Source: Gammaproteobacteria bacterium
Lineage (GTDB): Bacteria > Pseudomonadota > Gammaproteobacteria > JAABTG01
Direction of reading: 5' to 3'
DNA length: 33,403 nucleotides
Assembly: GCA_034522055.1 (NCBI GenBank)
Contig: JAXHLS010000001.1
Span: forward strand, 1 to 33,403
Part shown: piece after piece, positions 1 through 33,403 of the stretch
Position numbering within the stretch: position 1 is the stretch's first letter
How the letters are laid out: every line of letters starts with the position of its first letter
The notes under the pieces: model-generated
Seen by the model: the letters and a program-made list of their open reading frames with translations, nothing else
Told to the model about the DNA's origin: nothing
Database searches by the model: none
Position numbers and translations under genes: made by a program

Positions 1-648
1 TCTCCCGCTGGGCCGGCGCCCGGCCGATATCTTCGGGGCCGCCATTAACGTGAAAGTCGCGAAGCCCGAACTCCCCCTCTCCCTCTGGGACAAATCCGTC
101 GGGAACGGATTTGAACGCGCCTTGGCGCGGCCCGCAGGGCGAAGGGCAGGATGCCCGAAGTACAGGGATGAGATGAGGGAACGAACATGGCGATACGTGC
201 CCCTCTTTTATCATCTCGGGCGGTGCGTATCGCCATGAGAGTTCACCACATGGATTTTAAGTTTAGCTCCCTTTGCCGCCGCGGCTAGGGAAGGCGGCCA
301 GAGGACCCCCGCCCTGCATAAGTGGACACCCCCGGCGAGCCATGCCGATACCGCTCGGTGGATACCGCTCCATGGACACCCACCCAGGCTCCGTGGACAC
401 CCGCCGATAAACCGGGAAGTTTTGCTTCCCGGCCGCGAAGCCGGGCTTCAGCGGGCTGCCTGCCTGGTCTTGCCCCACGGCGCGCTCCCGCTCTTGACGA
501 CCGGGAACGTCGTCTTCCGAGCATCTTCCGGCTCCATCGCGTAACTCACTGATTCCATTGACATGCAAAACTGGCGCGGAAGATGCAATCGGGAAGGGGT
601 GCCGTGATACCAGGGCATGAGATCTCAAAAGACCACCGGAGGAATCAG
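1..648. other. Intergenic region with hairpins and short repeats
   Basis: I see no convincing complete gene here. One + frame stays open from the window edge to 238, so the 3' end of an upstream gene cannot be excluded, but its later part reads like repeat DNA. Three hairpins are visible: 91-99 pairs with 105-113 (9 bp), 186-197 with 226-237 (12 bp, 28-nt loop) and 412-419 with 425-432 (8 bp, loop TTTTG). Between 322 and 402 the motif TGGA(C/T)ACC occurs four times. A perfect TTGACA hexamer lies at 558-563, upstream of the carbonic-anhydrase-like gene, but no good -10 follows it at normal spacing. Confidence 0.6.
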
Positions 649-1302
649 ATGACGACACTGCAAGAACAGCTTCAGTCGCGGGTCGAGCAATACGACCATT
701 GGGCCACCCGGCGCCGCTATGGCCCCGACGGCCCCAACAACCGGCGCCTGTGGGTACTGGCCTGCATGGACGAGCGCCTGCCCGTCGACGAGGCCCTCGG
801 CATTCGGGTGGACACGCCGGTGGGAGGCGGCGACGCCCACTGCTTCCGCAACGCCGGGGGCATCGTCACCGATGATGCCATCCGCTCCGCCATGCTCACC
901 TGCAACTTCTTCGGCACCAAGGAGATCGTCATCGTCCAGCACACCCAGTGCGGCATGCTCTCCGCCAACGCCGCCGATCTGGAGCAGGCCCTGCGGGACC
1001 GCGGCGTGGACATCGAGCAGCTCACCCTCGATCCCACCCTGCCCGAACTCAAGCTTGAGCCCGGGAGCTTCGCCAAGTGGATCGGCATGATGGATGACGT
1101 GGACACCGCCTGCATGAAGACGGTCCAGACCTTCAGGGACCATCCGCTAATCCCCAAGGACGTGACGGTGAGCGGCTGGATCTGGGAAGTGGAGACCCGC
1201 CGCCTGCGGGCCCCGACCCAGGACGCCGACAAGCGCGCCCGCACCGATGTCACCTCGGCCCAGTTCGGTGTGAACCAACCCCAGCCGGGGCGCTGGAGTT
1301 AG
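649..1302 (+). CDS. Beta-carbonic anhydrase-fold protein, possibly COS/CS2 hydrolase-like
   Basis: A 217-residue zinc enzyme of the beta-carbonic anhydrase fold. The signature CxDxR is present as CMDER (Cys39, Asp41, Arg43) and HxxC as HTQC (His98, Cys101), giving the usual Cys-His-Cys zinc site with an Asp-Arg dyad. The RNAGG motif (68-72) follows. The C-terminal part, with HPLIP near 165 and a VSGWIWEVET stretch near 174-183, resembles the clade that includes the carbonyl sulfide hydrolase of Thiobacillus as I recall it, so the substrate may be CO2/bicarbonate, COS or CS2. ATG 649 is preferred over an upstream in-frame ATG at 583 because a GGAGGA Shine-Dalgarno lies just before it. No signal peptide is seen, so it should be cytoplasmic. 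An FmdB-type protein and a sigma-54 activator follow on the same strand. Enzyme family is secure; substrate is not. Confidence 0.88.
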   Translation: MTTLQEQLQSRVEQYDHWATRRRYGPDGPNNRRLWVLACMDERLPVDEALGIRVDTPVGGGDAHCFRNAGGIVTDDAIRSAMLTCNFFGTKEIVIVQHTQCGMLSANAADLEQALRDRGVDIEQLTLDPTLPELKLEPGSFAKWIGMMDDVDTACMKTVQTFRDHPLIPKDVTVSGWIWEVETRRLRAPTQDADKRARTDVTSAQFGVNQPQPGRWS

Positions 1303-1395
1303 CCCTGAAGTTAGCCAAGGTCCAGAGGAAGCCGTTTCGCCCGCAGGGCCCCGGGATGGGCCCTCCGGGCCACACACCGTCCGAGGAGAACCGCC

Positions 1396-1629
1396 GTGCC
1401 CACCTACGATTACCGATGTCCCCAGTGCAACCGCCATTTCCAGGTCCACCACGCCATGAGCGCCCCGGAACCGCACTGTCCGGGATGTGGCGCCAGCCCC
1501 CGGCGGGTGGTGCTCTCCGCCCCCGCCGTCCACGGCTCCATGGCCCAGGGGCGGGAGGCCGCCGTACGCACCTTCGACCGCCCGGCCCCCGCCACCGGCC
1601 ACGGCCCGTCCTGCCCCTGCTGTCACTAG
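1396..1629 (+). CDS. FmdB-type zinc ribbon protein
   Basis: A 77-residue protein beginning MPTYDYRC, the hallmark of the FmdB/CxxC zinc-ribbon family, named after a putative regulator of formylmethanofuran dehydrogenase genes. The ribbon uses Cys8-x2-Cys11 and Cys28-x2-Cys31. The tail is low-complexity, Pro/Ala-rich, and ends in a second cysteine cluster (Cys73, Cys75, Cys76), which could bind metal. The start codon is GTG at 1396, preceded by a GAGGAG ribosome-binding site at 1383-1388. It lies 93 bp after the carbonic-anhydrase-like gene and may be co-transcribed with it, although a GC-rich hairpin (1345-1351/1358-1364) sits in between. Function in the family is poorly defined; regulation or metal sensing is only a guess. 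Confidence 0.82.
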   Translation: MPTYDYRCPQCNRHFQVHHAMSAPEPHCPGCGASPRRVVLSAPAVHGSMAQGREAAVRTFDRPAPATGHGPSCPCCH

Positions 1630-1873
1630 GGCCCGCCGGGCCGCTGGCCGGCAGGTCCATTGCCCTTGGCCTGCGCGGCGAGGCCAACCCCCTATCCGCT
1701 CCTTCTCCCCGGGGCAGAAGGGACCTACCTGCTGGCGGTGGAGCGGCCCGGCCCACGCGGGTACCGCACAGGGGCCCAGTACGCTATCGGCTATAGTTAC
1801 CATTCCGGCCCGGTCATCCAGGACCGGGGCGTCCCGGGTGCCGTGACGCCGTCCTACCCGCGAGGAACCCCCG

Positions 1874-3451
1874 ATGGATGAGCGCGAATCGAAGACCCTC
1901 AATCCCCTGACCTTCCTCCAGGCCTTCATTGTGCAGAGCATCCGGGTGGCAGAGATGAGCGGTGCCGAAGGGGATTCACCGGATCACATCGCCACCGTGG
2001 GGCTGGCCACCAGCAGTTGCCTCGAAGAGGTGGCCCGGCGCCACCTCGACGTCACCGGCCCCCTCGACCACGACACTTATGGTGCCCTCATCACCGATAT
2101 CAAGAACCGCATCGGCGGGCGCTTCGAACGGGCCCCCGGCGAGGCCGGCAGCGTGCGCGTCATCAATCACCGCTGTCCCTTCGGCGACCTCGTCAAGGAG
2201 GCCCCGGAGCTGTGCCGCATGACCTCCAGCGTGTTCGGCGCCATCGCCGCCCGCAACTTCGGCTACGCCAAGGTGGAACTCCGCAAGCGCATCGCCACCG
2301 GCGACGGCCTGTGCGACGTGCGGATCCACCTCGACCCCGCCAGGGTGGCCGCCGCCAAGGGGGACGAGTACCGCTGGGAGGGCGGTACCGTGACAGCCCT
2401 GTCAGGGGCCACGGCCGTGACGGAACGGGTGGAGGAGTTTTTCTGCAAGACCTGGGCGGGACCATCCGGGAACTTCCTCAAGGAACCCCTGCGGCGACGC
2501 ATCGTGGCCGAATCCCAGGCCATGCAGGCGGCCCTGCAGGCGGTGGAGGTGGTGGCCCCCACCCCCGCCAGCGTCCTCGTCACCGGCGAGACGGGCGTGG
2601 GCAAGGAGGTCATCGCCCGCGCCGTCCATGCCATAAGCCGGCGGGCAGACAGGGTGTTCCTGGCCGTCAACTGCGGGGCCATCCCCGAGAACCTGGTGGA
2701 CAGCACCCTGTTCGGCCACGAGAAGGGGGCCTTCACTGACGCCCACCAGGCCAGCGCCGGCCTTTTCGAGCGGGCCGATGGCGGCACCCTGTTCCTGGAC
2801 GAGGTGGATTGTCTGACACCCTCCGCCCAGTCGCGGCTGTTGCGGGTGCTCCAGGAAGGCGAGTACGAACGGGTGGGCGGCCACTCACCGCGCCACACCG
2901 ACGTCCGCATCGTCGCCGCCTCCAACCGGCGCATCGACGGCCTCGTGGCCGACGGCAGCTTCCGCCGGGACCTCTACTACCGCCTCAACGTGGTCCCCAT
3001 TCACATCCCGCCCCTGCGCCAGCGCCCGGATGACATCAACGCCCTGGTGGTCCACTTCATGAAGCGCCTGGAGGCCCGCTACGGGGGCCCTCCAAAGGTG
3101 CTGGGGGAACGCGCCTGGGCGGTGGCCCTGGGCTACGATTGGCCGGGCAACCTGCGGGAACTGGAGAACGTGCTGGAGCGCGCCTACCTGTTCGCCCCCG
3201 GGGGCGTCATCGAGGAACTCCCCATCGAGGGCCAGTGCGCCGCCGAGCCCCCGTCTTCCTCCCTGCAGGCGGTGAAGAAGCGGGCAGCCATGGAGGTGGA
3301 GGCACGGGTCATCGCCGACGCCCTGACGCGGGCCGGGGGCAACGTCAGCGCGGTGGCGCGTGCCATGGGCATCACGCCGCGGGCGGTGCACATGAAGCTG
3401 CGGGCCCACGGCATCGATGCAGCCAGCTACCGGGCCGGATCGGCACGGTAG
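1874..3451 (+). CDS. Sigma-54-dependent transcriptional activator with cysteine-containing sensor domain
   Basis: A 525-residue enhancer-binding protein. Residues about 15-195 form a sensor domain that is not a receiver domain; it carries Cys101 (in CPFG), Cys114 (in ELC) and Cys147 (in DGLC), a pattern I associate with methanogen-output/V4R-like sensor domains, so a metal, Fe-S or small-ligand signal is plausible. Residues about 215-450 are the AAA+ domain: Walker A GETGVGKE (238-245), the sigma-54 contact loop as GAFTDA (285-290, canonical GAFTGA), Walker [11 protein letters not shown] (303-312) and an arginine-finger region [12 protein letters not shown]. The C terminus is a Fis-type helix-turn-helix ([19 protein letters not shown]). 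Start ATG 1874 follows CGAGGAA at suitable spacing. With no histidine kinase or receiver domain nearby, it looks like a one-component regulator. Its targets are unknown; the upstream genes are candidates. Confidence 0.9.
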
Positions 3452-3548
3452 CCAAGCGCCACGATCCGGCCGGGGCGATTCCGGGCGGCCGGCCGTTACA
3501 GTACACTGGGCCTATCATCTTCGCTCGCCACCGGGGGTCCCCACCGCC

Positions 3549-4475
3549 ATGACCATGGCCATCGTCACCCACCCCAGCTGCCGGCTCCACGACATGGGTG
3601 ACGACCACCCGGAGCAACCGGCCCGCCTCGGCGCCATCCACGACGCCCTGCTGGCCTCGGGCCTCGACTTCACCGTGCGCCATGTGGATGCCCCCACCGT
3701 CACCCGGGAACAGCTGCTGCGGGTCCACGACCCGGAATACCTGGATCTCATAGAGACCGTCAGCCCCACCACCGGCCTCAAGCCCCTGGACGACGACACC
3801 CTCATGAACCCCCACAGCCTGGAGGCCGCGCGCCACGCCGCGGGGGCGGTCATCAAGGCGGTGGACCTGGTGATGAACGACGATATCGACAAGGTATTCT
3901 GCAACGTGCGCCCCCCCGGCCACCATGCCGGGCACGATCACGCGGGGGGGTTCTGCATTTACAACAACGTCGCCGCGGGGGCGGCCTATGCCCTGGATGC
4001 CTACGGCCTGGAGCGCATCGCCATCGTCGATTTCGACGTCCACCACGGCAACGGCACCCAGGACATCTTCGAGGGTGATCCCCGGGTGCTCTTCTGTTCC
4101 TCCTTCCAGCACCCCTACTACCCCTTCAGCGGCGACGAGGCCACCGCCGACAACGTCATCAACATCCCCCTGCCCGCCGGCACCGGCGGCGAAGACTTCC
4201 GCCGCGCCGTGGAGGCCCGGTGGCTTGCGCCCCTGGATGCCTTCCGGCCGCAGCTGGTGATGCTGTCCGCCGGCTTCGATGCCCACGCCGCCGACCCCAT
4301 GGCCCAGTTCAGGCTGCGGGAGGCCGACTTCGCGTGGATCACGGACCAGGCCCGGGAGCTGGCCCTGCGCCATGCCGACGGCCGGGTGGTTTCGGTACTC
4401 GAGGGCGGCTACGACCTGCCGGCCCTCGGCCGCAGCGTGGCCGCCCACCTGGACAGCCTGTTGGGGTTCAAATAG
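3549..4475 (+). CDS. Histone deacetylase family protein (acetylpolyamine amidohydrolase/AcuC-like)
   Basis: A 308-residue zinc amidohydrolase of the arginase/deacetylase fold. Visible signatures: the tandem histidines in RPPGHHAG (His125-His126), the metal-binding IVDFDVHHGNG (Asp163, His165), the third metal ligand in LSAGFDAH (Asp244), and the catalytic tyrosine in EGGYDL (Tyr288). Bacterial members remove acetyl or other acyl groups from small amines such as polyamines, or from protein lysines; the substrate cannot be told from sequence. The start is placed at ATG 3549; ATG 3555 is a close alternative, and the frame upstream has no family resemblance. It is a single-domain protein without signal peptide, so cytoplasmic. 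It follows the sigma-54 regulator by about 100 bp and precedes a tRNA operon on the other strand. Confidence 0.92.
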   Translation: MTMAIVTHPSCRLHDMGDDHPEQPARLGAIHDALLASGLDFTVRHVDAPTVTREQLLRVHDPEYLDLIETVSPTTGLKPLDDDTLMNPHSLEAARHAAGAVIKAVDLVMNDDIDKVFCNVRPPGHHAGHDHAGGFCIYNNVAAGAAYALDAYGLERIAIVDFDVHHGNGTQDIFEGDPRVLFCSSFQHPYYPFSGDEATADNVINIPLPAGTGGEDFRRAVEARWLAPLDAFRPQLVMLSAGFDAHAADPMAQFRLREADFAWITDQARELALRHADGRVVSVLEGGYDLPALGRSVAAHLDSLLGFK

Positions 4476-4694
4476 CGCTGCCGAAACGAAGGACGCCCTC
4501 GGGAGACCTGCGCTTCCCGGGCCAAGGCAGGATTCCGCGCCCAACCACCGAAGAAGCGATGTCATTGTGGCGCAAGCCGCAATCGAGGGAGAAGGCCCCG
4601 GGGCGGCATCTCTGGATACCGGCTTGCGCCGGCATGACGGGCGACCGGCTAAGCCCGAGGGTTGGCAATAATCCTCTGGGCGAGACGCAGAAAA
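4476..4694. other. Intergenic region with REP-like palindrome
   Basis: No gene is apparent. At 4611-4640 there is a palindromic unit, CTGGATACC followed by GGCTTGCGCCGG and CATGACGG, which looks like the dispersed 'ctggatxcc...gcatgacgg' extragenic repeat seen in many proteobacteria. A second partly complementary GCGCAAGCCGC lies at 4570-4580. Confidence 0.5.
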
Positions 4695-4718
4695 GGCCGT
4701 GCAGTCGCCTGCACGGCC
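4695..4718 (-). terminator. Rho-independent terminator of the tRNA operon
   Basis: A perfect 10-bp stem, 4695-4704 against 4709-4718, with a 4-nt loop. Read on the minus strand it is followed by TTTT, placing it about 20 bp after the encoded CCA of tRNA-His. On the plus strand it is followed by a pyrimidine run CTTTCCTTTT, so it may act in both directions. Confidence 0.82.
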
Positions 4719-4738
4719 CTTTCCTTTTCAATTAATGA

Positions 4739-4815
4739 TGGGGTGAGCGAGGGGATTCGAACCCCCGACCACTGGAGCCACAATCCAGGGCTCTACCAAC
4801 TGAGCTACGCCCACC
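4739..4815 (-). tRNA. tRNA-His(GUG)
   Basis: Read on the minus strand the gene folds as a full cloverleaf with the 7-bp acceptor stem GTGGGCG/CGCTCAC (one G-U pair), a D arm TAGCTCAGTTGG, anticodon stem CTGGA/TCCAG with loop TTGTGGC (anticodon GTG) and T arm with GGTTCGAATCC. A G at 4815 supplies the extra -1 guanosine opposite C73 that is specific to tRNA-His, and CCA is encoded at 4741-4739. It is the last gene of the Pro-Arg-His operon and is followed by a terminator. Confidence 0.96.
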
Positions 4816-4848
4816 ATCGAACCTGTGACAATACTGGCGCCATGATAA

Positions 4849-5175
4849 TGGCGCGCCCGGCAGGATTCGAACCTGCGACCCACGGCTTAGCTTACCACTA
4901 CGCCTTTCGACGCCCCCCAGGGGCTTTGTGGTCCCAGGGGGTTTGTGGTCTGGACTATCTCTTCGCCCTCTCAGGCGCCGCACGTATAGTCTCTACGGAT
5001 CCCCCCTATGCCGCCAGGGGTTTCCTCGGGATTGCCATCGGCACGACCCGTTAAGGTTTCCCCGATACGGTGCGGTCCACTCTGCGGGTTCCTGTTCCCC
5101 GCAGAGGCTCCTCGTTTGTGCGCTGTCGCGCACGCCACAAAAGGCCGTTGCTCTATCCGACTGAGCTACGGGCGC
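4849..5175 (-). tRNA. tRNA-Arg(UCU), interrupted by a group I intron
   Basis: The two halves join to a standard 77-nt tRNA closely resembling other proteobacterial tRNA-Arg(UCU). Exon 1 is 5175-5141 (35 nt: acceptor, D arm, 5' anticodon stem ACGGC and the loop bases C-T-T). Exon 2 is 4890-4849 (42 nt: C-T-A-A, stem GCCGT, variable loop, T arm with GGTTCGAATCC, acceptor and encoded CCA). Joining gives the loop CTTCTAA and anticodon TCT, so the intron lies between anticodon positions 34 and 35. The 5' acceptor GCGCCCG pairs fully with CGGGCGC. Splicing must occur for this arginine tRNA to work; no other copy is in the window. Confidence 0.95.
4891..5140 (-). ncRNA. Group I self-splicing intron (tRNA-type, IC3-like), no ORF
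   Basis: A 250-nt intron with recognisable group I core. The 5' exon end CCTT pairs with an internal guide GAGG (5113-5110), putting the required U-G wobble at the splice site; P1 is extended by a GTGCGC/GCGCAC hairpin (5118-5133). P2 is a perfect 9-bp stem (5080-5088/5098-5106). P3 is CCGCAC/GTGCGG (5075-5070 with 4983-4978). P7 is AGACTAT/ATAGTCC (4992-4986 with 4958-4952), with P8 between P3' and P7'. The intron ends in G (4891), the omega-G. The P7 strands and their flanks (GTAGAGACTA, ATAGTCCAG) match the Azoarcus tRNA-Ile intron as I remember it. There is no homing endonuclease. Confidence 0.93.
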
Positions 5176-5294
5176 AAAATCCGGGGCGTCCGGCACCTTC
5201 ACGAGGCACCCGGCGCCCCATGGGCCATCCCGGGGCCGGCATCGCGCCGCGGTGGGCGACTCGGCTTCGGGCCAGGCCCGGCCGACGGGCCTGA

Positions 5295-5371
<77 letters not shown>

Positions 5372-5397
5372 GGGGAACCGTTTCAAGCAAGCGCGCA

Positions 5398-5426
5398 ATG
5401 ATAGGCCCGCGGGTTTCGGCCGTCAA
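5398..5426 (-). promoter_or_regulatory. Sigma-70 promoter of the tRNA operon
   Basis: On the minus strand: -35 TTGACG (5426-5421), 17-nt spacer, -10 TATCAT (5403-5398), followed by a GC-rich discriminator (TGCGCGC). This is the expected shape for a stable-RNA promoter under stringent control, about 20 bp before the tRNA-Pro start. Confidence 0.78.
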
Positions 5427-5533
5427 TCAAGCCGCGGCCTTGCCCGGCGCCGCTACCGCAACGGCGCCACCGGCCGCGACGATACCCCGTGCCGCTGGTG
5501 GAACGGACCGGGTCATGCGAGAATTTGCCGCCC

Positions 5534-6406
5534 ATGAAAGCCATGATAATCGACGGCAAGCAAGTTGCAGGAAACATCCGGCGGGAGATCCGGGACCGCA
5601 TCGAGGAGCGCACCGCCGGAGGCCGTCCGCCCCCCGGCCTGGCGGTGGTGCTGGTGGGCACCGACGCCGCCTCCGAGATCTACGTGCGCAACAAGCGCCG
5701 GGCCTGTGAAGAGGTGGGGGTGTTCTCCAAGTCCTACGACCTGGCGGCGGATACGCCGGAAGACGAACTCCTCGCCCTCATCGACGACCTCAACGCCGAC
5801 GGCGCCATCAACGGCATCCTGGTGCAACTGCCCCTGCCTGGCCATATCGATCCGGAAACCGTCATCGAGCGCATCCATCCCGACAAGGACGTGGACGGTT
5901 TCCACCCCTACAACGTCGGCCGCCTGGCCCTGCGCCTGCCCCGCCTGCGGCCCTGCACCCCCCACGGAATCATGACCCTGCTGCGCTACGCCAACCAGCC
6001 CTTCAAGGGCCAGCACGCGGTGGTGGTGGGCGCTTCCAATATCGTCGGCCGCCCCATGGCCCTGGAACTGCTGCTGGCGGGAGCCACCGTCACCGTATGC
6101 CACCGCTTCACCGATAACCTGGCAGACCTGGTGGGCCAGGCGGACATCCTGGTGTCGGCCACCGGCAAGCGGGGCCTCATCGAGGGCACGTGGATCAAGC
6201 CGGGCGCGGTGGTCATCGACGTGGGCATCAACCGCCTCGACGACGGCCGCCTGGTGGGGGACGTGGATTTCGACGCCGCCCGGGAACGGGCCTCCTGGAT
6301 CACCCCGGTGCCCGGCGGCGTGGGCCCCATGACCGTGGCCATGCTGCTGGAGAACACCCTCTACGCCGCCGAGCTGGCGGGGGCCGCGGAGGCCGTGGCT
6401 GGCTGA
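5534..6406 (+). CDS. folD: Bifunctional methylenetetrahydrofolate dehydrogenase/methenyltetrahydrofolate cyclohydrolase FolD
   Basis: A 290-residue FolD of standard length. It interconverts 5,10-methylene-THF, 5,10-methenyl-THF and 10-formyl-THF in the cytoplasm, using NADP+. Visible signatures: YVRNKRRAC with the catalytic Lys54, [34 protein letters not shown], the Rossmann motif [26 protein letters not shown] and the C-terminal [22 protein letters not shown] 5534 gives the expected N terminus (MKAMIIDGK); the in-frame ATG at 5489 would add 15 residues without family support. It is divergent from the tRNA operon and stands alone on its strand, about 90 bp before a small protein gene with its own promoter. 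Confidence 0.97.
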
Positions 6407-6430
6407 AGCGAGGCCCCGTAATAACCCCCA

Positions 6431-6461
6431 TTGCCGGCCCGCGGATCACGACTGCTATACT
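6431..6461 (+). promoter_or_regulatory. Probable extended -10 promoter
   Basis: TTGCCG at 6431-6436 and TATACT at 6456-6461, separated by 19 nt, with TGC directly before the -10 (extended -10 element). It lies 35 bp upstream of the small gene starting at 6497. Confidence 0.55.
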
Positions 6462-6496
6462 TGCGATTGCCGTTATCTCCAAGAAGGGGCAATCCC

Positions 6497-6874
6497 ATGA
6501 GTGGCCTTACCATACCGACCGATTCGGTCCTGCGCCGGCATTTCGTGCAGCACGCGGCCGCCCGTGGCTTTCCGCCACCACCCGAGGACTCCGTACTACG
6601 TCGCCATTACCTGCAGGCCCTCAGCGCCGGCAGTTCATCGCCCGCCCCTGCATCCGCGACCAGGGCGCCGGCCGCCGAAGCGTCCCCATCCCCTGCTCCC
6701 GCTCCCGCACCGTCTCCCGAGCAGGCTGCACCGCAGGCCCCGGCACCGGAAACCCCGGCCCCGGCAGCATCCGCCCCCGACGAGCCCCAGGCCGCCCCCG
6801 GCGAGTCCCGCGCTGCCACCCAGGAGCCCCGGGGCTGGTTCGCCCGTCTGATGAGCAAACTCTTCGGCGGCTGA
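6497..6874 (+). CDS. Small Pro/Ala-rich protein with two DSVLRRH motifs, function unknown
   Basis: A 125-residue protein in three parts. The N terminus (about 8-43) holds two near copies of one motif, TDSVLRRHFVQ and EDSVLRRHYLQ, about 23 residues apart. Residues about 45-110 are a low-complexity Pro/Ala/Ser/Glu linker. The last 14 residues, GWFARLMSKLFGG, form a short basic amphipathic segment that could touch a membrane or partner. There is no signal peptide or catalytic motif. I do not recognise a named family. The duplicated N-terminal motif followed by a flexible linker suggests a tether or adaptor, but that is inference. ATG 6497 follows AAGAAGGGG and an extended -10 promoter. It ends close to the converging NifX-like gene. 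Confidence 0.72.
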   Translation: MSGLTIPTDSVLRRHFVQHAAARGFPPPPEDSVLRRHYLQALSAGSSSPAPASATRAPAAEASPSPAPAPAPSPEQAAPQAPAPETPAPAASAPDEPQAAPGESRAATQEPRGWFARLMSKLFGG

Positions 6875-6918
6875 CGGGACATCGCGGGAGGATCCGTGGT
6901 CTCCGACCTGGCTTCCCT

Positions 6919-7266
6919 TCAACCCAGGTCGACCCTCACCCGGTCCGCCCGCTCATAGCCGCCACCAAGGTACTCCTGCACCGCCGCCGACGGGTCTTCC
7001 ACGGCGGTGAGCACGCCCTCGATACCCTTCTCTTTCAGCTTGCGCACCATGCCCTGTCCCATGTGGCGGGTGATGAGCACATCGACCCGGTCGAGGGGAT
7101 GGGGCTGGTGGGCGGGAAAACCGTGGAAGGCCTGCTCCTTGGGCAGTTCCAGCCACTCTTCGCCCGTGACCCGAGCGTCCTCCACGGTGAATATCCGAAA
7201 CCGGCGACAGCGCCCGGCGTGGTCGGTGACGGTCTTCCTGTTCTGGCTGGTGACGGCGATGAGCAT
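6919..7266 (-). CDS. NifX/NifB-type dinitrogenase iron-molybdenum cofactor biosynthesis domain protein
   Basis: A 115-residue single-domain protein of the NifX/NafY/NifB C-terminal family. It starts MLIAVTSQNRKTVTDHAG, the typical first strand and loop, and contains VDVLITRHMGQGMVRKLKEKGI, matching the family core that binds Fe-S or Fe-Mo cofactor precursors. No nitrogenase gene is nearby, so it probably belongs to the widespread stand-alone members of unknown role. ATG 7266 is preferred because AGGAGG lies 7 bp upstream; the longer frame from 7287 would run through that site. It sits just downstream of cysS on the same strand with a 36-bp gap, so the two may share a transcript. Confidence 0.85.
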   Translation of the reverse strand: MLIAVTSQNRKTVTDHAGRCRRFRIFTVEDARVTGEEWLELPKEQAFHGFPAHQPHPLDRVDVLITRHMGQGMVRKLKEKGIEGVLTAVEDPSAAVQEYLGGGYERADRVRVDLG

Positions 7267-7302
7267 GTTGCTGCCTCCTGAAATCAATGCCTCGGCGTGG
7301 CC

Positions 7303-8694
7303 TCAGTGCCCGCGGCGCCAGCGGGTGCCGTCGGGGGAGTCCTCCAGGGCGATGCCTTCGTCCACCAGCAGGTCGCGGATGCGGTCGGCCTCGGCGAAGT
7401 CGCGGCGATGGCGGGCCTCCATGCGTTCCGCCACCAGGCGGTCCACCTCCTCGTCGCTCAACCCGTCCCCGGGCCCGGCGGCACCCTTGAGGAATGCCTC
7501 GGGGTCGTCCTGGAGCAGGCCGAGGACGCCGCCCAGGCGGCGCAGGGTACGGGCGGGCAGGGCCACGTCGCTGCCGGCCTGCTGGGCACGGTTCACGGCC
7601 CTGGCGGCGTCGAAGAGCGCTGCCAGGGCCTCGGGGGTGTTGAAGTCGTCCTCCATGGCGGCGCTGAAGCGGGCCGCGAGGTCCGGGTCCAGGGGGCCCT
7701 CGGCGCCGTCGTCGGGGACGTCCCGCAGGGCGGTGTAGAGGCGTTCCAGGGCCGCCCGGGCGTTGTCCAGGTGAGTCTCGCCGTAGTTCAGGGGGCTGCG
7801 GTAGTGGCTGGTGAGGATGAAGTAGCGGATCACCTCGCCGGGATAGCGGGCCAGGATCTCACGTACGGTGAAGAAGTTGCCCAGGGACTTGGACATCTTC
7901 TCATCCGCCACCCGCACGAAGCCGTTGTGCATCCACAGGTTGACGAAGGGCTCGCCGGTGGCGCCCTCGGACTGGGCGATCTCGTTCTCGTGATGGGGGA
8001 ACTGCAGGTCCATGCCGCCGCCGTGGATGTCGAAGTGGTTGCCGAGGCAGCCGGTGGACATGGCGGAGCACTCGATGTGCCAGCCGGGACGGCCCTCGCC
8101 CCAGGGGGAGGGCCAGGCCGGCTCGCCGGGCTTGGCGGCCTTCCACAGCACGAAGTCCAGGGGGTCGTCCTTGCCCTCGTCCACCTCCACTCGGGCGCCG
8201 GCCCGCAGGTCCTCGGGCTGCTTGCCCGAGAGCCGGCCGTAGCCCTCGAAGCGGCTGACGTCGTAGTAGACGTCGCCGTTGGCGGCGGCATAGGCATAGC
8301 CCTTGTCCACCAGGCGCCCGATCATGGCGACGATCTCATCCAGGTGGCCGGTGGCCCGGGGCTCCTCGTCCGGCGGCAGCACGGCCAGGGCCGCCTCGTC
8401 CTCGTGCATGGCGGCGATGAAGCGCTCCGTCAGGGCGGTGACGGTCTCCCCGTTCTCGGCGGCGCGCTTGATGATCTTGTCGTCGATGTCCGTCACGTTG
8501 CGCACGTAGGTAACCTCGTAGCCCTGGTGGCGCAGGAAGCGCACCACGGTATCGAACACCACCATTACCCGGGCATGGCCGAGGTGGCAGTAGTCGTAGA
8601 CGGTCATGCCGCAGACGTACATGCGCACCCGGCCGGGCTCGATGGGTTCCAGGGGCTCTTTGCGGCGGGTGAGGGTGTTGTGGATGTGCAACAT
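7303..8694 (-). CDS. cysS: Cysteine--tRNA ligase CysS
   Basis: A 463-residue class I aminoacyl-tRNA synthetase that charges tRNA-Cys using ATP. Seen directly: the first zinc ligand in YVCGMTVYD (Cys28), the HIGH box as HLGH (37-40), further zinc ligands in HIECSAM and [10 protein letters not shown], and the KMSKS loop as KMSKSLGN. The length equals the E. coli enzyme. The start at 8694 gives [10 protein letters not shown]; the frame upstream to 8769 has no similarity to the family. It is divergent from ppiA, a common gammaproteobacterial arrangement around ppiB, and lies upstream of the NifX-like gene. Confidence 0.97.
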
Positions 8695-8799
8695 GGAGGC
8701 TCGATGTCGGGGGTGGCGAAAGGGGCCGCCATTTTCCCCGCCCGGGGCCTCCATTGCCAGCCTGCCCAAGACTCTCGCATTTTTTCCGCGCTGGGCGGC

Positions 8800-8808
8800 T
8801 GCTATAGT
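8800..8808 (+). promoter_or_regulatory. Extended -10 promoter for the ppiA-ppiB-lpxH strand
   Basis: TGCTATAGT at 8800-8808: a TATAGT hexamer preceded by TGC, without a good -35. It lies in the divergent cysS/ppiA gap, 70 bp upstream of ppiA. Confidence 0.5.
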
Positions 8809-8878
8809 ACGCCGTCATTCAAGGCGTGTTCCCCGTAGCCACCCCCTTATCGCCACACGTTACCTCAGGAGTCCGCCC

Positions 8879-9466
8879 ATGGGTTTCCAGCGTATTCTCC
8901 CGTTCCTCTTGGTGCTCGGTCTGAGCCCCCACTCCCAGGGGGCAGACGGCCCGCGCGTCAACATCCAGACCTCCATGGGGGACATCGTGGTGGAACTCCA
9001 CGACGCCCGGGCCCCCGCCACGGTGGAGAATTTTTTGAGCTACGTGAAGGATGGCTTCTACGAGGGCACGGTATTCCACCGCGTCATCGACGGCTTCATG
9101 ATCCAGGGTGGCGGCATGACCGCCGACCTGCGCAAGAAACCCACCCGGGCGCCGGTGATGAACGAGGCCGACAACGGCCTCAAGAACGACAAGGGCACCC
9201 TCGCCATGGCCCGCACCTCGGACCCCCACTCGGCCACCGCCCAGTTCTTCATCAACGTGGCGGACAACGATTTCCTCAACCACAGCGGCAAGACCCCGCG
9301 GGGCTGGGGCTACGCGGTGTTCGGCCGCGTAGTGACGGGCATGGAGGTAGTGGAGCGCATCGAGGCGGTGCCCACGGGCCGCCAGCGGGGCATGGGTGAC
9401 GTGCCCCGGGAGCCCGTCATCATCGAAGGCATCAGCCTGGTGGAGGGCTCCGCCGCAGGCGAGTAA
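8879..9466 (+). CDS. ppiA: Periplasmic peptidyl-prolyl cis-trans isomerase, cyclophilin type (PpiA)
   Basis: A 195-residue cyclophilin that accelerates proline isomerisation during folding. A signal peptide is visible ([19 protein letters not shown], cleavage near residues 21-23), so it should act in the periplasm. The mature domain has the catalytic [14 protein letters not shown], the active-site region [18 protein letters not shown] and [18 protein letters not shown] 8879 follows CAGGAG at good spacing. It is followed 55 bp later by a cytoplasmic paralogue with about the same core, so the pair probably arose by duplication and was split between compartments. Confidence 0.94.
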
Positions 9467-9521
9467 TCCCGGACACCCGGCCGGCAACGAACGACCAACC
9501 ATCATCCAACAGGGGTTACCC

Positions 9522-10016
9522 ATGAAAGTACGCATGCAGACCAATCACGGCGACATCGTCCTCGAACTGAACGAGGAGAAGGCGCCCGAGACCGTCGCCA
9601 ACTTCATGTCCTATGTCCGGGACGGCTTCTTCGACAACACCCTCTTCCACCGTGTCATCAACGGTTTCATGATCCAGGGTGGCGGCTTCGAGCCCGGCAT
9701 GCAGCAGAAGGCCACCAACGCCCCCATCAAGAACGAAGCGGACAACGGCCTGGCCAACGAGACCGGCGCCATCTCCATGGCCCGCACCCAGGACCCCCAC
9801 TCCGCCTCCAGCCAATTCTTCATCAACGTCAACGACAATACCTTCCTCAACCACCAGAGCCCCACGCCCCAGGGTTGGGGCTATTGTGTGTTCGGCAAGG
9901 TGGTGGAAGGCATGGACACCGTCAACAAGATCAAAGAGGTGGACACCACCACCCGCGCGGGCCACGGCGACGTGCCCGTGGAGGACGTGGTGATCGAGAA
10001 GGCGGAAGAGATCTAA
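9522..10016 (+). CDS. ppiB: Cytoplasmic peptidyl-prolyl cis-trans isomerase B (PpiB)
   Basis: A 164-residue cyclophilin, the same length as E. coli PpiB. It lacks a signal peptide and starts directly in the fold ([22 protein letters not shown] is the first strand pair). Catalytic segments are [33 protein letters not shown] and [13 protein letters not shown]. The start at ATG 9522 follows ACAGGGG. It lies between ppiA and lpxH, all in the same direction, as in other Gammaproteobacteria where ppiB and lpxH are neighbours. Confidence 0.96.
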
Positions 10017-10039
10017 ACCCGCCGCCGGGGCCCGGCCCG

Positions 10040-10780
10040 TTGGCTGCGCTGTTCATCTCCGACTGTCACCTCAGCGCCGCCCGCCCCGGCCCCCTGGAGG
10101 AGTTCCTGGGCCTCATGGCGGGCCCGGCCCGGGCTATGGAGGCGGTATACATCCTCGGGGACCTCTTCGACCTGTGGCTGGGAGACGACGACGACGCCCC
10201 CGGCCATGACGAGGTGATGGCGGCCCTCGGCCGGGCCGCGGCCGCGGGCACAGCGGTGTATTTCATGCGGGGCAACCACGACTTCCTGGCGGGCGACGGT
10301 TTCGCCCGTCGCAGCGGCTGCCGCCTGCTGGAGGACCCCACGGTGGCCACGGTGGCGGGCCACGAGGTGCTGCTGATGCACGGCGACACCCTGTGCCTGG
10401 ACGACGTGGACTACCAGGCCTTCCGCGCGCGCACGCGCAGCCAGGAGTTCACCGCGGACTTCCTCGCCCGGCCCCTGGGGGAGCGGCGGCGCCTGGCCGC
10501 GGACATCCGCGACCAGTCCCTGGCGGCGGTGGCGGCCAAGGCGCCCGCCACCATGGATGCCACCCCGCGGGCGGTGGAGGACGCCTTCCGCCGCCACGGC
10601 ACGGCGTATATGATCCACGGCCACACCCACCGGCCCGCCGTCCACCGGCACCGCGTGGATGGGCGCACTGCCACCCGCATCGTGCTGGACGACTGGTACG
10701 AGGCGGGCTCCGGCCTGCTGTGGGAAGAGGCCGGCTTCCGCCCGGTGACCCTATCGACCCTGCTCGCCAACGACCATTGA
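10040..10780 (+). CDS. lpxH: UDP-2,3-diacylglucosamine diphosphatase LpxH
   Basis: A 246-residue calcineurin-like metallophosphatase that hydrolyses UDP-2,3-diacylglucosamine to lipid X in lipid A synthesis, at the inner face of the cytoplasmic membrane. Metal-binding motifs are in order: SDCHLS (Asp8, His10), GDLFDLWLGDD, RGNHD, HGDTLCLDD and HGHTHRP. No ATG is available at the right place; TTG 10040 gives MAALFISDCHLS, which aligns with the usual N terminus, and the Shine-Dalgarno is poor. It begins 23 bp after ppiB and is followed 11 bp later by the PanE-like gene, so it is probably translated within that operon. The presence of LpxH implies a Gram-negative outer membrane with lipid A. Confidence 0.93.
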   Translation: MAALFISDCHLSAARPGPLEEFLGLMAGPARAMEAVYILGDLFDLWLGDDDDAPGHDEVMAALGRAAAAGTAVYFMRGNHDFLAGDGFARRSGCRLLEDPTVATVAGHEVLLMHGDTLCLDDVDYQAFRARTRSQEFTADFLARPLGERRRLAADIRDQSLAAVAAKAPATMDATPRAVEDAFRRHGTAYMIHGHTHRPAVHRHRVDGRTATRIVLDDWYEAGSGLLWEEAGFRPVTLSTLLANDH

Positions 10781-10791
10781 AGAACCGGACC

Positions 10792-11559
10792 ATGAAACCA
10801 CCCATCGTCATCATCGGCATCGGGGAGATGGCGGGCGTGTTCGCCCGCGGTTTCCTGCGCTGCGGCCACCCCGTCTATCCCGTCACCCGCCAGATGGACC
10901 CGGACCATGTGGCGGCGGCGCTGCCCGAGCCCCTGATGGTGCTGGTGGCGGTGGCGGAAAAGGATCTCCAGCCCGCCCTCCGGGAACTGCCCGCCGCCTG
11001 GCGCCCCCGGGTGATGCTGCTGCAGAACGAGCTGCTGCCCGCCGACTGGGAGACCCACGACCTCGAGCCCACGGTGATATCCGTGTGGTTCGAGAAGAAG
11101 AAGGGCCAGGACCACAAGGTGCTGGTGCCGTCCCCCGTCTACGGCCCCCACGCCGCCCTGGTGGCACGGGCCCTCCATGCCCTGGACATCCCCACGGCCA
11201 TCCTCGCCGACCGCGACCAGCTGCTGTTCGAACTGGTGCGCAAGAACCTCTACATCGTCACCACCAACGTGGCGGGTCTCAAAGTGGGGGGCACCGTCAG
11301 CGAACTGCGGGAACACCATGCCCCCCTCATGCACGAGGTGGCCACCGACGTGCTGGCCATCCAGGAGCACCTCACGGGGGTCTCCCTGCCCCGGGCCCGC
11401 CTCATGGAGGCCATGCTGGCGGCCTTCGACGGCGACCCCCACCACAAGTGCATGGGCCGTTCCGCCCCGGCGCGCCTGGCCCGCGCCATCACCCAGGCCG
11501 AGGAGGCGGGCATCGAGGTGCCGGCCCTGCGGCGCATCGCGGCCGAGACGACGGCCTAA
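10792..11559 (+). CDS. Ketopantoate reductase-like NAD(P)-binding protein
   Basis: A 255-residue protein with an N-terminal Rossmann fold (VIIGIGEMAG, Gly9-x-Gly11-x3-Gly15) and an all-helical second half, the plan of ApbA/PanE-type reductases. The segment from about 150 (ELVRKNLYIVTTNVAGL) corresponds to the helical domain where true PanE carries a catalytic Lys followed by Asn; a Lys-Asn pair is present here. It is shorter than typical PanE (about 300) and the nucleotide loop has Glu-Met after the glycines, so the substrate is uncertain and calling it panE would go too far. Start ATG 10792 lies 11 bp after lpxH. Confidence 0.68.
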   Translation: MKPPIVIIGIGEMAGVFARGFLRCGHPVYPVTRQMDPDHVAAALPEPLMVLVAVAEKDLQPALRELPAAWRPRVMLLQNELLPADWETHDLEPTVISVWFEKKKGQDHKVLVPSPVYGPHAALVARALHALDIPTAILADRDQLLFELVRKNLYIVTTNVAGLKVGGTVSELREHHAPLMHEVATDVLAIQEHLTGVSLPRARLMEAMLAAFDGDPHHKCMGRSAPARLARAITQAEEAGIEVPALRRIAAETTA

Positions 11560-11661
11560 AGCCGCGCTCCGCGGCCCGGCTCCGATCCACTCAGGGATGC
11601 CCGCCGCCGTGCCACCCAACTCGATCAATGCCGTATATACAGATCTGCCCTGACCCCAGCC

Positions 11662-12150
11662 ATGGCCGCCACGACTGACACCTTCCGCTGGTCCACCGTG
11701 GCCGCCCGCAGCGTGCCCTTCGCCATCATCTGGTGGGCCCTGACCGCAGGCGCCCCGGCATCATGGTGGGTGGGTGCCCCGGCGGTGCTGCTGGCGGCGG
11801 TGGCCAGCGCGGCCCTCATGCCGCCCGTACCCCTCGTCTGGCGCGAGCTGCTGACGTTCGTGCCCTTCTTCCTCAAGCGCTCGCTGCTGGGCGGCTTCGA
11901 CGTGGCCCGGCGCGCCCTGACCCCCCGTCTGCCCATCGCGCCGGCGATCATCGATTACCCCCTGCGCCTGCCCGCCGGCCTCGCCCGGGTGATGCTGGCC
12001 AACACCATCTCCCTGCTGCCGGGCACCCTGGGTGCCGGCATGGACGGCGACCGGCTGAAGGTCCACGTACTCGACGGCCGGCAGGACAGCATGCGCGAGA
12101 TCGCGGACGTGGAGCAGGCCATCGCCCGGCTCTTCGGGACGCCCCTGTGA
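11662..12150 (+). CDS. mnhE: Mrp/Mbh-type antiporter subunit E
   Basis: A 162-residue membrane protein of the MnhE/MrpE (MbhA) family, with two or three hydrophobic N-terminal segments (about 16-55), FVPFFLKRSLLGGFDVARRAL and the conserved tail VMLANTISLLPGTLGAG, then a soluble C-terminal domain (KVHVLDG). It is an accessory subunit of the multi-subunit cation/proton antiporter and opens the operon. The stop TGA overlaps the GTG start of the next gene. Start at ATG 11662; no strong Shine-Dalgarno, but a TATATA stretch at 11634-11639 may be part of a promoter. Confidence 0.9.
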   Translation: MAATTDTFRWSTVAARSVPFAIIWWALTAGAPASWWVGAPAVLLAAVASAALMPPVPLVWRELLTFVPFFLKRSLLGGFDVARRALTPRLPIAPAIIDYPLRLPAGLARVMLANTISLLPGTLGAGMDGDRLKVHVLDGRQDSMREIADVEQAIARLFGTPL

Positions 12151-12446
12151 TCCCGGAGCCCGGCGCCATGGCGGCCCTGTCCCTGCTCCTGGCGCTGTTT
12201 CTGCTACTCAACCTGGGCGCCGGCATGTGGCGGGTGGTGCGCGGTCCCACCGCCGCCGACCGCATGTCCGCCGCCCAGTTGTTCGGCACCACCGCGGTGG
12301 CCATGCTGCTGCTCCTCGCCGAGGCCTCGAACCACGGCGCCCTGCGGGACGTGGCCCTGGTATTCGCCCTGCTGGCGGCGGTGGCGGCGGTGGCCTTCGT
12401 GCGCCGCGCGTGGACGGCGCCGGAGGACGACCATGACCGCGATTGA
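12147..12446 (+). CDS. mnhF: Mrp/Mbh-type antiporter subunit F
   Basis: A 99-residue small membrane protein with three predicted helices (about 8-27, 42-60 and 67-86), of the MnhF/MrpF (MbhB) family. The diagnostic segment WRVVRGPTAADRMSAAQLFGT lies in the first loop. The start is taken as GTG 12147, which overlaps the mnhE stop (GTGA); ATG 12168 is an alternative giving 92 residues. It overlaps mnhG by 14 bp, consistent with translational coupling. Confidence 0.9.
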   Translation: MIPEPGAMAALSLLLALFLLLNLGAGMWRVVRGPTAADRMSAAQLFGTTAVAMLLLLAEASNHGALRDVALVFALLAAVAAVAFVRRAWTAPEDDHDRD

Positions 12447-12732
12447 TTATCTGTCTGCCCTGTTCCTGGTCCTCGGGGCCGGATTCTATCTCGCCGGCAC
12501 CATCGGCCTGCTGCGCTTTCCCGATGTCTATACCCGCCTCCACGCCCTCACCAAGGCCGACAACGTGGGCCTCGGCATGGTGGTGGCCGGGCTCGCCCTG
12601 CAGGCGGGATCCTGGTCGGTGGCGGCCAAGCTGCTGTTGACGTGGTGGCTGGTGATGATCGCCGGGGCCAGCGTGGCCCAGTTGGTGGCCACCGGCGCCC
12701 TGCGGCGGGGGGTCAGACCATGGAAACGCTGA
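12433..12732 (+). CDS. mnhG: Mrp/Mbh-type antiporter subunit G
   Basis: A 99-residue three-helix membrane protein of the MnhG/MrpG (MbhC) family. The signature GTIGLLRFPDVYTRLHALTK is intact at about 22-41, followed by two helices. It overlaps mnhF by 14 bp and the next gene by 13 bp. Together E, F and G form the conserved small-subunit block of Mrp antiporters and of membrane-bound hydrogenases related to them. Confidence 0.93.
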   Translation: MTAIDYLSALFLVLGAGFYLAGTIGLLRFPDVYTRLHALTKADNVGLGMVVAGLALQAGSWSVAAKLLLTWWLVMIAGASVAQLVATGALRRGVRPWKR

Positions 12733-13022
12733 GCCAGCCGTCTTGGCTCTTCGATGCCCTGACGGCCTTCGGGCTGGTGGCCCTGGCGTGGCGCCTGCTG
12801 GCCTGCACGGATCTGTTCCGGGCCATCGTGCTGTTCATCGCCTTCGGGCTGCTCATGGCCCTGGCCTGGGTGCGGCTGGGGGCGCCCGATGTGGCCCTGG
12901 CGGAGGCCGCCATCGGCGCCGGCGTCACCGGGGCCCTGCTGATGGCGGCCCTGGCGCGCCTGCCGGCGGCACCGGGACGGGATGGCAACGGCGCGGAGAA
13001 CGAGGAGACCCCGGGTGACTGA
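12720..13022 (+). CDS. MbhD-like (DUF4040) antiporter subunit
   Basis: A 100-residue protein with about three membrane segments. The stretch from FRAIVLFIAFGLLMALAWV to LGAPDVALAEAAIGAGVTG is the hallmark of the MbhD/DUF4040 family, which corresponds to part of the C-terminal extension of MrpA in classical Mrp complexes. Here it is a separate gene, as in Mbh-type operons. Start ATG 12720 lies inside the end of mnhG (13-bp overlap). It ends 33 bp before the next gene. Confidence 0.88.
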   Translation: METLSQPSWLFDALTAFGLVALAWRLLACTDLFRAIVLFIAFGLLMALAWVRLGAPDVALAEAAIGAGVTGALLMAALARLPAAPGRDGNGAENEETPGD

Positions 13023-13055
13023 CAGCCCACGACCCGGCGGCGCCGGCGGTCCGAC

Positions 13056-13718
13056 ATGACGGCCCTGCGCTGGTTGCTCTACCCCCTGCTGCTGGCCCTC
13101 GCCGCCGGCCTCGGCTACGCCGTGCTGACCCTGCCCCGGGAGGCCGTCGGCTTGCAGGATATGGCGGCCCGACATCTGGATACCAGCGGCGTCGCCCATC
13201 CGGTCACCGCGGTGCTGCTCAATTTCCGGGGTTACGACACCCTGCTGGAGATGGCGGTGTTGTTCATCGCCCTGCTGAGCCTGTGGTCCCTGGGCGACTC
13301 ACGGCCGCCACGGGACCCGCCCCCCGGCCCGGTGCTGGACACCCTCACGCGCCTGCTGGTACCGGTATTCCTGCTGGTGGCGGCCTACCTGCTGTGGGTG
13401 GGCGCCCACGCGCCCGGCGGCGCCTTCCAGGCCGGATCCATCCTCGGTGCCGCCGGGGTGTTGCTGCTACTCGCGGGTTACCGCGCCCCCCGGGTGCTCC
13501 TCGGCTGGCCCCTGCGTCTCGTCCTGGCGGCGGGCCTGCTGGCTTTCCTGGCCGTCGCCCTGCTGACCCTGCTGGCCGGGGGTCGGCTGCTGGAGTATCC
13601 CGTGGCCCTCGCCGGCGGCCTCATCTTCTTCATCGAGGCCGCCGCCACCGTGGCCATCGGCGTCACCCTGGCCGCCCTGTTCCTGGGCGCGGCGCCACCG
13701 GACGGGAAGGACCGTTGA
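13056..13718 (+). CDS. mnhB: Fused MbhE-MnhB antiporter subunit
   Basis: A 220-residue membrane protein that joins two modules often encoded separately. Residues about 45-80 (VTAVLLNFRGYDTLLEMAVLF) are the MbhE-type segment, equal to another part of the MrpA C terminus. Residues about 90-215 are the MnhB/MrpB domain, with APGGAFQAGSILGAAGVLL as its core. ATG 13056 is the start; the stop TGA overlaps the TTG start of mnhC. The order E-F-G-D'-(E'-B)-C-D follows the Mbh/Mrp module rather than the classical mrpABCDEFG order. Confidence 0.88.
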   Translation: MTALRWLLYPLLLALAAGLGYAVLTLPREAVGLQDMAARHLDTSGVAHPVTAVLLNFRGYDTLLEMAVLFIALLSLWSLGDSRPPRDPPPGPVLDTLTRLLVPVFLLVAAYLLWVGAHAPGGAFQAGSILGAAGVLLLLAGYRAPRVLLGWPLRLVLAAGLLAFLAVALLTLLAGGRLLEYPVALAGGLIFFIEAAATVAIGVTLAALFLGAAPPDGKDR

Positions 13719-14023
13719 GCGCGTCCTTCCTGTACGCACTGCTGGGGGTGGGGCTGTTCTGCATCGGCCTGCACGCCCTCATCGTCCATGCCCACCTGTT
13801 ACGCAAGATTCTGGCCATCAACATCATGGGCAGCGGCGTGTTCCTGGTGCTGGTGGCCCTGGCCAGACGCGGCGGCGACGGTCCTCCGGATCCCGTGCCC
13901 CACGCCATGGTGATCACCGGCATCGTGGTGGCCGTATCGGCCACCGCCCTCGCCCTCGGCCTGATGCTGAAGGTACAGGAGAGCACGGGACGCCCCGAAC
14001 TGCCCGATGCCGGCACCGATTGA
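13715..14023 (+). CDS. mnhC: Mrp/Mbh-type antiporter subunit C (NuoK-like)
   Basis: A 102-residue three-helix protein of the MnhC/MrpC/NuoK family. Seen: GVGLFCIGLHALIVHAHLLRKILAINIMGSGV and the conserved DPVPHAMVITGIVVAVSATALALGL. The start is TTG 13715, overlapping the mnhB stop in a TTGA arrangement; no ATG fits the family N terminus. NuoK-like subunits line the proton path next to the D-type subunit. It overlaps or abuts the next gene, depending on its start. Confidence 0.92.
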   Translation: MSASFLYALLGVGLFCIGLHALIVHAHLLRKILAINIMGSGVFLVLVALARRGGDGPPDPVPHAMVITGIVVAVSATALALGLMLKVQESTGRPELPDAGTD

Positions 14024-15485
14024 GCCTGTAACGGCCATGCTCACCACCGTGCCCTGGGAGGCCCTGCTGATCCTATTGCCCCTGGCGGGGGGCGTGGCCT
14101 GCTTCCTGCTTCCGGCCTGGGCCCGAGGCCTCGGCACCCTCACCGCCGTGGCCACCGCCGTTGCCGTCGCAGCCCTGATCCTCGGAGCCCTGGGCGCCCC
14201 CCTGCCGGTCCACCAGGTGGGCGGCTGGGGCGCGCCCCTCGGCATCGACCTCGGAGTAGACGGCCTGAGCCTGCTGATGCTCGCCATGACGGCCCTGGTG
14301 GCGACCGGGGTGAGCCTGCACGCCGGCGGCTATTTCGAGCCGGCAGCGGGGCTCCGCTTCTGGCCCCTGTGGCTGTTCCTGCTGGCGGCGCTGAATGCCC
14401 TGTTCCTGTCCCGCGACCTGTTCAATCTCTACGTCACCCTGGAACTCATGGGCCTGGCCGCCGTGGCCCTGACGGCCCTGCCGGGCAGCCGCGACGCCCT
14501 CACCGCGGCCATGCGCTATCTGCTCACCTCGCTGTTGGGCTCCCTTGCCTTCCTCATGGGGGTGGCGTTGCTGTATCACGCCCATGCCACCCTGGACATC
14601 ACTCTGCTGGGCGCCCGGGTGGAGTCGTCACCCGTGGCGTGGGCGGCCTTCGGCCTCATGGGCGCCGGCCTGGTCCTCAAGACGGCCCTGTTCCCCCTGC
14701 ACTTCTGGCTGCCCCCGGCCCACGCCAGCGCCCCGGCACCGGTGAGCGCGGTGCTGTCGGCCCTGGTGGTCAAGGCGTCCTTCTATATCCTGCTGCGGCT
14801 GTGGCTGGAGGTCTTCCCCGCCATCACCGCGGGGCCCGCCGAACTCCTCGGCGGGCTGGGCGCGGCGGCGGTGCTGTGGGGCTCCATCCAGGCCCTGCGC
14901 CAGACCCGGGTGAAGCTGCTGGTGGCCTACTCCACGGTGGCCCAGTTGGGGTACCTGTTCATGGCCCTGCCCCTGGCCGCGGCCGCGGGCCCCGTGGCCT
15001 GGAACGCCTGGGCCTTTCTGGCCTTCTCCCACGGCCTGGCCAAGGCCGCCATGTTCCTCGCCGCCGGCAACATGATGCGTTTCGGCGGCCATGATCGGGT
15101 GGCCGATCTCGACCGCGTGGTGCAGCGCCTGCCCCTCACGGCCGCCGCCTTCGCGGTGGCCGGCGCGAGCATCATGGGCCTGCCGCCCAGCGGCGGTTTC
15201 AACGGCAAATGGTTGCTGCTGGAGGCCGCCATCGGCCAGGGCCGCTGGGGGCTGGTGGCCGTGATCATCGCCGGCGGCATCCTGGCGGCGGCATACATCT
15301 TCAAGGTGCTGGGCCACGCCTTCACCCGGGCCCCCGCCTCCCACGCCGCCCAGGCGGTGCCGCGGCACATGGAGTGGGCAGCCATGCTGCTGGCCTGTGG
15401 GGCCCTGCTCACGGGGCTGCTGGCATCCCCGTTCCTGGCCCTGGCCGGCATCGCCGATCCCTTCGGGACGGGGATGGCACCATGA
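14007..15485 (+). CDS. mnhD: Mrp/Mbh-type antiporter subunit D (NuoN/NuoM-like), first copy
   Basis: A 492-residue, about 14-helix protein of the proton-conducting antiporter-like family. Key features: the TM5 glutamate in LYVTLELMGLAAV, the TM7 lysine in LKTALFPLHFWLPPAHASAP and the discontinuous-helix segment VSAVLSALVVKASFYILLR, then YSTVAQLGYLF and a C-terminal GLPPSGGFNGKW. All the charged residues expected of an active ion-transporting subunit appear present. ATG 14007 overlaps mnhC by 17 bp; ATG 14037, 13 bp after the mnhC stop, is an equally plausible start and removes a Pro-rich leader. The stop overlaps the start of the next D-like gene (ATGA). Confidence 0.92.
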   Translation: MPAPIEPVTAMLTTVPWEALLILLPLAGGVACFLLPAWARGLGTLTAVATAVAVAALILGALGAPLPVHQVGGWGAPLGIDLGVDGLSLLMLAMTALVATGVSLHAGGYFEPAAGLRFWPLWLFLLAALNALFLSRDLFNLYVTLELMGLAAVALTALPGSRDALTAAMRYLLTSLLGSLAFLMGVALLYHAHATLDITLLGARVESSPVAWAAFGLMGAGLVLKTALFPLHFWLPPAHASAPAPVSAVLSALVVKASFYILLRLWLEVFPAITAGPAELLGGLGAAAVLWGSIQALRQTRVKLLVAYSTVAQLGYLFMALPLAAAAGPVAWNAWAFLAFSHGLAKAAMFLAAGNMMRFGGHDRVADLDRVVQRLPLTAAAFAVAGASIMGLPPSGGFNGKWLLLEAAIGQGRWGLVAVIIAGGILAAAYIFKVLGHAFTRAPASHAAQAVPRHMEWAAMLLACGALLTGLLASPFLALAGIADPFGTGMAP

Positions 15486-16980
15486 GCCTGAACAACTGGG
15501 TCCCGCTGCTGGTGGTGGCGAGTTCCCTCATCCCCGGACTCGTCATCTTCGGGCTCGGCGAACAACGAGTGCGCCTGCGCACCACCCTCAACCTGTTCGG
15601 CGCCGCCTTCAAGCTGCTGTTGGTGGGCCTGATGCTGTGGGGCGTCTCCAGGGCGCCCACTACGAATTGCGCCTGCCGTTGCTGCCGGGTCTCGACCTGG
15701 TGCTGCGGGCCGGCCCCCTGGCCCTGTTGTTCATCACCCTGTCCAGCGTGCTGTGGCTGCTCACCACCGTCTACGCCATCGGTTACCTGGAGGGGGCACC
15801 CCATCGCAGCCGTTTCTTCGGCTTCTTCAGCCTGTGCGTGACCGCCACCGTGGGCATCGCCCTGGCGGGCAACCTGCTCACCTTCCTCATCTTCTACGAG
15901 CTGCTGACCCTGTCCACCTATCCCCTGGTGGTGCACCGCGGCAGCGAGCAGGCCCGGCGCGCCGGCCAGACCTATCTCATCTATACGGTGCTGGGCGGCG
16001 CCCTGCTGCTGCTGGGTAGCGTATGGCTCTACACCCTCACCGGCAGCCTCGAGTTCACACCCCGGGGCTTCGTCAGCGAGCTGGGCGCCGAGCACCGCCC
16101 GGCACTGGCGGCCATATTCGCCCTGTTGATCGCCGGCCTGGGGGTCAAGGCGGCCCTGGTGCCGCTGCACGGCTGGCTGCCCCAGGCCATGGTGGCGCCG
16201 GCCCCGGTGAGTGCCCTGCTTCACGCCGTGGCGGTGGTGAAGGCCGGCGCCTTCGGCATCATCCGTGTGGTGTACGAGGTCTTCGGCGTGGAGTTCGCGG
16301 CCGATCTCGGCGTCCTGAAGCCGCTGCTGTGGGTGGCGGCCTTCACCATCATCTACGGCTCCCTGCGCGCCCTGTTCCAGGACGACCTCAAACGCCGGCT
16401 GGCCTTCTCCACCGTGAGCCAGGTCTCCTACATCGCCCTCGGCGTGGCCATCGCCGGGCCCGTCGCCACCATCGGCGGCGTGGTACACCTGGTGCATCAG
16501 GGGCTCATGAAGATCACCCTGTTCTTCTGTGCCGGCAACCTCGCCGAGACCCTGGGTATCCACCGCATCAGCGAGATGGACGGCGTGGGCCGGCGCATGC
16601 CCTGGACCATGACAGCCTTCACCATCGGCGCCTTCGGCATGATCGGGGCCCCGCCCATGGCCGGCTTCATCAGCAAGTGGTACCTGGGGCTGGGCGCCCT
16701 GGAGGCCGGCCAGGACTGGGTAGTCCTGGTGCTGGCCGCCAGCAGTGCCCTCAACGCCGCCTACTTCCTGCCCATACTCCACCGCGCCTGGTTCGGTACA
16801 CCACCGGCGACCTGGCACCAGGAGCGGGACTTCGGGTCCCGGGAGACCGGTCGCGCCTTGCTGGTGCCGCCCCTGATCACCGCTGCCCTGGCTTTGGGGG
16901 TCGGCCTGTTGGCATCTCTGCCCTTCAGTCCCCTGGACTGGGCGCAACTCATCACCCGGCGGGAGTTCTACCACCCATGA
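15482..16980 (+). pseudogene. Second D-type antiporter subunit (NuoM/NuoN-like), one frameshift
   Basis: The gene starts at ATG 15482 (ATGA overlap with the previous stop): MSLNNWVPLLVVASSLIPG. That frame runs to about 15645, where the reading must change by one base: the next frame continues with GAHYELRLPLLPGLDLVLRA through to 16980. Adding one base near 15645-15650 would join ...LMLWGV to ...QGAHYEL, so a single-base loss is the simplest explanation. The rest is intact, with FYELLTLSTYPLVVH, the TM7 lysine in GVKAALVPLHGWLPQAM and APVSALLHAVAVVKAGAFGI. It may be a sequencing or assembly error, or a real inactivating change; no slippery heptamer for programmed frameshifting was seen. About 499 residues if repaired. 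Confidence 0.85.
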
Positions 16981-18611
16981 TGGAAGGAAGCCCCCTGCTG
17001 CTGGCACTGGTTCCCCTGGCGCCCCTGCTGTTGGCCCTGATGACGGCCCTGGCGACCGGCAGGGGCCTTGCCCTGGCCCGCGCCCTCGTGCCCTGGGCGG
17101 CCCTGCCGGCCCTGACCGTCGGGCTGATGGGGGATACCCAGCTGAGGCTCGATACCGCCCTCATGGGAGCCATGCTGGCGCTGGATGCCACGGGCCGGGT
17201 GTTTCTGCTGCCGATGTCGGTGCTGTGGCTCACCACCGCTCTGCTGATGCGCCCGCGACTGCAGACCCGGGACGCCGGCGGCCTCGCCATCCTGATGTTG
17301 CTGGCCATGGCCGGGACCTTCGCCATGGCCGTGGCCGGCGATGGCCTGCTGTTCTACACCGCCGCCGCCATCGCCGGCTACGCCCTCTACGGGGTGCTGG
17401 CCATCACCGCAGACACCGGCGGCTGCCGGGCCGCCCGGGTGCTGGTGATATTCCTCATCGCCGGCGACCTGATGGTGTTCGAGGTGCTGATGACCCTCGC
17501 CCTAGACGCCACGGCGGCGAACTTCGGGACCCTGCGCCAGGCCCTGTTGCACACCGCTCACCCCGGCCTCATCCTGACCCTGCTGGTGGCCGGTTTCGGC
17601 ACCAAGCTCGGGCTCCTGGGGCTGCACTTCTGGCTCCCTCCGGTCATGGTGAGCGGCGGGCGCGCCCTCGCCCCCGCCGTGCTGGCCTTCACCCTCGGCG
17701 CCGGCCTGCTGGGCGGCCTGCGGCTGCTGCCGCTGGGGGATCTGACGGCCCCGGTGGCCGCCGAGGTGCTGCGATGGATGGCCTGGGTCACTCTGGCCTA
17801 TGCCCTGGCGACGGGTTTGCTGCAGACCCACCGCCGTGGGGTACTGGCCTACGCGGCCATCGCCCTCGGCGGCCTGTGGCTCGCGGTGCTGAGCCAACAG
17901 TTGCAGAGCCCCGGCGTGTGGCAGGGGGTGGTCGGCCCCCTGGCCACGGTACTCATCCAGGCCACCTTCGCGCTGACGGCGTTGCTGCTCATGCCGGGCA
18001 CCGCCGTGAAGGGCATAGTGGGCTGGTCGGCCGTGGTGCTGCTGGCCGCGGCGCCCGGCGCGTTGGCGGCCATGGCCCCCGGCCCATGGTTGCCGGTGGT
18101 CTCGGCCATGGGTGTCCTCGGCTTCCTCGCCGCCTCCGCCTTGTTGCGGCATTCCCCCACCGGTGCGGGGCCACCGGCCCATGCCGGCAACGGAGGCTCC
18201 ACAGTACCCGCCGCCCTCATGGCCCTGCTGGCCCTGGCGGCCGCAGCCTACCGGCCGGTGGCGGGGTGGCCGGTGCTGGCTCCGGCGGCCCTCGTGGTGG
18301 TACCGGCCGCCCTGGCGGCGGCCTTGCTGGCCCGGCGTTTTCTCACACCCCGCCTGCCTGCCCTGCCACCCGGCGACCTCGTGGTGCCGCTACGCCATCT
18401 CCTGCTGGCACTCCGGCGCCATGGGCTGCGGGCCACCAGCCACGGCCGGCCGCGGCCAGGCGATGGCGGCCCGACCCTGGCCGGGCGCCTGGGATCCGGC
18501 TCCGCCCCGCAAAGACTGGCTGCACGGATCGAGGCGTTCCTCGGGCGCTGGCCCGTGGCGGTCATGGCCGGCCTGCTGTTGGGGCTGTTGCTGGCAGGGC
18601 TGGGGGCATGA
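16977..18611 (+). CDS. Third, divergent NuoN/MnhD-like membrane subunit
   Basis: A 544-residue, very hydrophobic protein with about 14 membrane segments, starting at ATG 16977 in an ATGA overlap with the previous gene. It keeps the family's TM7 region as GFGTKLGLLGLHFWLPPVM, with the lysine, but the following discontinuous helix has lost the usual APxxVSA pattern (SGGRALAPAVLAF instead), and the TM5 glutamate region is weak. The C-terminal part (about 400-520) is low-complexity Ala/Leu/Pro with a basic cytoplasmic loop, ending in a final helix. It is probably a structural or modified channel subunit of the same complex. Its stop overlaps an ATG of the P-type ATPase frame. Confidence 0.8.
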   Translation: MMEGSPLLLALVPLAPLLLALMTALATGRGLALARALVPWAALPALTVGLMGDTQLRLDTALMGAMLALDATGRVFLLPMSVLWLTTALLMRPRLQTRDAGGLAILMLLAMAGTFAMAVAGDGLLFYTAAAIAGYALYGVLAITADTGGCRAARVLVIFLIAGDLMVFEVLMTLALDATAANFGTLRQALLHTAHPGLILTLLVAGFGTKLGLLGLHFWLPPVMVSGGRALAPAVLAFTLGAGLLGGLRLLPLGDLTAPVAAEVLRWMAWVTLAYALATGLLQTHRRGVLAYAAIALGGLWLAVLSQQLQSPGVWQGVVGPLATVLIQATFALTALLLMPGTAVKGIVGWSAVVLLAAAPGALAAMAPGPWLPVVSAMGVLGFLAASALLRHSPTGAGPPAHAGNGGSTVPAALMALLALAAAAYRPVAGWPVLAPAALVVVPAALAAALLARRFLTPRLPALPPGDLVVPLRHLLLALRRHGLRATSHGRPRPGDGGPTLAGRLGSGSAPQRLAARIEAFLGRWPVAVMAGLLLGLLLAGLGA

Positions 18612-21362
18612 CCGGCAGCGCACTGAAATCAACATGGAAAACGGGGACAATGGCGAGCATGAATGACTCACGCGGCTGGCACCATCTGCCCGGGGACGAC
18701 GTCCTCTCCGAGGTCGACTCCACTCCCTCCGGCCTCTCCGACGAAGCGGCCCGGGAGCGCCTGGCCAGCCACGGACCCAATAAGCTGCCGGAGCCGCCGC
18801 GGCGCAGTGCCCTGACGCGCTTCATGCTGCAGTTCCACAACATTCTGATCTACGTCCTGCTGGGGGCCGCCGCCATCACCGCCCTGCTGGACCACTTGGT
18901 GGACACGGCGGTCATCATCGCCGTGGTGCTGATCAACGCCCTCATCGGCTTCCTCCAGGAGGGCAAGGCCGAGAAGGCCATGGACGCCATACGGCAGATG
19001 CTGGCGCCGCGGGCCTCGGTGCTGCGGGGCGGTGCCCGCCACACGGTGGACGGAGAACGGCTCGTGCCCGGCGATATCGTGCTGATGGAGGCGGGGGACA
19101 AAGTCCCCGCCGACCTGCGCCTGCTCAAGGCCCATGGCCTGCAGATCCAGGAGGCCATCCTCACCGGCGAGTCCGTGGCCGTGGAGAAGGATATCGCCCC
19201 GGTGGCCGCGGAGGCTCCCCTGGGGGATCGCTTCTGCATGGCCTTCAGCGGTACCACCGTCACCAGCGGCCAGGGCATGGGGGTGGTGGTGGCCACCGGC
19301 GGTGATACCGAGATCGGGCGCATCAGCGGCCTGCTGTCCACCGTGGAGACCCTCACCACCCCCCTGGTGGAGCAGATGGCGATATTCGCCAAGTGGCTCA
19401 CCCTGTTCATCCTCGCCATCGCCGGGCTCATCCTGGCCTTCGGCTACTTCGTGCTGCACCGCGAGTTCGACGAACTGTTCATGGCGGTGGTGGGCCTGTC
19501 CGTGGCCGCCATCCCCGAGGGCCTGCCGGCGGTGCTCACCATCACCCTGGCGGTAGGGGTCCAGGCCATGGCCAGGCGCAACGCCATCGTGCGTCGGCTG
19601 CCCGCCATCGAGACTCTGGGCTCGGTATCCGTCATCGGCTCCGACAAGACGGGCACCCTAACCCGCAACGAGATGAGCGTCGCCACCCTGGCCACGGCGG
19701 CGCACACCTTTCAAGTGGACGCCGGCAGCTACAAGCCGGCCGGCACCATTTGCCTCGACGACCGGACGGTCGCGCCGGAGGACCATCCGGCCCTGGATGC
19801 GGCGGGCCTCGCCGGCGGTGCTCTGCAACGACGCCGAGCTGAAGAACCAGGAAGGCTCATGGCTGGTGGAAGGCGACCCCATGGAAGGCGCCCTGCTCGC
19901 CTTCGCCGGGAAGACCGGGCGGTTGGTGGCCGAGACCCGGCAGCAGTGGCAACGCACCGATGTCATCCCCTTCGATTCCAAGTACCAGTTCATGGCCACC
20001 CTCAACCATGACCACGAAGGCCATGCCGCCATCTTCGTCAAGGGTGCCCCGGAGCGCATCCTCGCCATGTGCCGCGACCAGCGCAGCGACCCGGGCGCCA
20101 CGGCGCCCCTGGATGTGGGCTTGTGGCGACAGCGGGCGGAGGAGATCGCACAGCAGGGCCAGCGGGTGCTGGCCCTGGCCATCCGGGAGGTACCGCCGGA
20201 GCATACCGTGGTAGAGAACGCGGACGTGGAAGGGACCCTCACCCTCCTCGGCCTGGTGGGCCTCATCGATCCGCCGCGGGAGGACGCCATCGCGGCGGTG
20301 CGGGAATGCCATGCCGCCGGCATCGGAGTGAAGATGATCACCGGGGACCACGCCATCACCGCGGCCGCCATTGGGCGCCAGGTGGGGCTGCGCCATCCCG
20401 ACACCGTCCTCACGGGCGCGGACATCGACCGACTCGATGACGCCGCCCTCGCCACGGCGGTGTTGGAAACCGACGTGTTCGCCCGCACCAGCCCCGAGCA
20501 CAAGCTGCGGCTGGTGATGGCCCTGCAGGCCCATGGTATTTCCGTGGCCATGACGGGGGACGGCGTCAACGACGCCCCCGCCCTCAAGCGGGCCGATGCC
20601 GGCATCGCCATGGGCCAGCGGGGCAGCGAGGCGGCCAAGGAGGCCTCGGAGCTGGTGCTGGCGGACGACAACTTCGCCTCCATCGCCGCCGCCGTGCGGG
20701 AGGGACGCACCGTCTACGACAACATCAAGAAGGTCATCAGCTGGACCCTGCCCACCAACGCCGGCGAGGCCTCCACCATCATCCTCGCCCTGCTCCTCGG
20801 CATGACCCTGCCCATCACCCCCATCCAGATCCTGTGGGTGAACATGATCACCGCCGTGAGCCTCGGCATCGCCCTGGCCTTCGAGCCCACCGAGGAGAAC
20901 ACCATGCGGCGCCCACCGCGACCCCGCAACGAGCCCCTGCTCTCAGGCAGCCTGGTGTGGCATATCGTGCTGGTGGCCTCCCTGTTCCTGGCCGGCGTGT
21001 TCGGCATCTACGCCTATGCCATCGACAAAGGCTACAGCCTGGATCTGGCACGCAGCCTGGCCATGAACACCCTGGTGGTGATGGAGATGTTCCACCTGTT
21101 CTTTATCCGCAACATGTATGGCACCTCCCTCACCTGGAAGGCGGTACGCGGCACCCGCGTCGTCTGGCTGGCGGTCATCGTCGTCACTGTCGGCCAGTTC
21201 AGCATCACCTACCTGCCCCCCCTGCAGGCGATCTTCGCCACCGCGGCCATCCCCTTTCTCGACGGGGTGCTCATCATCCTCATCGGCATGGCCCTGTTCA
21301 CCATCATCGAGATCGAGAAACAGATGCGCCTGCGGCTGACCACGCCGCCGACGGAGAGATGA
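18608..21362 (+). pseudogene. P-type cation-transporting ATPase (type II-like), one frameshift
   Basis: A gene of about 900 codons for a cation pump. Order of motifs: N-terminal cation-ATPase domain (WHHLPGDDVL ... GPNKLPEPPR), TGES, PEGLP in TM4, the phosphorylation site DKTGTLT, nucleotide-binding KGAPER, TGD, and GDGVNDAP, then C-terminal helices. The frame breaks near 19815: upstream reads ...AAGLAGG, while VLCNDAELKNQEG continues in another frame to 21362. Removing one G restores AGVLCNDAEL, so one extra base is the likely cause. Starts at 18608 (overlapping the previous stop), 18650 and 18659 are possible; the family N terminus fits 18659 best. TM6 has WVNMITAVSLGIALAFEP, lacking the aspartate of calcium pumps, so the ion is uncertain. 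It is coupled to the antiporter operon. Confidence 0.87.
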
Positions 21363-21368
21363 GGAGGA

Positions 21369-21983
21369 CTAGTCCTCCACCGCATGACCGCCACGGCTGC
21401 CACCGTGGAACATGACCACGGGCGGCCGATCGTCGCAGAACTGGATGCGAGTGAGCCCCGCGTTATCCACGTTCAGCCGGTAAAAGTTCTCGTGAGGGAT
21501 ATCGAGGACCCCGCCGAGGATGGCGCGGATGACCCCGGCATGGGCCACCAGCAGCAACCGTTCGCTGGTGTGGCCCGCGGTCCACTCATGCCAACCGGCC
21601 ATCACGCGGCCGGCGAACTCGGCCAGCGGCTCGGCGCCTTCCGGACGGTTGGCTATGGGCGCGGCATAGAAGCGCCCGAGGTCCGCCCCCAGTTCGGCCT
21701 GGAGCTCATCGCGGCTGCGGCCCTCCCAGATCCCGAAGCCGATCTCCATGAAGCGGGGCTCCACGTGCAGCGGGATGCCATCGGCCGCCGCCAGGGCCTC
21801 GGCGAAGGCCCGGCAGCGGACCAGGGGCGAGGTGATGACCCGCTGCCAGGGTCGGTTCTCCCCCACGGCGTGCCACATCTGGGTCCAGCCGAGATCGCTC
21901 AAGGGGTCGTCCAGCTGCCCGCGGTAGCGCCGCCCCCCCACCGGCTCGCCGTGGCGGATGAGGTCCACGAAACCCCGGGTCAT
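21369..21983 (-). CDS. Histidine phosphatase family protein (phosphoglycerate mutase-like)
   Basis: A 204-residue enzyme of the histidine phosphatase superfamily. The phosphate-accepting motif is LIRHGEP near residues 8-14; a later VAHAG holds the second catalytic histidine, and FGIWEGRSRDEL is the usual acidic/Glu loop. These proteins dephosphorylate small molecules; alpha-ribazole phosphatase (CobC) is a common annotation, but no cobalamin gene is nearby, so no specific role is given. ATG 21983 overlaps the ampD stop (ATGA), which decides the start. It converges on the P-type ATPase gene, with only 6 bp between the stops. Confidence 0.9.
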   Translation of the reverse strand: MTRGFVDLIRHGEPVGGRRYRGQLDDPLSDLGWTQMWHAVGENRPWQRVITSPLVRCRAFAEALAAADGIPLHVEPRFMEIGFGIWEGRSRDELQAELGADLGRFYAAPIANRPEGAEPLAEFAGRVMAGWHEWTAGHTSERLLLVAHAGVIRAILGGVLDIPHENFYRLNVDNAGLTRIQFCDDRPPVVMFHGGSRGGHAVED

Positions 21984-22570
21984 GGGCCCTCCCCTGCGAG
22001 CAGCCGGTGCAGCCGCGGCCAGGCGAAGGCGGGCCCGGGATCGGTCTTGCGTCCCGGGGCGATGTCGCAATGGCCCACCACCTCGTCGCGACCGATGGCG
22101 GGCCAGTGGCGCCGGATCTCCCGGATCACCGCTGCCAGGCGGGTGTATTGGATGTCCTCATAGGGGTCGTCATCGGTGCCTTCCAGCTCGATGCCGATGG
22201 AGAAATCGTTGCAGGCGCCGCGGCCGCGGAAGCAGGAGGGCCCGGCATGCCACGCCCGGCCGTGCAGGGGCACGTACTGGGTGAGGCCGCCGCGGCGGTC
22301 GATGAGCAAATGGGCGGACACTCTGAGGCCCTCTATCTCCTGAAAAAAACGGTCTTGCCGCGGGTCCAGGGTGTTGGTGAACAGGGCATCCACGTGGCCG
22401 CCGCCATATTGGCCGTGCGGCAGGGAGATGCCATGCACCACCACCAGTTCCACATCGCAGCCAGCGGGTCGTTGGTCGCAGTTGGGGGACACCACCCGGG
22501 CGGCGCCCTCCAGCCAGCCCGTGGTGCCGTCGAGGGCGATGGCGCTGCCCTCCTCGGGGCTTTTTACCAT
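21980..22570 (-). CDS. ampD: 1,6-anhydro-N-acetylmuramyl-L-alanine amidase AmpD
   Basis: A 196-residue cytoplasmic zinc amidase of peptidoglycan recycling, releasing the stem peptide from anhydromuropeptides. Zinc ligands and catalytic residues are seen in VVVHGISLP (His46), GRAWHAGPS and GHCDIAPGRKTDPGPAF. Length is close to the usual 185-190. By removing muropeptide inducers, AmpD homologues keep AmpC-type beta-lactamase off where AmpR is present; no such genes are here. It ends in an overlap with the histidine phosphatase gene and starts about 70 bp after the EgtD-like gene, so the three may be one transcript. Confidence 0.95.
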   Translation of the reverse strand: MVKSPEEGSAIALDGTTGWLEGAARVVSPNCDQRPAGCDVELVVVHGISLPHGQYGGGHVDALFTNTLDPRQDRFFQEIEGLRVSAHLLIDRRGGLTQYVPLHGRAWHAGPSCFRGRGACNDFSIGIELEGTDDDPYEDIQYTRLAAVIREIRRHWPAIGRDEVVGHCDIAPGRKTDPGPAFAWPRLHRLLAGEGP

Positions 22571-22639
22571 GTTTCCGCGGGCCTTTGGTTACAGGGTGTC
22601 GCGCACCCTCGCCGGCGCCGCGCGGCTGCCGGCCTGGGA

Positions 22640-23644
22640 TCAGCCACGCCCGGCGAGGATGAGGGAATAGTCACCGCCGTCGGCTTCGTAGGGGGCGAGC
22701 ACCTCGAGGCCCGATTCTTCCAGCAGGGCCACCAGGGCCGGATAGGTAAACTTGCGGCTGATCTCCGTGAGGATAGCCTCGCCCTCGTCCAAATCCATGA
22801 CATGGTTCAGGCATCCCAGCCGCACCCGCTGGCGGCGCAGGGAGGCCAGGTACATCTCGATGCGGCGCTTGAAGGGGTTGAAGCAGGCGTGATGGGCGAA
22901 GGCCGTGGGGTCGAAATCGGCCTCCAGCTCGCGGTTGAGAACCTCGAGCAGGTTGAGGTTGAAGGCGGCGGTGACGCCGGCGGCGTCGTTGTAGGCGGCA
23001 TGGAGCCGGGCCGGATCCTTGAAGCGGTCGGCCCCCAGCAGCAGCCGGTCGGCCGGCTTCATGCGGGCCGCCAGCTCCGTGAGGAAGGCCACCGCCTCGT
23101 CGTGGCTGAAGTTGCCGATGGTCCCCCCCAGAAAGACGTAGAGGGTGGTCTCGGCGAAGGCCGGCAGGTGGTCGAGGCCGGCATGGTAATCCCCCACCAG
23201 GGCATTCACCGTCAGCCAGTCATAGTCCGCCACCAGGCCCTGGCCGTGCTCCAGCATCACCTCCCGGCACACGTCGAAGGGCGCGTAGACGCTGCGGCAG
23301 CCTGCGGCCGCGCAGGCATCGAACAGCCGGCGGGTCTTGCGCGAGGTGCCGGCACCCAACTCCACGATATGGAAAGGATGGACCTTATCCACGATGTGCG
23401 CCGCATGGCGCCGGAGCAGGGCATCCTCCACCCGGGTGGGGTAGTACTCGGGGGTGTCGCAGATGCGATCGAAGAGGTCGGAACCCCGGGCGTCGTAGAA
23501 ATACTTGGGCGGCAGGGAGCGGGGCCGGCTGTGCACCAGCCCCTCGAGGGCGTCCTCCTCCAGGCTGGACACCGGACGGGCCGGGGGAATGGTGCGGCAC
23601 TCGAGCCGGTCGACCGCCTGCGGGCCGTCCGTCAATGTAGTCAT
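22640..23644 (-). CDS. egtD: EgtD-like L-histidine N-alpha-methyltransferase
   Basis: A 334-residue SAM-dependent methyltransferase. Family features in order: KYFYDARGSDLFDRIC near 47-62, the SAM-binding VELGAGTSRKTR, FLGGTIGNFSHDEA, AYNDAAGVTAAFN and the histidine-binding TEISRKF near the C terminus, where the Glu and Ser match those that hold histidine in mycobacterial EgtD. It should convert histidine to hercynine, the first step of ergothioneine synthesis, in the cytoplasm. The usual partner egtB is not next to it or elsewhere in the window, so ergothioneine itself is not demonstrated. Start ATG 23644. Next on the strand is ampD. Confidence 0.88.
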   Translation of the reverse strand: MTTLTDGPQAVDRLECRTIPPARPVSSLEEDALEGLVHSRPRSLPPKYFYDARGSDLFDRICDTPEYYPTRVEDALLRRHAAHIVDKVHPFHIVELGAGTSRKTRRLFDACAAAGCRSVYAPFDVCREVMLEHGQGLVADYDWLTVNALVGDYHAGLDHLPAFAETTLYVFLGGTIGNFSHDEAVAFLTELAARMKPADRLLLGADRFKDPARLHAAYNDAAGVTAAFNLNLLEVLNRELEADFDPTAFAHHACFNPFKRRIEMYLASLRRQRVRLGCLNHVMDLDEGEAILTEISRKFTYPALVALLEESGLEVLAPYEADGGDYSLILAGRG

Positions 23645-23750
23645 GGAATGGGTCCTCGAACGGCTATCCGCCGCAGATTAGCATGGGACCGGTGAACGAA
23701 AAACCGCCCGGCGGCGGGTATTCCACCGTACCGCGGCCGCAAGGCGGTTA

Positions 23751-23810
23751 CTCCCGGCAACCGGCATCCCCGCCCCGGCCCGTCGGCTGCCAGGAGCAGC
23801 CGACCCGCCT
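23751..23810. repeat. REP-like repeat, copy 1 (flanks brnTA)
   Basis: A roughly 56-60-bp unit with the motif CAACCGGCATCCCCG followed by a hairpin GTCGGCTGC (23782-23790) / GCAGCCGAC (23796-23804). A near copy in the same orientation lies at 24435-24490 beyond the toxin-antitoxin genes. A short third copy of its head (GGCAACCGGCATCCCC) is at 23840-23855. Confidence 0.8.
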
Positions 23811-23855
23811 TTCGACTCGAGGCCCGCGTTCCACGATACGGCAACCGGCATCCCC

Positions 23856-24125
23856 CTAATGGGCGCCGCTCGCGGTGTCACCATCGCGCGGTTTGTCGGC
23901 GGCTTCCGCCTTGAGACGCTCCACCAACCAGACTTTGATGATTGACTGCCGCGTAACCCCTATTCGCGCCGCTTCACGATCCAGGGACTCGACTACCCAG
24001 GATGGAAAGTCGACATTTATACGCTTTTGCTCCTGGTTGACGCGCCGCGCCGTGGAAAGATCGAGATCATCGATGATGTCTTCTTTACCCTCGTCAACTT
24101 TTTTATCAAAGTCCCCAGCTTTCAT
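23856..24125 (-). CDS. brnA: BrnA-type antitoxin (ribbon-helix-helix)
   Basis: An 89-residue protein whose C-terminal half, KRINVDFPSWVVESLDREAARIGVTRQSIIKVWL, is a ribbon-helix-helix DNA-binding domain of CopG/BrnA type. The acidic N terminus (EGKEDIIDDLDLS) is the likely toxin-binding part. It is preceded by the BrnT toxin gene, with the two reading frames overlapping by 20 bp, the usual toxin-first order of this system. It should neutralise BrnT and repress the operon; an inverted repeat at the toxin start is a candidate operator. Confidence 0.87.
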   Translation of the reverse strand: MKAGDFDKKVDEGKEDIIDDLDLSTARRVNQEQKRINVDFPSWVVESLDREAARIGVTRQSIIKVWLVERLKAEAADKPRDGDTASGAH

Positions 24126-24378
24126 ATAGCTCTACCTCCTTCTTGCGGGAGCGCCTGACAGAAATCAGGCGAATTCTCTCGTCCCTGTACGTGACGACCG
24201 CAGACCAGTGCTTCGCACCGATAAGCCCTACGACGAGGAACCGATGCTCTTCATCGGACTTCGCCCGGATCTCCAGAAGATCAGGGTCTTTCCAGAGTTC
24301 CTGGGCAGCCTGGAAGTCGATCCCATGCTTTTCCAGGTTGGCTTTGCTCTTGTCGTCGTCGAACTCGAAAGTCCTCAT
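24106..24378 (-). CDS. brnT: BrnT-type toxin
   Basis: A 90-residue protein of the BrnT ribonuclease-toxin family: FEFDDDKSKANLEKHGIDF at the N terminus is the family hallmark, followed by FLVVGLIGAKHWSAVVTYRDERIRLISVRRSRKKE, including the conserved strands and the IRLISVRR(A/S) segment. BrnT blocks translation by RNA cleavage under stress. The start ATG 24378 lies within an AT-rich stretch unlike the GC-rich surroundings, a sign of acquired DNA. It overlaps brnA. Confidence 0.92.
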   Translation of the reverse strand: MRTFEFDDDKSKANLEKHGIDFQAAQELWKDPDLLEIRAKSDEEHRFLVVGLIGAKHWSAVVTYRDERIRLISVRRSRKKEVELYESWGL

Positions 24379-24406
24379 GAGTAAAAAATATTCCTTTATT
24401 ACTCAT
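24377..24406. promoter_or_regulatory. Inverted repeat at brnT start, candidate operator
   Basis: ATGAGTAA (24377-24384) and TTACTCAT (24399-24406) form an 8-bp perfect inverted repeat with a 14-nt AT-rich spacer, centred about 13 bp upstream of the brnT start codon. Its place and symmetry fit autorepression by the ribbon-helix-helix antitoxin. Confidence 0.5.
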
Positions 24407-24434
24407 CTCGCAAGTCAGGCAACCCCGCGGCCGT

Positions 24435-24490
24435 TCCCGACAACCGGCATCCCCGCGCTGACCCGTCGGCTGCCAGAAGCACCCGACCTA
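24435..24490. repeat. REP-like repeat, copy 2 (flanks brnTA)
   Basis: Near copy of 23751-23810: CAACCGGCATCCCCG, then GTCGGCTGC (24465-24473) / GCACCCGAC (24479-24487), a 9-bp stem with one mismatch. Same orientation as copy 1, so brnTA lies between direct repeats. Confidence 0.78.
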
Positions 24491-24783
24491 CAAAAGCGTA
24501 ACCGCGAAAGACGCGAAAGGCGCGAAATGAGAACAAGGGTGTTCAGTCCTCTCCCGGCGCCAGCGCGAGGGATCCGGCATTGGCGGTTGTTTTCGCGGCC
24601 GAAAGACCAGGGGCACCGGCTGCCGCCATCCGTCCTGCTGGCCCATCAGCCATCCTGCCCAACACCGGCCGCGTGTTCTCTACACGCCCGTGCGGGCATC
24701 GATTCTGGGTGTGCCCTCACGGACTCGTTGCGGTCCTCGGCGCTCTTCCTTTCGCGCCTTTCGCGTATTTCGTAGTTAAACAA
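24491..24783. repeat. Foldback repeat element A
   Basis: A non-coding element of about 290 bp bounded by inverted arms: left arm 24492-24527 (core CGCGAAAGACGCGAAAGG) and right arm 24749-24780, whose complement reads ACTACGAAATACGCGAAAGG. The arms match those of elements at 31326-31481 and 31497-33212. The middle part (24530-24745) shows no gene and no clear similarity to the other cores. This accounts for most of the gap between brnT and the ankyrin gene. Confidence 0.7.
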
Positions 24784-24818
24784 ACTAGAGGTCGGTTACC
24801 CCGCAATCAAACTCCCGG

Positions 24819-25364
24819 CTAAGGAACGGCCCCGGCGAGTGCCCGGGCCACTTCGTCGTGGCCGGCGCGCTCCGCCAGGGTGGTGGCGGTATCGCCGCCC
24901 TGGTCCGCGAGTTCGACGTTGGCCCCCCGTTCCACCAGCAGGGTGGCGGTGGCGGCATGGCCGTTGGCGGCGGCCGCCATCAACGCCGTGCGGCCGCGGG
25001 CGTTCTGGGCATCGGGGTCGCCGCCCTGGGCCAGCAGCAGGCGCAACGCCTCGGCATGGCCGTGGCCGGCCGCCTCCATGATGGCGGTCTGGCCGCGCTG
25101 GTCCGCGAGGTTGGGATCCGCCCCCTCGGTGAGGAGTATCCCCACCACCGTGGCGTTGCCGTAATAGGCGGCCGCCATGAGAGCCGTGCGGCCCGCGGCA
25201 TTGGGCTCGTTCACCACGGCCCCACGCATCACCAGGTCCTTCACCTCCTCGATACGGCCGTCCCGCGCGGAGGCCATCAGCGCGGTCTGGAGGTCGGGCT
25301 GGGCGACGGCGGCGCCGGCCAGAAACAGCAACGGAAGGAGCAGCCGGCAGCTTCGTACCATCAT
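24819..25364 (-). CDS. Secreted ankyrin repeat protein
   Basis: A 181-residue protein with a signal peptide (about 1-21, ending AGAAVAQ) and four to five ankyrin repeats from residue 26 on; repeated marks are GRTALMAAA, GQTAIMEAA and GRTALMAAA with LL..GADPN-type turns. It should be periplasmic and bind a protein partner. It starts 4 bp after the CBS-domain gene, preceded by GGTGAGG, so it appears to be the last gene of the DUF1538-PII-CBS operon. ATG 25364 or 25361 (tandem Met) can serve as start. The partner is unknown. Confidence 0.88.
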   Translation of the reverse strand: MMVRSCRLLLPLLFLAGAAVAQPDLQTALMASARDGRIEEVKDLVMRGAVVNEPNAAGRTALMAAAYYGNATVVGILLTEGADPNLADQRGQTAIMEAAGHGHAEALRLLLAQGGDPDAQNARGRTALMAAAANGHAATATLLVERGANVELADQGGDTATTLAERAGHDEVARALAGAVP

Positions 25365-25368
25365 GGCC

Positions 25369-25770
25369 TCACCACTTCATGCCCTTCAGCACCAGATCCG
25401 TGAGGCTGACGATGCCCACCACCTCGCGGTCCTTGACCACCGGAGCACGGGACAGCTCGAAGCGGGTGAACAGCCGAGCACAGTAGCGGATGGCCATGTC
25501 CGGAGGCACCGTGAGCACCGGCTTGCAATGGATCTCGTAGACATTGATACGGTCGGGGGCGCGATCCTTCGCCAGCACCTTGCGCGCGATGTCCGAGATC
25601 AACAGCATCCCCACCTCGTCGTGCTCGTCCCGCTTCTGCACGATAAGGCACTTGGTCTCCACGTGCTTCATCTGCGCCAGGGCCTCGGCCACCGTGGCCA
25701 TGCCATCCACCACGTCGAAGGAGGTCTTCATCACCTCCGACACCTTCGTGATCCGACCCTTCTCAATCAT
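25369..25770 (-). CDS. CBS-domain pair protein
   Basis: A 133-residue protein made of two CBS motifs (about 10-60 and 75-130) and nothing else. The segments KVSEVMKTSFDVVDGMATVAEAL, GMLLISDIARKVL and GIVSLTDLVLKG are typical, and such Bateman modules bind adenine nucleotides (AMP, ATP, c-di-AMP or SAM). Its ATG 25770 overlaps the stop of the PII-like gene (ATGA), so the two are translationally coupled. It probably reports energy state to the DUF1538 membrane proteins upstream; this is inference from context. Confidence 0.9.
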   Translation of the reverse strand: MIEKGRITKVSEVMKTSFDVVDGMATVAEALAQMKHVETKCLIVQKRDEHDEVGMLLISDIARKVLAKDRAPDRINVYEIHCKPVLTVPPDMAIRYCARLFTRFELSRAPVVKDREVVGIVSLTDLVLKGMKW

Positions 25771-26117
25771 AGCTCGCTCTCCACGGTTGCTCTCAGAAGC
25801 TCCGCCTGATGGGCCACACCCACCGCATCCTCCACATCCACCTGGAAGGCGATGCCCGTACCCTTCTTGGCGGTGAACTCGCCGATGTCCATGATGGTCT
25901 CGAGGATGCGCCGGCTCAGGTGCTCCTCCACCAGGAACAACAGCACGTCCCGCTGGGTGGTCAGATTAAGACCGAAAAAGGTCTTTTCCTTCTCGATGCC
26001 TTCCCCCCGGGCGCTGTTGATGACGGTGGCGCCGGTGGCGCCAGTGTCCCGCGCCGCCTTGAGTACCGCATTCGTCTTGGAGTCATCCACCAGGGCGATG
26101 ATCAGCTTGAAATGCAT
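25767..26117 (-). CDS. PII-like signalling protein
   Basis: A 116-residue protein with the ferredoxin-like fold of the PII superfamily: MHFKLIIALVDDSKTNAVLKAARDTG, a T-loop region with RGEGIEKEKTFFGLNL, then RDVLLFLVEEHLSRRILETI and KKGTGIAFQVDVEDAVG. It lacks the uridylylated tyrosine segment of GlnB/GlnK, so it belongs to the PII-like group that senses nucleotides or other signals beside transporters. The start is ATG 26117, set by GGAGG 8 bp upstream; a longer frame to 26144 is less likely. It follows the DUF1538 pair by 139 bp and overlaps the CBS gene. Confidence 0.85.
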   Translation of the reverse strand: MHFKLIIALVDDSKTNAVLKAARDTGATGATVINSARGEGIEKEKTFFGLNLTTQRDVLLFLVEEHLSRRILETIMDIGEFTAKKGTGIAFQVDVEDAVGVAHQAELLRATVESEL

Positions 26118-26256
26118 ATCGACAACCTCCGTGACGTGGACCACGCCGGATTCACTTTTTCCATGCCACCCTTTCCGGGCTTCGGCGCCCGTGGGAGCAC
26201 CCCGTCAATGACAATCAACCGCCGCCTCCCGATCTCGCATCGTTCATCCCGGGGCA

Positions 26257-27036
26257 TCATTCAGCGACATCTCGGGACCGCGCCCGCCATTCCGTGATCT
26301 GGGCATAGCCCATCACGGTCATGATGGGAAACATACAGGCGAAGGCGATGAGCCCGAAACCATCCAGCAGGGGGCTGCGTCCCGGCACCGTGGCGGCGAG
26401 CCCCAGCCCCAGGGCCGTGACCAGGGGCACCGTGACCGTCGATGTGGTCACCCCGCCCGAGTCGTAGGCCAGGGCGATGATTAGCCGCGGTGCGAAGAGG
26501 GTCTGCACGATCACCACCACGTAGGCGGCCATGATATACCAGTGCAGGGGCGTGCCCGTGACGATGCGGTAGGTGCCGAGGGCCACGCCGAGGCCACAAC
26601 CCAGGGCCACCGCCACCCGCAGCCCCCATGAGCGGATGGCGCCGCCCGACACCTCCTGGGCCTTCATGGCCACGGCGATGAGGGCCGGTTCGGCGATGGC
26701 GGAGGCGAAACCGATGGCCAGGGCGAAGAGATAGACCCAGTAATAATCGCGCCACCGCACCGCCTGGGAGACGGCCGCGCCCGCACCGTGGATGAATTCC
26801 GGGTCCGTGAGCTGGCGGGCCATGATCTCCCCGAGGGGAAACAGGGCCTCCTGCAGCCCCACCAGAAACAGGGTCAGCCCCACCAGCACGTAGATGAAGC
26901 CCGCCAGCACCTGCGCCGGGTTGGCGATGGGCCGGCGCAGTACCAGGAACTGGAAGACGAAGATGATAACCACGATGGGCAGCACGTCCCAGACGGTGGA
27001 CAGGCCGGTATCCATGAGGGTGCGCAGGGTCTCCAT
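26257..27036 (-). CDS. DUF1538 membrane protein, second copy (UmpB-like)
   Basis: A 259-residue protein with about seven hydrophobic segments. It shares with its upstream neighbour the conserved stretches EPALIAVA, [20 protein letters not shown] and DGFGLIAFA, the signature of the DUF1538 family. Pairs of such proteins (UmpA/UmpB) have, as I recall, been reported as a sodium or potassium/proton antiporter in a halophile. The start ATG 27036 directly follows the stop of the first copy with no gap. Downstream are PII-like and CBS genes. Transport function is plausible; the ion is not known from sequence. Confidence 0.88.
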   Translation of the reverse strand: METLRTLMDTGLSTVWDVLPIVVIIFVFQFLVLRRPIANPAQVLAGFIYVLVGLTLFLVGLQEALFPLGEIMARQLTDPEFIHGAGAAVSQAVRWRDYYWVYLFALAIGFASAIAEPALIAVAMKAQEVSGGAIRSWGLRVAVALGCGLGVALGTYRIVTGTPLHWYIMAAYVVVIVQTLFAPRLIIALAYDSGGVTTSTVTVPLVTALGLGLAATVPGRSPLLDGFGLIAFACMFPIMTVMGYAQITEWRARSRDVAE

Positions 27037-27771
27037 TCAGTACACCATGCCGTAGGCCATAACGAACATCATAGGGGTCAGAGAAGCGAAGGCGATGAGA
27101 CCGAAGCCATCCACCATGGGATTGCGACCCTCGATGCTGGAGGCCAGACCGACGCCGAGGGCCGTCACCAGGGGCACGGTGATGGTGGAGGTGGTGACGC
27201 CGCCGGAGTCGTAGGCGACGCCGATGATCTCCTTTGGGGCGAAACCGGTCATCACCACCACCCCCAGATAGCCCCCGATGATCAGGTACTGGATGGGCCA
27301 GCCCCTGATGATGCGCAGCACACCCATGACGATGGCCACCCCCACCGCCAGGGCCACGGTGTAACGCAGCCCGCTGGCATAGGCATCGCGGGCCTCGTCC
27401 GTGGCCGCGATGACCCCGCCCGCCGCCGCCACCTCGGCGGCCTTGCGGGCCACCGCGATGAGGGCGGGTTCCGCCACCGTGGTGCCGAAGCCGAGGGCGA
27501 AGGCGAAGAGCAACAGCCACGGCAGGCTGCCCTTGCGGGCGAAGGCATGAGCCATCGCCTCCCCCAGGGGGAACAGGGCCATCTCCAGCCCGCGGATGAA
27601 CAGGGTGAGCCCCACCACCACCAACAGCGTCCCCACCAGGATACGGCCGAACTCGGGGATGGGCTGCTGCAGCACCAATAGCTGGAAGCCGGCGATCACC
27701 AGCAGAATGGGCCCCAGGTCCCGCGCGCTGCTTGTCATGGCCTGCAGGAAGCGCAGGAGCCCTTGTGTCAT
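27037..27771 (-). CDS. DUF1538 membrane protein, first copy (UmpA-like)
   Basis: A 244-residue inner-membrane protein of the same family as the next gene, sharing about the same topology and the motifs [37 protein letters not shown] and [13 protein letters not shown]. The two probably form a hetero-complex. It opens an operon of five genes on this strand (DUF1538, DUF1538, PII-like, CBS, ankyrin). The short gap to the divergent protease gene (27772-27845) must hold both promoters, but none matches consensus well enough to annotate. Confidence 0.88.
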
Positions 27772-27845
27772 GGATTATGCCGTAGCGTTCGGTGGGTTAA
27801 TCGTTTCCTGACCTGGCATAGGCTTGAAGAGAGTAAGACGCCCTC

Positions 27846-28403
27846 ATGTTACGATTTACACCCCTTGGACGCCACGCCATGAACCGCCCCGATCCCCAAA
27901 GCACCCGCAGCATCGGCATCGCCATGACCATCGGCGCCTGGATCGTCGGTCTCGGCCTGGTGACCCTGCTGTTCCAGGGTGCGCTCACCCAGCGGGACAA
28001 TCCCAACCAGGACCTCGCCGTCAGTATCGATGGTGGGGACGAGGTGGTGCTCAAACGCAACCGCATGGGCCATTACGTGGCGCCCGGGCGTATCAACGGC
28101 GAACCCGTGGAGTTCCTGCTGGATACGGGGGCCACCACGGTTTCCATCCCCGGCCACCTGGCCCGCGAGCTGGGCCTGCGCCAGGGCCGCCCCATGCGCG
28201 CCAACACCGCCGCCGGCCAGGTGACGAGCTACGCCACCCGCCTCGACAGCGTGCAACTGGGGGGCATCACCCAGCGGGACGTGTGGGCCACCATCAACCC
28301 CAGCATGGACCTGGACGAGGTGCTGCTGGGCATGAGCTTCCTGAAGCGCCTGGAACTCACCCAGCGCGGCGACACCCTGACCCTGCGCGCGCCTGGGGAC
28401 TAG
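27846..28403 (+). CDS. Membrane-anchored retropepsin-like aspartic protease
   Basis: A protein of 185 residues (174 if ATG 27879 is used). One hydrophobic segment (SIGIAMTIGAWIVGLGLVTLLF, about 22-43) anchors it, with the rest probably periplasmic. The single-lobe protease domain has the active-site motif FLLDTGATTVSIP and the later region DEVLLGMSFLKRLELTQRGDTLTL, typical of the clan AA family related to TIGR02281 proteins. Being half the size of pepsin, it must act as a dimer. Substrate is unknown. It is divergent from the DUF1538 operon. Confidence 0.88.
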   Translation: MLRFTPLGRHAMNRPDPQSTRSIGIAMTIGAWIVGLGLVTLLFQGALTQRDNPNQDLAVSIDGGDEVVLKRNRMGHYVAPGRINGEPVEFLLDTGATTVSIPGHLARELGLRQGRPMRANTAAGQVTSYATRLDSVQLGGITQRDVWATINPSMDLDEVLLGMSFLKRLELTQRGDTLTLRAPGD

Positions 28404-28980
28404 AACAATTGCTCCTGTCGGGATAAATCCCGACCCACCAAAAGCGTAACCGCGAAAAACGCGAAACAACACGAAAAGGGAAAAGGTCAGGGATGAGGGG
28501 CGGCTTGAAAAGGCGCACCGGATCCACCGTTTCGGCGTCAGCGGAGCCGGCGCACGGATGGTAATCTTTTCCCATTTCCCCTTTCCCATTTCCCCTGGGG
28601 AGAAGGACAGGGTGAAGGCATGTTGGGCAGGGATATGGGGCAGAAGCGTAGGTCGGCTGCGCTTGGCAGCCGACGGAAACTCGGCGGTTTGCGGGCACGG
28701 ATGTCGGTTGCCGAGAGCAACCGACATCCGTGCCGCCGGAACGGGCGGTGACAATGTTCTGTAGGTCGGGCTTCAGCCCGACAGCCCGCGGGTGGTTTCG
28801 GCCCGGCACGGGGTGCGTGGGGTGGGATTGAATGTCGGGATGAATCCCGACCTCGGCCCGGGCGCGGCAGCGATGTGCCTTCGGAGCACGTCGTGGTTAC
28901 CATAGTCCCGCCGGGCGCCTCGGAGCCGGGCGATGACAACACATAACAATACAAGTCCGTGAGGTAGGGGGGAGCCACCG
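28404..28980. repeat. Cluster of REP-like hairpins and a repeat arm
   Basis: A 577-bp gap without a gene. It holds five hairpins built on GTCGG: 28417-28434 (8 bp), 28652-28674 (9 bp), 28694-28734 (18 bp perfect stem, loop CGAGA), 28765-28782 (8 bp) and 28834-28851 (8 bp). It also has a single arm of the foldback repeat at 28441-28480 (CCGCGAAAAACGCGAAAC). Two units start with GTAGGTCGG. The region before 28981 should contain the symporter promoter, but I see no clear one. Confidence 0.75.
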
Positions 28981-30348
28981 ATGGAGACCGTGAAACCGCT
29001 GCTCGAATCCGTGTCGGGCTTCGTCTGGGGGCCGGTGATGCTGGCCCTGCTGCTCGGCGTAGGCATCTACCTGACGGTGGGCCTGCGCTTCATGACCTGG
29101 CGCGGCATCGGCGGGGGCTTCCGCAGCCTGTGGCGGGGCCGGCGCTCCGACGAGGAGGGGGACATCACCCCCTTCCAGGCCCTCATGACCGCCCTGTCCG
29201 CCACCATCGGTACCGGCAACATCGCCGGCGTGGCCACGGCCATCGCCATCGGCGGCCCCGGGGCGGTGTTCTGGATGTGGATAACGGCCCTGTTCGGCAT
29301 GGCCACCAAGTACGCCGAGGCCGTGCTGGCGGTCCACTACCGGGAGACCGACGAGCGCGGCATGCATGTGGGCGGCCCCATGTACTACATCAGGAACGGC
29401 CTCGGGCGTCGCTGGCAGTGGCTGGGCCTGCTGTTCGCCGTGTTCGGCATGGTGGCGGCCTTCGGCATCGGCAACACCATCCAGTCCAACTCGGTGGCCG
29501 ACACCGTGGCCGCCAACTTCCATGTACCCACCTGGATCACCGGGCTCCTCCTGGCCGTCCTGGCGGGGGCCGTGATCCTGGGCGGCATCCGCCGCATCGC
29601 CGAGGTGGCGGCGCGGCTGGTGCCCTTCATGGCCATCGCCTATTTCCTGTGCGCCCTGGTCATCATCGGGCTCCAGGTGGACCAGGTGCCCGCCGCACTC
29701 GCGACCATCGTGGGCGACGCCTTCACCGGCACCGCGGCGGCCGGCGGCTTCGCCGGCGCCAGCATCTGGATGGCCATCCAGTTCGGCGTCGCCCGCGGCG
29801 TGTTCTCCAACGAGGCCGGCCTCGGCAGCGCCCCCATCGCCCATGCCGCGGCGCGCACCCGGGATCCGGTGCGCCAGGGCACCATTGGCATGCTGGGCAC
29901 CTTCATCGACACCATCATCATCTGCACCATGACGGCCCTGGTGATCGTCATCTCCGGCGCCTGGATCACCGGTGAGACCGGAGGCCCCCTGTCTGCGGCG
30001 GCCTTCAACGCCGGACTGCCCGGGGGGCGCTACGTGGTGAGCATTGGCCTCATCATCTTCGCCTTCACCACCATCCTCGGCTGGAGCTACTACGGCGAGC
30101 GTTGCGCCGAGTTCATATTCGGCGTGCGGGTCATCCTGCCCTACCGGCTGCTGTGGATCGTCGCCATCCCCCTGGGGGCCCTGGCCGCCGGTGAGAACGA
30201 GGGGGTGAACCTGCTGTGGCTGCTGGCGGACGCCATGAACGGCCTCATGGCCGTACCCAATCTCATCGCCCTGGCCCTGCTGTCGCCGGTGGTATTCAGC
30301 CTCACCCGCCAGTACCGCGCCGCGCGCTCGGATGAGACGCGCCCGTGA
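28981..30348 (+). CDS. Sodium/alanine (or glycine) symporter, AGCS family
   Basis: A 455-residue transporter with about ten to eleven membrane segments. Family signatures: GDITPFQALMTALSATIGTGNIAGVATAIA near 60-90, MHVGGPMYYIRNGLG, a central FSNEAGLGSAPIAHAAA and TILGWSYYGERCAEFIFG. It imports alanine, glycine or a similar amino acid with sodium (or protons), consistent with a cell that keeps a sodium gradient. ATG 28981 is preceded by GAGGTAGGGGGGAG. It is followed 66 bp later by nadC on the same strand, but no functional link is evident. Confidence 0.94.
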   Translation: METVKPLLESVSGFVWGPVMLALLLGVGIYLTVGLRFMTWRGIGGGFRSLWRGRRSDEEGDITPFQALMTALSATIGTGNIAGVATAIAIGGPGAVFWMWITALFGMATKYAEAVLAVHYRETDERGMHVGGPMYYIRNGLGRRWQWLGLLFAVFGMVAAFGIGNTIQSNSVADTVAANFHVPTWITGLLLAVLAGAVILGGIRRIAEVAARLVPFMAIAYFLCALVIIGLQVDQVPAALATIVGDAFTGTAAAGGFAGASIWMAIQFGVARGVFSNEAGLGSAPIAHAAARTRDPVRQGTIGMLGTFIDTIIICTMTALVIVISGAWITGETGGPLSAAAFNAGLPGGRYVVSIGLIIFAFTTILGWSYYGERCAEFIFGVRVILPYRLLWIVAIPLGALAAGENEGVNLLWLLADAMNGLMAVPNLIALALLSPVVFSLTRQYRAARSDETRP

Positions 30349-30414
30349 TGTCGGGGACCGTGACGGCACGAAGACCAAACAGGATATTCGGACCCGCCCA
30401 TCGAGGAAGCCCCC

Positions 30415-31248
30415 ATGCCCCGCCCCCCCGCCGATCTCCGTGACACCGTCGCCCGCGCCCTGGCCGAGGACGTGGGGCGCGGCGACGTCACCGCCGCCCT
30501 GGTGCCGGAGGATGACGACGCCTCGGCGGTGGTGACCAGCCGCGAGCACGCGGTGCTGGCGGGCGGGCCCTGGTTCGACGAGGTGTTCCTGCAGGTCTCC
30601 GACGGCGCCGCCCAGGTGAACTGGACGGCCCGGGACGGCGACGTGGTACGGCCCAACCAGATGCTGTGCACCGTGGACGGCCGCGCCCGCCACCTGCTGA
30701 CGGCCGAGCGCACCGCCCTGAATTTCCTCCAGACCCTGTCGGGCACCGCCACCATCACCCGCCACTACGTCAAGCGGGTGCAGGGCACGGCGGCGTGCAT
30801 CCTCGACACCCGCAAGACCGTGCCGGGCCTGCGCACCGCCCAGAAGTACGCCGTGGCCTGCGGCGGCGGCACCAACCACCGCATGGGCCTCTACGACGCC
30901 GTGCTCATCAAGGAGAACCACATCGCCGCCGCCGGCTCCATCACCGCGGCGGTGGCGGACGCCCGGCGCAAGCTGAGCAACCAGACCGTGGAGGTGGAGG
31001 TGGAGGACCTGGCCCAGTTGCGGGAGGCCCTGGCCAGCGACGTGGACCGCATCCTGCTGGACAACTTCACCGTGGAGGACCTGGCCCGCGCCGTGGCCAT
31101 CACCGGCGGCCGCGTCCCCCTCGAGGCCTCGGGCAACGTCAACCTCAAGACCGTCGCCGACGTGGCCGCCAGCGGCGTGGACTTCATCTCCGTGGGGGGC
31201 ATCACCAAGCACATCCACGCCGTGGACCTATCCATGCGCTTCGTCTGA
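30415..31248 (+). CDS. nadC: Nicotinate-nucleotide diphosphorylase (carboxylating) NadC
   Basis: A 277-residue enzyme of NAD synthesis that turns quinolinate and PRPP into nicotinate mononucleotide, CO2 and PPi. Signatures: AERTALNFLQTLSGTAT, ILDTRKTVPGLRTAQKYAV, GGGTNHRMGLYDAVLIKENH, DRILLDNF, LEASGNVNL and ISVGGITKHIHAVDLSMRF. The length is close to the usual 280-297. ATG 30415 is preceded by GAGGAAGC. It is followed by repeat DNA; no other nad gene is in the window. Confidence 0.96.
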   Translation: MPRPPADLRDTVARALAEDVGRGDVTAALVPEDDDASAVVTSREHAVLAGGPWFDEVFLQVSDGAAQVNWTARDGDVVRPNQMLCTVDGRARHLLTAERTALNFLQTLSGTATITRHYVKRVQGTAACILDTRKTVPGLRTAQKYAVACGGGTNHRMGLYDAVLIKENHIAAAGSITAAVADARRKLSNQTVEVEVEDLAQLREALASDVDRILLDNFTVEDLARAVAITGGRVPLEASGNVNLKTVADVAASGVDFISVGGITKHIHAVDLSMRFV

Positions 31249-31622
31249 CCACGGGAAAAAGCAAAAGCGGTAACCACGAAAGACTCGAAAAAAACGAAAA
31301 GATTAAGGGAAAAATCAAAAGCAGGAACTACGAAAGGCGCGAAAGGCGCGAATGGATCCCGGGCGAGGGGAAGAACGGATCAGGGCCTGGCAGGACTGCC
31401 GGACACTGGAATTTCCTTCTGGGGCAGCTGCCCGCCACCGTCTCTTTAATTTTCGCGCCTTTCGCGTATTTCGTAGTTAAAAAAATCAAAAGCGGGAACT
31501 ACGAAAGGCGCGAAAGGCGCGAACGAATCCGGGCGAGGGGAAGAACGGATCAGGGCCTGGCAGGACTGCCAAGCGCTGGCGCTTGCTCCCGGGGCGGCTG
31601 CCGTCTCTGTATACTTTCGTAT
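31249..31622. repeat. Foldback repeat region: element B, tandem unit, left half of element C
   Basis: Non-coding. A degenerate left arm is at 31263-31302. Element B has left arm 31326-31352 and inverted right arm 31450-31481. Element C begins with left arm 31497-31523 and is interrupted by the insertion sequence at 31623. A 91-bp stretch is directly repeated: 31310-31400 and 31480-31570, including the identical GGGCGAGGGGAAGAACGG head of a common core. So B and C are tandem copies of one unit. Confidence 0.82.
31614..31622. repeat. Target-site duplication, left copy
   Basis: CTTTCGTAT immediately outside the left inverted repeat of the insertion sequence; the identical 9 bp follow its right end at 33181-33189. 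Confidence 0.9.
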
Positions 31623-33180
31623 CAACGGTGTCCGCCCTGCCTCACAGGTACGCCATCAACATGGGGCGTAGCTGGCTCTCATAGAGCGCCAGGGAGGCGG
31701 GTTTGTGAAAACAGTGTTTGAAGAACCTCAGCACTTGGCGGCTCACCTTGGAGGTATAGCGGAACACCGGGGTGCTCCAGTCGGGGCGGTCGGTCCCGTC
31801 TGTTGCCGCGGTCTGCCGGCGGTCCTGTTTGCGCAGGGCTTTCTCGTCCTCGACGCCGTGCTGACCCATGGTGCGGTGCACCAGCATGGCCACGAGGAGG
31901 GAGGTGATGATGGCCAGACGCACCTGGTTGTCGATGGCCACGACACTGGCGCCCCAGGCCTTGGCCTGGCTGAAGTCGTTCTTCCAGGTATCGAAGCACT
32001 TCTCCTCTTCCCAGCGGCGGGAATACAGGAAGGCGACGAGGCCGGGCTCGAGGTCGAAGTCGTTGGTGAGGAACTCCACGAGGCGGCCGCGCCGGGAGCA
32101 GAAGGTGACCAGCCGCCAGAAGGCCTGGGAGCTGCCCAGGGTGATACGCAAGTCCTTCACGATGCCTTCGTTGACGGCGATGTCGGCCACCGGCAGGGTC
32201 TCGGTGGAATCGATGCGCAGGTTCTTTTTCATGCGGGTCACCAGCGTCACGCCCAGGCCCTTCTTCTTCTGGTCCCAGAAGCGGGCGTCGATGAAGGCGC
32301 GGTCGACGAGCCACAGGGCCTTCCTGTGCCGGGTCATGGCTTGTTCGTTGGCGTCATAGTCCCGCAGCAAGGTGGTCTCGTGGCGATTGCGGGTATCGAC
32401 ATAGACATCCGCGGGGCACCCCAGGCGCACGTCGTAGAAGCTCAGCAGCGCATGGCCCTTGGGGTTGTCCTCACCGCCCTGGCGGGGCGTGCGGCGCCCG
32501 TAGTGGGCGCTCTCGTGCTGATAGGTGCCGTCGGTCGCGTACACGGGGCGCCCCGCCAGCTCGGCAAATCCGGCCAAGCGGTCGGGCAGTACCGCCCGGG
32601 CCTCGCTCCGCAACGGCCCCATCATGGCACTGACCACGTCGCGGCGACGCCGCGACGCCAGGGCATCGGACCAAGTGGAGCGGGCCAGGGGTGCCTGCGG
32701 GCTTTGCGTCGGGTCCAGATGCAGCAACGACTGCACCTGCTCGCGCAGCGAGGGCATGCCCTGCAGATGACGCAGTACGCCCAGGCTGATAAAGGTGTAC
32801 ATGTCCAGCACGCTCGTATTGGCATTGGCGTTGCGCAGGCGCGCCAACGCCTCGGAAACGGGGATCAGCAGTTCGCCCAGGACGGTCTCGTTCAGGATAT
32901 GGTTCATTAAGGCTTTCATTCGCTCACTACGCATGAAGTTCTCCGATAAGTTGTTGTTTCTACAACACATATCGCGAACACCCTGGAGAACCTTTGTCAA
33001 GTACTTTTTGACATTTTTTCGAAATTATTTTCCCGACCCAATATCTGGCACCATAGCGCCATCGAATTGCCGAGGGTGTATTTTTCATAAAACATCGTGA
33101 ATAGCGACCTGCGCAGCTCCATATGCCCCCCTCGCGGTCACTTTATTGACTCCGGGCCAGAATTAGTCCGGACACCGTTG
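31623..33180 (-). mobile_element. Complete IS4-family-like insertion sequence (1558 bp)
   Basis: The element is bounded by perfect 12-bp terminal inverted repeats, CAACGGTGTCCG (31623-31634) and CGGACACCGTTG (33169-33180), and flanked by a 9-bp direct repeat, CTTTCGTAT. It carries one intact transposase gene on the minus strand. The intact ends, intact gene and perfect duplication point to a recent insertion. It sits inside the right part of a foldback repeat element. Confidence 0.93.
31642..32934 (-). CDS. IS4-type DDE transposase
   Basis: A 430-residue transposase. The DDE residues are Asp135 (VYATDGTYQHE), Asp211 (LWLVDRAFIDARF) and Glu311; the last lies in YSRRWEEEKCFDTWK (304-318), an exact fit to the IS4-family Y-(2)-R-(3)-E-(6)-K signature. 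The start is ATG 32934 because GGAGA lies 7 bp upstream; an in-frame ATG at 33000 would add 22 residues without that site. The gene ends about 19 bp inside the left inverted repeat. Strand of the gene is opposite to nadC, and no disruption is seen, so it should be active. Confidence 0.93.
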   Translation of the reverse strand: MRSERMKALMNHILNETVLGELLIPVSEALARLRNANANTSVLDMYTFISLGVLRHLQGMPSLREQVQSLLHLDPTQSPQAPLARSTWSDALASRRRRDVVSAMMGPLRSEARAVLPDRLAGFAELAGRPVYATDGTYQHESAHYGRRTPRQGGEDNPKGHALLSFYDVRLGCPADVYVDTRNRHETTLLRDYDANEQAMTRHRKALWLVDRAFIDARFWDQKKKGLGVTLVTRMKKNLRIDSTETLPVADIAVNEGIVKDLRITLGSSQAFWRLVTFCSRRGRLVEFLTNDFDLEPGLVAFLYSRRWEEEKCFDTWKNDFSQAKAWGASVVAIDNQVRLAIITSLLVAMLVHRTMGQHGVEDEKALRKQDRRQTAATDGTDRPDWSTPVFRYTSKVSRQVLRFFKHCFHKPASLALYESQLRPMLMAYL

Positions 33181-33189
33181 CTTTCGTAT
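33181..33189. repeat. Target-site duplication, right copy
   Basis: CTTTCGTAT, identical to 31614-31622; together they mark the insertion point. Confidence 0.9.
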
Positions 33190-33403
33190 CTTTCGCGTAT
33201 TTCGTGGTTAAAGAAAAATCAATCGCGGCATCCAGGGCGCACCGCGGCGCGCCGAAACGGGGCAACCTCCCGGCCCGTGCCCCGGGAGGGGGCAAAGGGA
33301 CCGCCGCCACCCGCCATGGGCACGGGCCTACATGAAGGGATTTCAGCGACTTGCCCGCCCCAACCGGCGGCGGGGGAGGCTGGCAGGGTAATTGCTACCC
33401 ACA
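33181..33403. other. Right arm of interrupted repeat element C, then unassigned sequence
   Basis: 33181-33212 is the displaced right arm of element C (complement of the ACGAAA..CGCGAAAG arm). From about 33220 to the window end I see GC-rich DNA with no supported gene. Confidence 0.65.

Follow-up and report, generated by a model that had tools for sequence, protein, structure and literature searches.

A pair of DUF1538 membrane protein genes, umpA and umpB, forms a widespread four-gene core with the genes for a PII-like signaling protein and a small CBS protein. In our judgment this core probably encodes a UmpAB-type cation/proton antiporter that comes with its own cytosolic control unit, made up of the PII-like and CBS proteins and gated by adenylates. 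A fifth gene, encoding an ankyrin-repeat protein, is a lineage-specific accessory found in few loci.

Results

Organization of the locus

The window is the whole 33,403-nucleotide stretch that was analyzed, positions 1 to 33,403 of contig JAXHLS010000001.1 from a gammaproteobacterium. The five genes lie at positions 24819–27771, all on the minus strand, as the preliminary description had them, and the tight packing that it reported was reproduced at each junction. The umpA-type gene (27037..27771, 244 aa) and the umpB-type gene (26257..27036, 259 aa) are separated by a 0-bp gap, with umpB in frame behind umpA. A 139-bp gap (26118..26256) precedes the PII-like gene (25767..26117), which encodes 116 aa from its ATG, or 125 aa from an alternative GTG start at 26144. 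This gene shares an ATGA overlap with the gene for a 133-aa protein with two CBS domains (25369..25770), and 4 bp separate the latter from the ankyrin gene (24819..25364, 181 aa). The 139-bp gap exceeds the usual distance between umpB and the PII-like gene, for which the median is 5 bp (n = 199 loci), and a simple scan found no promoter-like site in it.

The DUF1538 pair

Both membrane proteins pass the Pfam gathering cut-off for DUF1538 (PF07556, 22.6 bits), with 230.2 bits for UmpA and 225.9 bits for UmpB. Two adjacent, homologous membrane protein genes are the arrangement of UmpAB, and the best NCBIfam models for the two genes are NF041627 UmpA (370.8 bits) and NF041628 UmpB (352.2 bits). 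Judging by these sequence matches, we assign the pair to the UmpAB antiporter family, a known but little-studied type of bacterial sodium/potassium-for-proton antiporter. Because both scores fall below the equivalog cut-offs (490 bits for UmpA and 500 bits for UmpB), transport of the same cations as UmpAB is not assured here. UmpA also scored under its cut-off in all 80 other genomes tested; the highest value, 422.7 bits, came from G311, whose locus (L140) has the order A-B-PII-CBS. The Halomonas UmpAB locus itself was not found among the genomes searched.

UmpAB of Halomonas zhaodongensis is described, in the sections of the original report available to us, as a two-component Na+(Li+,K+)/H+ antiporter that is active in Escherichia coli in the absence of co-expressed PII or CBS genes (PMC5484666), and these genes are therefore dispensable for activity. 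The 4.2-kb clone of that study held four open reading frames with umpB as the last, and PII and CBS go unmentioned in its text (PMC5484666).

We modeled UmpA and UmpB as one 504-residue chain read through the in-frame stop (pLDDT 76.6, pTM 0.76). Alignment A5 was used for folding; A3, A6 and A7, in which the UmpB rows were wholly or partly placed on the UmpA half, were left out. The model had no Foldseek match at E ≤ 0.001 and no VIA Z ≥ 5 among 998 chains. Several of its weak structure matches were elevator-type carriers, from which we conclude nothing.

The PII-like and CBS proteins

The PII-like protein belongs to the PII superfamily by its P-II profile score (PF00543, 44.8 bits over a cut-off of 25) and by its fold. 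The best Foldseek match of the predicted monomer model is 3lf0 (E 2.1e-6), and comparison with chain 3lf0_B gives a Z of 12.2 over 94 residues with an rmsd of 2.7. We expect the protein to be a trimer, and nucleotide binding is predicted. Its T-loop, at approximately residues 36–52, bears the motif RGEG...TFFGL, and the model has pLDDT values under 50 for residues 38–52, consistent with a disordered T-loop. Across 50 PII-like sequences, A36–G40, T46, F47 and G49 are nearly invariant; the mean entropy of the T-loop, 0.83 bits, is just slightly under that of the folded core, 0.97 bits.

The best single-sequence match of the protein is GlnB-1, at just 17 bits (E 0.046), and the T-loop of the window protein is five residues shorter than that of GlnB-1. 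The family profile best matches PDB entry 9p1x (27 bits) and has no close match among the SbtB chains (E 0.15). The window protein has no tyrosine in residues 36–55 and thus lacks the T-loop tyrosine that we take to be the uridylylation site of GlnB and GlnK. It resembles the AmtB-GlnK system, in which a PII protein gates a membrane transporter, and the fold matches of its model include GlnK from the AmtB-GlnK structure 2ns1; it differs in the transporter with which it is paired and in this missing tyrosine. The likeness to SbtA-SbtB, a Na+/bicarbonate symporter and its regulator, is that a transporter gene adjoins a PII-like gene. We take SbtA to be from another transporter family, without a comparison of our own, and we know of no CBS partner for SbtAB. 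In the available part of one study, the T-loops of SbtB sit inside the transporter in a complex favored by AMP, which is the docking that we propose for the cassette, and SbtB carries a C-terminal, cysteine-bearing R-loop (PMC10117731). The 116-aa window protein contains no cysteine, and this R-loop is absent from it.

PF00571 matches the CBS protein in two stretches (63.7 bits over a cut-off of 24), giving it two CBS domains. Its nearest solved chain is CBS-CP12 (5nmu), at 82 bits over residues 8–129, and the family profile reaches 129 bits against the same chain. The window protein differs from this closest solved relative in having no CP12 tail and another gene partner. The sequence G-h-x-S/T-x-x-D, presumably the nucleotide motif of AMP-type CBS pairs, is present in its second CBS domain and is altered in part of 24 aligned relatives. 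CBS-CP12 binds AMP, according to the portion of the literature report available to us (PMC9406205).

Conservation of the cassette

We sampled 369 genomes of the class and took one locus in each of the 124 other DUF1538-positive genomes. In 118 of the 124, a PII-like gene lies no more than 400 bp from DUF1538 and on its strand, a linkage of transporter and PII gene of the AmtB-GlnK and SbtA-SbtB kind; three of the six exceptions are loci at contig ends. A CBS gene follows the PII-like gene in 104 of the 124. Linkage to the PII-like gene was also found in 76 of 80 named loci (contig ends cut off the remaining four), in 28 of the 29 loci with the top scores in a phylum sample (seven are from the same class, and one had been counted before), and in 5/5 annotated plasmid loci from Alphaproteobacteria and Clostridia, with plasmid records making up all of the clostridial evidence. 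Viewed in reverse, of the 112 class genomes in which the PII-like profile was detected, 109 carry DUF1538 as well.

The A and B genes are separate in 174 of 209 loci, with a median gap of -4 bp (n = 174), and the PII-CBS gap is -4 bp in 145 of the 182 loci that have both genes. The repeated finding of A-B-PII-CBS throughout the class, with short overlaps between the genes, shows that the arrangement is not due to chance. We conclude that umpA-umpB-PII-CBS is a widespread four-gene core.

Rearrangements keep the pairing of DUF1538 and PII, as seen with fused AB genes, tandem copies (L352) and the order PII-CBS-AB (L190). The CBS gene is absent in a locus from Magnetococcales (L289), in 12 of 15 fused-AB loci among the lower-scoring class loci, and from the alphaproteobacterial and clostridial loci examined. 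The PII-like subfamily is not exclusive to DUF1538, an idea that we rejected when relatives without it were found in 18 of 20 further, apparently unlinked stretches (two of the 18 are cut just upstream). These relatives adjoin SH3/ETF-QO genes and, by eye, also MutS or Dus/NtrBC-like genes.

The preliminary description named a gene order confined to close relatives as evidence against the cassette, and this is not what we observed. A-B-PII-CBS holds class-wide and the DUF1538-PII linkage holds across phyla, but the ankyrin gene does not share in this. The ankyrin protein (Ank_2, 146.7 bits over a cut-off of 27.3) has a signal-peptide-like start by eye, and it had been suggested as a periplasmic partner. 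Using phmmer, it was matched in 6 of 101 loci: the window, L145, L096, L139, L076 and L089. L145 is a broken second copy in the window's own genome, and in L089 the gene lies more than 600 bp behind the CBS gene. Apart from the window, three of 209 loci have an ankyrin gene as their immediate downstream neighbor. On these counts, we rejected it as a core part of a conserved machine. The gene that most often follows the cassette on its strand, at a distance of up to 150 bp, comes from one AmpD-like family (assigned by eye; 23 of 209 loci), and no further conserved downstream gene was found in the 209 loci.

Discussion

With the ankyrin part removed, the regulated ion-transport cassette put forward in the preliminary description is the likeliest reading of the locus, given its UmpAB family membership and conserved order. 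The complex, its ligands and the sign of control are what we infer for it. The PII-like trimer would use its T-loops (RGEG...TFFGL) to dock onto UmpAB from the cytosolic side and would open or close the transporter according to the bound adenine nucleotide, as SbtB does to SbtA. UmpAB is predicted to be a trimer of heterodimers, matching the PII trimer. The CBS protein would be a second sensor, responding to AMP, and would either modulate PII docking or target UmpAB directly. The exchange of ions draws on the proton gradient, and it would thereby be tied to the energy charge of the cell. The nearly constant PII-like and frequent AMP-type sensor neighbors suggest that cells throttle the exchanger by energy state.

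The cassette could instead be a regulated transporter with another cargo, for example bicarbonate rather than Na+/K+, with the PII-like and CBS proteins reporting carbon or energy state as in SbtB-SbtA. The sub-equivalog scores, of the window's pair and of UmpA in 80/80 genomes, would fit such a cargo, as would the PII-SbtA precedent (PMC10117731, in the part available) and the kinship to CBS-CP12, described in the available text as a regulator of carbon metabolism. Nevertheless, the only measured members that we found move Na+, Li+ and K+ against H+ (PMC5484666, same sections), and in L297, an independent case of pairing, 58 bp separate a related PII-like gene from the Na_H_Exchanger/TrkA antiporter gene that follows it. 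We regard another cargo as unlikely. Slightly more doubtful still is that the genes are merely co-expressed, with the PII-like and CBS proteins acting on metabolic enzymes or transcription and the operon shared for timing. The PII-like relatives beside non-transport genes are consistent with this, as is a PII-CBS pair in G194, whose 3.1-kb contig extends 1.4 kb upstream of the pair without any DUF1538 being found. However, the pairing survives across phyla and through the fused-AB, L352 and L190 rearrangements while the outer neighbors change.

Two further explanations concern the signal. The PII-like protein might be an ordinary GlnB/GlnK, reading 2-oxoglutarate and coupling transport to the nitrogen status, as its Pfam P-II match, its GlnK-like fold and the position of some relatives without DUF1538 upstream of Dus-NtrB-NtrC-like genes (by eye) would allow. 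The lack of the presumed uridylylation tyrosine and the shortened loop relative to GlnB-1 argue against this, and we consider it very improbable. Alternatively, the PII-like and CBS proteins could be counterparts of the c-di-AMP receptors DarA and DarB, which are reportedly PII-like and CBS-type, respectively. DarB is indeed named as a c-di-AMP target protein in the available part of one report (PMC8822347), but the DAC domain (PF02457) is absent in 16/16 cassette genomes, including the window's own, and was detected in 11 of 14 control genomes. We rejected c-di-AMP as the ligand on this ground and give the explanation almost no credence.

We are nearly evenly divided, leaning slightly against, on a broader version of the adenylate-gated antiporter: that DUF1538 as a whole may be a family of PII-gated cation/proton antiporters reaching from Gammaproteobacteria to Clostridia, in which three UmpAB heterodimers assemble beneath a PII trimer, many lineages have a second, CBS-type adenylate sensor, and at least one lineage has transferred PII control of the same kind to a Na_H_Exchanger antiporter, which is unrelated. 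If this is true, we know of no antiporter family before DUF1538 for which a PII gate has been described.

The role of antiporters in Na+ and pH homeostasis is usually framed around pH, ion concentration and expression. The sensors' part here had been called apparently undescribed, and no description of a DUF1538-PII/CBS link was found in the literature searched, subscription papers and preprints aside, and PII, P-II and CBS are not mentioned in four papers on UmpAB or DUF1538 (PMC5484666, PMC12093952, PMC10030654 and PMC13255231). If our preferred reading of an adenylate-gated antiporter is true, UmpAB assays to date ran without the likely regulators, and the PII subfamily that databases label 'nitrogen regulator' would gain a likely role. 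Additionally, a widespread antiporter family would be gated by metabolic state, and antiporters would join ammonium and bicarbonate transporters among the targets of PII-type proteins.

A five-gene cassette and its second copy

Re-reading the window bore out the preliminary description of five minus-strand genes, in both positions and intergenic gaps: umpA (27037-27771), umpB (26257-27036), a PII-like gene (25767-26117), a CBS gene (25369-25770) and an ankyrin gene (24819-25364). Pfam assigns two DUF1538 proteins, one P-II protein, one CBS pair and one ankyrin protein, all above cut-off. The two DUF1538 genes best match the NCBIfam models UmpA and UmpB, at 370.8 and 352.2 bits, although both scores fall below the strict equivalog cut-offs of 490 and 500. 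Directly downstream of the ankyrin gene lies a BrnT toxin gene (24106-24378, 87.8 bits) with a partner that looks BrnA-like by eye (23856-24125), and a sodium:alanine symporter gene (28981-30348) diverges from the cassette. The same genome holds a second umpA-umpB-PII-CBS-ankyrin set (C2, ~3,031,900-3,034,840; L145:2899-5837), likewise accompanied by the ankyrin gene. This set is fragmented, with several genes frame-broken and their pieces spread across several frames, which may reflect decay or assembly error.

In the UmpAB paper, the pair from Halomonas zhaodongensis is reported to have been cloned through salt rescue of E. coli KNabc, to require co-expression of both genes, and to catalyze Na+(Li+,K+)/H+ antiport over a pH range of 6.5-9.5, with UmpB co-precipitating with UmpA (PMC5484666). 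The text mentions neither PII nor CBS. A PDB sequence search with UmpAB returned no match, and a fold search with the UmpAB model returned no convincing one.

The PII-like gene accompanies DUF1538 across the class and beyond

DUF1538 (PF07556) is present in 125 of the 369 genomes sampled from the class, apparently Gammaproteobacteria, representing 97 of 271 genera. At least one locus was examined in each of the 124 positive genomes besides the window's own (98 top-scoring and 26 others), and linkage was counted per genome using profiles built from these loci. The preliminary description had proposed gene-order conservation as a check, and the DUF1538-PII linkage is indeed conserved: in 118 of these 124 genomes a DUF1538 gene has a PII-like gene no more than 400 bp away on its own strand. 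Among the six exceptions, three loci run off the contig (G036, G199, G037), one has PII-CBS 1.4 kb further on (G126), one has the order PII-CBS-fused AB, with both DUF1538 halves in one protein (G057), and one has DUF1538 as a fragment only (G287). In 104 of the 124, at most 60 bp separate the PII gene from a CBS gene, a limit that misses G121 (CBS at 89 bp).

Combining 129 loci from these genomes with 80 named loci, the best 80 of 578 and including Vibrio, Colwellia, Methylophaga, Thiobacillus and Sedimenticola, gave a set of 209. A same-strand PII-like gene occurs in 199; eight loci end less than 500 bp from the DUF1538 gene, and the gene is absent from two (L178, L207). Where PII and CBS both occur, the gap between them is -4 bp in 145 of 182 loci. 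PII is present in 76 of the best 80 named loci and is joined by CBS in 74. Contig ends truncate five of the other six, and the sixth (L289, Magnetococcales) has PII and lacks CBS. By eye, an AGCS-like family lies upstream on the opposite strand in 21 of the 209 loci.

The cassette also varies. Fused AB with PII and no CBS was found in 12 of 32 stretches from lower-scoring class genomes, and in some fused-AB loci of this kind the PII protein reaches 384-405 aa. Long PII proteins (222-405 aa) stand behind DUF1538 in L210, L212, L193, L196 and L199, with two P-II stretches in those of L212 and L196. One locus carries tandem cassettes in the order fused AB-PII-CBS-PII-A-B (L352:3496-7687). Three others (L195, L200, L201) have a small second gene behind PII that appears PII-like by eye and is not confirmed by Pfam; a gene of that sort in L302 scores 20.2 bits as P-II, under the cut-off.

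Across the phylum sample, DUF1538 occurs in 116 of 299 genomes. We examined 29 further loci, every one of them top-ranked; seven belong to the same class and one (L315) had been counted before. A PII-like gene is present in 28, with CBS as well in 20 (short flank); at L331 none was found in the 695 bp of sequence behind umpB. Nine records in a plasmid collection match DUF1538. Seven were retrieved, and in all five that are annotated (two Alphaproteobacteria, three Clostridia) a 'P-II family nitrogen regulator' follows DUF1538 directly. In the Clostridia plasmid loci one protein carries both DUF1538 halves, and the PII proteins measure 222-224 aa, with two P-II stretches in that of L212.

The PII-like subfamily is mostly linked to DUF1538

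With an E-value threshold of 1e-6, a profile from our PII-like alignment (A1, 35 sequences) matches 112 of the 339 class genomes searched, and 109 of these are DUF1538-positive. A search of the other three found no DUF1538: the contig ends 120 bp upstream of PII in G102, the match begins at the contig's first base in G320, and G194 has no DUF1538 in the 1.4 kb upstream. Conversely, 16 DUF1538 genomes lie outside the 112; either they fall outside the smaller sample, or their PII gene is too divergent for E 1e-6, or it is missing.

In the phylum sample the profile matches 120 of 299 genomes. Of 20 stretches picked as seemingly unlinked, 18 have no DUF1538, including two cut just upstream (L345, L350). 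Apart from these 20, in one DUF1538-free stretch the PII-like gene lies 58 bp before a Na_H_Exchanger/TrkA_N antiporter gene (L297:6033-8415), placing the same kind of sensor on an antiporter unrelated to DUF1538; in L296:5403-7433 two PII-like genes come after a ligand-gated-channel gene, with a BCCT transporter gene adjoining on the opposite strand. Because such loci exist, the subfamily is mostly, and not exclusively, DUF1538-linked. SH3-domain and ETF-QO genes (Pfam, L334) are among the neighbors of the DUF1538-free genes, as are genes that look by eye like MutS and Dus/NtrBC. Family f208 places PII-like beside an SH3-domain-like and an ETF-QO-like gene, with no DUF1538, in several genomes (L334, L335, L337-L340, L353; Pfam run on L334).

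A conserved T-loop suggests gating of the transporter

The model of the window's PII-like protein (pLDDT 76.7) has the strand and helix order of PII, with residues 38-52 below pLDDT 50. All 50 Foldseek matches listed fall on PII proteins. The lowest E value is 2.1e-6, TM scores normalized to the query length are 0.5-0.6, and the VIA Z is 12.2. Across 50 PII-like sequences, A36-R37-G38-E39-G40, T46, F47 and G49 have entropies of at most 0.14 bits, while the T-loop tip (41-44) is free to vary at 1.7-2.7 bits. Mean entropy is 0.83 for the T-loop, close to the 0.97 of the folded core, and 1.88 for the tail. The loop start (R/K)-G-x-G is retained in the Alphaproteobacteria and Clostridia PII proteins. 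The window's PII-like protein has no Tyr in the T-loop and no Cys anywhere. The window's CBS protein is nearest to CBS-CP12 (82 bits, and 129 bits by profile), which is reported to bind AMP (PMC9406205).

These DUF1538 loci resemble AmtB-GlnK and SbtA-SbtB in having a PII gene locked to a transporter gene and a conserved, flexible T-loop. For SbtA-SbtB, the T-loops are reported to insert into the transporter's cytosolic cavity, in a complex favored by AMP (PMC10117731). As for c-di-AMP, one of the ligands suggested in the preliminary description, a DAC domain is absent from 16 of 16 cassette genomes (the control was positive in 11 of 14), so this ligand is unlikely. In the open-access papers searched on DUF1538/UmpAB and PII-like proteins, we found no description of a DUF1538-PII link. 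By analogy, we lean toward UmpAB being gated in the manner of SbtA-SbtB: the T-loops of the PII-like protein would dock in UmpAB as SbtB does in SbtA, adenylates would be the signal it reads, and the CBS protein would supply a second input to the control of the antiporter.
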